From NCBI RefSeq assembly GCF_004795835.1, contig NZ_CP039249.1:4219957-4283956 (forward strand): 64,000 nt of DNA, written 5' to 3'. Below the pieces are notes generated by a model that saw only the letters and a list, made by a program, of their open reading frames with translations, ran no database searches and was not told where the DNA came from. Origin of the DNA: Sphingomonas sp. PAMC26645. Its GTDB lineage: Bacteria; Pseudomonadota; Alphaproteobacteria; Sphingomonadales; Sphingomonadaceae. Position numbers and translations under genes: made by a program. Below are positions 1 to 64,000 of this stretch, piece after piece. How positions within the stretch are numbered: position 1 is the first letter of the stretch; every line of letters starts with the position of its first letter.

Positions 1-2
1 AC

Positions 3-632
3 CTCCGCCTGCGCGACCGATGGCAGCGCTCCGGCTACAACCGGGTCTCGCTGGCAGTCGATCGACGCTTCGGCGCGCTGTCGACGATGGTCGCCGCGAC
101 GCGGATGGACGAGCGCGACACCGTCCTCGGCGCGCGCTTCGACGCGGCGCTCGGCGCGACCCGCGCGGCAACGTGGTTCGTGGACACCAAGGCGCGGTTC
201 GATGCGGGGAGCGGCTGGAGCATCGGCGGATCGATGCGCCAGGGCTGGACCCGCGCAGCCGTCCGCGGAGGGCTAAGCGGCGACGGCCTCGTCCGCACCA
301 ACGCGTTCGCGGCCGACATCGGCAAGGACGGTGTATTCGCCCACGACAGCATCGGCCTCCGCATCGCGCAACCGCTGCGCGTAGCCCGCGGTGGCATCGA
401 CCTGGGGCTGCCAACCTATTTCGACTACACGTCCGGTACCGTCACCGACTGGACCACCCAACGCCTAAACCTCGCCCCCCAAGGCCGCGAACTCGATGTC
501 GAGATGCGCTACGGCGTGCCCGCATTTGGCGGCGGCCTGGACACCAACCTGTTCTTCCGCCGCGACCCCGGCAACTTCGCGGCGCTCCCGAACGAGTACG
601 GCATGGCGATGCGGTACAGCCTGGGCTTCTGA
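3..632 (+). CDS. C-terminal part of an outer-membrane barrel / autotransporter-type protein (5' truncated by the window edge)
   Basis: The frame is open from the first bases, so only the last 209 residues are visible and the gene begins upstream. What is seen is a string of short amphipathic, glycine-rich strands and a C-terminus ending in MRYSLGF, i.e. an aromatic last residue, as in outer-membrane beta-barrels. The wording of the tail (NLAPQGREL, then DTNLFFRRDPGN) resembles the C-terminal barrel of sphingomonad S8 (subtilisin-like) autotransporter peptidases; that family assignment is inference, because the catalytic part is outside the window. It is followed by a paired palindromic repeat that may serve as its 3' end. 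Confidence 0.55.
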   Translation, partial: LRLRDRWQRSGYNRVSLAVDRRFGALSTMVAATRMDERDTVLGARFDAALGATRAATWFVDTKARFDAGSGWSIGGSMRQGWTRAAVRGGLSGDGLVRTNAFAADIGKDGVFAHDSIGLRIAQPLRVARGGIDLGLPTYFDYTSGTVTDWTTQRLNLAPQGRELDVEMRYGVPAFGGGLDTNLFFRRDPGNFAALPNEYGMAMRYSLGF

Positions 633-640
633 TCCCTTCC

Positions 641-747
641 CCCCTCCCTGAAAGGGAGGGGCTGGGGGTGGGTCGGCCCGATCGAGCCACAACCCTGCGA
701 ACATGCGGAACCCAACCCACCCCCAACCCCTCCCTTCCAGGGAGGGG
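641..747. repeat. Paired palindromic repeat, family A copy 1 (REPIN-like)
   Basis: Two inverted units, roughly 641-673 and 715-747, each carrying CCCTCCCT...AGGGAGGGG followed or preceded by a GGGGGTGGGT / ACCCACCCCC arm. They face each other across about 40 nt. The interior matches copies 2 and 3 when oriented (TTCCGCAT near one arm, GGCTCGA/GGCACGA near the other), so this is a homologous dispersed element and not a chance hairpin. Confidence 0.8.
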
Positions 748-816
748 AGCCGAAGCCGAACAAACCATTCGACCCAAACACTGGATAAGCTACCGGTCGG
801 TACCTATCTCTGCCGC

Positions 817-1815
817 ATGACACGCTATTCCCTGCTCGATCTGGTCCCCGTCATCGAAGGCGGCACCGTCTCCCAATCGCTCGCCAACGCGGCCGACCTC
901 GCGCGGCACGCCGAGAGCATCGGGTTCCAGCGCTATTGGGTCGCCGAGCATCACGGCATGACCGGCATCGCGTCGGCCGCGACTGCGGTCGTGATCGCGC
1001 ACATCGCCGCCGCCACGAAGACGATCCGCGTGGGCTCGGGCGGCATCATGCTCCCCAACCACGCACCGCTGACGATCGCCGAGCAGTTCGGCACGCTCGA
1101 CGCGCTGTTCCCCGGCCGCATCGATCTTGGCCTCGGCCGCGCACCCGGTTCCGACCAGCGCGTCGCCCGCGCAATGCGCCGCACGCTCGAGACCGACGCC
1201 AACGCCTTCCCGCAGGATGTGATGGAGTTGCAAAGCTACTTTGCCAACGACGGTCAGACCGGCATCGTCGCGACGCCGGGCGCCGGCGCGGACGTTGAGA
1301 TGTGGATCCTCGGCTCCAGCACGTTCGGCGCGCAGTTGGCGGCAGCACTCGGCCTGCCCTACGCGTTCGCCTCGCATTTCGCGCCCGATGCGCTCGATGC
1401 CGCACTGGCAATCTACCGCCGCGATTTCCGCCCGTCGGCGCGCCTGTCGAAGCCACACGTCATGGCCGGCTTCAACGTGTTCGCAGCCGAGACCGACGCG
1501 GAGGCAGAACTGCTCGCCACCTCGCAGCAACAGTCGTTCGTCGCGCTCCGCACCGGCAACCCTGGCAAGATGAAGCCGCCCCTCGCCGGGTACCGCGAGT
1601 CGCTCGGCGCGCAGGGCAACCAGATTCTCGACCACGTCCTGCAATGCTCGGCGGTCGGCAGCCCGGCCAAGGTCGCCCGCGGCATCGCGGCGTTCGTCGA
1701 GCGGACCGGCGTCGACGAGGTCATGGTGACCAGCGCGATCTACGACCACGAAGCCCGCAAGCGGAGCCTCTCGATCACCGCCGACGTCATGCAGGACTTG
1801 AAGATCGCCGCATAA
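817..1815 (+). CDS. LLM-class (bacterial luciferase-like) flavin-dependent oxidoreductase, YhbW family
   Basis: A 332-residue TIM-barrel flavin monooxygenase homologue. The N-terminus [12 protein letters not shown], the [15 protein letters not shown] stretch and [16 protein letters not shown] are hallmark segments of the YhbW branch of the luciferase-like (COG2141) family; E. coli YhbW is about the same length. Family members use FMNH2/F420-type reduced flavin; the substrate here is unknown. The ATG at 817 was preferred because upstream in-frame codons run through the family A repeat. It stands alone, with a strong bidirectional hairpin after it. Confidence 0.9.
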
Positions 1816-1832
1816 GGCTGGGCCTGTGATCA

Positions 1833-1867
1833 CGGACTGAACGCGGATCGACGCCGCGTTCAGTCCG
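1833..1867. terminator. Bidirectional terminator-like hairpin
   Basis: A perfect 14-bp stem (1833-1846 with 1854-1867) and 7-nt loop lies between two convergent stop codons (1815 and 1869). There is no long T-run, but position and stem strength suggest a shared terminator. Confidence 0.65.
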
Positions 1868-1868
1868 C

Positions 1869-3485
1869 TCAGCCGCCGCCGGCTTCGACATACTCGAAAT
1901 AGCTGAAATCGGCCGGTTCGCCTGCTCCCGACATATCCTGGCACGCCATCCCGACAAAGGCGCCGGTGAAGTTCGGCAGGCCCGGCAGCGTCGCCTCGTC
2001 GGACAGCACGCTCGCGTCGAACCGGTCCGCGAGCCATGTCCACGCGCTCGACCCCGCACACCGGTAGCCGAAGCGAAGGCTTTCGTGATCCACCTCGACC
2101 CGCAGTCCGATCGGTCCCGCGTCGATCGCGATCGGCTGGGTGATCATGCTGCTGCCGAGCGGGGTCGGTATGGCCGACAGCACCTGCAGCACGCGCCGGC
2201 CATCGTCGTCGGCGGTGACGTGCAGATAATGGAACTTGGTCGAATTATAGTAGCAGACCAGCCCCGCCGCCTGCTGGAGGTGACGCGGTTCGAACGTGAC
2301 GAGCGTCTCGGCGACGTAGGCGAACGCCTGCTGCCGGCGCGCGACCAGCGATTGCGTGAAGTGGCTGCCGATCGTCTCGCGGCCGTAGAGGCGCAGATAA
2401 CCGGGACGCGCGGTCAGGCTGAACAACCGGCCGGCGTCCGGGGTACGCAGCCACTGGAAAGCCTCGGGCAGCGTCGCGGTATCGAACACACTACGCTCGC
2501 GCCGCGGTTCGGGCGCGGCCGACGCCGTGCCATCCTCCACGATCAGCGCCGGACTCGCATCGCCATCCATCGTCCGCAGCCAGCCATCCTCGCCCCATCG
2601 CATCGGCTGGATCGCGGTCTCGCGGCCCAGCACGCACCGATCACTGACGGGCAGCGGCCGCCCGCACAGATACACCATCCAGGTTTCGCCGGTCGGTGTC
2701 TCGACCAGGTCGCCGTGCCCGGTTCGCTGCAACTGCACGCCGTGCTTGCCCGCCGCGGTCAGTACCGGGCCATCCGGATGCACCTCGTACGGACCGAACA
2801 GCGACCGTGACCGCGCCATCACGACGGCATGGTTGCGCTCGGTGCCGCCTTCCGCGACCAGCAGGTGATACCAGCCGTCGCGCTTGTAGAGGTGCGGGCC
2901 CTCGGTGAAGCCGAGCGACGTGCCCTCGAAGATCATGCGACGGTCGCCGAGCATGTCGCCCGTCGCGAGGTCGATTTCCTGCACGACGATCCCGGCAAAG
3001 CGCCGCCCGCCCGGCCGATGGTCCCACAGCATGTTGAGCAGCCAGCTCCGCCCGTCATCTTCGTGGAACAGCGCCGGATCGAACCCGCTGCTGTTGAGGT
3101 GGACGGGATCGGACCACGGCCCGTCGACATGCTCCGCCGTGACCCAGTAATTATGGAAATCGCGCAGCGACGCGCCCCGCGCACCGTCGATCGTGGTCTG
3201 ACCGTAGCGCTTCACGTCGGTGTAGATCAGGTGGAACCGGCCGTTCGCATGGCTCAGGTCCGGCGCCCATACTCCGCACGAGTCCGGGTTCCCGCGCATG
3301 TCCAGCTGGCTCGCGCGGTTGAGCGGCCGCGCTGCCAGCCGCCAGTTCGCGAGGTCGCGCGATTGGTGGATCTGGACGCCCGGGTACCATTCGAAGGTCG
3401 AGGTCGCGACGTAGTAATCGTCGCCGACGCGGACGATCGACGGGTCCGGATTGAAGCCGGGAAGGATCGGATTTCGAATAGTCAT
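1869..3485 (-). CDS. Glycoside hydrolase family 43 beta-xylosidase / alpha-L-arabinofuranosidase
   Basis: A 538-residue enzyme with no signal peptide, so probably cytoplasmic. The five-bladed propeller domain shows the three GH43 carboxylates in context: base Asp14 (NPDPSI), pKa-modulating Asp136 (FDPALFHEDDG) and acid Glu195 (FTEGPHLYK). From about residue 330 a concanavalin A-like GH43 C-terminal domain follows, as in beta-xylosidases. The start ATG overlaps the stop of the upstream MFS gene by 4 nt (ATGA), implying translational coupling with a sugar importer. Likely role: intracellular release of xylose or arabinose from imported oligosaccharides. The exact linkage cannot be read from sequence. 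Confidence 0.92.
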   Translation of the reverse strand: MTIRNPILPGFNPDPSIVRVGDDYYVATSTFEWYPGVQIHQSRDLANWRLAARPLNRASQLDMRGNPDSCGVWAPDLSHANGRFHLIYTDVKRYGQTTIDGARGASLRDFHNYWVTAEHVDGPWSDPVHLNSSGFDPALFHEDDGRSWLLNMLWDHRPGGRRFAGIVVQEIDLATGDMLGDRRMIFEGTSLGFTEGPHLYKRDGWYHLLVAEGGTERNHAVVMARSRSLFGPYEVHPDGPVLTAAGKHGVQLQRTGHGDLVETPTGETWMVYLCGRPLPVSDRCVLGRETAIQPMRWGEDGWLRTMDGDASPALIVEDGTASAAPEPRRERSVFDTATLPEAFQWLRTPDAGRLFSLTARPGYLRLYGRETIGSHFTQSLVARRQQAFAYVAETLVTFEPRHLQQAAGLVCYYNSTKFHYLHVTADDDGRRVLQVLSAIPTPLGSSMITQPIAIDAGPIGLRVEVDHESLRFGYRCAGSSAWTWLADRFDASVLSDEATLPGLPNFTGAFVGMACQDMSGAGEPADFSYFEYVEAGGG

Positions 3486-4723
3486 GTGGGCTTTCGTATC
3501 AGGACCCAGAGGAGTGCGGCGCCGACCAGGTCGAGCAGTCCGAGCAGGATGAAGAACGGCTGGTAGCCGACCTCCGCGACCATCGAGCCGAGCACCAGCG
3601 TGAAGATCAGCACGCCGAGATTGGCGGCGGTGCCCGACATCCCCGTCGCGGTCGCGACCTGGTCCTGCGGGAACAAATCCGACGACAGCGTGATGACCGT
3701 CACCGACAGCGTCTGGTGCGCGAAACCGCCGAGGCACAGCAGTGCGATCGCCGCGATCGGGCTGGTCACCGTGCCGACGAACATCATCCCCGTCATCAGC
3801 ACCGCACCCACCGTGAAGGCGCCACGCCGCGCATCGATCAGGTCGACGCCGCGCCGTTGCAGCCACGCCACCACGATCGGCCCGAACAGGCATCCGAGGT
3901 CCGCCGCCAGGAACGGCAGCCACGCGAACATCGCGATCTGGCCGAGATCGAAATGGCGCACCTGCACGAGATACAGCGGCATCCAGAACGACAGCATGCC
4001 CCACACCGGATCGGCGAGGAACCGCGCCGCCGCGATCGCCCACAGGTTACGACGCCGCAGCAGTTCGCCGAGCGGGGGACGCTTGCGATGCGTGGCGAGC
4101 GATGCCTCCTGTCCTTCGACGATCAGCGTCCGTTCCGCCGGCGACAACCGTCGATGTTTTGCGGGCGGCGCATACCAGAACAGCCAGGCGATCACCCACA
4201 CCAGCCCGAGCGCGCCGGCAATGAAGAAGGCCGCCCGCCAGCTATGGTTGAGCACCGCCCAGGCCACCAGCGGCGGCGCGAACACCGCGCCGAACGAGGC
4301 CCCGATCTGATAGATGCCGCCCGCGACACCGCGCTCTCGGGCCGGAAACCATTCGGCGACCAGCTTCATGCCCGCGGGTTGCGCCGATCCCTCGACCAGC
4401 CCCAGCGCACCGCGCAAGCCGGCGAATCCCATCCAACCGGTCGCCAGTCCGTGCGCCATCGTGATCAGCGACCAGACCGTGACGAACAGCGTGAAGCCGA
4501 TCTTCAGCCCGACCACGTCGAGCACATAGCCGGCGAGCGGCTGGAACATGATGCCGATCTGGAATGCGCCGGTGATCCAGGAATATTCGGCGGCGCTGAT
4601 ATGCTGCTCGGCCATAATCGCCGGCGCCGCGACGCCCAGCACGCTGCGTGCAAGATAGTTGATGACCATCGCCACCACGAACAGGCCGATGATGGTCCAG
4701 CGGATATTCCTGAAGCGCCGCAC
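3482..4723 (-). CDS. MFS sugar / sugar-acid transporter (ACS-type, ExuT-like)
   Basis: About 413 residues with 12 hydrophobic segments. The GAFQIGIMFQPLAGYVLD and AEWFPARERGVAGG stretches are typical of the anion:cation symporter branch (hexuronate/glucarate porters), although neighbours argue for a pentose or short oligosaccharide substrate. Start: two in-frame GTG codons exist (4729 and 4723); the GAGGGGG ribosome-binding site directly abuts the first and sits about 6 nt from the second, so 4723 is chosen. A LacI-type operator (4735-4748) abuts this site, so repressor binding would cover the translation and transcription start region. It is the first gene of a two-gene operon with GH43. Confidence 0.85.
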   Translation of the reverse strand: MRRFRNIRWTIIGLFVVAMVINYLARSVLGVAAPAIMAEQHISAAEYSWITGAFQIGIMFQPLAGYVLDVVGLKIGFTLFVTVWSLITMAHGLATGWMGFAGLRGALGLVEGSAQPAGMKLVAEWFPARERGVAGGIYQIGASFGAVFAPPLVAWAVLNHSWRAAFFIAGALGLVWVIAWLFWYAPPAKHRRLSPAERTLIVEGQEASLATHRKRPPLGELLRRRNLWAIAAARFLADPVWGMLSFWMPLYLVQVRHFDLGQIAMFAWLPFLAADLGCLFGPIVVAWLQRRGVDLIDARRGAFTVGAVLMTGMMFVGTVTSPIAAIALLCLGGFAHQTLSVTVITLSSDLFPQDQVATATGMSGTAANLGVLIFTLVLGSMVAEVGYQPFFILLGLLDLVGAALLWVLIRKPT

Positions 4724-4734
4724 CCTCACCCCCT

Positions 4735-4748
4735 CGGTAACGTTATCA
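4735..4748. promoter_or_regulatory. LacI-family operator before the MFS-GH43 operon
   Basis: The 14-mer CGGTAACGTTATCA has a fully symmetric TAACGTTA core with the central CpG expected for LacI/GalR-family proteins. It is identical over 13 bases to the site at 8350-8363 and related to 7051-7064. All three flank the locus of the LacI-type gene at 7208. Confidence 0.8.
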
Positions 4749-4858
4749 TCGCGTGGTAGCCGCCGACGCTCGCCTTAGGCAAGCATTGCTGCTGCAAAAA
4801 CGCGTCGAATTGCGGTCGAGAGCAACTGGAGCCACGCGCGGCGCGGTCGCGGTCCGGC

Positions 4859-6946
4859 TCAGTGCTCCGCCGCGATCGGCAATTCGTAGATCGCCGCGGA
4901 GATCGCCGGTACCATCACGGTGCGTGTCCCCGCCACCTTGCTTTCGACGATCGTCACGCCGCTTGGGGACGCAATGGTGTTCGCCGCCTCCACCGTCCTG
5001 CCGGTCATGACCCAGCGCCTGCCACTGCCGCGCAGCCTCATGCCGGAAAGCGCAAGGTTCAGATGCTGCGGCTGGAACGTCGCGTTCACCACTGCGAGGC
5101 GCAGTTTGGTGCCGTCCGGCGACAGCCCCGCGATCACGTCGAGCGGATAGGTCGGGCTGCCCGCGCGCACCTTGGGATGCGCATGGCCGACCGGGTATTT
5201 CGGCTCTGGTTGCGGTACATCGCCATCGACCTTCAGTGGAACCGTCCCGGCGCCGAAATGCTCGCCGTACAGCTTGAACACGGTGCCAGTGGCGTTGAGG
5301 GTCGCGGCGGATGGCGAGATGTGCATCGTCGACAAGCCGGTCGTGAACGCCGACATCGTCAGGAAATCGGTGTGGCGGAGCATCTCCTGGAATACCATCG
5401 CATAGGCCAGCGAGGATTTCAGCGTCGGCGGCCCCGCCATGTACGCATATTCGTCGATCGACAGGAACGTCTTGGCAGCGCGGATCTTGGGGAACTTCGT
5501 CTCGTAGATCGCCCATTCCTCCGCCTCCATGCGGACATGGTTCGAGGGCGAACGGACGAACTCGATAAGTTCGTCGGCGGCCGGCGCGTCGGGCCGCTTT
5601 TCCGCACGATCATACCAATGCTCGGTGATGCCGTCGAAATTGCCCCATGCCTTGGCGAAGAAGCCGCCGGTCCAGTCCTCCTCGGTACCGAACTTCGCCT
5701 GGATGCTTTCGATCGAAGAGTTCTGCTGCACGCCCTTCGGATGCAACTGGTCGGGCATCGCGCCCGATGCGATCAGCGTTATCGACGGGTCCTTGGCCCG
5801 CATCGCCTTCGCGAATTCGTTGTGCTTGATCATGAAGTAATCGAGCGAGGTCTTGCCGACCTGCCACCAGCCGAACGGTTCGTTGCCGATGTTCCACCAT
5901 TTGACGCGGTAGGGCTCGAGATGACCGTTCGCTGCACGCTTCGCGCCCCATTCGGAGGTCGCCGCGCCGTTCAGATATTCGACCTCCTCCGCCGCCGAGT
6001 TCGCATCGCCCAGCCCGGCATTGACCGTGACATAGGGTTCGACGCCCAGGAGACGCGTCAGGTCCATCCATTCGTCCATGCCGAGATCGTTCGGCTGCAT
6101 CGCGCTCCAGGCGTGATCGAACATCGGCGGGCGTGCATCGCGGGGCCCGATCGCCTCGTGCCAATCCCAGTCGGACAGGAAGTTTCCGCCGGGCAAGCGC
6201 CAGACGCCCGAGTTCAGCGACTTCGCGATCGCGGTCGTATCCGCGCGCCAGCCATTGACGTTGTCCGCCGGCATCAGCGACACCACGCCGACCCGAAAAA
6301 CGCCGGGGCCGGTGCCAGTGCCAGTGATCTCCAGCCGCGCATCGCTCGCCGCCGCGGTCGGCGTGAACGCGAAGCTCGCCTCGCTCCAGTCCGCGCCCGG
6401 CGTCGGCAACGGCACGACCTGCCGGTCCTGCGGCCGATCGCCCCAGATCAACGCCACCGACACCGCCACGCCCGGCTCTCCGCTCAGCCGAAGCTTGCCG
6501 ACATACCGCCGCCCGCGGACGACCTCGATCCCGCCTTGGCCTATGCCGGTGACATGGTCGGCGAACACCGCGATCCGAGCGCTTTGCGTGCCGACGTACG
6601 GATGCTGCGTGTCCATCGTCACGGCCGCGTCGCCGCCGATCGGGCGCCATTTGCGGTAGACGACACCGGGCCGCCCTTCGGCATTGACCGGTGGCGGCGC
6701 GTCGCTGGCGGCGGGGCCGACCGGGTAATAGAATTTGCGGTCGTCGAGCATCTCCGCCCACAGCGTCCGCGCGACGAGTCCGCCGATCGGTTCGATGAAC
6801 ATGCCGTATTCATAGGGTGTGACCGCCGCCGACCGCGCCGTTGCGTCGACCCGGACGGCGATAGCCTGAGCCCGTTGCGCCTCGGCCGAGACCAAGACCG
6901 TGACTTGACCCGCGAACAGGACGAACGCTGCGATGACCGGTTTCAT
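4859..6946 (-). CDS. Glycoside hydrolase family 51 alpha-L-arabinofuranosidase, exported
   Basis: 695 residues starting with a signal peptide (MKPVIAAFVLFAG... to about residue 23), so periplasmic or secreted. A carbohydrate-binding-like beta domain is followed by the clan-A barrel with acid/base Glu356 (WNIGNEPFGW) and nucleophile Glu499 (SIDEYAY), the order and spacing of GH51 enzymes. It removes arabinofuranosyl side chains from arabinoxylan or arabinan. It is transcribed away from the lacI gene; an operator (7051-7064) lies about 105 nt upstream of its start. The frame stays open far upstream, but no signal peptide or binding site supports a longer start. Confidence 0.92.
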   Translation of the reverse strand: MKPVIAAFVLFAGQVTVLVSAEAQRAQAIAVRVDATARSAAVTPYEYGMFIEPIGGLVARTLWAEMLDDRKFYYPVGPAASDAPPPVNAEGRPGVVYRKWRPIGGDAAVTMDTQHPYVGTQSARIAVFADHVTGIGQGGIEVVRGRRYVGKLRLSGEPGVAVSVALIWGDRPQDRQVVPLPTPGADWSEASFAFTPTAAASDARLEITGTGTGPGVFRVGVVSLMPADNVNGWRADTTAIAKSLNSGVWRLPGGNFLSDWDWHEAIGPRDARPPMFDHAWSAMQPNDLGMDEWMDLTRLLGVEPYVTVNAGLGDANSAAEEVEYLNGAATSEWGAKRAANGHLEPYRVKWWNIGNEPFGWWQVGKTSLDYFMIKHNEFAKAMRAKDPSITLIASGAMPDQLHPKGVQQNSSIESIQAKFGTEEDWTGGFFAKAWGNFDGITEHWYDRAEKRPDAPAADELIEFVRSPSNHVRMEAEEWAIYETKFPKIRAAKTFLSIDEYAYMAGPPTLKSSLAYAMVFQEMLRHTDFLTMSAFTTGLSTMHISPSAATLNATGTVFKLYGEHFGAGTVPLKVDGDVPQPEPKYPVGHAHPKVRAGSPTYPLDVIAGLSPDGTKLRLAVVNATFQPQHLNLALSGMRLRGSGRRWVMTGRTVEAANTIASPSGVTIVESKVAGTRTVMVPAISAAIYELPIAAEH

Positions 6947-7050
6947 CGACCTCTCCCCTTCCGTGCGTGCTCGCCATTGCGGCGATGATCGCGACGCGCC
7001 GGTTCGATCCCGACGTCGCAGCGCATCTCCAGATAGATTACGCAGACTAA

Positions 7051-7064
7051 TGATAACGTCAACA
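7051..7064. promoter_or_regulatory. LacI-family operator in the GH51/lacI divergent region
   Basis: TGATAACGTCAACA: the left half is a perfect TGATAACG half-site and the right half differs at two positions from the ideal inverted repeat. It lies between the GH51 gene and the divergent regulator gene, so it could control both. Confidence 0.65.
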
Positions 7065-7207
7065 TGGACGTTCGGCATGTCGGCATACTCTGGTCGAGAT
7101 CCGACCAACTTGCATCGCGGGGCCAAAGGTCTAGGTCGCTTCGACGTGTATGGTTCGTATTGAGGGGCTCGACGTGACGGTCGTCGGGCGGGGTTGAAGG
7201 GATCGGT

Positions 7208-8254
7208 GTGAAGGAACGCGCTCGGCGCTCGCGCAGCCCGACGATCATCGATGTCGCCGCGCAGGCCGGGGTATCGCCGATGACCGTGTCGCGCGTCATC
7301 AACGGCCGCGCCAGCGTCGATCCGACCACCCGCGCGAGCGTCCAGGATGCGATCGACGCATTGGGCTACACGCCGAACCTCGCCGCGCGCAGCCTGGTCA
7401 CGTCCACCGAACTCAAGATCGGCGTGATCTACGCCAACCCTAGCGCCGCGTTCATGAGCGACTTCCTCACTGGCGTGTTCGAGGAGGCCTCGATCCGCGG
7501 CGCACGGCTGATCCTGCTGAAGGGCGAGGACGGCCGTCCGCCCAGCCCCGCCGCGCTGGAGAACCTGGTCGCTACGGGCATCTCCGGCATGATCTGCGCG
7601 CCGCCGTTGAGCGAATCCGCGGCGGTCCTCGACGTGTTGCGCAAGGCGCGCGTGCCGGTGGCGGCGGTCGGCGCGCACGATGTCGACAACGTGATTTGCG
7701 TCCGTATCGACGATCGCCTCGCGGCATATGAGATGACGCGCGAACTGATTGCGATGGGTCATCGCCGGCTCGGATTCGTCGTCGGCAACCCCGATCAGGT
7801 CGCCAGTCTGAAGCGGCTCGACGGCTTCTACGCCGCGGTGCGCGAACATCCGGGCGTTCGCGCAACGATCGCGCAAGGCGATTTCAGCTTTGCCTCGGGA
7901 CTCGCCGCCGGCGACCAGTTGCTCCAGGCCGATCCGCCCCCCACTGCGATCTTCGCGAGCAACGACGACATGGCCGCCGCCGTCGTGTCGGTGGCGCATC
8001 GGCGACAGCTCGATGTACCGCGCGAACTGACGGTCGTCGGATTCGACGATACCACCGCAGCGGTGATGCTCTGGCCGCCGCTGACCACGGTGCACCAGCC
8101 GGTCCGCCGACTCGCCGCGGAAGCGCTCGGCCTGCTGGTCGCGGAGATCGCCACGCCGCCGAGAACACCCGCCAAGCGCGCCGACCGGGTGCTGGACCAC
8201 GAAATCATCAAGCGACAGTCGACGTCGCCGCCGCAGGACGACGCCACGCCTTAA
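7208..8254 (+). CDS. LacI-family transcriptional regulator of the pentosan locus
   Basis: 348 residues. The N-terminal helix-turn-helix occupies about residues 12-32 (TIIDVAAQAGVSPMTVSRVIN) with the hinge helix after it, and a periplasmic-binding-protein-like effector domain follows to about residue 325. The start is a GTG. Family members bind CpG-centred palindromes and release DNA when a sugar binds. Three copies of such a palindrome occur next to neighbouring promoters, so I infer that this protein represses the MFS-GH43, GH51 and TonB receptor genes until a pentose or oligosaccharide is present. A perfect hairpin directly follows its stop. Confidence 0.93.
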   Translation: MKERARRSRSPTIIDVAAQAGVSPMTVSRVINGRASVDPTTRASVQDAIDALGYTPNLAARSLVTSTELKIGVIYANPSAAFMSDFLTGVFEEASIRGARLILLKGEDGRPPSPAALENLVATGISGMICAPPLSESAAVLDVLRKARVPVAAVGAHDVDNVICVRIDDRLAAYEMTRELIAMGHRRLGFVVGNPDQVASLKRLDGFYAAVREHPGVRATIAQGDFSFASGLAAGDQLLQADPPPTAIFASNDDMAAAVVSVAHRRQLDVPRELTVVGFDDTTAAVMLWPPLTTVHQPVRRLAAEALGLLVAEIATPPRTPAKRADRVLDHEIIKRQSTSPPQDDATP

Positions 8255-8281
8255 CGACGTCCGCCGTTTCTGCGGACGTCG
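8255..8281 (+). terminator. Hairpin after the lacI-type gene
   Basis: A perfect 10-bp stem (CGACGTCCGC with GCGGACGTCG) and 7-nt loop begins one base after the TAA stop. No clear T-run follows, so it may act as a terminator or an mRNA-protecting structure. Confidence 0.55.
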
Positions 8282-8349
8282 ACGGCCTTCACTCCACGCC
8301 GCCGATAGTATGAGTATTGACTCCTCCATGATGTCGACGCATTGTTGCG

Positions 8350-8363
8350 TGGTAACGTTATCA
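8350..8363. promoter_or_regulatory. LacI-family operator before the TonB-dependent receptor
   Basis: TGGTAACGTTATCA shares 13 consecutive bases with the operator at 4735-4748. It lies 78 nt upstream of the receptor's ATG, in the expected promoter region. Confidence 0.8.
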
Positions 8364-8440
8364 AACAGCAACATCGAGTTGCGGGATGACGTTGTGGGAA
8401 CGCCGGTAAATCGGCGCGCCGTTAAAGGGGGTAGGATGCA

Positions 8441-11400
8441 ATGGTTTCCAGAATCACGACTCTGTCGGCTCACGTCCGCGCCAGCGTTTGGGCGCAAGAG
8501 ACATCGCGTTTAACAACAGCGGCACGATCGGTTTCTACCGTTTCCAGTCCGACTACACGGCAACGGCGCACCCTCATCGCCGGATCGAGTAGCATCGCCG
8601 CTCTTATCCTCTCGCTATACGCAGCACCGTCTTTCGCACAGGCCGCCCCAGCGCAAACCACCGACACCGTCGCCGCCCCAGAGCCGCTCGCCGAGACGCC
8701 CAAGCCCGCCGAACCCGAGGCCGTCAGAACCGCCGACATCATCGTCACCGGCTCCCGGATCCAGTCGAGCGGCTTTACCGCCCCGACGCCGACCACGGTC
8801 ATCAGCGAAGCCGATATCCAGAACAACGCGCAGCCCAACGTCTTCACGACGATCGCGCAGCTGCCGTCGTTGCAGGGGTCGAGCGGTTCGACGACCAACA
8901 CCTTCAGCACGTCGAGCGGCCAGCAGGGCCTGAGCTCGTTCTCGCTCCGGGGCCTGGGCACTATCCGTACGCTCACCCTGGTCGACGGCCAGCGCGTTGT
9001 CGGTGCCTATTATACGGGCGTCACCGACGTCAGCCTGCTCCCGCAACTGCTGATCAAGCGAGTCGACATCGTCAACGGCGGCGCGTCCGCATCCTATGGA
9101 TCCGACGCGGTCGGCGGCGTCGTCAACTTCATCACGGACACCCATTTCCAGGGCTTCAAAGGCAACATCCAGGGCGGCATCACGAACTACGGCGACAACG
9201 GCCAGGGGCTTATCCAGCTTGCCGCGGGACGGAGCTACCTGAACGATCGACTCCACCTCGTCGTCAGCGGCGAATATGCCAAGGAAGCAGGCGTTGGCCC
9301 TGGCGATTTCGGCACCGACCTCGCCGGTGGTCGCGACTGGTTCACGCAGACGACGATGATCAACCGCAACGTAGTCGACGACGGATCGCCGCAATACGTC
9401 CTGCGCGATTTCGCCCAGCCGTATAACTTTACGAAATACGGCCTCATTACCGCCGGTCCGCTGCAGGGCACCGCGTTCGACCAGAGCGGCCGCCCCTTCC
9501 AGTTCCAATATGGCTCGAACGGCGTGCCCGCACGCGACAATTCCGGCGCGGTCCGAGGCTGCCTGCCCGGCTTCTGCGTCGGCGGCGACCTGTCGGGGAA
9601 CATCGATACCGGCCGCACCTTGCAGTCGGCGATCCAGCGCATCGATAGCTATGGGCGGATCGGCTATGACTTCGCGACCGACAACGAAGTCTATGTCAGC
9701 GTCAATGTCGGCCAGGTGAAGACCCATAACCAGCCGACCAACGGGGCCAACCGACCCGGCCTGAGGCTCCAGTGCGCGAACCCGTTCGTCCCGGCGTCGA
9801 TCCAGGCGGCATGTGCGACCGCGGGGATCACGGACTTCCAGTTCGGCGCCAGCGTCGCGATCCTGCCGAACACCATCGTCCATACCGATCGCCGCCAATA
9901 CCGTGTCGTCGGCGGCCTGAAGGGCAAGTTCGAACTCGGTGGGTCGCCCTGGACCTATGACGCCTATTACGAGCGCGGCATTACCGACACCGCGATCGAC
10001 GTCGACGACATCGTCCTCACGCCGCATTTCAACCAGGCGATCCAGGCGATCACGCTCAACGGCGCGATCGTCTGCGCCAATCCGGTCGCACGCGCCAATG
10101 GCTGTATCCCGCTCAATATCATCGGCGGCGCGGCACCATCCGAGTCGGCGCGCCGGTATGTCCAGCCAGAGAACGGCCCGATCCAGCGCCTCCACTTGAC
10201 GCAGGACGTTGCGAGCCTCGCCTTCTCCGGCACGCCCGTCGAGCTCTGGGCAGGTCCCCTGTCGGTCGCGTTCGGCGGCGAATATCGCAAGGAATTCTAC
10301 AAGGTCCGCGCCGATGCGTACGGCGCCGGCGTTTCCGCGCTCAGTCCCTATACCAGCGAATACCCCGCCGACCCGACCCTGCTAACCGCGGGCAACAACT
10401 GGTATGCCGGCAACTACAAGAACGGCACCGGCGCCTATGACGTCAAGGAAGCGTTCCTCGAGCTCGACGTCCCACTCTTCAAGTCGGACATGATGGGCAG
10501 GGCCAATATCAACGGCGCGGCCCGCATCACCGACTACAGCACGTCGGGCCGAGTCTGGACGTGGAAGATCGGCGGGACATGGGACACGCCGCTCAACGGC
10601 CTGCGCCTGCGCGGCGTCACCTCGCGCGACGTTCGCGCACCCAATCTGTCCGAGCTGTTCGCCGCACCGGTGACGACCACGCTGCCCAACTTCCTCGACC
10701 CCGCGCGCAACGTCAACGTCGTGGCCATCCAGAACGCGATCGGCAACCCGGCGCTCACGCCCGAGATCGCGCGCAACACCGAAGTCGGCGCGGTCTATGC
10801 CAATCCGTCCTGGCTGCCGGGGTTCAGCGCCTCGGTCGATTACTACAACATCAAGGTCACCGACGTGATCTCCAGCCTTGGCGCGGCCCAGATCGTCGAC
10901 CTGTGCTTCCGCAACATCCTGCCCGAAACGTGCAGCGCGTATAATCTCAACAACACCGCCGGGCCCAATTTCATCAACACGCAGGCGTTCAACCTCGCGT
11001 CGATCAAGACCGACGGCTTCGATATCGAGGCAAGCTATCGGTGGCGGCGCCCGCTCGGTGTGGACGGGACGTTCACGCTCCGTGGCCTGGCGACCCACAT
11101 CCGGAAGTTCGTCACCGATACCGGCCTGCCGGGGACGATTCCGACCGACGGCGCCGGCGTCAACCTCGGCGCCACCCCGCGCTGGAAGCTGCTCGCGGTA
11201 CAGGCGTTCAGCAACGATCGCTTCAGCCTGACGGTGCAGGAACGCTGGTTCAGCGACGGCAATTACGGCAACCAGTACGTCGTCTGCGCGCCCGGAACAT
11301 GCCCCAAATCGACCACCACCGCGCCGACGATCGACCGCAACTTCATGCCCGGCGCCTTCTATCTCGACGTCGGTGGAACGTATAATATCACCAAACAGGT

Positions 11401-11527
11401 GTCCGGGTATTTCAAGGTCGACAACGTCTTCGATCACGACCCGGCCGCCTCGCCGCAGAGCGCCAACCCGGCGCTGTACGACATCGTCGGGCGCATCTAC
11501 CGTGTCGGCGTCCGCTTCTCGTTCTGA
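8441..11527 (+). CDS. TonB-dependent outer-membrane receptor for pentose-containing oligosaccharides (predicted)
   Basis: 1028 residues. An AGGA ribosome-binding site 5 nt before ATG 8441 supports a long, basic N-terminal region before the hydrophobic signal segment (about residues 45-66, ending AAPSFAQA). The plug domain follows (IIVTGSRIQ, then ISEADIQNN, SLRGLGT, VNGGASASYGSDAVGGVVNF), then a beta-barrel ending in the typical terminal YRVGVRFSF. Such receptors import oligosaccharides with TonB-ExbBD energy. Substrate is inferred from the LacI operator and the adjacent GH51, GH43 and esterase-like genes. The hydrolase gene follows after 31 nt, so both are probably cotranscribed. Confidence 0.92.
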   Translation: MVSRITTLSAHVRASVWAQETSRLTTAARSVSTVSSPTTRQRRTLIAGSSSIAALILSLYAAPSFAQAAPAQTTDTVAAPEPLAETPKPAEPEAVRTADIIVTGSRIQSSGFTAPTPTTVISEADIQNNAQPNVFTTIAQLPSLQGSSGSTTNTFSTSSGQQGLSSFSLRGLGTIRTLTLVDGQRVVGAYYTGVTDVSLLPQLLIKRVDIVNGGASASYGSDAVGGVVNFITDTHFQGFKGNIQGGITNYGDNGQGLIQLAAGRSYLNDRLHLVVSGEYAKEAGVGPGDFGTDLAGGRDWFTQTTMINRNVVDDGSPQYVLRDFAQPYNFTKYGLITAGPLQGTAFDQSGRPFQFQYGSNGVPARDNSGAVRGCLPGFCVGGDLSGNIDTGRTLQSAIQRIDSYGRIGYDFATDNEVYVSVNVGQVKTHNQPTNGANRPGLRLQCANPFVPASIQAACATAGITDFQFGASVAILPNTIVHTDRRQYRVVGGLKGKFELGGSPWTYDAYYERGITDTAIDVDDIVLTPHFNQAIQAITLNGAIVCANPVARANGCIPLNIIGGAAPSESARRYVQPENGPIQRLHLTQDVASLAFSGTPVELWAGPLSVAFGGEYRKEFYKVRADAYGAGVSALSPYTSEYPADPTLLTAGNNWYAGNYKNGTGAYDVKEAFLELDVPLFKSDMMGRANINGAARITDYSTSGRVWTWKIGGTWDTPLNGLRLRGVTSRDVRAPNLSELFAAPVTTTLPNFLDPARNVNVVAIQNAIGNPALTPEIARNTEVGAVYANPSWLPGFSASVDYYNIKVTDVISSLGAAQIVDLCFRNILPETCSAYNLNNTAGPNFINTQAFNLASIKTDGFDIEASYRWRRPLGVDGTFTLRGLATHIRKFVTDTGLPGTIPTDGAGVNLGATPRWKLLAVQAFSNDRFSLTVQERWFSDGNYGNQYVVCAPGTCPKSTTTAPTIDRNFMPGAFYLDVGGTYNITKQVSGYFKVDNVFDHDPAASPQSANPALYDIVGRIYRVGVRFSF

Positions 11528-11558
11528 CGCCCCACCTCTACCAATACGGAGATCCAGC

Positions 11559-12488
11559 ATGCGCGCTCTCGCCCTTCTGATTGCCGGGATGATGCTGAGT
11601 TCCTCCGCGATCGCGCAGACCGCCGGGGCCGCGGCGGCGCAACCGACGCCACTGGAACGCGGGTCGGGCACGTACCCCGCGATCTTCGAGGAACGACCGG
11701 ACCTGCCCGACCATGTCGTCTACCGCCCGGCGGATTTTGGTGCGCTGGGTCGGGCCAAGCTCGGGATCTACGTCTTCGGCAATGGCGGCTGCAGCGCGGA
11801 CGGTACGAGTTCGCGCAACCACCTGCTGGAGATCGCCTCGCACGGCTATCTCGTCATCGCCTCGGGCACGATCCCCAAGCCGAAGTCCGACGCCGCGACC
11901 AAACCCGACCCGACCCCCGCCCCCGGCACGAAGCTGACCTCGGCAACGTCGACACGCGCACTGACCGACGCGATCGACTGGGCGCAGCGGGAGAATGCCC
12001 GCGCCGGCAGTCCGTTCAAGGGCAGGATCGCCACCACCGAGATCGCGGCGTCCGGCTGGAGTTGCGGCGGCTTGCAGGCATTATCGGCGGCGCAGGACCC
12101 GCGCGTGACGACCGCGGTGATCATGAACAGCGGCTTCTTTCCCGAGGGCGCGAACCCGATCGGCGGCGTCGTGTCCGACAAGGCGTTGCTGAAGACGCTG
12201 CACGGCTCGATCCTCTATGTCCTCGGCGGCCCGACCGACATCGCGGTCGCGAACGGCACCGACGATTTCCAGCGGATCGACCATATCCCCGCGGCGCTGG
12301 TCAACATACCGGTGGGTCATGGCGGCACCTACATGCAGCCGCATGGCGGTATCGCGGCGGAAGTCGTGACCGCGTGGCTGGACTGGCGTTTGAAGAACGA
12401 CCGAACCGCCGCCGCGCGCTTCGTCGGCAAGGATTGCGGCTTCTGCCAGGACACGCGGCTCACGATCGAGCGCAAACACTTCGACTAG
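11559..12488 (+). CDS. Exported alpha/beta hydrolase (esterase-like) of the pentosan locus
   Basis: 309 residues with a clear signal peptide (MRALALLIAGMMLSSSAIAQ). The alpha/beta-hydrolase triad can be read: Ser168 in GWSCG (a GxSxG elbow), Asp227 (GGPTDIA) and His254 (VGHGGTY). The C-terminus has a CGFC motif, perhaps a disulfide. The distance to the receptor stop (31 nt) and an ACGGAG ribosome-binding site support co-expression. By context it may remove acetyl or feruloyl groups from arabinoxylan fragments; a cutinase/dienelactone-hydrolase-like activity on another ester is equally possible. Confidence 0.8.
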   Translation: MRALALLIAGMMLSSSAIAQTAGAAAAQPTPLERGSGTYPAIFEERPDLPDHVVYRPADFGALGRAKLGIYVFGNGGCSADGTSSRNHLLEIASHGYLVIASGTIPKPKSDAATKPDPTPAPGTKLTSATSTRALTDAIDWAQRENARAGSPFKGRIATTEIAASGWSCGGLQALSAAQDPRVTTAVIMNSGFFPEGANPIGGVVSDKALLKTLHGSILYVLGGPTDIAVANGTDDFQRIDHIPAALVNIPVGHGGTYMQPHGGIAAEVVTAWLDWRLKNDRTAAARFVGKDCGFCQDTRLTIERKHFD

Positions 12489-12597
12489 ATCGGCCGTCCG
12501 CACGGTGATGGACGGAGATATCGAAACCGCCCTTCCCGGAAGGCGAGGTCGGTAACCGAAACGCGGGTGATCGCCGGGAGGACGCTGCGCCGTCCCG

Positions 12598-13389
12598 TCA
12601 GAACCAGCCGGTTCGACACCAAGGCGCGCGCTTGCCGCCACCGTAACGGCGCGCAAGCCCGGTCCGTACCAGCGCCTCGCCGAGCGATTTCCCGTCACGC
12701 TCGACGATGCGCAGTTTGCGGCCATAGCGGTCGACGTCGCGCTTGATCGGGACCAGCGTGAAGGGGCCGGCGTTGAGCAACGCCTGCATCTTGAGCGTAG
12801 CGGCCTTGCCGGCGCGGGCTTCGGACGCGCAACGGGGCGGATGGGTTTCGGGCGTGTCGATGTCAGCGATGCGGATCTTGGTGCCCGCCATCCAGAAGGT
12901 GTCGCCGTCGACCATGCAGTCGATCCGCTTGGCATGGCCGCATATCGTGAAGCGCGCGGATACCGCCTTGCCGCCCGACAGAGCGGAGGCGGCGGCAGCG
13001 GCGGTCGACGCCGCACTCGCGACGCCTGCCGCGGTGGCCAGCGCACCGGTGGTGGTGGAAGCGGCGGCGGCGGTAGCGTTTGCGGAGGACGACGCGTCCG
13101 CCACGGCAGCGTCCGCGGCCTTGCTCCAGCCGCCGGGCACACGCAGATGCCCGGCCGGCCAGGCAATGCCGAACCCGCTGGGCCATTCGACCTTCAACCC
13201 CGGCGGCACCAGAGCCGCCCAGTCGATCTGGCGGATCACCGGCACCATCAGCCCGAGCAGCACACCGTAGAATACCAGGCGGAGTTGCAGCAGGACTCCG
13301 GGCGCCGGGCGCCGACCGGATCCACCGCGGCGCGTGGCGCCAGCGCGATCGCCACTTAGCAACCGCATGAAATCAAACACATACTCCAT
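12598..13389 (-). CDS. Membrane-anchored thermonuclease-family (SNase) protein
   Basis: 263 residues. A single hydrophobic segment lies near residues 34-53 and is followed by a long Ala/Ser/Thr-rich, low-complexity linker (about residues 85-140), then a staphylococcal-nuclease domain. The catalytic set is intact: DGDT, the IRIADIDTPE block (Arg and Glu) and DRYGR (Arg). The nuclease is therefore likely tethered to the periplasmic face of the inner membrane by a flexible spacer. A GAGGGACG ribosome-binding site precedes the ATG, and a 20-nt alternating CG-rich tract lies directly before that. Confidence 0.85.
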   Translation of the reverse strand: MEYVFDFMRLLSGDRAGATRRGGSGRRPAPGVLLQLRLVFYGVLLGLMVPVIRQIDWAALVPPGLKVEWPSGFGIAWPAGHLRVPGGWSKAADAAVADASSSANATAAAASTTTGALATAAGVASAASTAAAAASALSGGKAVSARFTICGHAKRIDCMVDGDTFWMAGTKIRIADIDTPETHPPRCASEARAGKAATLKMQALLNAGPFTLVPIKRDVDRYGRKLRIVERDGKSLGEALVRTGLARRYGGGKRAPWCRTGWF

Positions 13390-13898
13390 CGTCCCTCGCG
13401 CGTACGCGCGCGCGCGACGATGTCACCTCGCGGCGGCGAAGGTTGCGACGGGCGGAGTCGGAAATAAGGCGAACGCATCGTGAACATCGACCGGATGCAC
13501 ATCTCGGGTGCGATGGCGGGCGTGCGTTGCCGCATCAGCGTCGTGCCGGAGCAACTTCATGGGGGCGTCCAACATCCCGGGAACGCGGCGTGGGCACGAG
13601 CGATGCTGCTGTCCTACATTGCCGAGCCGTGATCAGATGCAGCGTGAGCATGGCACCCATCCGCATCCGGACGACCGATTACGACGCTGTCGCGCGATGT
13701 GCACAACCGCGCCAGCGTGTGAACTTTGTGCACTTCCGCGCAATCCGGGCATCGGCGACACCGCGATCGCAAGCGTTCGAACCGCTCGATCTCGGCCCGA
13801 AAGCCCGACGACCTCAGACGCACGAAGGGCGGGAAATGGCCCTAGCCACTCCCCGCCCCCGTTACGCGTCCAGCTTTTCCCTCTTGCGAGGCAAAGGC
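13390..13898. other. Gene-poor interval
   Basis: It holds the 5' region of the thermonuclease gene, including an alternating pyrimidine-purine tract at 13397-13416 (mostly CG repeats). A possible 50-residue frame on the + strand (GTG at 13480 to TGA about 13634) lacks a convincing ribosome-binding site or any recognisable sequence, so I do not call it a gene. I see nothing else in the rest. Confidence 0.6.
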
Positions 13899-14564
13899 TT
13901 AGAAGTGCGTGATGATACCGAGCATCGGACGGAAGCTCTGCGCGTCGCCGAAGGTGTTGACCTCGGCGCGGATGCGGAAGCCTGCGTTGCCGGTGATGCC
14001 CTTCAGGCCGATGTTCTGCGGACCGACTTCTGCGCCGATGCCGTAGGTGATCGCGCTGTAGTCACGACCGGTGTCTGCGACGACGTTCGAACGACCCGAG
14101 AAATGGTCGAAGTTGACCCACTGGTAGCCGACCTTGCCGTAGATCAGGCCGCTGTCGCCAGCGCGGAAGCCGAAGCGGCCTGCTGCGCCGTATTCCCAAT
14201 CGATGTTGCCATCGATGCCCTTGATCACGTTGCCTTCTGCGCCGACGAAGACCGGGCCGAGCGGCACGTTCACGCCGAGCACGCCCTGAACCAGCGAGCC
14301 CGATGGCTTGTAGCTGCGACGGGTCGAACCGTCAGCGTTGATCGCCTGCGGAATGCCGTGGCCGCGCTCGTTGTCGAACTGCTCCCAGCCGCCCATCACG
14401 CCGAAATACGGCTCGATGCCGAATGCCTTCGAGCCGTCGGGCGCTGCTGCTTCGCCGGGCTGTGCGCTGTTGTCGACGGGTGCCGGTGCCGACATGTCCT
14501 GCGCGAAGGCGGGAACTGCGACCGTTGCGGCGGCGAGGGCGATTGCCAGGGAAAGCTTACGCAT
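13899..14564 (-). CDS. Small outer-membrane beta-barrel protein (OmpA/opacity-like)
   Basis: 221 residues: a signal peptide (MRKLSLAIALAAATVAVPAFAQ), a short Pro/Ala-rich stretch, then alternating strands with many Gly and aromatic residues, ending in PMLGIITHF with a terminal Phe, the usual signature for Bam-mediated barrel assembly. Length suits an eight-stranded barrel. The start was set at ATG 14564 because the signal peptide begins there. Function cannot be given beyond a structural or adhesin-like surface protein; there is no operon partner. Confidence 0.8.
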   Translation of the reverse strand: MRKLSLAIALAAATVAVPAFAQDMSAPAPVDNSAQPGEAAAPDGSKAFGIEPYFGVMGGWEQFDNERGHGIPQAINADGSTRRSYKPSGSLVQGVLGVNVPLGPVFVGAEGNVIKGIDGNIDWEYGAAGRFGFRAGDSGLIYGKVGYQWVNFDHFSGRSNVVADTGRDYSAITYGIGAEVGPQNIGLKGITGNAGFRIRAEVNTFGDAQSFRPMLGIITHF

Positions 14565-14872
14565 GAGTTTGACCTTATACCGTGTTGTTGCGTGGATCGC
14601 CGACTGCACGGTGCGTCGGTTCGGTCCAGGCAAGCCAAACCGGTCGGCGAGCACATGGTTGCACAAAAAACGTCACATTCAGGGAACTGGCAGGGAACTG
14701 TTCCGCTGTGTTGCGTTACAGCAACGGTTCCTGTCATTTGGATGAACGAACCATGGCCGCTGCGGGGCGGACTAGGCAGGAATACAGCGGAAAAGCGGCA
14801 AAAAGCAGCCGCGACCGGTGTTAACGCCGTCCGTTTACCCTCTGGTGACAACCAGTGTGCGATGCAGCATCG
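14565..14872. other. Intergenic region between divergent genes
   Basis: About 308 nt without a supported gene. It must contain the promoter of the barrel protein (- strand) and of the small + strand gene. A short direct repeat (CAGGGAACTG twice, around 14680-14700) is visible; I could not identify promoter boxes with confidence. Confidence 0.5.
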
Positions 14873-15082
14873 ATGGGGTTTTCACGCCTGTTCCGCAGCC
14901 GCTGGGCGGCGCTCTTCTGGTCGGCGGGAATCGTGTGGACGGCCTATGACGTCGCGAGCGACGCACCGGAACCGGCCGCAACGAACGCGACTTCGGGTAA
15001 TACGGTGGAGCGACCGACCGACGCCGCCGGTGCTGCATTCAACGCAGACGATCTCGCGATCCTCGCCAACGCCGCCGGCTGA
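14873..15082 (+). CDS. Small membrane protein of unknown function
   Basis: 69 residues from ATG 14873: a basic N-terminus (MGFSRLFRSRW), one transmembrane segment (AALFWSAGIVWTAYDVA) and an acidic, Ala/Thr-rich tail. An in-frame start six codons earlier is possible, and no strong ribosome-binding site is visible for either. I do not recognise it. Support: N-in topology expected of a real single-span protein, and a perfect 11-bp terminator-like hairpin starting 3 nt after its stop. Confidence 0.5.
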   Translation: MGFSRLFRSRWAALFWSAGIVWTAYDVASDAPEPAATNATSGNTVERPTDAAGAAFNADDLAILANAAG

Positions 15083-15084
15083 GG

Positions 15085-15111
15085 GCGACGCGCCTGTCAG
15101 AGGCGCGTCGC
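15085..15111. terminator. Bidirectional terminator-like hairpin
   Basis: A perfect 11-bp stem (15085-15095 with 15101-15111) and 5-nt loop sits between the convergent stops at 15082 and 15119. No T-run is seen. Confidence 0.6.
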
Positions 15112-15118
15112 GGATAGT

Positions 15119-15463
15119 TCAGGGCTTCAGCGCAACGTCGTCGGCGTCCTTCAGGTCTTCGTCGTCGTCGATCGTGTCGTCGTCGAGCTCGTTCTGGACG
15201 TCGTCCTCGTCCATGTCGGCTTCGTCCATCGTCACGGACGAGTCCGTCTCGCCGACCTCTTCGGAATCCATCTTGGTCTCGTCGATCGACTCGTCGTCGG
15301 TGTCGTCTTCGCCCAGATCGGGTTCGAGGTCGGTCAGGATGATGCCGTCGCTCGGCCCGTTGCGCGTGGCTTCGAGGATCTCGGCGCGCTGGCTCTCGTC
15401 ATAGCCCTCTTCGTCATAACCGTCGTCGCCCGAACCGGCACTCGGCACCTGATGTCCGCCCAT
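15119..15463 (-). CDS. Highly acidic protein of unknown function
   Basis: 114 residues, of which a large fraction are Asp/Glu, concentrated in runs toward the C-terminus (e.g. DDDTIDDDED). No signal peptide, no transmembrane segment and few hydrophobics, so likely an unfolded cytoplasmic polyanion. Start: GAGGGAG lies 7 nt before ATG 15463, making the GTG two codons upstream less likely. I do not recognise a family. The composition could suit cation buffering, protein chaperoning or DNA mimicry, but nothing in the sequence decides among them. Confidence 0.65.
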   Translation of the reverse strand: MGGHQVPSAGSGDDGYDEEGYDESQRAEILEATRNGPSDGIILTDLEPDLGEDDTDDESIDETKMDSEEVGETDSSVTMDEADMDEDDVQNELDDDTIDDDEDLKDADDVALKP

Positions 15464-15542
15464 GGTCACACTCCCTCGTTCCAGGACGCCCGCGTTTTGC
15501 AGGCCTACCAGATGCGAACGGTGGACGTGCGCGGTGGTTCCT

Positions 15543-16802
15543 TCAAGCGCGGACCGGTGCCGTCGACGCGGGCCGGAACAGGCGACCGCGCTCGGTTATC
15601 AGGATCGACAGGAGTGCGGCGAGTCCGGCGAGCAGGAACCCGCCGACCAGCGGCACGGTGGTGCCGTTAAAGGCCTGCCCGATCAGTGCGCCGAACACCG
15701 CACCGATGGTCACGCTCAGGAACCCCTGCACGCTCGACGCAGTACCGGCGATCCGCCCCATATTCTCCATCGCCATCGCCGAGAAATTCGACGTCGCCAG
15801 CCCGAAACAGCCGAGCGTCAGCGCCTGGAACACCGCGAAGCTGACCAGCGTCTCGAAGCCGACCTCGATCGCGAACAGGTGGACGAGCGACACCAGGATC
15901 ATCAGCGACAGAGCACCATGGCTGATCAATCGCGTCCCCAGCCGCATCACGATCCGCGAGTTGAGCAGGTTACAGATCGCCATCGTCACCGACGTGGTGG
16001 CAAAGATCAGCGCGAGCAGCGACGGCTTGTGGAACACGTCCGCCATGATCTGCTGGATCGAATTGAGATAGCCGTACAGCGATCCGAGCAACGCGGTCGA
16101 GGCGAGCGTGTAGCCGAGCGAATTGCGGTCGCCGAGCGTCTGCCGCCAGTCGCTGAGGATCCGTCCCGGCGTGATCGGCAGGACGTTCTCGGGCGCCAGC
16201 GTCTCGGGCATCCGCAGATAGAACCAGACCAGCACCCCCAGCGTCAGCACCGCAACCGTCCAGAAGATCGCGCGCCAGTCGCCGAACTGCAGCACCGCCC
16301 AGCCGAACGTCGGCGCGAGGATCGGCACGATCATGAACACCATGAACGCGATCGACATCACCCGCGCCATCGCCCGCCCGTGGTAACAGTCCCGCACCAG
16401 CGCGATCGTCGCGACACGGGCCGCGGCGATCACCGCGCCGCCAAACGCGCGCGCGGCCAGCAACCAAGTGAAGCTTCCCGCGGTCGCGCAGGCAACGTTG
16501 GCGATGATGTAGAGCATGAGCGACCAGAGCAGCACCGTCCGCCGCCCGAACCGATCCGCAAGCGGGCCGTGGACGAGCTGCGCGACGCCGAAACCGATCA
16601 CGAACGCGGTCACGACGAACTGCCGCCCGTTCTCGGTCGCGACACCGAGCGAGTTGCCGATCGCCGGCAGCGCTGGCAGCATCGAGTCGATGCCGAGCGC
16701 GGTCAGCGACATCAGCGAGGCGACGAGCGCGACGAACTCGACGAAGCCGATCGGCGCGCCGCGCATCGCTGGCGCGTCGGATTGTGGATCCTGGGTCTGC
16801 AT
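15543..16802 (-). CDS. Multidrug efflux MFS transporter, Bcr/CflA family
   Basis: 419 residues with 12 hydrophobic segments. The family-specific N-terminal half is clear: LTALGIDSMLPALPAIG, then FVIGFGVAQLVHGPLADRFGRR (motif A) and LLAARAFGGAVIAAARV. Members are drug/H+ antiporters (bicyclomycin, chloramphenicol, sulfonamides in E. coli Bcr). It is a single gene, and its start region faces the divergent lipoprotein gene at 16931. The actual substrate is unknown. Confidence 0.9.
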   Translation of the reverse strand: MQTQDPQSDAPAMRGAPIGFVEFVALVASLMSLTALGIDSMLPALPAIGNSLGVATENGRQFVVTAFVIGFGVAQLVHGPLADRFGRRTVLLWSLMLYIIANVACATAGSFTWLLAARAFGGAVIAAARVATIALVRDCYHGRAMARVMSIAFMVFMIVPILAPTFGWAVLQFGDWRAIFWTVAVLTLGVLVWFYLRMPETLAPENVLPITPGRILSDWRQTLGDRNSLGYTLASTALLGSLYGYLNSIQQIMADVFHKPSLLALIFATTSVTMAICNLLNSRIVMRLGTRLISHGALSLMILVSLVHLFAIEVGFETLVSFAVFQALTLGCFGLATSNFSAMAMENMGRIAGTASSVQGFLSVTIGAVFGALIGQAFNGTTVPLVGGFLLAGLAALLSILITERGRLFRPASTAPVRA

Positions 16803-16930
16803 GATGCGTGGCCCTGTACCCGCTCGGGCGGTCGCGCGGAACCCGCTAACCGGCGCAGCTACGCGACGATTGCGCAGTGCACCGACGACCCCTATCTGTA
16901 TTGCAAGAACAACACACTTCGGAGATGACC

Positions 16931-17428
16931 ATGATCCGCCCGTATTTGCTCGCCGCTGTCGGTCTCACCAGCGTGCTTGCCCTGTCCGCCTGCGATCGCT
17001 CGAACGAAGGCGCATCGGTCTCGATCAACGCCGATGGCGGGAACGTGCTCGGCGCGATCAACGGCGAGACCGGCGAGATGAAGATCGACGTGCCCGGCTT
17101 CCAGGGCTCGGTGAAGCTGCCGAAGATCAAGATCGACACGAGCAATTTCGATCTCAACGGCGTGCGCCTGTATCCGGGATCGTCGATCAAGACGCTCAAC
17201 ATCGTCGGCGACGACAAGGCCGGCGGGTTGCGCGTCGCCTTCGCCAGCCCGGCAACACCCACTATCGTCCGCGACTGGTTCGCACAGCGGCTCGGCAAGG
17301 TCGGCTACCAGGTCCATCCCGAGGGCGCGAATCTGATCGGCACCACCGACGAGAACAAACCTTTCCGCCTCGAACTCGCGCCCGACGGCAAGGACAAGGC
17401 GACCGGCACGATCGTCATTAGCGGATAA
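16931..17428 (+). CDS. Putative lipoprotein of unknown function
   Basis: 165 residues with a lipoprotein signal: hydrophobic MIRPYLLAAVGLTSVLA and lipobox LSAC at about residue 18. The mature part is beta-rich (INADGGNVLGAING, VPGFQGSVKLPKIKI, then a GSSIKTLNI block). Start 16931 is preferred over ATG 16925, since GGAG lies 6 nt before it. The repeated IDV/VKL strands look like a small adhesin-like or jelly-roll fold, but I recognise no catalytic residues. A hairpin at 17435-17460 probably ends the transcript. Confidence 0.75.
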   Translation: MIRPYLLAAVGLTSVLALSACDRSNEGASVSINADGGNVLGAINGETGEMKIDVPGFQGSVKLPKIKIDTSNFDLNGVRLYPGSSIKTLNIVGDDKAGGLRVAFASPATPTIVRDWFAQRLGKVGYQVHPEGANLIGTTDENKPFRLELAPDGKDKATGTIVISG

Positions 17429-17434
17429 GTCTAC

Positions 17435-17460
17435 GATCCTCTCCCGCCAGGGGGAGGATC
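17435..17460 (+). terminator. Terminator-like hairpin after the lipoprotein gene
   Basis: GATCCTC and GAGGATC arms close an inner CCC/GGG stem just after the stop. The arms resemble the CTCCC-type repeat units at 18531-18652. Confidence 0.5.
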
Positions 17461-17558
17461 ATTACAGATTCCAAATCCCGACCAACCCTAACCCAAGCAT
17501 TTGGCACGGCACCCCCAATCCCCTATATCGGGCGTCCCCCAATCCGGACACGCACCTC

Positions 17559-18515
17559 ATGCTCGACACCCCCGCCGCCCAGGTCCCGACGCTCAGCCTC
17601 GCCACGCAGGATTCCGACCCCGACGGTTTCGCCGCCGCGTTCGGCGAATCGTTCGAGCGGTACGGCTTTGCGATCGTCGCCGATCACGGCATCCCCGCCG
17701 ACCTGATCGAGCGCGCCTGGGCCGAGACGAAACTCCTGTTCGACCTCCCCGAGGACGAAAAGCGTGGCTACCACATCCCCGGCGGCGGCGGCGCGCGCGG
17801 CTACACGCCGTTCAAGACCGAGATCGCCAAGGACGCCAAGGTCGTCGACCTCAAGGAATTCTGGCACGTCGGTCGCGAGCTGCCCGAGGGTCATCGCTAT
17901 GCGGACACGATGGCGCCGAACGTCTGGCCGACGCGGCCCGAGGGCTTCAAGCCGGTCTTCCTCGAACTGTTCGCCGCATTCGACCGCGCCGGCGACAAGC
18001 TGCTGTCGGCGATCGCGCGCCACCTGCAGCTCAAGCCCGACTGGTTCGATCCCGCGGTGAGGGACGGCAACAGCATCCTTCGTCTGCTCCACTACCCGCC
18101 CATCCCCGCCGATGCCGAAGGCGTACGCGCCGGCGCGCATGAGGACATCAACCTCATCACGCTGCTGCTCGGCGCCGAGGAAGCCGGGCTCGAACTACTC
18201 GACCGCGCCAACGGCCGCTGGCTGTCGATCAAGCCGCCCGAGGGCGCGATGGTCGTCAACGTCGGCGACATGCTCCAGCGGCTGACCAACAACGTGCTGC
18301 CCTCCACCACGCACCGCGTCGTCAACCCGCCGCCCGAGCGCCGCGGCCACTCGCGCTATTCGATGCCGTTCTTCCTGCACCCCGCGCCCGATTTCCTGAT
18401 CGAGACGCTGCCGGGCACGATCACCCCGGACAACGCGAACCGCTATCCAAACCCGATCACCGCGCACGATTACCTGTACGAGCGGCTGGTCGAGATCGGG
18501 CTGATCAAGAAGTAA
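17559..18515 (+). CDS. 2-oxoglutarate/Fe(II)-dependent dioxygenase, isopenicillin N synthase-like
   Basis: 318 residues. The N-terminal DIOX_N part (about residues 5-120, with GFAIVADHGIP) is followed by the double-stranded beta-helix. Iron ligands His194 and Asp196 (GAHEDIN) and His252 (TTHRVVN) are present, and RYSMPFF supplies the 2-oxoglutarate-binding Arg. Such enzymes hydroxylate or oxidise small molecules in the cytoplasm. Many bacteria carry a stand-alone member like this with unknown substrate; neighbours do not help. Confidence 0.9.
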   Translation: MLDTPAAQVPTLSLATQDSDPDGFAAAFGESFERYGFAIVADHGIPADLIERAWAETKLLFDLPEDEKRGYHIPGGGGARGYTPFKTEIAKDAKVVDLKEFWHVGRELPEGHRYADTMAPNVWPTRPEGFKPVFLELFAAFDRAGDKLLSAIARHLQLKPDWFDPAVRDGNSILRLLHYPPIPADAEGVRAGAHEDINLITLLLGAEEAGLELLDRANGRWLSIKPPEGAMVVNVGDMLQRLTNNVLPSTTHRVVNPPPERRGHSRYSMPFFLHPAPDFLIETLPGTITPDNANRYPNPITAHDYLYERLVEIGLIKK

Positions 18516-18530
18516 CGGCGGATCTATCGA

Positions 18531-18652
18531 TCCTCCCCCCCAGGGGGAGGTGGCTGGCACTCGCCAGACGGAGGGGGAGGAAAGGGGTAACCGTCGTTCC
18601 GTACCCTCCCCCTCCGTCACCTTCGGCGCCACCTCCACCTAGCGGGGGAGGA
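18531..18652. repeat. Long paired inverted repeat (CTCCCCC/GGGGGAGG units)
   Basis: Outer arms (TCCTCCCCCC..AGGGGGAGGTGGC and its mirror around 18630-18652) enclose a second inverted pair (GACGGAGGGGGAGG with CCCTCCCCCTCCGTC). The whole block can fold into one long hairpin. It lies downstream of the oxygenase gene. Confidence 0.7.
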
Positions 18653-18699
18653 ATGAGATGACGCGCAGGCCCCGAACCTCCGCTACCCCTTCCTCCTCC

Positions 18700-18802
18700 A
18701 CCCCGGCGAAGGCCGGGGCCCAATTGGGGGACAGCAATAACGAAGCGCAGCGCGCCGTTACGACCACCTTTCCGATTGGGCCCCGGCCTTCGCCGGGGTG
18801 GT
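18700..18802. repeat. Paired palindromic repeat, family B copy 1 (REPIN-like)
   Basis: Units at about 18700-18730 and 18774-18802, each containing CCCCGGCGAAGGCCGGGG next to CAATTGGG or its mirror. The interior (CGTTACGACCACCTTTCC) is shared with other family B copies. It lies upstream of polA. Confidence 0.85.
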
Positions 18803-18920
18803 GTTCCGCACGGGACCGGTAAAGCCGCCCAAACACCCCACCGCTTTTCTCCCCACCTGATACCCAACAACCACGCATCGCCCATTGGTGCGCGCCCCCG
18901 CATCCGCTAGACCGCGCGCG

Positions 18921-21695
18921 ATGCCCCATCTCTATCTCGTCGACGGCTCCGGCTATATCTTCCGCGCCTATCACCGGCTGCCGCCGCTCACCAACAAGCA
19001 TGGCGAGCCCGTCGGTGCGGTGTACGGCTACACGACGATGCTGTGGAAGCTCGCCGACGAGGTTCACGCGGCAGACGGCCCCACCCACATGGCGGTCATT
19101 CTCGACAAGTCGTCGAAGACGTTCCGCAACGATCTCTACGACAAGTACAAGGCCCAGCGTCCGCCCCCGCCCGAGGACCTCGTCCCCCAGTTCCCGATGA
19201 TCCGCGACGCGACGCGTGCGTTCAGCCTCCCCTGCATCGAGACCGAAGGCCTAGAAGCCGATGACATCATCGCCTGCTATGCGAAGGCCGCGCTCGCCCA
19301 AGGCTGGGAAGTCACGATCGTGTCGTCCGACAAGGACCTGATGCAGCTGATCGAGCCCGGACTCGACATGTACGACACGATGAACAACCGCCGGCTCGGC
19401 GCGGAGCATGTCGCGGAGAAATTCCACGGCGTCACGCCCGCGCAGCTCGGCGACGTGCTGGCGCTGATGGGCGACAGCGTCGACAACGTCCCCGGTGTCC
19501 CCGGTGTCGGCCCCAAGACCGCGGCGAAGCTGATCCTCGAACATGGCGATCTCGAATCCGTGCTCGCCGCCGCCGACGGCATGAAGAAGGGCAAGCTGCG
19601 CGACAACCTGATCGAGCATGCCGAGATGGCGCGGCTGTCGAAGGTGCTCGTCACGCTCAAATGCGACGTCGCGCTGCCCGAACCGCTGGAGGATCTCGAA
19701 CTCAAGGGCATCCCCGACGCTCCGTTGCGCGCGTTCCTCGAACACCACGGCTTCAAGTCGCTGATCGCCAAACTGTCCGCGGTCGCCGAAGCCCCCGTCG
19801 CGGAACCGGCAAGCACGGCCGAATTCGACGAGGACGAGCCCTGCAAGCATGACGACTATGAAACGGTCGTCGACGAAGCCGCACTCGATCGCTGGATCAC
19901 CGTCGCCCGCCATCAAGGCTGGATCGCCATCGACACCGAGACCACCGGCATCGACGCGACGCGCGCGGACCTCGTCGGGGTGAGCATGGCGCTGCATCCG
20001 AACCTCGCCTGCTACGTACCTATCGCACATGGCGGCACCGATTTGCTCGCGGAAAACCCGGTCCAGCTCGATCGCGCGCTCGTGCTAGAGAAACTGAAGC
20101 CGTTGCTGGAGGATCCGAGCGTCCTGAAGATCGGCCACAACCTCAAATACGACATGATCGTCCTCGGCCGCGCCTATGCGTCCACCGGCGGTGTACAGAT
20201 CGCGCCGTTCGACGACACGATCGTGATGAGCTTCGATCTCGACGCCGGGCTGCACGGTCACGGCATGGACGAGCTCGCCGCCACGCACCTGTCGCACAGC
20301 TGCATCGCGTTCAAGGACGTCGTCGGCACCGGCAAGACGCAGCGGACCTTCAACGAAATCGACCTGAAGGCCGCCACGCGCTACGCCGCCGAGGATGCCG
20401 ACGTGACGCTCCGCCTCTGGCGCCGGTTCAAGCGCCGCCTGCCCGCCGAAGGCTCGACCCGCGTCTACGAGATGGTCGACCGCCCGCTCGTCCCCGTCAT
20501 CGCGCAGATGGAGATGCACGGCATCAAGGTCGATGCCGCGAAACTGTCGAAGTTGTCGACCGAGTTCGCCGGCCAGATGGCGAGCCTGGAGACCGAGATC
20601 CACGCGCTCGCCGGCGCGCCCTTCACGATCGGCAGCCCCAAGCAATTGGGCGACGTGCTGTTCGAGAAGATGGGCATCAAGGGCGGCCGCAAGGGCAAGT
20701 CCGGCGTCTATTCGACCGACGTCAACGAGCTCGAACGGATCGCGGCGGACAAGGACTCGCCCGGCGCGGTGATCGCCCGGAAAGTGCTCGACTGGCGCCA
20801 GCTGTCGAAGCTGAAATCGACCTACACCGATGCGTTGCAGGCGCAGATCAACCCGGCGACGGGCCGGGTCCACACGTCCTACTCGCTGACCGGCGCACAG
20901 ACCGGGCGCCTGTCGTCGACCGATCCGAACCTGCAGAACATCCCGATCCGCACCGAGATCGGTCGCCAGATCCGCGACGCGTTCGTGGCCGAGCCCGGCA
21001 ACGTCATCCTCGCCGCCGATTACTCGCAGATCGAGCTGCGGCTGGCCGCGCACATGGCGAACGTCCCCGCGCTGAAGGCGGCGTTCGCGAACGGCGACGA
21101 CATCCACAGCCTCACCGCGCAGGAACTGTTCGGCGAGGTCAACCGCGACACCCGCGGCCGCGCGAAGACGATCAACTTCGCGATCCTCTACGGCATCTCG
21201 CGCTGGGGTCTCGCAGGGCGTTTGGACGTGTCGGCGGACGAAGCGCAAGCGATGATCGACCGCTATTTCGACCGCTTCCCCGGCATCTCGAACTATATCG
21301 TCGAGACCACCGAGAGCGTCCGCGCGAGCGGCTTCACCACCACGCTGTTCGGGCGCAAAACGCACTTCCCCCGCATCCGCTCGAAGATCCAGCACGAACG
21401 CCAGGGCGCCGAACGCGCCGCGATCAACGCGCCGATCCAGGGGACGAGCGCGGACATCATCAAGCGCGCGATGGTGCGGATGGGGCCGGCCTTGCTCGAA
21501 GCGGGCCTCCCGAATGTCCGCATGCTGCTCCAGGTCCACGACGAACTTGTGTTCGAACTGCCGGAAGGTGACGTGGAGGCAGCCAAGCCGGTGATCGAGC
21601 AGGTCATGGCCAATGCGGCACTCCCCGCGGTCACCCTCGACGTGCCGCTGGGCATCGAGATCGGCACCGGCCTTAGCTGGGGAGCGGCACATTGA
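18921..21695 (+). CDS. polA: DNA polymerase I
   Basis: 924 residues, the normal full length. Order: 5'-3' flap exonuclease (about 1-290), 3'-5' proofreading exonuclease (about 315-510) with an intact Asp338/Glu340 pair (DTETTG), HNLKYD and YAAEDAD motifs, then the polymerase domain with motif A Asp700 (ADYSQIELR), motif B (RGRAKTINFAILYG) and motif C Asp874 (QVHDELVF). All three activities therefore look active. It fills gaps and removes Okazaki primers. The ATG at 18921 starts at the conserved exonuclease strand LYLVDGSGYIFRAYH. The flappase-like gene 118 nt downstream is in the same direction. Confidence 0.98.
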   Translation: MPHLYLVDGSGYIFRAYHRLPPLTNKHGEPVGAVYGYTTMLWKLADEVHAADGPTHMAVILDKSSKTFRNDLYDKYKAQRPPPPEDLVPQFPMIRDATRAFSLPCIETEGLEADDIIACYAKAALAQGWEVTIVSSDKDLMQLIEPGLDMYDTMNNRRLGAEHVAEKFHGVTPAQLGDVLALMGDSVDNVPGVPGVGPKTAAKLILEHGDLESVLAAADGMKKGKLRDNLIEHAEMARLSKVLVTLKCDVALPEPLEDLELKGIPDAPLRAFLEHHGFKSLIAKLSAVAEAPVAEPASTAEFDEDEPCKHDDYETVVDEAALDRWITVARHQGWIAIDTETTGIDATRADLVGVSMALHPNLACYVPIAHGGTDLLAENPVQLDRALVLEKLKPLLEDPSVLKIGHNLKYDMIVLGRAYASTGGVQIAPFDDTIVMSFDLDAGLHGHGMDELAATHLSHSCIAFKDVVGTGKTQRTFNEIDLKAATRYAAEDADVTLRLWRRFKRRLPAEGSTRVYEMVDRPLVPVIAQMEMHGIKVDAAKLSKLSTEFAGQMASLETEIHALAGAPFTIGSPKQLGDVLFEKMGIKGGRKGKSGVYSTDVNELERIAADKDSPGAVIARKVLDWRQLSKLKSTYTDALQAQINPATGRVHTSYSLTGAQTGRLSSTDPNLQNIPIRTEIGRQIRDAFVAEPGNVILAADYSQIELRLAAHMANVPALKAAFANGDDIHSLTAQELFGEVNRDTRGRAKTINFAILYGISRWGLAGRLDVSADEAQAMIDRYFDRFPGISNYIVETTESVRASGFTTTLFGRKTHFPRIRSKIQHERQGAERAAINAPIQGTSADIIKRAMVRMGPALLEAGLPNVRMLLQVHDELVFELPEGDVEAAKPVIEQVMANAALPAVTLDVPLGIEIGTGLSWGAAH

Positions 21696-21813
21696 ACGCG
21701 CAGGGCGGCAGCCGGCCACGTCCGGCTGACTCGCACCAGCGCGGCCGGCGGAGCGTTCGCTCCGACCGACGACGCGGCTTTGCCGCGGCGCGATCCACGA
21801 ATGGCGCAGCAGC

Positions 21814-23331
21814 GTGACCGAGGCCACGCAGGATATCGACACGCTTGCCAAGGGTGGTCGGACCAACATCGCCGGCTTCGTCCTCCGCCTCGCCGCGCGT
21901 ATCCCGTTCCTGTTCATCGCCGGCCGCATCTACGGCCCTGACCTCGTTGGCCGCTTCGCAATCGCCGTCGTGGTGGTCGAACTCGCCGCACTCCTCGCGA
22001 CGCTCGGCCTCAAACGCGGCCTCGCGCAGGCGCTCAGTAGCGCCGACCGCCCGCACGCCAACGTCGTCTGGGACGCCATGGCCGTGGCATTCGTCGCCTC
22101 GCTCGTCGCCAGCGCAGTGCTCTGCACCTTCCCGCAGATCATGTATCCGAACAGCGCGATCACCGGGCTCGACCGGTTCCTGCCGCTGATCATTGTCGCG
22201 GTCGCCTGGTCCGACGTCAGTCTCGCCGCGCTCGCTTACCGGCTGAACGTCAAGGCAGCCGTCACCGCCCGCGCGGTGGTCGAGCCCTGGACGATCTCGA
22301 TCGCCGCCTGGGCGTTCTCGTATTTCACGATCCGCGACGGCCTAGTTCTCAGCTACGTTGCGTCGATGACCGCGGCACTGATCGCCAGCCTCGTGCCGTT
22401 CCTGCGCAGCTACGGCGTGCCGCGCGGCTGGAAACCGCAGCTACGTCCCCTCTACGCGCTCGCCCGCGCCAACGTGCCGCTCGCCGGTGCCGACATCCTC
22501 GAATGGGGCAGCCGCAACGTCGACCGCTTCATCCTCGGCGTGATGTTCGAGCCCAAGGTCGTCGGCATCTATTACATGGCGCAACAGGTCGCGAGCCTGC
22601 CGCAGAAATTGAAGACCAGCTTCGACCCGATCCTCGGACCCGTCATCACCCACAGCCTCGCGATCAACGACCGCGCCGCCATCGCCAACCAGGTCCGCCA
22701 GGTCGCCTTCTGGATCATGGCCGCGCAAGGCGGACTCGCGCTGATGGGTTCGATCCCCGGCGAAGCGGTGATGGGCGTGGTCGGACCGCAGTTCGTCGCC
22801 GGCACCGCCGCGCTCGCGTTCCTGCTGACCGCCGAGGTGCTCGCCTCGACCGGCGCGGTCAGCGAATCCGCGCTCGTCTACATCGCCCGACACCGCAACC
22901 TAATGATCTCGGCGGCGATGCTCGCGTTCCAGGTCGGTCTGAGCTTTGCGCTGATCTTCACGATCCGGGCACTGGGCTATCCGGTCAATTACCAGGCGGC
23001 AGGCCCGGCGATCGCGCTGATGCTGTCGGTGGGTCTGACCTCGATTATCAAGTCGAAGCTGCTCGGCCATCTGCTCGGGACCAGCGTCTCGCCGTGGCGC
23101 TGGCCACTAGTGTGGGCCGCACTAGCGGCGATCGTGGTGGGCGCAGGCTTCACCGCGCTACCCAAGCGTTACGAATGGGTCGAGCTGGCGATCGGCGAAC
23201 CCGCGATCGCGGCCACCTATCTCTACATCCTGTGGAAATACGCGTTTGGCCCCGCGGACCGCGCCTTGTTCGGCAAATCGACGCCGGTCGGCGAGGCGAC
23301 GCTGCCGAACGCCGGATCACCCATCCGCTAA
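21814..23331 (+). CDS. Polysaccharide / lipopolysaccharide flippase (MOP superfamily, Wzx-like)
   Basis: 505 residues with about 12-14 transmembrane segments and the MOP-type N-terminus (GGRTNIAGFVLRLAARIPFLFIAGRIYGPDLVGRFA), characteristic of oligosaccharide flippases that move undecaprenyl-linked units across the inner membrane. Internal loop EWGSRNVDRFILGVMFEPKVVGIYYMAQQ matches the family's second half. The start is GTG 21814. No glycosyltransferases lie beside it, so the glycan it serves is unknown. Its stop is only 5 nt from the stop of the convergent ispB. Confidence 0.85.
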   Translation: MTEATQDIDTLAKGGRTNIAGFVLRLAARIPFLFIAGRIYGPDLVGRFAIAVVVVELAALLATLGLKRGLAQALSSADRPHANVVWDAMAVAFVASLVASAVLCTFPQIMYPNSAITGLDRFLPLIIVAVAWSDVSLAALAYRLNVKAAVTARAVVEPWTISIAAWAFSYFTIRDGLVLSYVASMTAALIASLVPFLRSYGVPRGWKPQLRPLYALARANVPLAGADILEWGSRNVDRFILGVMFEPKVVGIYYMAQQVASLPQKLKTSFDPILGPVITHSLAINDRAAIANQVRQVAFWIMAAQGGLALMGSIPGEAVMGVVGPQFVAGTAALAFLLTAEVLASTGAVSESALVYIARHRNLMISAAMLAFQVGLSFALIFTIRALGYPVNYQAAGPAIALMLSVGLTSIIKSKLLGHLLGTSVSPWRWPLVWAALAAIVVGAGFTALPKRYEWVELAIGEPAIAATYLYILWKYAFGPADRALFGKSTPVGEATLPNAGSPIR

Positions 23332-23336
23332 CGCGA

Positions 23337-24365
23337 TCAGTATGCGCGGGCGACCGCGAACTCGACGGCTTCGATCATTGCGTCCTTGGCGGCGCCGTTG
23401 GGGAAGCCGGCGATCGAGTCGATCGCGCGCTGGCCGTAATGACGCGCCCTGGCGAAGGTGTCGTCGATCGCGCGAGTGGAGCGGATCAGGCGGATCGCAT
23501 TCTGAAGATCGGCCTCGCTGTCACGACGACCTTCGACCGCATCCTTCCAGAACGCACGGTCCTCGGCCGAGCCACGCGCATAGGCGAGGATCACGGGAAG
23601 CGTCATCTTGCCCTCACGGAAGTCGTCGCCCGCATCCTTGCCCATCGTATCAGCATCGGAGACGTAATCGATCGCATCGTCGACCAACTGGAATGCGATG
23701 CCCAGATTGCGGCCATAGGCGTCGAGTGCGGCCTCTTCGGCCTCGGGGCGATCGGCGACCACGGCCGAAATCCGGCACGCGGCCGCGAACAACGCCGCGG
23801 TCTTCGCGCCAATGATGTCGAGATAGCGCTCCTCGCCGAGATCGACGCGGCGCGCAGCAGTGAGCTGATTGACCTCGCCCTCGGCGATGACCGCGCTGGT
23901 CGAGGACAGGATCTTCAGCGCCTTGAGGCTGCCTGCCTCGACCATCAGTTCGAAGCTGCGGCTGAACAGGAAATCGCCGACCAGCACGCTGGCGGGGTTA
24001 CCCCAGATGATGTTGGCGGTGCGCTTGCCACGGCGCAGGTCCGAGCCATCGACGACGTCGTCGTGCAGCAGCGTCGCGGTGTGGATGAACTCGACCGCGG
24101 CCGCGAGCAGATGATGCTGCGTACCCGCATAGCCGATCAGTTGCGCGCTCGCGAGCGTCAGCATCGGCCGCATCCGCTTGCCGCCACCCGCGATCAGGTG
24201 ACCGGCGAGTTCGGGAATCAGCGGGATCTCCGACTCCATCCGGCCGCGGATCACCGCGTTGACCTGGTCCATGTCGCCACGGACAAGCTTGACCATCGGG
24301 TCCAGCGAGGGCTGGGACTCGGGCGTGGGACGAAGGGTGTCGAGGCGGTGGACGGTGGCGCTCAT
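23337..24365 (-). CDS. ispB: All-trans polyprenyl (octaprenyl/decaprenyl) diphosphate synthase
   Basis: 342 residues of the trans-isoprenyl diphosphate synthase family. The GGKRMRP block (61-67), first Asp-rich motif with Asp102/103/106 (LHDDVVDG) and second motif with Asp229/230/233 (LVDDAIDY) are all present. It extends farnesyl diphosphate with isopentenyl diphosphate to make the ubiquinone side chain (Q10 in sphingomonads, from established knowledge). ATG 24365 gives the usual length. It is divergent from the chorismate mutase gene. Confidence 0.93.
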   Translation of the reverse strand: MSATVHRLDTLRPTPESQPSLDPMVKLVRGDMDQVNAVIRGRMESEIPLIPELAGHLIAGGGKRMRPMLTLASAQLIGYAGTQHHLLAAAVEFIHTATLLHDDVVDGSDLRRGKRTANIIWGNPASVLVGDFLFSRSFELMVEAGSLKALKILSSTSAVIAEGEVNQLTAARRVDLGEERYLDIIGAKTAALFAAACRISAVVADRPEAEEAALDAYGRNLGIAFQLVDDAIDYVSDADTMGKDAGDDFREGKMTLPVILAYARGSAEDRAFWKDAVEGRRDSEADLQNAIRLIRSTRAIDDTFARARHYGQRAIDSIAGFPNGAAKDAMIEAVEFAVARAY

Positions 24366-24514
24366 CTTCCCGAGCCTCTGACGCCTATGCCCCTGCAAAG
24401 CAACCCTTGCCGGGCGTCGAGCTGCCCCGGCTCGCCCCGATCTGCCGTGCGACGCCTTGCCGATCCGGTTGCACCACCGCAAAAGGCGCGCCGAACCAAC
24501 GAAAGGGTATTTTG

Positions 24515-24802
24515 GTGGCTGACGACCTGTTGACCGGATACCGGCAGAGCATCGACAACATCGATGCGGCACTGATCCACATGCTTGCCGAGCGCTTCAA
24601 GGTGACGCAGGCGGTGGGCCGGCACAAAGCGACGCATGGCTTGCCCGCTGCAGATCCCGGCCGGGAAGAGCGCCAGATCGCCCGGTTGCGCCATCTGGCG
24701 GCGGAAGCGCAGCTCGATCCCGAGTTTTCCGAAAAATTCCTGCGCTTCATCATCGACGAGGTGATCCGTCATCACGAGCGGTTGGCGCACGATCCGGTTT
24801 GA
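24515..24802 (+). CDS. Chorismate mutase, AroQ class
   Basis: 95 residues, an all-helical AroQ domain. Compared with E. coli CM, the active-site positions are kept: Arg10, Arg27 (AERFK), Lys38 (GRHKA), Asp47, Arg50 and Glu51 (DPGREE); the residue equivalent to Gln88 appears to be His. It converts chorismate to prephenate for Phe/Tyr synthesis. The start is GTG 24515, 6 nt after GAAAGGG. It is a stand-alone domain with no fused dehydratase or dehydrogenase. A family A repeat follows. Confidence 0.9.
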   Translation: MADDLLTGYRQSIDNIDAALIHMLAERFKVTQAVGRHKATHGLPAADPGREERQIARLRHLAAEAQLDPEFSEKFLRFIIDEVIRHHERLAHDPV

Positions 24803-24820
24803 GGGGCGAGATGGTTCTTC

Positions 24821-24922
24821 CCCCCCCTGAAAGGGAGGGGTCGGGGGTGGGTCGGTTTCCGCATATCAGACCGTTACGGCACGAGCGCGCCAACCCACCC
24901 CAGCCCCTCCTTCCAGGAAGGG
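24821..24922. repeat. Paired palindromic repeat, family A copy 2 (REPIN-like)
   Basis: Units at about 24821-24852 and 24892-24922 with the same arms as copy 1, in the opposite overall orientation judged by the interior (TTCCGCAT...GGCACGAGCG). It separates the chorismate mutase gene from the acvB-mprF operon. Confidence 0.8.
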
Positions 24923-24993
24923 CAGCAGAGCATGAAGAAAACTTCACTATCGCTCCACGTGCCGATCACCCGCCCCGGTGCAATCGGTTGCGG

Positions 24994-25695
24994 ATGACAT
25001 GGCTCTACCGATCCCTGCTCGCGCTGGTCCTGGCCGCTATCGCCGCGGCTGGCTTCATGGGCTGGCTCGGCTATTTCGGTGGGCCGTTGTTCACCGATGT
25101 CTACCCGACCAAGCCGGAGCGGCCATTCGCCGTCGTGCTCCTCACCGGCGATCTCGGCTACAAGATCGGCATGGCGCCGCAGATCGCACGGCGGCTGGCG
25201 GCGGATGGCGTGCCGGTGGTCGCGGTCAACACGCTGACCTATCTGCGCACGACGCGGACGCCGGCGGACATCACGACGCTGATCGCGCGTGCCGAGCAGC
25301 GCGCGTTGCGGCTCGGCCATGCCGATCGGGTAGTGCTGATCGGCCAGTCGTTCGGCGCGGACATGTTGCATGTCGGGCTGGTCGACCTTGCCCCCGAACT
25401 GCGCGCGAAGATCGCCAAGGTCGCGCTGATCGTGCCCGAGGACAACGTCCAGTTCCGCGCGTCGCCAAGCGAGGTCTTCGATCTCTGGACCCCGACCGTC
25501 GACGCGGTGCCGACCGCGCGCCAGCTGGCCTGGGCACCTTTGCTATGCGTGCAGGGCGTGGAGGAAGTCGGCAGCCTGTGCCCGTTGCTGACTCAGGCCA
25601 ATACGACGCGGATCGCGTTGCCGGGCGGACACCCGCTTCACCGCGACGCCGATGCGCTCTACGAGGTGCTGGCGCGGTTCGTTTTCGCGGATTGA
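24994..25695 (+). CDS. AcvB/VirJ-type alpha/beta hydrolase (predicted aminoacyl-phosphatidylglycerol hydrolase)
   Basis: 233 residues: an N-terminal hydrophobic segment (about 5-25; signal peptide or anchor) and a VirJ-like alpha/beta-hydrolase domain with nucleophile Ser119 (GQSFGAD), VALIVPEDN and a late His in PGGHPLH. In Agrobacterium and Rhizobium, AcvB/AtvA is encoded with the lysyl-phosphatidylglycerol synthase LpiA and hydrolyses its lipid product in the periplasm. Here mprF lies two genes downstream in a tight operon (11- and 4-nt gaps), so the same role is inferred. Start ATG 24994 begins the signal segment. Confidence 0.85.
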   Translation: MTWLYRSLLALVLAAIAAAGFMGWLGYFGGPLFTDVYPTKPERPFAVVLLTGDLGYKIGMAPQIARRLAADGVPVVAVNTLTYLRTTRTPADITTLIARAEQRALRLGHADRVVLIGQSFGADMLHVGLVDLAPELRAKIAKVALIVPEDNVQFRASPSEVFDLWTPTVDAVPTARQLAWAPLLCVQGVEEVGSLCPLLTQANTTRIALPGGHPLHRDADALYEVLARFVFAD

Positions 25696-25705
25696 GGATC
25701 GACCG

Positions 25706-26092
25706 ATGATTCCTGTGATGATGGCGCTCGCGATGGCCGTGGGCAGCCCGGCCCCTGCTTCCCCCGTGGAAGGCACCTGGCACAATCCGAAGAACAGCGT
25801 GGCCGTGAAGACAGGCGCCTGCGGGGACAGGCTGTGCGGCTGGGTGGTGCGCGCCAGCGACGAGGCGCAGGCCGACGCCCGCGATGGCGGCACGCCGAAA
25901 CTGATCGGCACCGCCTTGCTTCGCGAATATCGCCCTAGCGGCCGCAGGAAATGGTCGGGCCAGATCTTCGTCCCCGACATGGGCCGCACCTTCGGGTCGA
26001 CGCTGACGCTGGTCGACGCGAATACGATCGACGTGAAAGGCTGCCTGATCGGCGGGTTCCTGTGCAAGACGCAGACCTGGCACCGCGGTTGA
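25706..26092 (+). CDS. DUF2147-family exported protein
   Basis: 128 residues: short signal peptide (MIPVMMALAMAVGSPAPA), then the DUF2147 barrel with GTWHNPKNSVAV, CGDRLCGWVV, a late GRTFGSTLTL and four cysteines (two C-x4-C-like pairs) that could form disulfides. The domain's function is unknown. Its place between acvB and mprF homologues, with 10- and 4-nt gaps, suggests a role in the same envelope-lipid process. GAGG lies 7-8 nt before the ATG at 25706. Confidence 0.8.
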   Translation: MIPVMMALAMAVGSPAPASPVEGTWHNPKNSVAVKTGACGDRLCGWVVRASDEAQADARDGGTPKLIGTALLREYRPSGRRKWSGQIFVPDMGRTFGSTLTLVDANTIDVKGCLIGGFLCKTQTWHRG

Positions 26093-26096
26093 CCCG

Positions 26097-28643
26097 ATGA
26101 CGACTCGTCCGTTGATCATCCGGACCCGCGACTGGATCGCGCATCGCCGCGGCACGCTAATCGCGCTGGCGGTACTCATCGTCGCGGTGCTTGGCTTTGC
26201 TGCGATCCACAAGCTGACCGCCGAAATCCGCCTGTCCGAAGTGCGCGCCGCGTTTTCCGCGCTCGGCTGGTCGCAGCTCTCGGTAGCGATCGGGCTGACC
26301 GTCGTCAGCTATATCGCGCTGACCTTCTACGATTCGATCGCGCTGAAAGTGATCGGCCATCCGCTGCCGTGGCGCACCGCCGCGGTGGCGTCGTTCACCA
26401 GCTATACGATCAGCCACAATCTCGGCCTCGCCATGCTGACCGGCGGGTCGGCGCGATACCGCGTATATAGCCGCGCCGGGCTAGACGAAGCCGCCGTGGC
26501 GCGCGTCGTGCTGATAGCCGGCGTGACGTTCTGGGCGGGGGTCATCACGGTCGCGTGCCTGTCGATGGCGATCCATCCGGGGACGCTTCCAATCGTGAAG
26601 TGGACGATGCCGCCTCTGCTGGAGCGCAGCGTCGGCATCGTCATCCCGCTCGTCATGCTGGGGGTCGTGCTGCGTCACCGACAGGGTGGATCGATCGGGC
26701 TGCTCGGCTGGAGGCTGCCCCTGCCGAACTGGCGGCAGGCGCTCGCGCTCCTGCTGGTCTCGACGGTCGACCTCGCAGCGGCGAGCGCAGCCTTGTTCGT
26801 GCTGCTGCCGAACGCTTCGCCCGAACTCTATCCGGTGCTGTTCCTGGGCTACGCGGTGGCGATCGTCGTCGCGTTGATCAGCCATGTGCCGGGCGGGCTC
26901 GGCGTGTTCGAGGCGGTGATCATCGCGACGATGCCGCAGGACAATGCGACGGTCCTCGCTGCTTTGCTTGCCTACCGCATCATCTATTACGTCGCACCGC
27001 TGATCCTCGCTGCTGTACTGATGGCGTTCCACGAGGGGCGTCAGTGGCGTGGGCGAGGCACCGATCCGCTGGCGATCGCGCTGCCGCTGGCGCCCTTGCT
27101 GCTGGGCGTGCTGGTGTTCCTAAGCGGTGCGATGCTGCTCGTCTCGGGCGCGCTGCCCGCGGCCCCTGGTCGCATGGACACTTTGGCGACGATCCTGCCG
27201 CTGCCGATCAGCGAGATGGCCCACGTCGCGGCGAGCCTCGTCGGCGTGATGCTGTTGCTGGTCGCACTCGGGCTGTACCGGCGGCTCGACGGCGCGTTCT
27301 GGGCGGCGCGGACGTTGCTCGTCGCAGGCGCGCTGCTGTCGATCGCCAAGGGCCTCGACTACGAGGAGGCGACGATCCTGCTGCTCACCGCCGCCGCGCT
27401 GCAATGGACGCGCGCGGCGTTCTACCGGCGGACGCGGCTGACCGCGGAGCCGCTATCCCCCGAATGGCTGGTCGGCGTCGGTGCCGCGATCGGCCTGTCG
27501 GTGCTGATCGGCTTCTTCGCCTACCGCCGCGTCGGCTATTCGAGCGACCTGTGGTGGCAATTCGAGACCAACGCCAACGCCTCGCGCTTCCTGCGCACCA
27601 GCCTAGCGGTCGGGCTATTGCTGATCGGTGCGGCGATCTGGCGACTGTTCGCCGCGGCACCGGTGCCGATGGTCCACGACATGCTGCCCGACGATGTCGC
27701 GACCGCCGCGCTCGCGCATGCCGACCGCACCGACGCGATGCTCGCCTTCACCGGCGACAAGCGCTTCCTGGTCTCGGACAGCGGCGACGCGTTCCTGATG
27801 TACCAGGTGAAGGGCGCGAGCTGGATCGTGCTGGGCGATCCGGTCGGGCCAAGCGAGGCATGGTCGGAGCTGTTATGGGCCATCCGCGCCCGCGCCGACG
27901 CAGCTCAGGGCCGGCTGCTGCTGTACCAGATCGGCCTGCGCATCGTGCCGATCGCGATCGAGATGGGCCTCAAGCTGGTCAAATACGGCGAAGAGGCGAC
28001 CGTCGAGCTCGACGGCTTCACGCTGGAAACACCCGAGATGCGCAGCGTGCGGAAGGCCAGCCGTGTCGCCGAACGCGCAGGCGCGGAGTTCGCGGTCGTG
28101 CCGGCCGCCGAAATGCCCGCGATCATCCCAGAACTGCAAGCGATCTCCGACTGGTGGCTCGCCGACAAGGATCATGCCGAGAAGAGTTTCAGCGTCGGTC
28201 GGTTCGAGCCGGGATACATGGCGAAGTTCGACTGCGCGGTGGTGCGGATCGAGGGCAGGATCGTCGCCTTCGCCAACGTCTGGGGCACGCCGAACAGGCA
28301 GGAGCTGTCGGTCGACCTGATGCGCCACGCCGAGGACATGCCGCAGGGTGGCATGGACTTCCTGTTCACGCGGCTGATGCTATGGGGGCACGAGCATGGC
28401 TATCGCAATTTCTCGCTGGGGATGGCGCCGCTGTCGGGGATCGAGGCGCGGCGGCTGTCGCCGACCTGGTCGAAGGTGGCAGCGTTTCTGTTCCGCCACG
28501 GCGAGCGCTTCTACGGGTTCGCCGGCCTGCGCGCGTACAAGGAGAAGTTTCGCCCGAACTGGACGCCGCGCTATATCGCATCGCCGGGCGGCACATCCTT
28601 GCTGCGCGGGCTGATCGATTTGCGGGCTTTGGTGAGCCGGTAA
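26097..28643 (+). CDS. mprF: Phosphatidylglycerol aminoacyltransferase / flippase, MprF (LpiA-like)
   Basis: 848 residues, the normal bifunctional length. About 13-14 membrane helices fill residues 20-520 (flippase part, including FTSYTISHNLGLAMLTGGSARYR and SHVPGGLGVFEAV), followed by the cytosolic DUF2156 GNAT-like synthase domain (about 545-848) with LGDPVGP, YQIGLRIVPIAIEMG and SLGMAPLSG. MprF moves an amino acid (Lys or Ala) from aminoacyl-tRNA onto phosphatidylglycerol and flips the product, lowering membrane charge and raising resistance to cationic peptides and acid. The amino acid specificity is not readable here. Confidence 0.93.
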   Translation: MTTRPLIIRTRDWIAHRRGTLIALAVLIVAVLGFAAIHKLTAEIRLSEVRAAFSALGWSQLSVAIGLTVVSYIALTFYDSIALKVIGHPLPWRTAAVASFTSYTISHNLGLAMLTGGSARYRVYSRAGLDEAAVARVVLIAGVTFWAGVITVACLSMAIHPGTLPIVKWTMPPLLERSVGIVIPLVMLGVVLRHRQGGSIGLLGWRLPLPNWRQALALLLVSTVDLAAASAALFVLLPNASPELYPVLFLGYAVAIVVALISHVPGGLGVFEAVIIATMPQDNATVLAALLAYRIIYYVAPLILAAVLMAFHEGRQWRGRGTDPLAIALPLAPLLLGVLVFLSGAMLLVSGALPAAPGRMDTLATILPLPISEMAHVAASLVGVMLLLVALGLYRRLDGAFWAARTLLVAGALLSIAKGLDYEEATILLLTAAALQWTRAAFYRRTRLTAEPLSPEWLVGVGAAIGLSVLIGFFAYRRVGYSSDLWWQFETNANASRFLRTSLAVGLLLIGAAIWRLFAAAPVPMVHDMLPDDVATAALAHADRTDAMLAFTGDKRFLVSDSGDAFLMYQVKGASWIVLGDPVGPSEAWSELLWAIRARADAAQGRLLLYQIGLRIVPIAIEMGLKLVKYGEEATVELDGFTLETPEMRSVRKASRVAERAGAEFAVVPAAEMPAIIPELQAISDWWLADKDHAEKSFSVGRFEPGYMAKFDCAVVRIEGRIVAFANVWGTPNRQELSVDLMRHAEDMPQGGMDFLFTRLMLWGHEHGYRNFSLGMAPLSGIEARRLSPTWSKVAAFLFRHGERFYGFAGLRAYKEKFRPNWTPRYIASPGGTSLLRGLIDLRALVSR

Positions 28644-28662
28644 GGCTTGCTAGGGCCGCTCC

Positions 28663-29322
28663 ATGAGCTTCCTCCTGGCAATCGAAGGCGCCGACGGCGC
28701 GGGCAAGGCTACCGCCTCGGCACTGGTGGTCGAGCAGTTGCGCGTCGCGGGCCGCACCGCCGACGTCGTATCGTTCCCGCGCTATACCGAGACGGTCGGC
28801 GGCTGGGCACTCGGCGCGATGCTGGCCGGCACCTTGCCGCGCGGCACGTCGCCCAAGGCAGCGGCGGTGCTATATGCGCTCGACCGTATGGAGTCGCGCG
28901 ATCATCTGCTGGCGACGATGGCGGCGAACGATGTGGTGGTGTTCGACCGCTATATTGCCTCGAACATGGCGTATCAGGCGGCGCAGGTGCCGGCGGACGA
29001 AGCGGACGCAATGATGGTGTGGATCGCCGATTTGGAGACGGGCTCGTTCGCGCTCCCGAAGCCCGACCTGTCGGTGTATCTCGACACGCCGGCCGACATC
29101 GCGCGCGGGCTGATCCTGAAGAAGCGGAAGCGGTCCTACACCGACGATGCGTTTGACGCGTACGAGGCGGATACCGGACTGCAGGACCGGGTTCGGACGA
29201 ACTACGCGGCGATGGCCGAGGCTGGGCTGTTAGGCCGCTGGGCGACGGTGTCGACGGTCGCTGACGGCGCGTCGCGCTTGCCCGCCGAGATCGCCGCGGA
29301 GATCGTCGCTCTCCTTTCCTAA
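28663..29322 (+). CDS. dTMP kinase-like protein (thymidylate kinase family)
   Basis: 219 residues of the thymidylate kinase fold: P-loop EGADGAGKAT (8-17), DRY motif (FDRYIASNMAYQ) and a lid region with KKRKRSYTDD. The residue after the P-loop Lys is Ala16 where most dTMP kinases have Ser/Thr; adenylate kinases have Gly there, so this need not abolish activity. It phosphorylates dTMP to dTDP if functional. It starts 19 nt after mprF. Because of the variant P-loop it could be a second, specialised nucleotide kinase; a canonical tmk elsewhere in the genome cannot be checked here. Confidence 0.8.
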   Translation: MSFLLAIEGADGAGKATASALVVEQLRVAGRTADVVSFPRYTETVGGWALGAMLAGTLPRGTSPKAAAVLYALDRMESRDHLLATMAANDVVVFDRYIASNMAYQAAQVPADEADAMMVWIADLETGSFALPKPDLSVYLDTPADIARGLILKKRKRSYTDDAFDAYEADTGLQDRVRTNYAAMAEAGLLGRWATVSTVADGASRLPAEIAAEIVALLS

Positions 29323-29335
29323 CGCCGCTGCCCTC

Positions 29336-29438
29336 CACCCCGGCGAAGGCCGGGGCCCAATTGGAAAAGTCACAGTAACGGCGTGCAATGCCCGCCAAGC
29401 GTCGTCCCCCAATTGGGCCCCGGCCTTCGCCGGGGTGG
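29336..29438. repeat. Paired palindromic repeat, family B copy 2 (REPIN-like, inverted orientation)
   Basis: Units at about 29336-29364 and 29408-29438. Its interior matches copies 1, 3 and 4 only after reverse complementing (GCCGTTACTGTGACTTTTCC), showing that the element occurs in both orientations. Confidence 0.85.
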
Positions 29439-29494
29439 TATGCGGTTGCGCGTACGTGCGCGTCCGCAAATCCCTCTATTCGTTTTCAAACTTC

Positions 29495-29521
29495 TCGTTA
29501 TGTAGCTCGACTATATAACGA
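29495..29521. promoter_or_regulatory. ModE box (molybdate-responsive operator)
   Basis: 27 nt: arms TCGTTATGTAG and CTATATAACGA around a CTCGA centre, an 11-bp inverted repeat with one mismatch pair. It closely resembles the E. coli modABC operator (CGTTAT...ATAACG half-sites). It ends 13 nt before the ATG of the TonB receptor, and modE itself is the next gene. Binding of molybdate-loaded ModE here would block transcription. Confidence 0.88.
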
Positions 29522-29534
29522 AGGGGCGACGACA

Positions 29535-31985
29535 ATGCGGGGACATGATTTCACGCGGCTGAGTGCCGTGCTGCTGGCTACAACTTGCCTACCGATGATG
29601 GCAGCCGCGCAGGCCAGCGCCGCCAATCCGGAACAGACACGCACCGAGGGCACCACAGCCCAACCGAGCGACGACCCCGACACCTCGATGGAGGTGATCG
29701 TCACTGCTCGCCGTCGCGCCGAGAACGCCCAGAAGATCCCCGGCTCGCTGTCCGTTGTCGGTGGCGCGCTACTCGACCGCTCCTACAGCGTGAACACGCA
29801 GCAGCTGGCGCAGCTCGTCCCCGCGTTGAACTACAGCTCGGCCAATCCCCGCAACACCGCGTTCACGATCCGCGGGCTCGGCAGCAGCGTCGTCGCGGTC
29901 AGTCAGGCCAATGACGGGCTCGAACCCGGCGTCGGCTATTATGTCGACCAGGTCTATCACGCCCGCCCCGCCACCGCCGCGTTCGACTTCAGCGACATCG
30001 AGCAGGTCGAAGTTCTACGCGGTCCACAGGGGACGCTGTTCGGCAAGAACTCGACCGCTGGCGCGATCAACATCACGACGCGAGCACCGACCTTCACCAC
30101 CGAAGGCGAGGCGGAGATCAGCTATGCGAGCTACAACTTTCTCCAAGTGAAGGGCGCCGTCTCGGGCCCGATCATCGGCGACACGCTCGCCGGCCGCGTG
30201 TCGGTGGTCAGCACGCGCCGCGACGGCGTGATCGACAACGTCGTCACCGGCCGCGACCAGAACACCATCGGCAACCAGGCGATCCGCGGCCAATTGCTGT
30301 TCCGCCCCTCGGCGGTGTTCCAGGTGAAGGTCAGCGCCGACTTCACCAACTTTCAGAGCAACTGCTGCACGCAGGTCTATTACAACGTCGCCACTCGCCC
30401 CGGCAGTGGCACCGACGGCCGGTTGTTCCGCACCGCCACGCGCCAGTTCGGCGGCCCGACCGGCCTCGCCGCGCAGTTCAACTACGCACCACCGAGCACA
30501 AATCCGTACGACCGCAAGACCGACATCGACGCCGCGCTCGGCGTCGATACCAACGAAGGCGGCGTCGGCGTGATCGCGGATTGGAACCTTGGGGCCGCGA
30601 CGCTCACTTCGGTCAGCGCGTGGCGCTTCTGGAACTGGGATGCCGACAACGATCGCGACTATACCGGGATCCCGATCCAGACCGAACAGCACATCCCCTC
30701 GCGCCAGGACCAGTATAGCCAGGAACTGCGCCTCGCCTCGAACGGCGACCACAAACTGAGCTACGTCGGCGGGCTGTATTTCTTCCGCCAGCGCGTCATC
30801 GGCCGCCCGATTTCGATCTACGGCCCCGCCGCCGCACGCTATCTGATCGGCACGTCGACGGGCACGGGCGCCGCCGCAACCGCCGTCCCCAGCAACCTGC
30901 TCGATGGCTACGGCACCGACGGCCGCACCGATTTCCACTCGGACAGCTATGCCGCGTTCGGCGAAGTGAACTGGAAGCCGATCGACCGCCTGACGCTGAC
31001 CGGCGGGCTTCGGTATACCTATGAGGAAAAGGAGGGGACGTACGACACCTTCACCTTCGGCGGCTTGCAGACGACGAACGCGGCGCTCAATGCGGCCAAG
31101 CTGTCGATCCTGCGCGGCCAGAACTACGCCGCCAGCGACAAGGACGGTGCGCTGACGGGGCGCGGCAACATCGCGTACCAGGCGACCGATAACGTCCTCG
31201 CCTACGCCAGCTACGCGCGCGGCGAAAAATCGGGCGGTATCAACATGTCTGGCCTTCCGCTCAATGACCAGAACCAGCCCGCGATCGGCACCGCCGTGGT
31301 GCGCCCCGAGAAGAACACCGCGTACGAGATTGGCCTGAAGACGCAGCTGTTCGACAATCGCCTGATCTTCAACGTCGACGGCTATTATACGCGCGTCACC
31401 GATTTCCAGTCGAACGTCACCGACACCCGCGCCGCCGCTGCGCTCCGCACGTACCTCGCCAACATCCCGAAAGTGACGGTGCGCGGGTTCGAGGCGGACG
31501 CGACCGCGCTCGTCACCCGCAACCTGTCGCTGCGCGGCAGCGTCGCCTATGCGGACGGCAAGTTCAATTCCTACCCGGCCGCCCCCTGCCCGATCGAACG
31601 GATCTTCAACACTGCCGCCTTCTGCGATCTCAGCGGCCAGCGCCTATCGAGCCTGCCGCGATGGTCGTACACGCTCGGCGCGGACTACAACCAGCCGATC
31701 GCCGACATCGGCAGCGGCTTCGTCCATGTCGATTCGAACACGCGCACGCGGCAGTTCGGCGATCCCTCGGGTTCGGCGTTCACGGTCATCCAGGGCTACA
31801 CGATCGTCAACGGCAGCATCGGCTTCCGCTCGAAGCAGGGCTGGGAACTCGCCGTGTTCTCACGCAACCTGCTGAACAAGGACTATATCCAGAACGTGAC
31901 GATCCAGGCGGGCAATTCCGGCCTGATCCTGGCCACGCCGAGCGACCCGCGCACGATCGGACTTACCTTCCGCATCCGCCAGTGA
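29535..31985 (+). CDS. TonB-dependent receptor, predicted molybdate/tungstate (oxyanion) importer
   Basis: 816 residues: signal peptide (LSAVLLATTCLPMMAAAQA), TonB-box-like MEVIVTARRR around residue 52, plug domain (QKIPGSLSVV, FTIRGLGSS, VEVLRGPQGTLFGKNSTAGAINI) and a 22-strand-type barrel ending RTIGLTFRIRQ. The start ATG 29535 follows AAGGGG. What it imports is inferred from regulation: a near-perfect ModE box overlaps the promoter region and modE follows after 13 nt. No modABC genes are in the window. Alternative: a receptor for a molybdenum-chelating siderophore, or one controlled by Mo for another reason. Confidence 0.88.
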   Translation: MRGHDFTRLSAVLLATTCLPMMAAAQASAANPEQTRTEGTTAQPSDDPDTSMEVIVTARRRAENAQKIPGSLSVVGGALLDRSYSVNTQQLAQLVPALNYSSANPRNTAFTIRGLGSSVVAVSQANDGLEPGVGYYVDQVYHARPATAAFDFSDIEQVEVLRGPQGTLFGKNSTAGAINITTRAPTFTTEGEAEISYASYNFLQVKGAVSGPIIGDTLAGRVSVVSTRRDGVIDNVVTGRDQNTIGNQAIRGQLLFRPSAVFQVKVSADFTNFQSNCCTQVYYNVATRPGSGTDGRLFRTATRQFGGPTGLAAQFNYAPPSTNPYDRKTDIDAALGVDTNEGGVGVIADWNLGAATLTSVSAWRFWNWDADNDRDYTGIPIQTEQHIPSRQDQYSQELRLASNGDHKLSYVGGLYFFRQRVIGRPISIYGPAAARYLIGTSTGTGAAATAVPSNLLDGYGTDGRTDFHSDSYAAFGEVNWKPIDRLTLTGGLRYTYEEKEGTYDTFTFGGLQTTNAALNAAKLSILRGQNYAASDKDGALTGRGNIAYQATDNVLAYASYARGEKSGGINMSGLPLNDQNQPAIGTAVVRPEKNTAYEIGLKTQLFDNRLIFNVDGYYTRVTDFQSNVTDTRAAAALRTYLANIPKVTVRGFEADATALVTRNLSLRGSVAYADGKFNSYPAAPCPIERIFNTAAFCDLSGQRLSSLPRWSYTLGADYNQPIADIGSGFVHVDSNTRTRQFGDPSGSAFTVIQGYTIVNGSIGFRSKQGWELAVFSRNLLNKDYIQNVTIQAGNSGLILATPSDPRTIGLTFRIRQ

Positions 31986-31998
31986 GTATGGGGGTGGG

Positions 31999-32796
31999 AT
32001 GCCCGACCCCGCCCTCCACGCCACGATCCTGCTCGCCAAGGACCAGACAGGCCGCGTCGGCGCCGACCGGATCGCGCTGCTCCGCGCGATCCGCGACGGC
32101 GGCTCGATCACCAGCGCGGCCAAGGTCGTGGGGCTGAGCTACAAGGCGGCATGGGACGCGGTGCAGGTGATGAACAATCTGTTCGACCGGCCGCTCGTGC
32201 TCCCCGCGGCGGGCGGCAAGGACGGCGGCGCGAGCCCAATCACCGAGGCGGGCGTGGCGGTGCTCGACGGTTATGCGGTCGCCGAGGCCGAGCTCGCCAG
32301 CGCGATGGCGCGGATCGAGGCTAGCGTGTCGAACGGGCTGTCGCTGAAGCCTTTGCTATGGGGAATCGGAATGAAGACGAGCGCGCGCAACGTGTTGCGC
32401 GGCACCGTGTCGCGCGTGACCCCAGGGACGATCGATGCCGAGGTTACGCTGGCGGTGGCGGATGGCGTCGAGATCGTCGCGACGATCACGCGCGGCAGCG
32501 CCGAGGATCTGGGACTGGTACCGGGCGCGACAGCGTTGGCGCTCATCAAGTCGAGCTTCGTGATCCTCGCGCGTGGTGACGAGAGCTTGCGGACGTCGGC
32601 CCGCAACACGCTGGCGGGGACGGTGATCGCCCGCGAGGACGGCGCGATCTCCAGCGAAGTGACGCTGGAACTGACGCTCGGCAAGACGCTGACCGCGACG
32701 TTGACCAAGGAGAGCGCGGAGGCGCTCGACCTGCAGATCGGCACGCGCGCGCTGGCGTTGATCAAGGCCAGCCATGTGATCCTGGCGGTCGAGTAA
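31999..32796 (+). CDS. modE: Molybdate-responsive transcriptional regulator ModE
   Basis: 265 residues, full-length ModE architecture: N-terminal winged helix (HTH about 35-55, GSITSAAKVVGLSYKAAWDAV) and two tandem Mop domains, each with the molybdate-binding SARN motif (128-131 and 200-203). Molybdate-bound dimers repress uptake genes. It is 13 nt after the TonB receptor and probably transcribed from the same ModE-boxed promoter, which implies negative autoregulation. A GGGGGTGGG ribosome-binding stretch precedes the ATG. Confidence 0.95.
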   Translation: MPDPALHATILLAKDQTGRVGADRIALLRAIRDGGSITSAAKVVGLSYKAAWDAVQVMNNLFDRPLVLPAAGGKDGGASPITEAGVAVLDGYAVAEAELASAMARIEASVSNGLSLKPLLWGIGMKTSARNVLRGTVSRVTPGTIDAEVTLAVADGVEIVATITRGSAEDLGLVPGATALALIKSSFVILARGDESLRTSARNTLAGTVIAREDGAISSEVTLELTLGKTLTATLTKESAEALDLQIGTRALALIKASHVILAVE

Positions 32797-32820
32797 GAAC
32801 GTTTACCCCACCCGATACCG

Positions 32821-32922
32821 CCCCGGCGGAGGCCGAAGCCCAATTGGGGAACGTTGATAGCGGAGTTCGGCCTTCCGTTACCGCGACCTCTCCAGTTGGA
32901 CCCCGGCCCCCGCCGGGGGGTG
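32821..32922. repeat. Paired palindromic repeat, family B copy 3 (REPIN-like)
   Basis: Units at about 32821-32849 and 32892-32922. The interior (ACGTTGATAGC ... CCGTTACCGCGACCTCTCC) aligns with copy 4 (ACGTTGCTAAC ... TCGTTACTGCGACCTTTCC). It follows modE. Confidence 0.85.
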
Positions 32923-32998
32923 CAGATCGGTTTAACGCCAATCCTAACATTTCCGTCATGATTCTTTTCCGCATTGCAGCATGAGAAAACGGCATTAC

Positions 32999-33010
32999 TT
33001 AGCACGCTAA
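32999..33010. promoter_or_regulatory. Candidate MarR operator overlapping the marR start codon
   Basis: TTAGCACGCTAA, an inverted repeat of TTAGC/GCTAA around a 2-nt centre. Its last base is the A of the MarR gene's ATG. Position and symmetry suit autorepression of the efflux operon; this is inference. Confidence 0.5.
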
Positions 33011-33462
33011 TGACTTCTCACCGCGCCTTCCTTGAGTCAGCCTACGCTCGCACTCTCCTGCCGCTCGCAAAGATGTGGCGGCGGGCTGCCGATCGGGCGC
33101 TCAGCGACATGAACGTCTCCGCGTCGATCGGGTGGACGTTGGTGCAGGTAGGGCGGCTCGGCGACGACGTCCGCCAGACCGATCTCGCCAACGAACTCGA
33201 CGTCACGCAGGCATCGCTGGTCCGCTCGATCGACCAGATGTCGGCGGCCAACCTCGTCGAGCGTCGCCGCGACCCCTCCGATGCACGCGTCAGCCGTATT
33301 CGCCTGACCGACCACGGCCGTGCCCTCGTCACCACGATCGAGGCGAAGTTCGCCAGCCTGCGCGCGGGGATGCTCGACGACGTGTCCGACGACGATCTCG
33401 CCACCGCGTTGCACGTCGCGGAGCGGCTCGGCGCACGGTTCACCGCGGATCACGCCCGATGA
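33010..33462 (+). CDS. MarR-family regulator of the efflux operon
   Basis: 150 residues with the MarR winged helix (about 55-100: RQTDLANELDVTQASLVRSIDQM, then wing RRRDPSDARVSRIRLT). It is the first gene of a run whose members overlap or lie within 10 nt and encode an aromatic-acid/multidrug efflux system; MarR proteins of this kind usually repress the adjacent pump and respond to its substrates (phenolics, organic acids). ATG 33010 is chosen over an in-frame TTG 36 nt upstream. Confidence 0.9.
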   Translation: MTSHRAFLESAYARTLLPLAKMWRRAADRALSDMNVSASIGWTLVQVGRLGDDVRQTDLANELDVTQASLVRSIDQMSAANLVERRRDPSDARVSRIRLTDHGRALVTTIEAKFASLRAGMLDDVSDDDLATALHVAERLGARFTADHAR

Positions 33463-33472
33463 GTCCGGCACG

Positions 33473-35515
33473 ATGAACCTCACCCGGTTCGGCGGAAAGG
33501 AAGCGCTCTTCTCGGTCAAGTGCCTGATCGCTGCTTTTCTCGCCTATTACATCGCGCTCAGGATCGGGCTGACGCGTCCCTATTGGGCAGTGACGACGTC
33601 GTACATCGTAGCGCAGCCACTGGCCGGCGCGGTGCTGTCGAAGGCGGTGTTCCGCGTCGCCGGCACGGTGCTCGGCGCGGCCGCCGCGGTGGTGCTGGTG
33701 CCGAACCTGGTCAACGCGCCCGAATTGCTGTCGCTCGGCCTGGCGCTGTGGCTCGGGCTGTGCCTGTACATCTCGCTGCTCGACCGGACGCCGCGCGCGT
33801 ACCTGTTCCTGCTCGCAGGCTATACGGCCAGCATCATCGGATTTCCGTCGGTCACGACTCCGGGTGCGGTGTTCACGATCGCCGCCTTGCGCGTGCAGGA
33901 GATCACGATCGGCATCCTGTGCGGGAGCCTGGTCCACGGCTTCGTCTTCCCGCAGACCGTGACCGCGACGCTGCTCGCGCGGATCGACGCGATCCTGGCA
34001 GATGCCGAGCGCTGGTCGCGCGATTCGCTGGCGGGAGCATCCGATGCCGCACTCGACCGCGATCGGCGGCGCCTCGCGCTCGACATCAACGAGCTTCATC
34101 AGTTGTCCATCCACCTGCCATTCGACACCGCGCGCCTGCTGCCCCGTACGCGGACGCTGCGTGCGTTGCAGGCGGAGTTGTCGATGCTGCTGCCCCTGGC
34201 AAGCGCGGTCGACGACCGGATCGTCGAGCTGAAGCGCGGTGCAGATGCGCCTCGCCCCGAAGCGCTCGCGTTGATCGAGGACGTCCGCGAATGGCTGCGC
34301 GATCCGCCGCCCGTGGCCGACCGCGGCCCGACCGCAGACGCCTTGATCGAACGCGCCCGCGTTCTCGAGCCGGTAGTAGGCGACACGCTCATCTGGCGCG
34401 ATGCGTTGCGGCTCAGCCTCCTCGCGCGGCTTGGCGAACTGGTCGACGCGCACCGTAACGCGCGCGACCTGCGCGACCAGATGCGCTCGCCATCGCGCGC
34501 ACCGGTCACGCCTGCGGTCGCACGGCTGCTCGCCCGAATCGCCAAGCGACCGCTTCACCGCGACCGGGGTATCGCACTCCGCGCCGCCGCCGGCACCGTC
34601 GCGACCATCCTGCTCGGCTGCGTCTTCTGGATCGGTACGGGCTGGTCGGACGGCGCCGGCGCGGTGCTGATCGCGGGCGTGTGCTGCGCGCTGTTCGGCA
34701 ACAGCGATGACCCCGCACCATCGATCCTGGCGTTCTTCTACGGCACGATCATCGGGCTGGTCATATCCGCCGTCTACGCCTTCGCCATCCTGCCGCGCGT
34801 GACCGATTTCGTGACGCTTGCCGCTGTGCTCGCACCGCCGATGCTGATCGGAGGGATGTTTCTCGCCCGTCCAGCGACCTTGCTGATGACGCTCGGCGGG
34901 TTGCTCGGCGCGCTGAACACGGTCGGCCTCAACGACCGGTTCGGCGGCAGCTTCGACGCGTTCCTCAACGGCGGCATCGCGCAGTTGATCGGCACGCTGT
35001 TCGCGGTCGTGACGGTCGGCCTGTTCCAGACGATCGGCGCGGATACCAGCGCGCGGCGGCTGATCCGCGCAGGCTGGCGCGAACTGGCGGCGCGCAGCGA
35101 TTCGATGAGCCGCCCCGACGCGGCGGGCTGGATCGCACGGATGCTCGACCGCATCGGCCTGCTCGCCCCGCGCCTCGCGTTGCAGGGCGAGGATCCGGGC
35201 AAGCCGCTGCTCGACGCGTTGACCGACCTGCGCGTCGGCGTCGCTGTCGGCGAACTCAAGCAGTTGCGGATCGATGGCTCCCCCGACGAGGCCGCGGTGA
35301 TCACGCCGGTCCTTCGTGGTATCGGCGCGCATTACCGTGCGTTACGTCCGGATGAACCCGCGCCACCCGAACCCGACCTGCTCGCCGGAATCGACACCGC
35401 GATGAGAGGTTTCGCGACCAGCACGCCCGATCGCCACCGCACCGGCGTGCTCGCGCTGACCTCGCTCCGTCGCAACCTGTTCCCACAAGCGCCAGCATAC
35501 GGAGCACCGGCATGA
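33473..35515 (+). CDS. FUSC-family inner-membrane exporter (AaeB-like)
   Basis: 680 residues with two membrane blocks (about 15-180 and 375-520), each followed by a soluble domain, the fusaric-acid-resistance (FUSC)/AaeB layout. N-terminal sequence TRPYWAVTTSYIVAQPLAGAVLSKAVFRVAGT is characteristic. With the DUF1656 and HlyD-type partners that follow it would export aromatic carboxylic acids. Its stop overlaps the next start by 4 nt. Confidence 0.92.
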   Translation: MNLTRFGGKEALFSVKCLIAAFLAYYIALRIGLTRPYWAVTTSYIVAQPLAGAVLSKAVFRVAGTVLGAAAAVVLVPNLVNAPELLSLGLALWLGLCLYISLLDRTPRAYLFLLAGYTASIIGFPSVTTPGAVFTIAALRVQEITIGILCGSLVHGFVFPQTVTATLLARIDAILADAERWSRDSLAGASDAALDRDRRRLALDINELHQLSIHLPFDTARLLPRTRTLRALQAELSMLLPLASAVDDRIVELKRGADAPRPEALALIEDVREWLRDPPPVADRGPTADALIERARVLEPVVGDTLIWRDALRLSLLARLGELVDAHRNARDLRDQMRSPSRAPVTPAVARLLARIAKRPLHRDRGIALRAAAGTVATILLGCVFWIGTGWSDGAGAVLIAGVCCALFGNSDDPAPSILAFFYGTIIGLVISAVYAFAILPRVTDFVTLAAVLAPPMLIGGMFLARPATLLMTLGGLLGALNTVGLNDRFGGSFDAFLNGGIAQLIGTLFAVVTVGLFQTIGADTSARRLIRAGWRELAARSDSMSRPDAAGWIARMLDRIGLLAPRLALQGEDPGKPLLDALTDLRVGVAVGELKQLRIDGSPDEAAVITPVLRGIGAHYRALRPDEPAPPEPDLLAGIDTAMRGFATSTPDRHRTGVLALTSLRRNLFPQAPAYGAPA

Positions 35516-35718
35516 CCGGCGAAATCTCGATCGGCGGCGTCTACTTGCCGAGCATCCTGCTGCTCGCCGTCGCCGCCGTCATCCTGACCGGCATCGCCAC
35601 GCGGCTGCTCGCGTTCGCGGGCGCCTACCGCGTGGTGACGTATCGACCGCTCGTCGACCTCGCGCTGTTCATCCTCATCCTCGGGCTGCTCGCCCTGCTG
35701 ACCGGACCTTCCGCATGA
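35512..35718 (+). CDS. DUF1656 small membrane protein (AaeX-like)
   Basis: 68 residues with two transmembrane segments (about 11-30 and 45-64) and the GEISIGGVYLP N-terminus of DUF1656. AaeX-like proteins are always found beside AaeA/AaeB pumps and are presumed accessory subunits. It overlaps both neighbours by 4 nt (ATGA type), so translation of the three genes is coupled. Confidence 0.92.
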   Translation: MTGEISIGGVYLPSILLLAVAAVILTGIATRLLAFAGAYRVVTYRPLVDLALFILILGLLALLTGPSA

Positions 35719-36617
35719 CCTCTTCCCGCCTCAAGTCGCTGTTCGCCCCGCTGGGTCGCTCGGCCGTCACGCTGATCATCGTCGCGCTCGCGGTGCTGGT
35801 CGCGCTGTGGCTGTGGAAGCGGTACGAGACCGATCCGTGGACGCGCGACGGGCATATCCGCGCTGACATCGTCCGCGTGACGCCCGACGTCGCCGGCTTG
35901 GTCACGCAGGTCGCGGTGCACGACAACCAGGCGGTGAAGCCCGGCGACGTGCTGTTCGTGGTCGATCGTCCGCGCTTCCAGCTGACGCTGGCGCAGTCCG
36001 ACGCGTCGATCGCGAGCGCGCGCGCGACGCTGTTGCAGGCGCGCCGCGAGGCGCAGCGCGATCTTGCGCTCGGCGATCTGGTGGCGAAGGAGACGCACGA
36101 GCAGAACGTCGCGCGCGTGGCCACAGCGTCGGCTGCACTTGCCCAGGCGCAGAGCGCGCGCTCGACCGCGGCGCTGAACCTCGCGCGGACGACGGTGCGT
36201 GCGACGGTGCACGGCATCGTCACCAACCTCGATCTCCATCCCGGTGACTATATCGCGACCGGCGCACAGGCGATGGCGCTGGTCGACACCGACTCACTCC
36301 GCGTCGAGGGTTATTTCGAGGAGACCAAGCTCGGCAGCATCCGAGTCGGCGATCCGGTGGTCGTCCACCTGATGGGCGAGCCACAGGCGCTCCACGGCCG
36401 CGTCGACAGCATCGCCGCGGGGATCAACGACAGCGAACGGACGAATACGACCAACCTGCTGCCAAACGTGAACCCGACGTTCAATTGGGTGCGACTGGCG
36501 CAGCGTATCCCGGTGCGGGTGAAGCTGACGAGCGTGCCGAAGGGTACGCAGTTGATTGTGGGCCGCACCGCAACGGTGACGGTGGTGCCGCGGGTCGCTC
36601 CGGGGACGACATCATGA
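35715..36617 (+). CDS. HlyD-family periplasmic adaptor (AaeA-like)
   Basis: 300 residues: one N-terminal membrane anchor (about 16-36), a biotinyl-lipoyl-like half (VTPDVAGLVTQVAVHDNQAVKPGDVLF), a helical hairpin (about 85-150), the second lipoyl half (RATVHGIVTNLDLHPGDYI) and a beta-barrel domain. It bridges the FUSC pump and an outer-membrane factor. Its stop overlaps the next gene's ATG by 4 nt. Confidence 0.93.
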   Translation: MTSSRLKSLFAPLGRSAVTLIIVALAVLVALWLWKRYETDPWTRDGHIRADIVRVTPDVAGLVTQVAVHDNQAVKPGDVLFVVDRPRFQLTLAQSDASIASARATLLQARREAQRDLALGDLVAKETHEQNVARVATASAALAQAQSARSTAALNLARTTVRATVHGIVTNLDLHPGDYIATGAQAMALVDTDSLRVEGYFEETKLGSIRVGDPVVVHLMGEPQALHGRVDSIAAGINDSERTNTTNLLPNVNPTFNWVRLAQRIPVRVKLTSVPKGTQLIVGRTATVTVVPRVAPGTTS

Positions 36618-38155
36618 TGCGCGCCTCCATCCGCCCCACCCCCCGCCGTCATCCTGACGAAAGTCAGGACCCAGGGTTACAAGCGATGTCCTGCGTGGCT
36701 CTGGATCGTGACTTTCGTCAGGATGACGCAAGAGGGGGCACTAAGCACGCCGGTCGCCGCGGTCTCGCAACGATCATCGCCTCGCTCGCGCTCGCGGCCT
36801 GCACCACCGCCGGCCCAAACTACGCGCTCCCCGAGTCCGCAGTCGTCAACCGCCCCTCCGCCCAAGGCGCATTCGACAGCAGCCACGAGAAGGCGTTCGT
36901 CGACACCCCGCTCCCCGATCACTGGTGGCAACTCTACGGCGACCCCCGCCTCGACGCGTTCGTCACCGAAGCGCTCGCCGCCAACACCGATCTCCGCGCC
37001 GCCGACGCCAACCTGCGCCGCGCAGACGCGGTCGTCGCCGAAGTCGCCGCGGGCCGAACGCTGTCGACCGTGCTCGGCGGCGGCACCTCGCTGGACCGTC
37101 CCTACACGACCGGCGGCAGCCTGCCCGGCACGCTCGACTACAACCTCGGCATCACGCTCGCCTATCCGCTCGACCTGTCGGGTCGCATCCGCCGCGCGAT
37201 CGAAGCGGCGCAGGGCGATGCCGAGGCGGTCGCCGCCGCACGCGACAATGTCCGCGTCACCGTCGCCGCGGAAACCGCGCGCAGCTACGCCACCGCCTGC
37301 ACCGCCAACTCGGTGCTGGCCGCAAACAACCGTATCCTAGCGCTGCAACGCCAGACGCTGAACGTGACGCAGCGCCTGCAACGCGGCGGCCGCGGCACCG
37401 CGTTCGACGTAACGCGCGCAAGAACCGCAGTCGACCAAAGCGAAGCGCTGATCCCCTCGCAGGTCGCGACACGAACCGCCGCGCTGTACCGGCTCGCCAC
37501 GCTGATGGGTCGCGCGCCCGCCGACTATCCCAAGGACGTCGCGACCTGCGCCAAGCCGCCCGCGCTCACCCGCCCGCTGCCGATCGGCGACGGGACCGCG
37601 TTGATCCTGCGCCGCCCCGACATCCGGCAGGCCGAACGCACGCTCGCCGCCGCGACCGCGCGGATCGGCGTGGCAACCGCCAACCTCTATCCGCAGGTCA
37701 GCCTCGGCGGCTCGGCCGGGTTCACCGGGCCGGTCTCGTCGCTCGGCTCGACCAACGCATTCCACCTCGGGCTCGGACCGCTGATCAGCTGGAGCTTCCC
37801 CAACCGCCCGGTCATCCGCGCGCAGATCGCCCAAGCCGGCGCCACTGCGGACCAAGCATTAGCGCAGTTCGATTCGACCACGCTCGAAGCGCTCCGCCAG
37901 ACCGAGACCGCACTTTCCGCCTATGCCCGCGAAGGCGACCGCAACGCAGCCCTCCGCCGCGCGCAGTCCAGCGCCGCGCGCGCCGCGGATCAGGCCGGCA
38001 CGCTCTACCGTTTCGGCCGCACAGACTTCCTCTCGTTGCTGACCGCGCAGGCGGCGCTGACCACCGCGCAGGCGAACCTCGCCGCCTCCGACGCCCTGCT
38101 GGTCGATCGCCAGGTCGACGTCTTCAAGGCACTCGGCGGGGGGTGGCAGACTTGA
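36614..38155 (+). CDS. Outer-membrane efflux lipoprotein, NodT/OprM type, with a repeat-derived N-terminus
   Basis: 513 residues from the coupled ATG 36614. The TolC-like domain is standard (DHWWQLYGDPRLD, repeated helical hairpins, LLTAQAALTTAQANL), giving the outer-membrane channel for the pump. Odd feature: the lipobox LALAAC places Cys at residue 63 from ATG 36614 (39 from ATG 36686), far beyond a normal lipoprotein signal, because the first codons run through an 82-nt paired palindromic repeat (36647-36728). Either an internal start (ATG 36686 or GTG 36692) is used or export has been altered. No nearer ATG/GTG/TTG exists. Confidence 0.88.
   Translation: MMRASIRPTPRRHPDESQDPGLQAMSCVALDRDFRQDDARGGTKHAGRRGLATIIASLALAACTTAGPNYALPESAVVNRPSAQGAFDSSHEKAFVDTPLPDHWWQLYGDPRLDAFVTEALAANTDLRAADANLRRADAVVAEVAAGRTLSTVLGGGTSLDRPYTTGGSLPGTLDYNLGITLAYPLDLSGRIRRAIEAAQGDAEAVAAARDNVRVTVAAETARSYATACTANSVLAANNRILALQRQTLNVTQRLQRGGRGTAFDVTRARTAVDQSEALIPSQVATRTAALYRLATLMGRAPADYPKDVATCAKPPALTRPLPIGDGTALILRRPDIRQAERTLAAATARIGVATANLYPQVSLGGSAGFTGPVSSLGSTNAFHLGLGPLISWSFPNRPVIRAQIAQAGATADQALAQFDSTTLEALRQTETALSAYAREGDRNAALRRAQSSAARAADQAGTLYRFGRTDFLSLLTAQAALTTAQANLAASDALLVDRQVDVFKALGGGWQT
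36647..36728. repeat. Paired palindromic repeat inside a coding region (family C)
   Basis: Perfect 18-bp inverted arms (36647-36664 CGTCATCCTGACGAAAGT and its mirror 36711-36728), and each arm contains its own TCCTGACGAAAGTCAGGA-type small palindrome. It is read in frame as HPDESQDPG...RQDDA in the outer-membrane lipoprotein gene. Confidence 0.85.
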
Positions 38156-38208
38156 GGCTGCGTCGCCGCGGGCTGGCGTCGATCAACAGCGAAATCCGCG
38201 ATGGCATC

Positions 38209-39651
38209 ATGCCCGCCGCCGACACGATCGCGCGCGTCGCCAAGGACCCGGACGCGTTGCCGCATACGCCGAGCAACTACCGCATCACCGCGCTGATCAT
38301 CGCCTGCGCACTGTTCATGGAACAGATGGACTCGACCGTGCTCGCGACCGCGCTGCCGACGATGGCGCGCGATTTCGGCGTCCCCGCCACCAGCATGAGC
38401 TCGGCGCTGACCTCGTACCTGCTGGCCCTCGCGATCTTCATTCCGGCAAGCGGGCGTCTCGCGGACCGGTTCGGCTCGCGGACGATCTTCCGCGCGGCGA
38501 TCCTGATCTTCGTGGGTGGCTCGATGTTGTGCGGCCAGGCGACCAGCCTGCCGTTCATGATGGTCGCGCGCTTCCTGCAAGGGCTCGGCGGCGCGATGAT
38601 GATCCCGATCGGCCGCCTCGTCCTGCTCCGCAGCGTCGCCAAGGAGGACATGGTCCAGGCGATGTCGTGGCTGATCATGCCCGCGCTGATCGGCCCGATC
38701 CTGGGCCCCCCGGTCGGCGGCGCGATCGTCACCTATCTCGACTGGCGCTGGATCTTCTACCTCAACGTCCCGATCGGCCTGCTCGGCGTGGTGCTGGTGA
38801 CACGCTTCATCGGCGAGGTCCGCGAGGACAAGCCGGCGCGCTTCGACGTGCCCGGCTTCATCCTGTCGGGCGTGTCGCTCGGCTGTCTGTTGTTCGGGTT
38901 CGAGATGACCAGCCGCACCGGTGAACTCTCTCGCGCGATCGTCCTGATCGTCGTCGGACTGGTCGCCGGCATCGCGTATATACGCCATGCCAAGCACCGC
39001 AGCGACCCGATCCTCGACCTGTCGCTGATGCGAATCCCCACCTTCCGCCTGTCGGTGATCGGCGGATCGCTGACCCGCATCACGCAGGGCGCGCAACCGT
39101 TCCTGTTGCCGATGATGCTCCAATTGGGCTTCGGCATGACCGCGGCGGCTAGCGGCGCGATCACTATCGCCGGCGCGATCGGTTCGCTGGGAATGAAGGG
39201 GCTCGCCCCGCGCGTGCTCCGTCGCTTCGGGTTCCGGAACAGCCTGATCGTCGGCGGACTCTGCGCAAGCTCCGGCTATGCGCTCGCAGGCCTCTTCCGC
39301 CCCGACTGGCCGATCCCGGTGATCTTCGGCGTGCTGATGATCTCGGGCTTCTTCATGTCGTTCCAGTTCTCGGCGTACAACACGATCGCGTATGACGAGA
39401 TTCCCTCGTCGCGGATGAGCAGCGCGACAAGCTTCTACGCGACGTTCCAGCAACTTATGCTCTCGCTCGGCATCTGCGTCGGCGCGGCGTCGCTGCATGT
39501 CGGGATGCTCGGGACGGGCGCGACGCGTCCGGCGCTGACGGACTTCACGCTGGCGTTCCTAGTGGTGACGGCAGTGTCGGCGTCGGCGACCATCTGGAAC
39601 CGCCGGTTCGCGGTGGATGCGGGGGCGGACTTAAGCGGACACCGGGCATAG
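38209..39651 (+). CDS. DHA2-family MFS multidrug exporter (EmrB-like)
   Basis: 480 residues from ATG 38209, with 14 hydrophobic segments and EmrB-type motifs: MEQMDSTVLATALPTMARDF, SGRLADRFGSRTIF (motif A) and LGPPVGGAIVTYLDWRWIFYLNVPIG (motif C). Drug/H+ antiporter. Alternative start: TTG 38152 overlaps the stop of the preceding gene in a TTGA pattern and is preceded by a G-rich stretch. It ends the MarR-FUSC-DUF1656-HlyD-OMF operon, so one adaptor and one outer-membrane factor may serve two different inner-membrane pumps. Confidence 0.9.
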   Translation: MPAADTIARVAKDPDALPHTPSNYRITALIIACALFMEQMDSTVLATALPTMARDFGVPATSMSSALTSYLLALAIFIPASGRLADRFGSRTIFRAAILIFVGGSMLCGQATSLPFMMVARFLQGLGGAMMIPIGRLVLLRSVAKEDMVQAMSWLIMPALIGPILGPPVGGAIVTYLDWRWIFYLNVPIGLLGVVLVTRFIGEVREDKPARFDVPGFILSGVSLGCLLFGFEMTSRTGELSRAIVLIVVGLVAGIAYIRHAKHRSDPILDLSLMRIPTFRLSVIGGSLTRITQGAQPFLLPMMLQLGFGMTAAASGAITIAGAIGSLGMKGLAPRVLRRFGFRNSLIVGGLCASSGYALAGLFRPDWPIPVIFGVLMISGFFMSFQFSAYNTIAYDEIPSSRMSSATSFYATFQQLMLSLGICVGAASLHVGMLGTGATRPALTDFTLAFLVVTAVSASATIWNRRFAVDAGADLSGHRA

Positions 39652-39664
39652 CAGGACCAACCTG

Positions 39665-39773
39665 CCCCCCTCCCTGAAAGGGAGGGGTTGGGGGTGGGTA
39701 GGCCAGCTTGTGCCGCGACCGTTCGGCGTACGGAAAGCAACCCACCCCCGGCCCCTCCCTTCCAGGGAGGGGG
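39665..39773. repeat. Paired palindromic repeat, family A copy 3 (REPIN-like)
   Basis: Units at about 39665-39700 and 39739-39773, between the convergent efflux operon and opgH. The interior read in reverse (TTCCGTACGCC...GCGGCACAAGC) matches copy 2. Confidence 0.8.
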
Positions 39774-39786
39774 GAAGTAGAGAGCG

Positions 39787-41595
39787 TCAGACCTGCGTCG
39801 CCGGCAGCGACGGTCGCGAAAGCACCGACACATGCTCGCCGGGCTCCACGAACATCCCATGCGCAGCAGCCCACCGCCCCGCCTTCTCGCTCGCCGTCAA
39901 CATCGTCAGGAACGGACTTAGCAACAACCCCAGCGTCACCGGCGCAAGCCAAGCCGCGGTGATCGGCGCGAACGGCGTGACCAGCAGCAACGCCACCCCC
40001 ACCCCGACATGCCAGCGATATCGCGGCATCACGTCCGCCAGCGACAGTTCGTGCGCGTCACGGTTCTGCGGCGCCCAACCGGATTTCCGCCCCATCAGGA
40101 TCCCCGCGAGATCCATCGTCTGCGTTAACGCGATCACCGGCGCGGACAGCATCGAGAACGGCACGTCGACCAGCACCGAGCGGACGATCCCGCGCCGCCC
40201 GCCGAACCCCGCGCGCCGCTCCGCATTCGAGAATGCCCAGATCACGCTCAACAGCTTCGGCCCGAACAACAGCAGCAGTGTGACGAACAGCACCTGCAGC
40301 GAAGTCTGCGCCTCGACGATGTTGCGCTCGCCAATCAGCGCCTGCACGACGCTCGTCGCGATCATCAGCAGCCATACCGGCGAGGTGATGAACGCGGACG
40401 CGCCCATCAGCAGTTGCAGCCGGCTGATCCAGTGGAACCCCGACGACGTCAGCAGGCTGAGATGCTGGATATTCCCCTGCGCCCAGCGCCGGTCGCGCAC
40501 CGCCGCGTCAATCAGCGTCGGCGGATATTCCTCGAACGTCTCCTCGGTCATCAGCATGTGGACGCGCCAGCCGCGCCTGCGGAGCAGTGCCGCCTCGACC
40601 ATGTCGTGGCTCATGATGACCCCACCGAACGGCGCGCGGCCGGGAAGGTCCGGTAGCCCGCAACTCGAAGCGAACGCCTCGATCCGGATCAGCGCATTAT
40701 GCCCCCAGAAGGTCGCTTCCGAGCCTGACCACCAGACCAGCCCGGCGGTGGAAATCGGACCGTACAACCGACTGGCGAATTGCATCCAGCGCTGGAAGAA
40801 CGTCACGCCGTTGATCACTGCCGGTACGGTCTGGAGCAGCGCGACCGCCGGACGACGTTCGAGCACCTGCGCCATGCCGATGATCGTATTCCCGCCCATC
40901 AGGCTGTCCGCGTCGAGCATCAGCATATAGCGATAGCCGCCGCCGAACCGCCGGATCCATTCGGCCACGTTGCCGGGTTTCCGCCCCACGTTCACGGTGC
41001 GGCGGCGGTAATAGAGCGCGCAGTCGAGCGTCGGCGCGAGGCGCTCCCACGCCGCGACCTCGGCCGCCTCCGCCGTTTCGCCGGAATCGCTCAGGATGAA
41101 GATATCGAACCGGTCGGCGACACCGCCCGCGGCGATCGCGCGCGCCATCCACGCGATCCGCTCGAACACCGCATCGATGTCCTCGTTGTGGACCGGCATC
41201 AGGATCGCGGTGCGGCCCTCGAGCGGTTCGGACTGGCGCGGCGTCGGTACGAAGCCCGGATGCCCGCCGGTCATCAACAGCACGAAGCCGATCGCGGCAT
41301 TCATGAATCCGAACGCGATCCACGCGAACAGCGGGAAGAACAGCGCGAGCAACGCCGCGTCCCAGAAGCTCAGTCCGTCGGCGAGCAGCGATTCCTGCAC
41401 CGCCGACGACGCCGCGGTTGCCAGCAGCCCGGTCATCAGCACGAGGAGGATGCGGCGCGCGAGCATGTCGTCGGAGGATACGACCATGCCCGGGCCCGGC
41501 TCGGGCGCGGACCAAGGCGGCGGCGGACCGTCGAAACGCTGCGAGGGCATCTCGATCGGCGTTTCGCCCGGCATCATTGCGGGAAGCGCGGGCAT
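39787..41595 (-). CDS. opgH: Glucans biosynthesis glucosyltransferase OpgH (MdoH)
   Basis: 602 residues, an inner-membrane family 2 glycosyltransferase. Membrane segments at about 47-65 and 78-110 flank the N-terminus; the cytosolic GT2 core shows LSDSGE (Asp170), the DAD motif (Asp228/230), SHDMVE (Asp331) and the RRWAQGN signature (370-374); more helices follow. It polymerises beta-1,2-glucose for osmoregulated periplasmic glucans and extrudes the chain. It is shorter than E. coli OpgH (about 850) mainly at the N-terminus. Its ATG shares one base with the opgG stop (TGATG). Confidence 0.95.
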   Translation of the reverse strand: MPALPAMMPGETPIEMPSQRFDGPPPPWSAPEPGPGMVVSSDDMLARRILLVLMTGLLATAASSAVQESLLADGLSFWDAALLALFFPLFAWIAFGFMNAAIGFVLLMTGGHPGFVPTPRQSEPLEGRTAILMPVHNEDIDAVFERIAWMARAIAAGGVADRFDIFILSDSGETAEAAEVAAWERLAPTLDCALYYRRRTVNVGRKPGNVAEWIRRFGGGYRYMLMLDADSLMGGNTIIGMAQVLERRPAVALLQTVPAVINGVTFFQRWMQFASRLYGPISTAGLVWWSGSEATFWGHNALIRIEAFASSCGLPDLPGRAPFGGVIMSHDMVEAALLRRRGWRVHMLMTEETFEEYPPTLIDAAVRDRRWAQGNIQHLSLLTSSGFHWISRLQLLMGASAFITSPVWLLMIATSVVQALIGERNIVEAQTSLQVLFVTLLLLFGPKLLSVIWAFSNAERRAGFGGRRGIVRSVLVDVPFSMLSAPVIALTQTMDLAGILMGRKSGWAPQNRDAHELSLADVMPRYRWHVGVGVALLLVTPFAPITAAWLAPVTLGLLLSPFLTMLTASEKAGRWAAAHGMFVEPGEHVSVLSRPSLPATQV

Positions 41596-43088
41596 CAGAA
41601 GATCGGGGTCAGGACGGTTTCGCTAAGTGCGCGACCTCCGCGCGTGAGGAACAGCCTGACGTCGGCGGGTCCTTGCGCGTCGGGGGCCACGTCGGCGGTG
41701 ACGCGCCAGCGGTTCTTCTGGCCGACGACGGGATAGGCCGCGTTGGCGAGTACCTTGCCGCGGACGACGTCGATCTTGGCGGTCACCCCGCTCTGGCGAT
41801 CGAGACCAGCAAGACCCTCACCGATGAAATCGACCACGAGCTTCCGCGCGCCCTTCACCGGCTCGGCGCCCGGTCGGCCGGCGACGCCCTGCCAGCAATC
41901 GACGACGTGCGCTGTCGCGGCGACGGCGGTCGGATCGACCGATTTCCACGACAGCGAGTAATCGAACTGCAACCGCTGCCCCGCTTTTGCAGGCGCTGCC
42001 GGGGTCCAGAACGAGACGACGTTATCCACCGTCTCGCTGTTGGTCGGGAACGCATAGAGCATTACCGCGCCCTTGCCCCAGTCGCCCTGCGGCTGAACCC
42101 ACAAGTTCGGCCGGCGATCGTAGAACGCGCCGTCGTCCTGATAATGGTCGAAATTGCGATCGCGCTGGATCAGCCCGAAGCCCTTGGGCGCCTGATCTGC
42201 GAAACTATCGAGCGTATCGTGCGGCGGGTTGTTGAGCGGGCGCCAGATGCGTTCGCCGGCGCCGGTGAGGAGCGCCAGGCCGTCCGAATCGTGGATCTCG
42301 GGACGCCAGTCGACCGCAGCGGCGCGATTGCCTTCGCCGTACCAGAACATGCTGGTCGCAGGCGCGACGCCGAGCCGTTCGATGTCGCGACGGACGTTGA
42401 GCACGGACGAGACCTGCTGCTCGACCCCCGCGCCGGCGACGTGGCGCGACTGGATGCGGTACGCGCCGGTGACGCTCGCGCCGTCCATCAGCGCATAGAT
42501 CGTGTACGCGTCCGCGCCGGTCCGCTCGATCCAGAATTCGGTGAAGTCGGGAAATTCCTCGCGGCCCGGCAGCCCGGTGTTGATCGCGAGCCCGCGCGCG
42601 GACAGGCCGTACTGGTCCTGCGCGCCGGCGGTCCGGAAATAGGAGGCGCCCTGGAACGCCATCCAGTCGCTGGTCCCGCCCGGCGCCATCGCGCGGAACC
42701 CGGCGATACCGAGCGAGGCGGCGTGGCCCTCTTCGGCCTCGAACAGGTCGCGCGAAAACTCGATGCGGCGCGCCTGCCCGCCCTCGACGACGTTGATCGC
42801 GACCGGCATCGGCGCATAGCGGCCGAGCGGGAACAGGCGGATACCGCCCGCCAGCGTCTTGTCCGCGCGGAAGCGGATGCTGCCGACCTTGTCGTAATCG
42901 ATCGCGGCGGCTGCGGCGACCTTTGCGGGAGCGGCGTATGGCTTGGTCGCGAGCGTCGCGGCGCGCTGCTGGAGCGCGTCCCAAGAGAACGGCTCGGCCT
43001 TGCCGGGCGCTGCACGCATCGCGGCGGCGGCCTGTGGGAGGACACCCAACAGACCCAGCGCGGTTACTACTTCGCGTCGACCGATCAT
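41595..43088 (-). CDS. opgG: Periplasmic glucan biosynthesis protein, MdoG/OpgD family
   Basis: 497 residues. Diagnostic segments: GASYFR, YGLSARGLAI, EEFPDFTEFW, SVTGAYR, NPPHDT...PKGFGLIQRDRNFDHYQD and a C-terminal immunoglobulin-like domain. The N-terminus MIGRREVVTALGLLG has a twin-arginine look, which favours Tat export and resembles E. coli OpgD more than OpgG; the symbol is therefore approximate. The protein shapes or branches the beta-glucan made by OpgH. The two genes overlap by one base, so they form a coupled operon. Confidence 0.92.
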   Translation of the reverse strand: MIGRREVVTALGLLGVLPQAAAAMRAAPGKAEPFSWDALQQRAATLATKPYAAPAKVAAAAAIDYDKVGSIRFRADKTLAGGIRLFPLGRYAPMPVAINVVEGGQARRIEFSRDLFEAEEGHAASLGIAGFRAMAPGGTSDWMAFQGASYFRTAGAQDQYGLSARGLAINTGLPGREEFPDFTEFWIERTGADAYTIYALMDGASVTGAYRIQSRHVAGAGVEQQVSSVLNVRRDIERLGVAPATSMFWYGEGNRAAAVDWRPEIHDSDGLALLTGAGERIWRPLNNPPHDTLDSFADQAPKGFGLIQRDRNFDHYQDDGAFYDRRPNLWVQPQGDWGKGAVMLYAFPTNSETVDNVVSFWTPAAPAKAGQRLQFDYSLSWKSVDPTAVAATAHVVDCWQGVAGRPGAEPVKGARKLVVDFIGEGLAGLDRQSGVTAKIDVVRGKVLANAAYPVVGQKNRWRVTADVAPDAQGPADVRLFLTRGGRALSETVLTPIF

Positions 43089-43178
43089 GCAGAGCGCTCC
43101 CTTGTCGTCATCATGCTGCAGTGCGGTAGCATAGTGACGATGCGCGCGCGCGTCGACAGGTCCCGCGGCGGGCGCGCC

Positions 43179-43424
43179 CTATCGCGCGGCGCGTTGCCAC
43201 CGGGCGCTGATACTGACCGGGTCGTGGATATGGCTGCCGACAACCACCAGCATCGCGCCGGCACTCGCGCAGACGAAGCCGATCGTGGCGAGCAGAAACG
43301 CGAACGGGCCGGCTGCCGAGTGAAGGCGAGCGAGCGCGTGGACCGCGGTAATGGCAATCGCAAGCGACAGAACACCACTGGCGCGGAGGCTGAGATCGGT
43401 GCGGAGGCGGTGGGCGTCGGTCAT
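43179..43424 (-). CDS. Small two-span membrane protein of unknown function
   Basis: 81 residues with two hydrophobic helices (about 15-34 and 40-62) and basic ends (RLRTDLSLRAS, then ISARWQRAAR). It lies 90 nt upstream of opgG on the same strand and could be part of that transcript. I do not recognise a family; its size and topology are its only clues. Confidence 0.6.
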   Translation of the reverse strand: MTDAHRLRTDLSLRASGVLSLAIAITAVHALARLHSAAGPFAFLLATIGFVCASAGAMLVVVGSHIHDPVSISARWQRAAR

Positions 43425-43506
43425 GCGACACGTCAGCTATCGCCTGCCGCATATGCGTTCGAGATCGATAACGAAGGGAGCCATAGTATTCACATAGTGC
43501 GCAACC

Positions 43507-43532
43507 CCGTCATCCCGGCGAAAGCCGGGACC
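43507..43532. repeat. Single palindromic unit related to family B
   Basis: CGTCATCCCGGCGAAAGCCGGGAC: one hairpin unit without a facing partner, between kdpE and the small membrane gene. Confidence 0.6.
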
Positions 43533-43582
43533 TCGCGCGGCGGGGGCGACCTACTGCGGGGAAACACACTAATATTCCCGGT

Positions 43583-44272
43583 TCAGGCGTCGACCAACAG
43601 CCGGTACCCGATCCCGAGTTCGTTCGCGATCACCGTGCCGACTCCCCCCGTCCCCTCCAGCTTCTGCCGCAAGTTACGCACGACGATACGGAGATATTCG
43701 ATCCGGCGATCATGATCGGTCGGCCACGCCGCCTCCAGGATCCGCTGATGCGTCACGACCCTCCCCGGATGCGCCGCGAGTGCCGAGAGCACGTCGAACT
43801 CCTTCCGCGTCAGATGCGCCTCCTCGTTCCCGCGCCGGACGAGCCGATGCTCGAAATCAATCTCCACCCCATGCGCACGCAGGACCGTCGGCCGCGACGT
43901 CGCCTCCCCTCGACCGCGCAGCGCGACGCGGAGGCGGGCGAGCAGTTCCTCGGTGTCGAACGGCTTCGTCACATAATCTTCCGCCCCCAGATCGAGCGCC
44001 GCGACCTTCTGGTCGGTCGCCTCGCGCGCGGAGACGACGAGGATGATCGGATCGCCGAGCTTCTTCAGCAGCGGCACCAGTTCGAGCCCGTCGCGATCGG
44101 GCAACCCCAGGTCCAGCAGCACCGCGGTCAGTGGTCGGCTCGCCGCGATCCGCAACGCCTCGCGCGCGTCGACCGCTTCCTCGACGCCGTACCCCGCCCG
44201 CTCCAGCGTGTTCTTCAACAACCGCCGGATATGCAGTTCGTCGTCTACGATCAGGACCGTTTGCGTGCTCAT
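43583..44272 (-). CDS. kdpE: Response regulator KdpE
   Basis: 229 residues: receiver domain with Asp10/Asp11, phosphoacceptor Asp54 (LLDLGLPD) and Lys in VTKPFD, then an OmpR-type winged helix (from about 130: LTRKEFDVLSALAAHPGRVVTH, RIVVRNLRQKLE). It activates the kdp operon when phosphorylated by KdpD under K+ limitation or salt stress. The ATG overlaps the kdpD stop by 4 nt. It is cotranscribed with the pump genes here, so the regulator is probably amplified on induction. Confidence 0.95.
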   Translation of the reverse strand: MSTQTVLIVDDELHIRRLLKNTLERAGYGVEEAVDAREALRIAASRPLTAVLLDLGLPDRDGLELVPLLKKLGDPIILVVSAREATDQKVAALDLGAEDYVTKPFDTEELLARLRVALRGRGEATSRPTVLRAHGVEIDFEHRLVRRGNEEAHLTRKEFDVLSALAAHPGRVVTHQRILEAAWPTDHDRRIEYLRIVVRNLRQKLEGTGGVGTVIANELGIGYRLLVDA

Positions 44273-46929
44273 AAGTTCGCTCCACCGATGTCGCGAACGA
44301 GCAAGGCCACGGGGAAGCACAGGCTGAATTGCGCGCCGGTGAGGTCTTCGCGGTTGCTGGCTTCGACGGTCATGCCCATCGCTTCGGCGAACGCTTTCAC
44401 GATCGCAAGCCCGAGCCCGGTGCCACCGATCGCGCGGTCGGAGCCTTCGAGGCGGCGGAACGTCTCGAACACCTCCTTCTCGCGACCGGGTGGCAGGCCG
44501 GGCCCCTGATCGATCACCGACAGCCGCAGCATCCCGAAACGGTGTTCCGCCCTCACGACGATCGGCGTGCCGGGGTCGGCATAGCGCCCCGCATTGTCGA
44601 GCAGGTTGAGCAGGCAATGATGCAGCAGTTGCGGATCGACGCGGACCAAAGGCAGGTTCGGCGCGACGTCGAGTTCGATCGCGTGGCCTTCGAGCACGCG
44701 TTTCGTGTCATGCACCGCGCCCGCGACCGCGTCAGTGAGGTCGGTCGGTTCGAGACGCAGTCGGAGCGCGCCTGCCTCGACGCGCGCCATGTCGAGCAGA
44801 TTGCCGACGAACCGATTGAGCCGCGCCGCCTCGGTCTCGATCGTGTCGATCAGCTCAGGCGTGACGCCGCGGTGCAATTCCGCTGCCGCTGCCATCACCG
44901 AGGTGAGTGGCGTGCGCAGGTCGTGGCTGACCGACGACAGCAACGCCTGCCGCAACCGATCGCGCTCGCGCACCGCATCGACGTCGCGCATCTCGACCTC
45001 CAGCCGCGCGCGTTCGAGCACAAGCGACGCCTGATCGACGAGGCTCATAAGCAACGGCAACTGGTCCGATCGCACCGGATCGCCCCCCGCCTCGCGAGCC
45101 AGCCCAAGCACCGCCAGCGTCCGCTCGCCCGAGCGCAACGGCTGGAAAAACCACTCCGACGCCGCCAGCGTGCTCGACCCGCGGCCCGCCGGCGCGCCGG
45201 TATCATACGCCCACTGCGCGGCCGCCATCTCCATCGTCTCGAGCCGGTAATCCGCGCCGTTCGCCGCCTGGACCGCAAGGCCAGGGTCCCCCGCGACGAG
45301 GATCACCGCGCGCACGCCGAACAACCGGCCGATTTCCTCGCAGATCGCGCGGGCCAGCGCGACGGGCTCGTTGAGCGAGGTCAGTTGGCGCAGGAAGCCG
45401 GCGAGCGCGGCGTTGGTGCGCGCGCTGGCGGCGGCGATGTCGGCCTGTGCGCGGACCCGTGATGTGAGCTGGCTGGTCACGAACGCGATGCCGAGCAGCA
45501 CGAGAATCGAGATTACGTTCTCGGGATTGTTGATCGTCAGCGTGCCGGTCGGCGGCAGGAAGAAGAAGTTGTACGCGATCGACGAAACCACGCCTGCGAA
45601 CAGCCCGGTACGCAGGCCGAACAGGCTCGCCGCGGCCATCACCGGCAGCAAATAGAGCAGCGCGACGTTGCCGAGGTTGAGGATGTGGAACAGCGCGCTC
45701 GCCACGCCGGTGACACCCGCGACCATCGCCGTCGTCCAGGCGTAGCCAGATTTGCTGCCCCATCCGCCGGTCCGCACGCGCGTGCCGCGAGGCGCGGTGG
45801 GCGGGTCCATCGGCAGGACGTGGACGGCGATGCCGGGTGACTCGCGGACCATCTGGTCGACGACAGAGCCGTGGCGCAGTTCGAACCAGCGCGAGCGGGT
45901 GGACTTGCCGACCACCAGCTGAGTCGCGCGGGCTTCGGTGGTGAAGGTCTTCAGGCCGTCGACCACCGACGTCGCGGGGACGGTCGCGACATCGCCGCCC
46001 AGTTGCGTCGCCAGGTTGAAGACCGCGGCGAGCTGGCGGTGCTCGACCTCGCCAAACGACTGCGCGCGGGGCGTCTCGATATACACCGCCGTCCAGGGCG
46101 CGTGCATAGCGTCGGCGATCCGCTTAGTGGCGCGGACGAGACCAAGCGCGCCGGGCAGTTCGCTGATCGCAACGACGATCCGCTCGCCGCCTGCCCATGT
46201 CCCGCCGACGCCAAGCGCGCGGACGTGTTCGAGCATCTGCGCATCGACGGCCTGCGCGGCGCGACGGAGCGCGAGTTCGCGTAAGGCCGAGAGGTTCGAC
46301 TTGGAGAAGAAGTGCGCGAGCGCTCGGGTGGCTTCGTGGGGGAGGTAGACCTTGCCCGCCTTCAGCCGCTCGATCAGTTCGTCGGGCGGGATGTCGACGA
46401 CTTCGATTTCGGCGGCCTCGACGATGCTGTCGGGAACGGTCTCGCGAACGCGGACGCGCGTGAACGACGCGACGACGTCGTTCAGGCTCTCGATGTGCTG
46501 AATGTTGATCGTCGAATAGACGTCGATGCCGGCCGCGAGCAGTTCCTCGACGTCCTGGTAGCGTTTCGGGTGGCGGCTGCCGGGCGCGTTGGTATGGGCG
46601 AGTTCGTCGACCAGCACGAGCGTCGGCGCGCGTTCGAGGATGGCGTCGAGGTCCATCTCGTCGAGCGTGCGGCCCTCATAGAGGATCGCCTTTCGCGGGA
46701 CGATCTCGTGGCCCCTGGTCAGCGCTTCGGTTTCGACGCGGCCGTGCGTCTCGACCACGCCGATGACGATATCTACGCCTGCGCGGCGACGTTCCGCACC
46801 CTCCGAGAGCATCTCATAGGTTTTCCCGACACCGGGGGCGGCGCCGAGGAAGATCTTCAGACGGCCGCGACCCTCCTGCGACGCCTGTCGCAGAAGGGCC
46901 TCGGGTGATGGTCGCGTGTCGTCGTTCAA
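44269..46929 (-). CDS. kdpD: Osmosensitive K+ channel sensor histidine kinase KdpD
   Basis: 886 residues in the full KdpD layout: N-terminal KdpD domain with Walker A (GAAPGVGKTYEML, about 28-40) and LVDELAHTNAPGSRHPKRYQDVEEL, a universal-stress-protein domain (about 245-370), four membrane helices (about 395-500), GAF domain, dimerisation helix with phosphorylated His669 (SSVSHDLRTPL) and ATPase domain (GGTGLGLAIVKAFAE). It starts at TTG 46929, which overlaps the kdpC stop in a TTGA arrangement. Sensor of K+/ionic stress. Confidence 0.95.
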   Translation of the reverse strand: MNDDTRPSPEALLRQASQEGRGRLKIFLGAAPGVGKTYEMLSEGAERRRAGVDIVIGVVETHGRVETEALTRGHEIVPRKAILYEGRTLDEMDLDAILERAPTLVLVDELAHTNAPGSRHPKRYQDVEELLAAGIDVYSTINIQHIESLNDVVASFTRVRVRETVPDSIVEAAEIEVVDIPPDELIERLKAGKVYLPHEATRALAHFFSKSNLSALRELALRRAAQAVDAQMLEHVRALGVGGTWAGGERIVVAISELPGALGLVRATKRIADAMHAPWTAVYIETPRAQSFGEVEHRQLAAVFNLATQLGGDVATVPATSVVDGLKTFTTEARATQLVVGKSTRSRWFELRHGSVVDQMVRESPGIAVHVLPMDPPTAPRGTRVRTGGWGSKSGYAWTTAMVAGVTGVASALFHILNLGNVALLYLLPVMAAASLFGLRTGLFAGVVSSIAYNFFFLPPTGTLTINNPENVISILVLLGIAFVTSQLTSRVRAQADIAAASARTNAALAGFLRQLTSLNEPVALARAICEEIGRLFGVRAVILVAGDPGLAVQAANGADYRLETMEMAAAQWAYDTGAPAGRGSSTLAASEWFFQPLRSGERTLAVLGLAREAGGDPVRSDQLPLLMSLVDQASLVLERARLEVEMRDVDAVRERDRLRQALLSSVSHDLRTPLTSVMAAAAELHRGVTPELIDTIETEAARLNRFVGNLLDMARVEAGALRLRLEPTDLTDAVAGAVHDTKRVLEGHAIELDVAPNLPLVRVDPQLLHHCLLNLLDNAGRYADPGTPIVVRAEHRFGMLRLSVIDQGPGLPPGREKEVFETFRRLEGSDRAIGGTGLGLAIVKAFAEAMGMTVEASNREDLTGAQFSLCFPVALLVRDIGGANL

Positions 46930-47507
46930 CGTGCGCCCGTTGCGTCCAGCGCGCGGTTGAGGGCGAAGACGTTCACGCGTGGCTCGCCAAGGATGCCGAG
47001 CATCGGGCGGTCGACGTTGGCGGCGACTAGCGCGCGGACCTTGGCGGCAGGGAGGCCGCGGGTACGGGCGACGCGGGCGACCTGTGCGTAAGCCGACGCT
47101 GGCGACAGGTCCGGGTCGAGACCCGAACCCGATGCCGTGGCGAGATCGGCCGGGAGTGGCCCGGTCACACCTTCTGCATGACGCTTGGCGACATCGGCCT
47201 TGGTGCGATCGACGAGCGCCTGGCTGGTCGGGCCGTAGTTCGAGCCCGACGAGGCCAGGCCGTCATAGCCTTTGCCCGCTGCAGACGGACGCGTCTGGAA
47301 ATAGCGATCGGTGGTGAAGGCCTGCCCGACGACGGTCGAGCCGATCGCCTTTCCGTTGGCCATGACGAGGCTGCCGTTCGCTTGCGCGGGGAAGATGGCC
47401 TGTCCGATCCCGGTCATCGCTAGGGGATAGACGATCCCGAGCAACAGCGCGAACAGGATCGTCATGACGAACGCCGGGCGGAGGGCGGAGGTGAAATCGG
47501 AGGTCAT
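46926..47507 (-). CDS. kdpC: Potassium-transporting ATPase subunit KdpC
   Basis: 193 residues: one N-terminal transmembrane helix (FVMTILFALLLGIVYPLAMTGIGQ) and a periplasmic domain with RPSAAGKGYDGLASSGSNYGPTS and DPDLSPASAYAQVARVA, standard KdpC. It stabilises the KdpFABC complex. The ATG at 47507 follows GGAGG-like sequence. A 274-nt gap containing two repeat elements separates it from kdpB, unusual in an otherwise tight operon. Confidence 0.96.
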   Translation of the reverse strand: MTSDFTSALRPAFVMTILFALLLGIVYPLAMTGIGQAIFPAQANGSLVMANGKAIGSTVVGQAFTTDRYFQTRPSAAGKGYDGLASSGSNYGPTSQALVDRTKADVAKRHAEGVTGPLPADLATASGSGLDPDLSPASAYAQVARVARTRGLPAAKVRALVAANVDRPMLGILGEPRVNVFALNRALDATGAR

Positions 47508-47522
47508 TCTGTCGTCTCCATG

Positions 47523-47571
47523 TGTCCGCGCGAAGGCGGGTACACAGTCTGGGCACCCGCCTTCGCGGGTG
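47523..47571. repeat. Palindromic hairpin repeat between kdpB and kdpC
   Basis: Inverted arms CCGCGCGAAGGCGGGT and CACCCGCCTTCGCGGG around about 12 nt, a distinct repeat type just upstream of kdpC. Confidence 0.7.
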
Positions 47572-47628
47572 AACATTTCTTTGGGGTGAGGTCACACGTC
47601 GAAGCTCGCGACCACCCACCTGGCACCT

Positions 47629-47730
47629 CCCCGGCGAAGGCCGGGGTCCAGTTGGGTGACGTTGCTAACTGCGGATGCGCTTCGTTACTGCGACCTTTCC
47701 ATCTGGGCCCCGGCCTTCGCCGGGGTGGTG
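47629..47730. repeat. Paired palindromic repeat, family B copy 4 (REPIN-like), inside the kdp operon
   Basis: Units at about 47629-47657 and 47702-47730 with the family B interior (TCGTTACTGCGACCTTTCC). Together with the hairpin at 47523-47571 it fills the kdpB-kdpC gap. Confidence 0.85.
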
Positions 47731-47781
47731 TTGGGGGTCGGTGCGAGGGTGCATGTGCGCGCAACGGACTGGTCTGGATCA

Positions 47782-49812
<2,031 letters not shown>

Positions 49813-49826
49813 TTTGGCTTGTCCCG

Positions 49827-51530
49827 TCAGAAGGTTTTGCCGCTGATCATCGCGAGATGATCGGCGATGGGACCGAGCGCGAGGCTCGGCAGGAAGGTCA
49901 GGCCACCGACGATCAGGATGATCCCGACCAGCAGGCCGACCCACAGTGCGCCCGTCGTCGGGAACGAGCCTGAGCTCTCCGGCGTGTACTTCTTGGCCGC
50001 GAGACCACCGGCGATGGCGAGCATCGGCACGATGATGAAGAAGCGCCCGAGCCACATCGCGACCCCCAGCAAGCCGTTGTAATACGGCGTGTTGGCGGTG
50101 AGTCCGGCGAACGCCGACCCGTTGTTCCCGACCGCGCTGGTGAATGCGTAGAGGATCTCGCTGAACCCGTGCGGCCCCTTGTTGAGCGGCCCCGCGAGCC
50201 CGTCGGGCAGCACGGCGCTGAGCGCGGTGAAGCCGACGATGACGAGCGGCAGGATGGCGATCGCCAGCACCGCCAGTTTCACTTCGCGCGCCTCGATCTT
50301 CTTGCCGACATATTCGGGCGTGCGGCCGACCATCAGGCCCGCGACGAACACGGCCAGGATGGCGAACAGCAGGAAGCCGTAGATGCCTGCGCCGACGCCG
50401 CCGATGACGACTTCGCCGAGCTGGATGTTAAGCAGCGGGATCATGCCGCCGAGCGCGGTGAAGCTGTCGTGCATGGCGTTGACCGCGCCGCACGATGCGG
50501 CGGTGGTGACGACCGAGAACAGGGCGGACGCGGCGATCCCGAAGCGGACCTCCTTGCCTTCCATGTTGCCGCCCGCGACGCCGATATTGTGGAGGATCGG
50601 GTTGCCCGCGGCTTCCTGCCAATAGGTTACGGTGACGCCGGCGAGGAACAGCACGAGCATTGCCGAGAGGATCGCCCAGCCCTGCCTGGTGTTGCCGACG
50701 GCCTTGCCGAACGTCCAGGTGAGGCCGAAGCCGATCAGGAAGATCGACAGCATCTGCACGAGGTTGACGAGCGCGGTCGGGTTTTCGAACGGATGCGCCG
50801 AGTTCGCGTTGAAGAAGCCGCCACCATTGGTGCCGAGCATCTTGATCGCTTCCTGGCTCGCCACGGGGCCGAGGACCAGCGTCTGCTTGAGCCCTTCGAG
50901 CGTGGAGATGTCGACCGTGCCGGCCATCGTCTGCGGCACGCCGCTGGCGATGTAGAAGAGCGTCACGACGACGCAGATCGGCAGCAGCACGTACAGCGTG
51001 ACGCGCATCATATCGGCCCAGAAATTACCGATCGTCGCGCTCGATCGCCGCGCGAACCCGCGGAACAGCGCGAACGCCAGCGCGATGCCGGTGGCCGCCG
51101 ACAGGAAGTTGTGGATCGTCAGGCCGAACATCTGGCTGAAGTTCGACATGGTGGATTCGCCACCATAGCTCTGCCAATTGGTGTTCGTCGTGAAGCTGAT
51201 CGCGGTGTTGAACGCGAGATGGGGGCTGAGCCCCGCGAGACCCTGTGGATTGCCGGGGAGCACGCCTTGCAGACGCAGCACCGCGTAGGTCAGCGCCATC
51301 AGCATCGCGTTGAACATGATCATGTGCAGCGCGTAGCGGCGCCAGCCCTGCTCCTGTTTCGGATCGATGCCGCTGAGCTTGTAGAAGCCGGTCTCGACGG
51401 GGCCGAGGATGGCGTGGATCGGCGTGCGACGGCCTTCGTACAAGGCGAACAGCCACATACCGACGGGTTTGGTCAACGCCAGCAATATGCCGACGAAGCC
51501 CAGGATGAGGATCCATCCTTCGAATGTCAT
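49827..51530 (-). CDS. kdpA: Potassium-transporting ATPase K+-binding subunit KdpA
   Basis: 567 residues with about ten membrane helices and selectivity-filter repeats typical of the SKT superfamily: [35 protein letters not shown] and [14 protein letters not shown]. It is the channel-like K+-selective subunit of KdpFABC. It begins 12 nt after kdpF. Full length compared with E. coli (557). Confidence 0.97.
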
Positions 51531-51542
51531 GAGGACGCGCTC

Positions 51543-51632
51543 CTAAAAGCGTTCGGGGCGGATGAGCACCGCCACGAGGTAAAACAGCAGCCCGAGCGCG
51601 ACGATCGCGGCGAGCCAGAGGTCGAGGGTCAT
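51543..51632 (-). CDS. kdpF: KdpF, small subunit of the K+ ATPase
   Basis: 29 residues, a single transmembrane helix: MTLDLWLAA...LIRPERF. The C-terminal RPERF is the recognised KdpF ending. Position directly before kdpA (12 nt) and length equal to E. coli KdpF confirm it. GAGGAC precedes the ATG. KdpF acts like a lipid stabilising the complex. Confidence 0.93.
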   Translation of the reverse strand: MTLDLWLAAIVALGLLFYLVAVLIRPERF

Positions 51633-51650
51633 GATGGTGTCCTCATGGGC

Positions 51651-51734
51651 TCAGGCGTTGTCGCACAGGCGGACATAGGCGAGCGTCGCCGCCACCAGTC
51701 CGACCATGAACGCTATCCAGAGTAGATCCTGCAT
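51651..51734 (-). CDS. 27-residue membrane peptide upstream of kdpF
   Basis: MQDLLWIAF...YVRLCDNA: one hydrophobic helix with a short polar C-terminus. GAAGGA lies 7 nt before the ATG, its stop is 18 nt before kdpF and its start is 11 nt after the porin stop, so it is embedded in the operon. It is a separate peptide from KdpF (no RPERF ending). Function unknown; it may be a second accessory helix of the Kdp complex. I cannot name a family with certainty. Confidence 0.75.
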   Translation of the reverse strand: MQDLLWIAFMVGLVAATLAYVRLCDNA

Positions 51735-51745
51735 CGGTCGATCCT

Positions 51746-52594
51746 TCAGAAGGCGGCGGTGAGCGAGGCAACGATCGTGCCGTCGGCGATCGATCCGGTG
51801 CCGTCCTGGCCGCGCGAGAAGCTCGGCTGGAGATACGCAGCACTGCGACGCGTGATGTCGGTGTCGACATAGCTCACGTTCAGCGTCAGATTCTTATACG
51901 TGGTGTCCGCACCGAGCGACCAATCCCAATAGTCGCCGGTCGGCGCCGCGCTGGTCGCGTTGGGCCCGAGGCCGTCATTGCCCCAGCTATGGCCGATATG
52001 CGCCTTGGCGGTGACCGGCGTGCCGGGAAGCGCGAATGCGCCGTCGCCGGTCAGGTACAGATTGTCCTCCTTGTCGCCCGCGTCGGTGTAGACTCCCGCC
52101 GCGGCATCGGCGCCGGTGCGATACCATTTGCCGAGCGCCTGCTGCTTGGGCGCATAGAAGGCGCTAGCGGTCAGCGTCGCTGGGCCAGTCGTGCCGCTGA
52201 GCTTCACATAGGGCTCGGCATAGTCCGTCTTCGAGGCGCCGCCCGGATACATGTACCAGGTCAGGCCGACGTCGATCGTCGCGTTGTCCGCGAGCTTGTG
52301 CTTGTAGCCGCCGATCAGGTCGAGCTCCATGTTCGAGCCGCCGAACGTGCCCCAGCCCGACAGGTTCGATCCCCAGGCGCCGACATACACGCCGCTCTGG
52401 TGCGCGATCGTCAGCCCGCCCTGGATCGCGCTGTCCTTGTCCGACTGCGACACGCCGCGCAGGCGGTAATCGGTCGCGAGCGTCACCGAACCGCTGACGG
52501 TCACGGGAGACGGCGGCGCGGTATCCTGCGCGAACGCGGGCGTGGCGAGGCCGGTCAGGATACCGGCGGCGGCGACGAAACGAAGAATGTGCAT
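51746..52594 (-). CDS. TorF-family putative porin (Gcw_chp type) heading the kdp operon
   Basis: 282 residues: signal peptide (MHILRFVAAAGILTGLATPAFAQD), then the TIGR02001/TorF-like barrel with SVTLATDYRLRGVSQSDKDSAIQGGLTI, LDLIGGYKHKLADNATIDVGLTWYMYPG and a C-terminus ending VASLTAAF. ATG 52594 is favoured by GGGGA about 6 nt upstream. It is followed after 11 nt by the 27-residue peptide and kdpFABCDE, so it probably forms the outer-membrane entry for K+ in the same stress response. Substrate assignment is contextual. Confidence 0.88.
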   Translation of the reverse strand: MHILRFVAAAGILTGLATPAFAQDTAPPSPVTVSGSVTLATDYRLRGVSQSDKDSAIQGGLTIAHQSGVYVGAWGSNLSGWGTFGGSNMELDLIGGYKHKLADNATIDVGLTWYMYPGGASKTDYAEPYVKLSGTTGPATLTASAFYAPKQQALGKWYRTGADAAAGVYTDAGDKEDNLYLTGDGAFALPGTPVTAKAHIGHSWGNDGLGPNATSAAPTGDYWDWSLGADTTYKNLTLNVSYVDTDITRRSAAYLQPSFSRGQDGTGSIADGTIVASLTAAF

Positions 52595-52722
52595 TGTGGT
52601 CCCCATGCGCGTGCCGCCGAAAGGATGGCGGTTCGCGAGGACTGGCAATTAGGCTCCGGCGACGTAGCAATTCGAGATCGATTGCCGGGCTTACGCGTAT
52701 GTTTCGCGTAGCATTGTCGGAA

Positions 52723-53871
52723 TTATGCTGCGGCGCGGCGTAGCAATACCCACCCGGCGACGCCCGACAGGATAGAACCGGCGAATACGCCGATCTTCAC
52801 CGAGTCCATCGCGTGCGGTGCACCGGCGAATGCGAGCCCGCCGATGAACAGGCTCATCGTAAAGCCAATCCCGCACAGCACTGCCATGCCGTAGACCTGG
52901 GCCCAGTTCGCGTTCTTGGGCGCTTCGGCTAGCCGGAAGGTCACGAGCCCACGGATCGTCGCGAAGATGCCGATCTGCTTGCCGAGGAACAGCCCGAGCA
53001 TGATCCCGACCGGCAGTGGCGCGATCACGTCGTCCGCCACCATCTCGCCGAACGCGATCCCGGCGTTGGCGAACCCGAACGCCGGCACGATCAAGAAACT
53101 CGACCAGGGTTGAAGTGCGTGTTCGAGACGTTTGAGCGGCGGTCGGCCGTCCCCCGTCCGCAGCGGAATCGTGAACGCGACCGCCACGCCGGCGAGCGTC
53201 GCATGGACGCCCGACAGCAGGACACCGTACCAGATGCCGACACCGATCAGCAGGTACGGCACCAGCGACCGCACGCCCGACAGGTTCAGGATGACGAGCA
53301 CGCCGAGCCCGGCGCCCGCCGCAAGCAACGGCAGCAGCGCGATATGGCCGGTATAGAACAGCGCGATGACGAGGATCGCGAGCAGGTCGTCGATCACCGC
53401 GATCGCCGTCAACAACACTTTCAAAGAGGTCGGTACGCGCGACCCGAGCAGGGCCAGGATGCCGAGCGCGAACGCGATGTCGGTCGCCGCCGGGATAGCC
53501 CAGCCGCGCAGATTGGCGGCCGTATCCATGTTGACGAGCACATAGAGGCCCGCCGGCACCGCCATGCCCGCGAGCGCCGCCGCACCGGGCATGATGCGCT
53601 CGCCCCAGGTCGAGAGATGCCCCGAGACGAACTCGCTCTTCACCTCCAGCCCGATCAGCAGGAAGAACAGCGCCATCGCACCGTCGTCGATCCAGTGATG
53701 GACGCTCATCCCGCCGACTACGTGGTGCAGAGTGGAGAAGTACGTTGACGCGAGCGGTGAATTTGCAACGATCAGTGCCGCTATCGCCGCCGCGAGCAGC
53801 ACGATCGCGCCCGCCGCATCGCCCGAGAAAAAGCGCCGGATCGCGGTCAAAGGCCTTCGCCCCCGACCCAT
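52723..53871 (-). CDS. nhaA: Na+/H+ antiporter NhaA
   Basis: 382 residues with about 12 helices. Ion-binding aspartates are preserved: Asp131 (TDIAFALG) and the Asp161/Asp162 pair (VIDDLLAI), equal to E. coli D133, D163, D164. Electrogenic exchange of 2 H+ for 1 Na+ in the inner membrane. ATG 53871 overlaps the upstream FAD-protein gene by 25 nt; a TTG at 53850 would reduce this to a 4-nt TTGA overlap. Being next to kdp, it adds to an ion-homeostasis block. Confidence 0.95.
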   Translation of the reverse strand: MGRGRRPLTAIRRFFSGDAAGAIVLLAAAIAALIVANSPLASTYFSTLHHVVGGMSVHHWIDDGAMALFFLLIGLEVKSEFVSGHLSTWGERIMPGAAALAGMAVPAGLYVLVNMDTAANLRGWAIPAATDIAFALGILALLGSRVPTSLKVLLTAIAVIDDLLAILVIALFYTGHIALLPLLAAGAGLGVLVILNLSGVRSLVPYLLIGVGIWYGVLLSGVHATLAGVAVAFTIPLRTGDGRPPLKRLEHALQPWSSFLIVPAFGFANAGIAFGEMVADDVIAPLPVGIMLGLFLGKQIGIFATIRGLVTFRLAEAPKNANWAQVYGMAVLCGIGFTMSLFIGGLAFAGAPHAMDSVKIGVFAGSILSGVAGWVLLRRAAA

Positions 53872-55241
53872 TGCGCATTGGACAGACGCCGCGCGAGATC
53901 CCAGCTCTGGACGCGGATATCGGGCACCGCGACGACCTCCCACAGTCCGCCGCGAGTCATCGGTCCGATACAGTGGATACGATCGTCGGGCGTCCCGTCG
54001 GCGCGGATCGCGCGCGACTGCGCATCGACGTCGACGCCCAGCCGCAACGGATCGGGTCGGATCGCGCTCGCCGCGAGCAGGTGCTTCACGAGCGGCTGCT
54101 CCGAGCGCAGTAGGTCGCCCTGCGGCCCGGTGCAGTTCACGATCCGCACCGCGCGCGTGACGACCGGGTCGGTCTCGCCCCGTGGTCGCCACGTCAGCTT
54201 TGCCTGCGTTCCGTCGGCTTCGGCGGAAACGATCTTGCCCGCCGCGAAGGTCAACCGCCCGGTCGCGACGAGTGCCTCGACACGGTCCGCAACCGCCGGT
54301 GCGAGGCGGTGGCGATGGACGTCCCAATAGGGTCGCAGATGGCGAAGGAAGCGCCCGCGCACCTCCTGCGACGCCGCCGCCCACAGCATCTGCGTGACCG
54401 GCCGAAGCTCGTCGACTGCGCAGCGCCAGCCCTCTTCGGCGGCTCGCGCGCGGACATGGCGGACGAGGTCGGTCAGCCCACCCTGCGGTTTGTCCGAGAC
54501 GCCGCGGTGCGCCGGCGCGCCATCGACGTGCCGCCGCGGCGACAACCCGCGCCGCGACGTCGCCAGGATATGCCCGGCAAACCCTTGAGCATCGAGCAGC
54601 AACGCCGCGTCGATCGCGGTCAGTCCAGTTCCGACCAGCACGACGGTATCCTCCGCGCTCAAGCCCGTGGCTAAATCCGCCGCCCAAGGGTCCGCGTAGT
54701 AGACGCCGACTGGCAGGGCATCCGGCTTCAAGCCCGGCGGCGTATGCGGCGGCAGGTTTCCAAGTGCGAGCACCGCGGTGTCGGCCGCGATCTTGCGCCC
54801 ATCCGCCATCGTCAGCGCCACGCCGTCGTCTTCGACCGGATCGATCGCGCAGACCTCGCCCTCGACATGCACCAGCCGCCCGTCCGACTCCGCGATGGTC
54901 GCATCGAGCAGTTCGCGCAGATACGCGCCATACGTCGTGCGCGGAACGAAGGTCTTGCGGTCGCCCTTGCCGTGCGCCTCGAGCCAGCGGACGAAGTGGT
55001 CGGGATCGTCGGGCAACGCGCTCATGTTCCCCGCGCGGACGTTGAGCAAGTGATCCGGATGCGCCGCACTATACGCGACACCACGCGCAAGCTGCCGGTC
55101 TCGCCGTTCGATCAAGGTCACGCGCGGCCCCTCGTGCCGCATCAGATTGACTGCGAACAGCGCTCCCGAAAATCCGCCCCCGACGACGACGACATGATCC
55201 TCGGGCCCCGCAATCCGCGGCATCGTCGCTCGGTCGTCCAT
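53847..55241 (-). CDS. FAD/NAD(P)-binding oxidoreductase-like protein (NAD_binding_9 type)
   Basis: 464 residues. An N-terminal Rossmann dinucleotide motif GGGFSGALFAVNL (about 23-35), the ARGVAYSAAHPDHLLNVRAGNMSALPDDPDHF segment typical of the family, and a second nucleotide motif VVLVGTGLTAIDAALLLD around residue 195. Close relatives are annotated only as FAD/NAD(P)-binding or hydroxyacylglutathione-like proteins; substrate unknown. ATG 55241 precedes the Rossmann strand. The 25-nt overlap with nhaA suggests coupled expression. Confidence 0.85.
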   Translation of the reverse strand: MDDRATMPRIAGPEDHVVVVGGGFSGALFAVNLMRHEGPRVTLIERRDRQLARGVAYSAAHPDHLLNVRAGNMSALPDDPDHFVRWLEAHGKGDRKTFVPRTTYGAYLRELLDATIAESDGRLVHVEGEVCAIDPVEDDGVALTMADGRKIAADTAVLALGNLPPHTPPGLKPDALPVGVYYADPWAADLATGLSAEDTVVLVGTGLTAIDAALLLDAQGFAGHILATSRRGLSPRRHVDGAPAHRGVSDKPQGGLTDLVRHVRARAAEEGWRCAVDELRPVTQMLWAAASQEVRGRFLRHLRPYWDVHRHRLAPAVADRVEALVATGRLTFAAGKIVSAEADGTQAKLTWRPRGETDPVVTRAVRIVNCTGPQGDLLRSEQPLVKHLLAASAIRPDPLRLGVDVDAQSRAIRADGTPDDRIHCIGPMTRGGLWEVVAVPDIRVQSWDLARRLSNAQWVGGEGL

Positions 55242-55468
55242 CTGCTCGTTCACCTCGTTAGACGCTGGACGCCATGCCTGATCGGCAGCGACTAGCCTAC
55301 CCCCGAGCGACATCGCCACTTCCGAACCCGTCACATTGCCCCCTGTCCGTTCGCGCATCCCGAGCCGATTTACGACCACGTGATATCTGGCATTCCGACT
55401 GCAAGCCGAGCATGCTTGCGGGTGAACACGGCGCCCGCGCGGCCTGAGCTTACGGAAGATACGATACT

Positions 55469-57826
55469 ATGCCGACCCTCCCTTCTGCCGCGCGCCTCCT
55501 GTTGATGGGCACGTGCCTGACGTCGGCAATCATGACGCATGCAAAGGCCGATCCGCTCGCGACGCTCGACCGCAACGGAAGCCTCGTCGCGATCGAACCC
55601 TATGCGCCGAACATCGTCCGGGTCACCATTTCGCTCGATCGCGCGCTGGCCGATGCGCCACCGGGCGAAGGCCCCAACGCAAAGTCGAACGCGACAGGCT
55701 GGACGCACGGCACCGACGCAAGCGGCGACGTGTTCGCTTCCAGCGCAATGGCGTTGACCGTCAAGGCACAGCCCTGGCCAAAGGCGCCGTCGCAGATGCA
55801 GCGCTATTTCGCGCCGTCGCTGCCGCCCGTGTCCGTCGCCGTGCGCAAGCCCGATGGTTCGACGATCGCCGAGATGACCGGCTGGGAGATGTCGCCGCAG
55901 ACCGTCAACGGCGAAAAGACGTTCCGCGTCGGTGCAAGCTTCGCGGTGCAGCCGAACGAGCATTATTACGGGCTCGGCCAGAACCAGGAAGGCGTGCTCG
56001 ATCTCAAGGGCCGGACGATCGATTGCCGCCACAATTACGACGCGCCGGCGGGCGAGACGGTGTGCGTGCCGTTCATGGTCACCAACAAGGGCTACGGCAT
56101 CGTCTGGGACAATCCGTCGGCGACCACTGTCTCCCCCGGCCTGTCGAATTCGACTCACTGGCAGTCGACCGTCGGCGAACGCGTGTCGTTCTTCGTCATC
56201 ACGGGCAACACCACCGACGAATTGTACGCCGGTTATGCCAAGCTGACCGGCGCGACGCCGCTGCCGCCAAAGGCCGCATTCGGGCTGATCCAGTCCAAGG
56301 CACGCTACGAGACGCAGGCCGAACTGCTCGGTGTCGCCAGCGGCTACCGGAAGCGCGGGCTGCCGCTCGACGTGATGGTGCTCGACTGGTTCTACTGGAC
56401 GCGAATGGGCCAACTCGACATCGACCGCACCTATTTCCCCGATCCCAAGGGCATGAACGACACGCTGAAGAGCATGGGGATGCACTCGATCATCAGCGTG
56501 TGGCCGCGGTTCGAGAAGGAATCGCGCTATTTCAATTTCCTGGGCACCAAGGGGTGGCTGCTGAAGGACAAGGACGGCGGCGTGGTGGACGGCCTACCGA
56601 TCCGTTCGGACCGTGCCGGCGCGCTGCTCGATTCGACCAATCCGGATGCGCGCGGCTGGTTCTGGGACCGGATCCGCGACAATATCGCGAGCCAGGGCTT
56701 TGACTGGTTTTGGCTCGACGAGACCGAGCCGGATCTCGTGCCGGACGGCAATTTCTTCTCGATCGGGTCGGGCGACCGGTATCACAACCTCTATCCGCTG
56801 GTGCACACCAACAGCGTCGCGGAAGGGTCCGCGCGCGACCGGCCCGACTTCCGCAACCTGATCCTCGCGCGAGCCGCCTATCTTGGGACGCAGCGGAACG
56901 GCGCGCTGTTCTGGTCGTCGGACGTGCAGGCGAACTGGGAAACGCTGCACCGCCAAGTTCCCGCGGGGCTCGGCTTTACCGCGACCGGCATGGCGTATTG
57001 GAGCAGCGACACCGGCGGCTGGCAGTATCCGAACGGCCCGAAGGCGGAACATGCGCCGTTGCTTGATCCGGCGGGTGCGACCGCGATGTCGCCGAGCTAC
57101 ACAGACTATCCCGAACTATTCACGCGCTGGTTCGCGTATAACAGCTTCACGCCGACGCTGCGCATTCACGGCCAGCGTCCGGCGACGGCGATCTGGGATT
57201 ACGGTGCGGCGGCGGAACCGGTGCTCGCGGGCTTCCTGAAGCTGCGATATGCGCTGATCCCGTATCTCTATTCGCTCGGCTATCAGACCTACAAGACGGG
57301 GGCGCCGTTCATGCGCGCGCTGTTCATGGACTTCCCGAACGACCCCGCCGTCGCGACGATCGGCGACGAATATATGTTCGGCCCGGCCTTCCTGGTAGCA
57401 CCGGTCACGGAACAAGGCGCCACCAGCCGCAAGGTCTATCTGCCGGCCGGTTCAGAATGGTATGATTATTGGACCGATCAGCGGTTTGCCGGTGGTCAGA
57501 CGATTTTGGCCGCAGCGCCAATCGACCGCATTCCACTGTTCGTCCGCGCGGGTTCGATCGTCCCGATGGGCGTGCAGGTGCCGAGCACTGCGACGAAACA
57601 GGCGCTCGAGACGATCAAGGTCTATCCCGGCCGTGACGCGAGCTTCACGCTGTACGACGATGACGGCGTGACCAATGGTTACAAGAAGGGCAGCGGATCT
57701 AGCGCTGTTCTTCGTTGGAACGATGCGGCGAAGACATTGACCGCATCCGGCCCCCTGCCGACCCGCCAAGCGGTCAATACGCTGGTGAAGATCGTGACGC
57801 CGCGCGAGCTGGCGGCGGCACGCTAG
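55469..57826 (+). CDS. Exported glycoside hydrolase family 31 (alpha-xylosidase / alpha-glucosidase)
   Basis: 785 residues: signal peptide (to about residue 27), an N-terminal beta-sandwich, and the GH31 barrel with nucleophile Asp417 (WFWLDETEPD) and acid/base Asp485 (WSSDVQANW), then C-terminal beta domains. The LDETEPD signature resembles the xylosidase side of the family, but alpha-glucosidases cannot be excluded. Stand-alone gene without a visible LacI operator copy, so it may not belong to the 2-12 kb regulon. A hairpin follows its stop. Confidence 0.9.
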   Translation: MPTLPSAARLLLMGTCLTSAIMTHAKADPLATLDRNGSLVAIEPYAPNIVRVTISLDRALADAPPGEGPNAKSNATGWTHGTDASGDVFASSAMALTVKAQPWPKAPSQMQRYFAPSLPPVSVAVRKPDGSTIAEMTGWEMSPQTVNGEKTFRVGASFAVQPNEHYYGLGQNQEGVLDLKGRTIDCRHNYDAPAGETVCVPFMVTNKGYGIVWDNPSATTVSPGLSNSTHWQSTVGERVSFFVITGNTTDELYAGYAKLTGATPLPPKAAFGLIQSKARYETQAELLGVASGYRKRGLPLDVMVLDWFYWTRMGQLDIDRTYFPDPKGMNDTLKSMGMHSIISVWPRFEKESRYFNFLGTKGWLLKDKDGGVVDGLPIRSDRAGALLDSTNPDARGWFWDRIRDNIASQGFDWFWLDETEPDLVPDGNFFSIGSGDRYHNLYPLVHTNSVAEGSARDRPDFRNLILARAAYLGTQRNGALFWSSDVQANWETLHRQVPAGLGFTATGMAYWSSDTGGWQYPNGPKAEHAPLLDPAGATAMSPSYTDYPELFTRWFAYNSFTPTLRIHGQRPATAIWDYGAAAEPVLAGFLKLRYALIPYLYSLGYQTYKTGAPFMRALFMDFPNDPAVATIGDEYMFGPAFLVAPVTEQGATSRKVYLPAGSEWYDYWTDQRFAGGQTILAAAPIDRIPLFVRAGSIVPMGVQVPSTATKQALETIKVYPGRDASFTLYDDDGVTNGYKKGSGSSAVLRWNDAAKTLTASGPLPTRQAVNTLVKIVTPRELAAAR

Positions 57827-57836
57827 GGCCCGACGA

Positions 57837-57872
57837 AGGGCAGGTCCCGTTTCTTTAGAGGCGACCTGCCCT
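57837..57872. terminator. Bidirectional terminator-like hairpin
   Basis: A 10-bp perfect stem (AGGGCAGGTC with GACCTGCCCT) and 16-nt loop lies between the convergent stops at 57826 and 57891; TTTT follows a few bases after on the + strand. Confidence 0.6.
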
Positions 57873-57890
57873 GAGCGTTTTCCTGTTCGG

Positions 57891-58292
57891 CTACGCGTCG
57901 ACTAGCCGACCCAGCAGGTTCGTCATGCGCAGTCGACCGAGCACGGTTAGCTGAACGTGCGATCGGCGGCCGTCGCGGGCATCGCGAATGCGTTCGACCA
58001 GGTCGGCATCCTGCAACATCGTCAGATAGCGTAGCGCGGTGGCCGATGGCGCCCGCGCGCCGATGCAGACCGCCGAGACGCTCAGCCGGCGTTGCTCGTG
58101 TTCCGAGATGAACAGATCCAGTAGGATATCCCAGGCAGGTTCCGAGAACAGCGCGTCGCCAAGCATCGCATCCCGGACCTTGCGGAGTTCGTACAGCCGC
58201 CGGGCCATATCGACCAGAACGGTATCCGATACGGCGAACGGCGTCGCGCGCTTGGCGATATTGATCGGCGCCATGGCAAGTGCGTAGGTCAT
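57891..58292 (-). CDS. Winged-helix (MarR-like) regulator
   Basis: 133 residues. A winged-helix fold is readable: helix pair EPAWDILLDLFISEHEQRRLSVSAVCIGARAPSATALRYLTMLQDADLVERI and a wing RDARDGRRSHVQLT. The N-terminus FAVSDTVLVDMARRLYELRKVRDAMLGDALF is the usual lead-in of a sphingomonad family of small MarR-like regulators. It is the last gene of a three-gene set with a polytopic membrane protein (19 nt upstream) and an anchored HTH protein. Targets unknown. Confidence 0.8.
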   Translation of the reverse strand: MTYALAMAPINIAKRATPFAVSDTVLVDMARRLYELRKVRDAMLGDALFSEPAWDILLDLFISEHEQRRLSVSAVCIGARAPSATALRYLTMLQDADLVERIRDARDGRRSHVQLTVLGRLRMTNLLGRLVDA

Positions 58293-58311
58293 AAACGTCT
58301 TCCGAATTCGC

Positions 58312-58770
58312 TTATCGGATCGTGCGGTCCTGACGACTCCAGTCGAGATCCCAGCCCTGGGCCTGGATCCGCCGCGAATGCCTGACCGTCCCGATCACGA
58401 GAAGCAGAACGATGGGATAACTCCAGACGGCAGAGAGGACGGCATAGACGAGCCGGATGACGTCAGGGCTGATCGCCTTGGCCAGATGAGCCCCCGTCCC
58501 CAATGCGTGGAGCGCGGTGACCCAGGCTGGCCAGAAGCGATCGGCATGCAACGTGATCATGATCATCACGACAAGCAGGATCAGGTCGACGACCATGACA
58601 CCGACCTCCATCCCGGCGAACAATACCGGGATGTCGCGCTGGATGACGCTGGTGGAGAGCGCTGCCAGCAACAGGGCCAGGCCCGTCAACCGCTCCGGTG
58701 CCCCGCCCCGCAGGAGCGCGTAGCCGGACGCGGTCAACTGTATCGCGTAGAACACCCAGACCCGATCCAA
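58312..58770 (-). CDS. Polytopic membrane protein of unknown function
   Basis: 152 residues with four likely membrane helices (about 5-20, 28-45, 52-75 and 105-128) and a basic C-terminal tail (RHSRRIQAQGWDLDWSRQDR). I recognise no family beyond a small integral membrane protein. It sits between two predicted DNA-binding proteins, 32 nt downstream of the anchored HTH gene, so it may be a sensor or partner. Confidence 0.7.
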   Translation of the reverse strand: MDRVWVFYAIQLTASGYALLRGGAPERLTGLALLLAALSTSVIQRDIPVLFAGMEVGVMVVDLILLVVMIMITLHADRFWPAWVTALHALGTGAHLAKAISPDVIRLVYAVLSAVWSYPIVLLLVIGTVRHSRRIQAQGWDLDWSRQDRTIR

Positions 58771-58802
58771 CTCTTATCTCCGCAGGACCGTCAGTCGGTC
58801 GT

Positions 58803-59819
58803 TCAGGCGACCGCGGCCAGATGGACCGGGGCGTCGAATTCGGTCGCAAGCCGCAGCGTGCCCTCGTTCGGCGGGCATTCCGCGGTGTCGCCGTAGCCGT
58901 AGAACTGGCCGAGACCGATCTCGGTACGGACATCGACCAACGCACGGTGTGCATCGATGAAGCGCTGCCGGACGGCGACCATCTCGAACGATGCCTGCGA
59001 TACCATCTGTAACGCGGCAGCGCCGGTGCCGAGCGGCAGGTTCGCCGCAACGCGCTGCTGCATCAGCGTCGCCATGCACGAAGCGGTGAGCATCGCGGCC
59101 TTGTCGACCGCGGCCTCTGCCTCGAGAAAGTCATTGGCTACCCTGTCGGCGGCGCGGCGTCGTTCCCTCAACATCGAAATTCCTCCCCTGGGCACCGACG
59201 TTGCGGTGCCGTGCACAGGAGCGTTCTGCTCTCGGTTCGATCGTAACAGCGTCGTCAACGTCATCGCCATGTTGACCACCGCCATCGACGTGACAGCGAT
59301 CAGTCCCATGAGTGCAAGCAGTCGAAATATCCTGTCGCCGATCGAAAACCGATTGCGCGCGCCCCCCGTCGATCCGCTGCCACGGGACAACCCAAGGAAG
59401 CGGCGAACAAACCCCCATGGCTCGATCTGATCGCTGCTTGCAGACTTGGAGGGGGTGGAGGGAACGTCGAGTGGTTCGGATGGTAGCCGTTCGTATGCGC
59501 CGGCCTGTTCGGCAGGTAATGCTGGCTCGGCAAGGGTACCAGCGTTGGACGCAGGACGGTCGCGAGCGAGCAGGACATCGTCCACCCCCTCACGCTCATG
59601 GTCTTGCAGCCGACGGGCCGCCTCGAACCGCGTGCCGACGCCGAGGATCTGGATCGCACGCTCGATCCGCTTGTCGATCGCAGACGGCGACACGCCGACG
59701 ATCAGCGCGATCTCCTTCGAGTTGTGATGGGTCAGTACGAGCCGGAGACAGGCGCGTTGGGCTTCGGTCAACTGATCGATGCGTCCTGCGGTCATGCCGC
59801 GATGGTAGCGGGAACCCAT
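58803..59819 (-). CDS. Membrane-anchored LuxR-type HTH regulator
   Basis: 338 residues. A LuxR/sigma-4-like HTH is at about 15-60 (LTEAQRACLRLVLTHHNSKEIALIVGVSPSAIDKRIERAIQILG), a disordered Pro/Ser-rich linker runs to about 130, a single transmembrane helix follows at about 164-192, and a helical domain on the far side runs to the end. This is a ToxR-like one-component layout with no receiver or ligand domain before the HTH. GGAAGG precedes ATG 59819; ATG 59795 is possible. Divergent from the lipoprotein gene at 59941. Confidence 0.8.
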   Translation of the reverse strand: MGSRYHRGMTAGRIDQLTEAQRACLRLVLTHHNSKEIALIVGVSPSAIDKRIERAIQILGVGTRFEAARRLQDHEREGVDDVLLARDRPASNAGTLAEPALPAEQAGAYERLPSEPLDVPSTPSKSASSDQIEPWGFVRRFLGLSRGSGSTGGARNRFSIGDRIFRLLALMGLIAVTSMAVVNMAMTLTTLLRSNREQNAPVHGTATSVPRGGISMLRERRRAADRVANDFLEAEAAVDKAAMLTASCMATLMQQRVAANLPLGTGAAALQMVSQASFEMVAVRQRFIDAHRALVDVRTEIGLGQFYGYGDTAECPPNEGTLRLATEFDAPVHLAAVA

Positions 59820-59940
59820 GACGGTTGCACCTTCCGCGTGAGAGCGGAGGAAACTGAATTACAAACCCCTGAATTGGAAAGAATTTCTGGAGCCCAATTG
59901 ACGAGCAGATCTTAGTATCGGCGCAAATAGAGAGGGTGCG

Positions 59941-60816
59941 ATGATCGATGCTGCGGCAAACGCCAGGCTGGGCCTGCGCGTGGAGGAAAAGCAACGCCTG
60001 AGGCGGGGCGGATTTCCACTGATTGCGGCGGCGATATTGTCCACGATGCTCGCCGGTTGCGTCAATCCGGTTGGCCGTTCGCTGTACCAGCCTGCCCCGC
60101 TCGCAACGACGCCGACATGGACCGGACGGACGCCGAGGCTGGTCGAAGCAATCGCGGCTGACGGAGTTCATTTGCAGGGCTGGTTCTGGCCGCCGAAAAC
60201 ACCGGGCGGCGCGGTGCTGATCTATGTCCCAGGACGTGCGGGCAATCGCGACATCGCGGCGAAGGCCGCGCAGGCCTTCGCGCGTGACGGCCGCGGCGTG
60301 CTCGTCGCGTCGTATCGAGGCTATGGCGACAATCCGGGCGTTCCGGACGAACGCGGACTGTACCAGGACGGCCGCGCGTTTGTGGATTTGGCAGAACGGC
60401 TCGTGCCAGAGGGCAAGCACTTCCTGTTTGGTGACGGACTCGGCGCAGCAGTGGCGTTGCACGTGGCCGCGGATTTATCGGCCGGGGCGGGCGTCGACGG
60501 GGTCGTGACGCTCGGCGCGTTCGACTCCTTCGCGCGGTTCGTGCCTGGCCTGGAGCGTGGCCTATATGCAGCGGCGTTCGACAATGTTGCGGCTATTCGT
60601 CGCGTGACGGTGCCGGTGCTGCTGATGCACGGCCGCAAGGACGAGGTCGTGCCGTTTGCCGCGGCGGAGCGGTTGCGCGCGGCGGCTGGTGGCAAGGCTT
60701 TGGTCGTGCCGATCGACGGTGAGGCGTATCACAGCTTCGACTTGAGCCACATCGCGCCGGTGGTGTGGCGTGCGCTGGACCAGATTGCCGCGGACGAAGC
60801 GACGGCAGCGAAGTAG
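59941..60816 (+). CDS. Alpha/beta-hydrolase-fold lipoprotein lacking the nucleophilic serine
   Basis: 291 residues with a lipoprotein signal (lipobox LAGC, about residue 40) and an alpha/beta-hydrolase domain. The expected nucleophile elbow GxSxG reads G-D-G-L-G: residue 166 is Gly where the Ser should be. The other triad members seem kept: Asp234 (HGRKDEVVP) and His264 (AYHSFD). It may therefore be a binding protein rather than an esterase, or use another residue. It is divergent from the anchored HTH gene and shares a 121-nt promoter region with it. Confidence 0.8.
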   Translation: MIDAAANARLGLRVEEKQRLRRGGFPLIAAAILSTMLAGCVNPVGRSLYQPAPLATTPTWTGRTPRLVEAIAADGVHLQGWFWPPKTPGGAVLIYVPGRAGNRDIAAKAAQAFARDGRGVLVASYRGYGDNPGVPDERGLYQDGRAFVDLAERLVPEGKHFLFGDGLGAAVALHVAADLSAGAGVDGVVTLGAFDSFARFVPGLERGLYAAAFDNVAAIRRVTVPVLLMHGRKDEVVPFAAAERLRAAAGGKALVVPIDGEAYHSFDLSHIAPVVWRALDQIAADEATAAK

Positions 60817-60821
60817 CGGGT

Positions 60822-61376
60822 TTAGTCGCGAGCGAAGATCTCGCTGTGGGGGATCGTGAGGCCGAGCGAGGGAATGACGAGGTCAAGCGAGGTCGAAAAC
60901 AATGTTTCGATCCAGCCGCCCTCGATCCGCTGGTGAACCGACAGCGCCTCGGCATCGACGTCGACGAAGGCGAGCGTGTCGACGGAATCGATCGCGCGGT
61001 ATTCGTCTCGCTTGACGGTCAAATCGAAGTGTCGGGTCGATGGGGACAGTATCTCGATGATGACGCGCGGATCGGACAGGGTCAGATCGTCGGGCCGGTC
61101 GCCGGGCGCGCCGCAATCGATGGTGAGATCGGGGTAGCGCACCGATCGATCCTGCGTGCGGACTGCCATGTCGGAGCCGTAGGGTGTGCAGCCCGAACCG
61201 CGCAGGGCAGACCGGACAAACGCCGTCAGGTTCACTTGCACGCGTGAATGATCGCGTGTGCCGCCGGCCATCATGCGGATGACGCCGTTGTCGAGTTCGG
61301 CCTTCATGTCGGCGCCGAAATCGATCTGGAGGAATTCCTCGGCTGTCAGCAGCCGGTAGTGCGGGTCGCTCGCCAT
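60822..61376 (-). CDS. Uma2-family (DUF820) PD-(D/E)xK nuclease-like protein
   Basis: 184 residues. The restriction-endonuclease-like core shows YPDLTIDC, VIIEILSPSTRHFDLTVKRDEYRAI, with Asp, Glu and Lys in PD-ExK order, and N-terminal YRLLTAEEFLQID. Uma2 proteins are widespread, abundant in cyanobacteria, and mostly uncharacterised. Its stop lies 5 nt from the convergent hydrolase stop. ATG 61376 begins the conserved N-terminus. Confidence 0.88.
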   Translation of the reverse strand: MASDPHYRLLTAEEFLQIDFGADMKAELDNGVIRMMAGGTRDHSRVQVNLTAFVRSALRGSGCTPYGSDMAVRTQDRSVRYPDLTIDCGAPGDRPDDLTLSDPRVIIEILSPSTRHFDLTVKRDEYRAIDSVDTLAFVDVDAEALSVHQRIEGGWIETLFSTSLDLVIPSLGLTIPHSEIFARD

Positions 61377-61408
61377 GACGGGGACATACGCTGGTTGGGC
61401 GGACAAAC

Positions 61409-61438
61409 AAAGGGCCGGGAATTGCTCCCCGGCCCTTT
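61409..61438 (-). terminator. Rho-independent terminator for groESL
   Basis: An 11-bp perfect stem (AAAGGGCCGGG with CCCGGCCCTTT) and 8-nt loop. Read on the minus strand it is followed by TGTTTGT, and it lies between groEL and the Uma2 gene. Confidence 0.75.
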
Positions 61439-61463
61439 GCTTTGGTCGTCTGTTCGGAACGGA

Positions 61464-61486
61464 GGACCGGCGAAGCCGGTCCTTTT
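61464..61486 (+). terminator. Hairpin with T-run on the + strand
   Basis: 8-bp stem GGACCGGC/GCCGGTCC, GAA loop, then TTTT. It could stop transcription running from the hydrolase gene toward groEL. Confidence 0.55.
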
Positions 61487-61530
61487 CGTCGGACGGGACT
61501 GGGGGCTTGCGCCGCCCAGCCCGCCGGCCG

Positions 61531-63300
<1,770 letters not shown>

Positions 63301-63339
63301 TCACGTCAGCATGACGCCGACGATCCCGAGCCCGTCGGG

Positions 63340-63627
63340 TCAACCGACGATGCCGAGAATGTCCGATTCCTTCATGATCAGCAGGTCTTCGCCGTCGACC
63401 TTGACCTCGGTGCCCGACCATTTGCCGAACAGGATCTTGTCGCCGGTCTTGACGTCCAGCGGGGTGATCGTGCCGTTCTCGGCGCGGGTGCCGGTGCCGA
63501 TGGCGACGACTTCGCCTTCCTGCGGCTTTTCCTTGGCGGTGTCGGGGATGATGATGCCGCCAGCCGTCTTCTCTTCGGCTTCGAGGCGCTTCACCAGCAC
63601 GCGATCATGCAATGGACGAAAGTTCAT
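63340..63627 (-). CDS. groES: Co-chaperonin GroES
   Basis: 95 residues from ATG 63627, the canonical start [15 protein letters not shown]. An in-frame ATG 9 nt upstream has an AAAGGAC that would be only 1-2 nt away, whereas it is about 10 nt from 63627. Mobile loop [21 protein letters not shown] and base IGTGTR are intact. Confidence 0.98.
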
Positions 63628-63661
63628 GGGATCCATGTCCTTTTGGGATTGTGACAGATTT

Positions 63662-63688
63662 CTGGCACTCAGGGATACCGAGTGCCAA
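63662..63688. promoter_or_regulatory. CIRCE element (HrcA operator)
   Basis: CTGGCACTC-N9-GAGTGCCAA, the 9-9-9 inverted repeat of CIRCE. It lies 34-60 nt upstream of the groES start on the minus strand. HrcA bound here represses groESL until heat shock. Confidence 0.93.
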
Positions 63689-63822
63689 CGGACGGCATAT
63701 GTGCCTCGGGGTGCGGCATGTCAAAGGTTCCGGGGGCGAAATTTTTTCGGGCGGGCGTGGTATTCGGGCATCGTGGCTGAGGGGGTGCGGATCAGGGAAA
63801 GAGCAAGTACCCCGCCTCGGCT

Positions 63823-63920
63823 CCGTCATCCTCGCGCACGCGGGGATCCATACGGGCAAGCCCATCGATAGAAGCGCGGCCGTCCGAGTTTATGGGTCCC
63901 CGCCTCCGCGGGGATGACGG
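63823..63920. repeat. Paired palindromic repeat, family D
   Basis: CCGTCATCC...CGCGGGGATCCAT and facing ATGGGTCCCCGCCTCCGCGGGGATGACGG, about 98 nt in total, the same two-unit design as families A-C but with other bases. Confidence 0.75.
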
Positions 63921-63960
63921 ATTAAGGGAGGATGTGGCGCGGGAGTGGGACGGCCCTTCT

Positions 63961-64000
63961 GCTCCCCTTCCGCTTGCGGGAGGGGTCGGGGGAGGGGTTT
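63961..64000. repeat. Partial CTCCC/GGGAG repeat cut by the window end
   Basis: CTCCCCTTCCGCTTGCGGGAGGGG then TCGGGGGAGGGG, a relative of family A or of the 18531 element; the partner unit would lie beyond the window. Confidence 0.6.

Follow-up and report, generated by a model that had tools for sequence, protein, structure and literature searches.

A putative ModE-controlled TonB-dependent receptor for molybdenum uptake in Sphingomonas and related species

Sensors and outer-membrane routes for scarce metals

The regulator ModE of Escherichia coli joins a helix-turn-helix (HTH) domain to two Mop domains, and its box, found upstream of modABC, follows the consensus ATCGNTATATA-N6-TATATANCGAT (PMC545781). 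The Sphingomonas locus described here shares with the E. coli ModE/modABC system a regulator with two Mop domains and a probable HTH domain, the half-sites of the consensus and a box at modA, and differs from it in that the half-sites are separated by seven nucleotides (N7) instead of six (N6) and that the closest predicted target encodes a receptor of the outer membrane. A single-domain ModE, consisting of the DNA-binding domain without the molybdate domains, is described for Desulfovibrio and is comparable to the short ModE of many relatives discussed below; its site is, however, a different repeat, CGGTCACG-N14-CGTGACCG, whereas the sphingomonad box is close to that of E. coli (PMC545781).

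TonB-dependent receptors (TBDRs) for scarce metals are known from several bacteria, including one under the control of the metal's own sensor in the Caulobacter Zur regulon (PMC4176598), the meningococcal zinc receptor (PMC2895646) and the copper receptor OprC, which is among the PDB matches of the AF2 model of the receptor studied here. Unlike in these three cases, the predicted sensor at our locus is one for an oxyanion, molybdate, and occurs across the relatives in two alternative forms with matched operators. For molybdenum, a dedicated outer-membrane route, T6SS-ModA-IcmP, has been described in Pseudomonas aeruginosa, but it relies on a ModA that is secreted and on IcmP, a protein of the outer membrane, and not on a TBDR under ModE (PMC8602904). 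A precedent is an annotation in Azotobacter chroococcum, which proposes a receptor of the kind described here (Achr_39300) and places a TonB receptor gene beside modG, modE/G and modABC genes; the likeness is one of annotation, a single one from another class, and the accessible text makes no mention of an operator (PMC4465626). The open-access literature that we searched yielded no ModE-controlled TBDR, and this annotation was its one precedent.

A receptor gene, modE and a palindrome

The window, by which we mean the whole stretch of 64,000 nucleotides analysed, carries a TBDR gene and modE, preceded by a candidate ModE operator (Table 1). An earlier note on this DNA had described a near-perfect palindrome 13 nt ahead of the receptor ATG and a full-length ModE with both SARN motifs 13 nt after the receptor, and direct reading confirms both. 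The operator reads TCGTTATGTAG-CTCGA-CTATATAACGA, its 11-nt arms having one mismatched position, and both SARN motifs can be read directly in the two C-terminal Mop domains. The match of the HTH domain to TIGR00637 covers model positions 1-91 of 100 (E 5.8e-25) at a score under the cut-off, and the protein attains 143.8 bits against the cut-off of 369 of the equivalog model PRK10676; judged from its sequence, it is thus a ModE-type regulator and not the E. coli-type equivalog.

Table 1. Features of the locus, in window coordinates
Feature	Position	Strand	Basis
Candidate ModE-type operator, 27-nt near-perfect palindrome	29495..29521	+	half-sites CGTTATGTA / TATATAACG, 7 nt apart (N7)
TBDR (outer membrane), 816 aa	29535..31985	+	Pfam plug and barrel; putative uptake of Mo, W or a chelate of Mo
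Plug domain, residues 65-177	29727..30065	+	PF07715, 68.5 bits, cut-off 23.9
Beta-barrel domain, residues 298-779	30426..31871	+	PF00593, 145.9 bits, cut-off 27
modE, full-length molybdate-responsive regulator (predicted), 265 aa	31999..32796	+	probable HTH, two Mop domains, two SARN motifs
Probable winged HTH (DNA-binding) domain of ModE, residues 19-109	32053..32325	+	TIGR00637, 87.2 bits, under cut-off 98.5
Mop/TOBE domain 1 with SARN motif, residues 127-190	32377..32568	+	PF03459 (the better of 2 stretches)
Mop/TOBE domain 2 with SARN motif, residues 197-264	32587..32790	+	TIGR00638, 142.2 bits, cut-off 55 (the better of 2 stretches)

Compared with CGTTATATA / TATATAACG, the box deviates at one of 18 half-site positions, and its half-sites agree with those of the E. 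coli consensus, CGNTATATA / TATATANCG. When spacers of 4-8 are allowed, it is the single site in the whole window with one mismatch in 18, the runner-up having five, and the best sites in 30 dinucleotide-shuffled windows (spacers 4-9) have five (16/30) or six (14/30). Lone half-sites with at most two mismatches are nothing unusual (5 matches, 4.51 expected); the unusual element is the full palindrome. The exact box pattern occurs at one place in the whole 4.28-Mb genome. Further strong boxes in this genome were sought with a degenerate palindrome and discarded, its 29 places falling below the 774 of a reversed control, and a search beside the box for a sigma-70-like promoter found none.

The identity of the receptor is borne out by its plug and barrel domains, both above the Pfam cut-offs. 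By eye, its N-terminus resembles a signal peptide, and residues 51-58 (MEVIVTAR) look like what we take to be a TonB box. The AF2 model (mean pLDDT 76.8) has FyuA as its top PDB match, and the best 50 matches listed are all TBDRs. By sequence and fold together, the closest structures are mostly iron-siderophore receptors (such as FyuA, Fiu and PiuA), so that the structure provides a receptor fold without a pointer to Mo. None of the substrate-specific TBDR models attains its cut-off, including that for TonB-dependent siderophore receptors (TIGR01783, 112.7 bits, cut-off 223.5). Another TBDR of the same genome, next to a solitary mop gene (L125), was considered as a close paralogue and rejected (23% identity over 218 residues).

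These structural neighbours raise the alternative that the receptor, though part of the Mo regulon, carries a metallophore chiefly for iron, or for iron and Mo; since such a chelator would bind Mo too, ModE would adjust its uptake, an idea that has been discussed for the catechol siderophores of Azotobacter. The Mo-azotochelin complex and Mo-responsive siderophore production, subjects of works cited in PMC9694258 and PMC10669500, lend this some weight. We nevertheless consider it unlikely, since almost every relative examined has a box of ModE type and a search confined to Mo reference genes found Mo genes as neighbours.

The earlier note was also right that modABC is absent from the window; the genes are located at about 2.82 Mb on the same contig. 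It further expected copies of the box at modABC and at Mo-enzyme genes elsewhere in the genome. The first part holds in that a weaker box (N7, 4 mismatches in 18), which as such is invisible to the N6 matrix introduced below, lies before modA; boxes at Mo-enzyme genes could not be established. Among relatives, the modA box is absent in L110 and was not found in L119, and L120, which has no modA start, cannot be judged.

The genes elsewhere in the genome also bear on whether the substrate could be another oxyanion, above all tungstate, with molybdate acting only as the regulatory signal. ModE responds to W as well, and the receptor sequence has no feature that would tell the two metals apart. 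ModA can bind W (PMC8264917). Against this, the genome, in a search that covered Mo enzymes, holds six matches to the Mo-enzyme domain family PF02738, and its modA and modB exceed their Mo-specific cut-offs (modC falls under its own); on this basis we regard tungstate or another oxyanion as quite improbable for the main substrate.

Conservation of the box and a possible exchange of the regulator

Within the genus, full-length ModE is present in 15 genomes. In 12 of these modE is still paired with the TBDR gene, in every case together with the palindrome, which is N7 in all 11 relatives that retain both genes (of 11), its mismatches there ranging from 1 to 5. Carriers of the pair include the non-pathogenic laboratory strains Sphingomonas sp. 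Leaf230 (L131) and Leaf208 (L128). Pair and box persist down to 62% TBDR identity, with a receptor-modE gap of 12 nt in L075, L076 and L081; one genome (G376) has a short ModE in addition to a split full ModE. The remaining 3 of 15 have lost the receptor and kept modE, which suggests that the receptor is dispensable. It was proposed earlier that ModE controls its own level through the promoter of the receptor; the gap of only 13 nt makes this plausible here, but the three genomes that retain modE alone argue that such autoregulation is not general.

Among the named relatives of the TBDR, the best 80 were examined, with identities of 59-98%; these are kin sequences and not independent observations. 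A ModE-type palindrome lies upstream of 77 of them, with N6 spacing in 66 and N7 in 11, the weak N7 boxes of L161 and L167 having 4 and 5 mismatches. In two of the 80 the palindrome overlaps the aligned start, and one (L187), left out of the N6 count, has no upstream sequence. In the fetched flank, 54 of the 80 hold a Mo gene, whether modE, its short form, mop or modABC, counting L185, where a short-modE fragment at the contig edge directly precedes the receptor. The several flank arrangements need 21 changes on the TBDR tree, the least possible being 6. Where no Mo neighbour of the TBDR was seen and the genome could be searched (26 genomes), a short modE was present every time. Control TBDRs have no box upstream (0/8 and 0/16), and the second set of 16 has no Mo gene either; one TBDR outside both the clade and the control sets carries a box.

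It is hardly conceivable, then, that the palindrome is due to chance or hitch-hiking, with box and modE belonging together and the TBDR a bystander. The three relatives that keep modE without the TBDR would fit such a reading, but palindromes precede 77 of 80 relatives, 66 of them N6 boxes without an adjacent full-length modE, none of the 24 control TBDRs has a box, and no shuffled window gives a site as good.

Motif tests point the same way. When a matrix is trained on one half of the N6 sites and applied to the other half, 65 of the 66 sites are recovered in all, and 7 matches fall more than 400 bp away in 1.08 Mb; this split-half test is fairer than a shuffle threshold, for which the matrix was trained on the same sites. 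Trained on TBDR upstream regions alone, the matrix also picks out the interval that separates short modE from modA (15 of 19 loci above 12 bits, 10 above 16). Among the short-modE loci L220-L247, a box is found in none but L243, which also has modABC, and short modE itself thus seems to lie outside box control. The exact N6 core was set aside as a family-wide search because it is too strict, matching 9 places in 8 of 298 family genomes; two of the nine adjoin short modE, one of these with modABC as well, and at the other seven no reference gene lies closer than about 1.5 kb. The exact full box matches in 4 of 398 phylum genomes, our own included; two of the other three places adjoin modE/modABC-type genes, and L219 has no reference genes.

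As far as these sequences go, box spacing follows the type of regulator, N7 with full ModE and N6 otherwise. In a genome of another genus (G110), a ModE 55% identical to that of the window is encoded close to modABC, and modA is preceded by an N7 box. Two genomes of other families have N6 boxes next to genes of the ModE/modABC type. The pattern suggests an exchange of regulators with a matched change of operator spacing. Overall, the proposal that the TBDR is under ModE-type control and belongs to a molybdenum regulon finds support well beyond the window in the sequences of relatives.

A predicted operon for molybdenum starvation

The gene order, the domains, the box and the conservation of both the box and its linkage to Mo genes are observed, and from them we infer, with good but not full confidence, that the unit is a molybdenum-starvation uptake operon, repressed by Mo, whose receptor would import molybdate or a chelate of Mo with the help of TonB. 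In the Mo-replete cell, molybdate-bound ModE would occupy the palindrome and block transcription of the TBDR, and on a presumed shared transcript the block would reach modE through read-through. As Mo falls, repression would be lifted and the receptor made, which may then capture molybdate, or more likely a scarce chelate of Mo (or W), at the cell surface and deliver it to the periplasm. ModABC, encoded elsewhere under its weaker box, would move periplasmic Mo into the cytoplasm.

The sign of this regulation matters for one further alternative, that the receptor imports the organic substrate of a Mo enzyme and that ModE, by activation, matches its expression to the Mo supply. ModE activates some E. 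coli genes, and sphingomonad TBDRs often carry organic substrates. However, the distance of 13 nt between box and ATG fits a repressor, as do the distances in 65 N6 loci, which run from 0 to 106 nt with a median of 35, and the linkage is to genes of Mo uptake and sensing; we regard this alternative as very improbable.

If the starvation operon is the correct reading, Sphingomonas and related species are likely to bring molybdenum across the outer membrane by active import and not by passive pores alone. On balance, though with clear reserve, we also favour the broader view that the Sphingomonadales possess a dedicated, regulon-defined family of TonB-dependent Mo importers, the first for an oxyanion metal as far as our searches go, in which ModE-type control has been kept while the regulator (either full-length ModE or a short form, the latter often accompanied by a solitary Mop) and the operator spacing (N6 or N7) have been exchanged. 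The 80 named loci are available for testing, and the three genomes without the receptor offer natural deletions for comparison. Should these predictions hold, a large group of environmental bacteria would take up Mo across the outer membrane by an active, energised process, and the ligand might be a shared Mo chelator.

The receptor, its box and the adjoining modE

The palindrome, the TonB-dependent receptor (TBDR) gene and the modE described in the earlier note are all borne out by direct reading of the sequence, with a 13-nt gap on each side of the receptor gene. Profile searches find plug and barrel domains in the receptor, and its AlphaFold2 model (mean pLDDT 76.8, fair confidence, from a 44-row alignment) matches TBDRs in structure searches, with FyuA at the top (TM 0.85 by target length, 19% identity); none of the substrate-specific NCBIfam models reaches its cut-off for this receptor. 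The ModE protein combines a helix-turn-helix (HTH) with two Mop domains, the Mop score lying above its cut-off, the HTH score below, and the match to the E. coli-type ModE equivalog far below.

The box has a single mismatch in 18 half-site positions, while the runner-up in the window has five and none of 30 shuffled windows does better than five. Compared with the E. coli ModE consensus given in PMC545781, the half-sites are the same but the spacing is one base longer (7 nt, N7). The genome is a single 4.28-Mb contig, of which the window is the final 64 kb, and its close relatives are Sphingomonas, including S. faeni MA-olki. GC-rich inverted repeats, whose 16-mer core occurs six times in the window, lie on both sides of the unit. 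Further on come a MarR-family regulator (profile match) and FUSC-type membrane, HlyD-like, outer-membrane efflux and MFS transporter ORFs (by eye), probably an efflux cluster, and nothing seen ties it to molybdenum.

Features of the window, the rest of its genome and related loci (N6, 6 nt between half-sites)
Feature	Sequence	Coordinates	Strand
ModE-type box (27 nt)	window	29495-29521	+
TBDR	window	29535-31985	+
modE	window	31999-32796	+
GC-rich inverted repeat	window	29338-29355	
GC-rich inverted repeat	window	29418-29433	
GC-rich inverted repeat	window	32901-32918	
Probable efflux cluster	window	33.0-39.7 kb	
Solitary Mop (molbindin-like) gene, L125	own genome, G000:C1	2126747-2126950	
Extra 30-bit N6 box, not at the TBDR	locus L183	11940-11963	
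Aldehyde dehydrogenase-like ORF (by eye)	locus L183	10439-11911	-
Region with a 30-bit N6 box between second TBDR and divergent protein	locus L171	11366-14028	

The pair and modABC within the genus

Full-length ModE was found in 15 of the 295 genus genomes searched (the copy in genome G376 being split over two contigs), and two further genomes gave a match to its C-terminal half only. The proteins at loci L079 (genome G134) and L078 (G172) match only the C-terminal Mop pair, at about 44% identity, the former close to a modC-like gene. A TBDR adjoins modE in 12 of the 15, with 62-98% identity outside the window, and an N7 palindrome with one to five mismatches precedes it in all 12; where the pair has diverged most (L075, L076, L081), the receptor stop lies 12 nt from the modE ATG. 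The receptor can be lost, since L071, L073 and L074 keep modE with only scars of its last codons (3' end); L073 also retains, by eye, an apparent decayed left part of the box.

A modB-type match occurs in 25/25 genomes looked at (24 above the cut-off), and the organism's own modA and modB pass their Mo-specific cut-offs, its modC falling below. The expectation of further boxes in the genome, modABC included, held in part: the exact pattern occurs once only, and ahead of the organism's own modA stands a weaker N7 box that deviates at 4 of 18 positions. Such a box is present in 11/12 when its 11 nearest full-ModE relatives are included, L110 being the one exception and the three receptor-loss genomes (modA loci L112, L115, L118) being among the 11. 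This survey left out G376, and the modA start of G357 (L120) was not covered; no box was found before modA in G242 (L119), nor in four other members of the genus not counted among the 15 (L121-L124). G110, from another genus, encodes a ModE of 55% identity in the vicinity of modABC, and its modA is preceded by an N7 box carrying 2 mismatches.

A shared motif across receptor relatives

An alignment of four receptor sequences, run against named genomes, gave 447 coding relatives, of which the best 80 loci were kept; 78 of them bear Sphingomonadales names in their titles, and the other two are titled 'uncultured bacterium' and 'Actinobacteria bacterium'. A Mo gene (full modE, modABC, solitary mop, or a short modE without molybdate domains) lies in the fetched flank (at most 8 kb) in 54/80, or 53 without L185, where a short-modE fragment stands at the contig edge beside the receptor in a genome with a split short modE; absence is not always informative, several contigs being short. 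Within 1.5 kb the count is 42 of 72 loci, a set from which L155 was left out, as were seven loci of the same close type as the window. Full modE may stand downstream of the receptor, short modE upstream (often with a solitary mop before it), or modABC divergently or about 5 kb downstream; divergent mop and convergent downstream short modE also occur. Scans of two short ModE proteins gave 64.8 and 50 bits for the ModE DNA-binding domain, under the cut-off of 98.5; the one solitary Mop scanned exceeds its own cut-off. Where no Mo neighbour was seen beside the receptor, all the genomes but that of L206 could be searched, and short modE is present in 26/26 of them, L185's included, as well as in the genomes of L142 and L151; it was not found in that of L172, and the organism's own genome has no short ModE match. 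The latter carries a solitary Mop gene near a distant TBDR (see table).

An iterative matrix built on the 80 upstream regions is itself a palindrome, with consensus CGCTATATA-N6-TATATAGCG. It scores 16 to 36 bits at 66 loci (shuffles: 99% quantile 7.3, maximum 10.5), while 11 full-ModE loci carry the N7 form, with 4 mismatches in L161, 5 in L167 and 1 or 2 in the other nine. At L195 and L205 an N6 site overlaps the gene's aligned start, and L187 lacks upstream sequence. Split-half training recovered 65/66 sites over both halves, with 7 matches at distances above 400 bp in 1.08 Mb; such counts are not probabilities, the relatives not being independent. Of 26 further matches above 16 bits in the 1.30 Mb of the 80 loci, two are the L195 and L205 sites, eight lie elsewhere (L131, L136 twice, L171 twice, L172, L183, L200), and 16 are second sites 22-23 bp from the first (L148, L150, L154, L155, L157, L159, L162, L166, L171, L173, L174, L176, L177, L182, L201, L203), a spacing of about two helical turns that suggests tandem ModE dimers. 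At L183 the extra box directly precedes a minus-strand ORF.

The same matrix, which never saw modA in training, exceeds 12 bits in 15/19 short-modE loci with modA or modB adjoining and 16 bits in 10/19, always between short modE and modA (L207 being excluded as the same place as L033); for comparison, the 64-kb window holds 2 matches above 12 bits and the 20 loci L107-L126 together hold 1. The 80 loci contain 89 TBDR-like ORFs; setting aside the 80 receptors leaves nine, eight of which reach 500 aa. Neither box occurs at any of these eight, and both forms of the box, as well as Mo genes, are absent from sixteen loci of a different TBDR group, found by searching 61 genus genomes. Missed by the control profile, and so outside this control, is a non-clade TBDR of 692 aa with a strong N6 box at L171; the Mo regulon may hold more than one receptor. 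The divergent exported-looking protein there, of 170 aa, has no Pfam or NCBIfam match; similar-looking proteins of about 175 aa stand divergent to the clade TBDR at L136, L200 and L248, sharing its box, and are possibly periplasmic partners.

Regulation, ligand and significance

Placed on the tree of receptors, the full-modE arrangement requires a minimum of three changes on branches with good support; one gain plus two losses could account for them. The N7 box accompanies it every time, and near relatives without full modE, such as L134, carry N6, a co-change that would be expected if two regulator forms read two spacings. Full-length ModE as such needs no N7, since G868, from another family of the phylum, has an N6 box between full modE and modABC.

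In 65 N6 loci the median distance from the box to the first in-frame start downstream is 35 nt, and the window box lies 13 nt before the ATG, positions that fit repression; a search around the window box turned up no consensus promoter. Likely, Mo-bound ModE would repress at the box, low molybdenum would release receptor and modE, and the receptor would then supply ModABC. With six matches to the PF02738 domain, the organism is probably able to use molybdenum. Given the kinship to siderophore receptors, a Mo chelate seems a better guess for the ligand than molybdate itself. For Salmonella, PMC8264917 gives the view that molybdate enters by porin diffusion, and PMC8602904 describes a secreted-ModA route in P. 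aeruginosa; no description of a ModE-controlled TBDR was found in the literature covered, subscription journals lying mostly outside its scope. Metal-linked TBDRs are already known; this one would add a new metal, and its regulon recurs in many species of the order.
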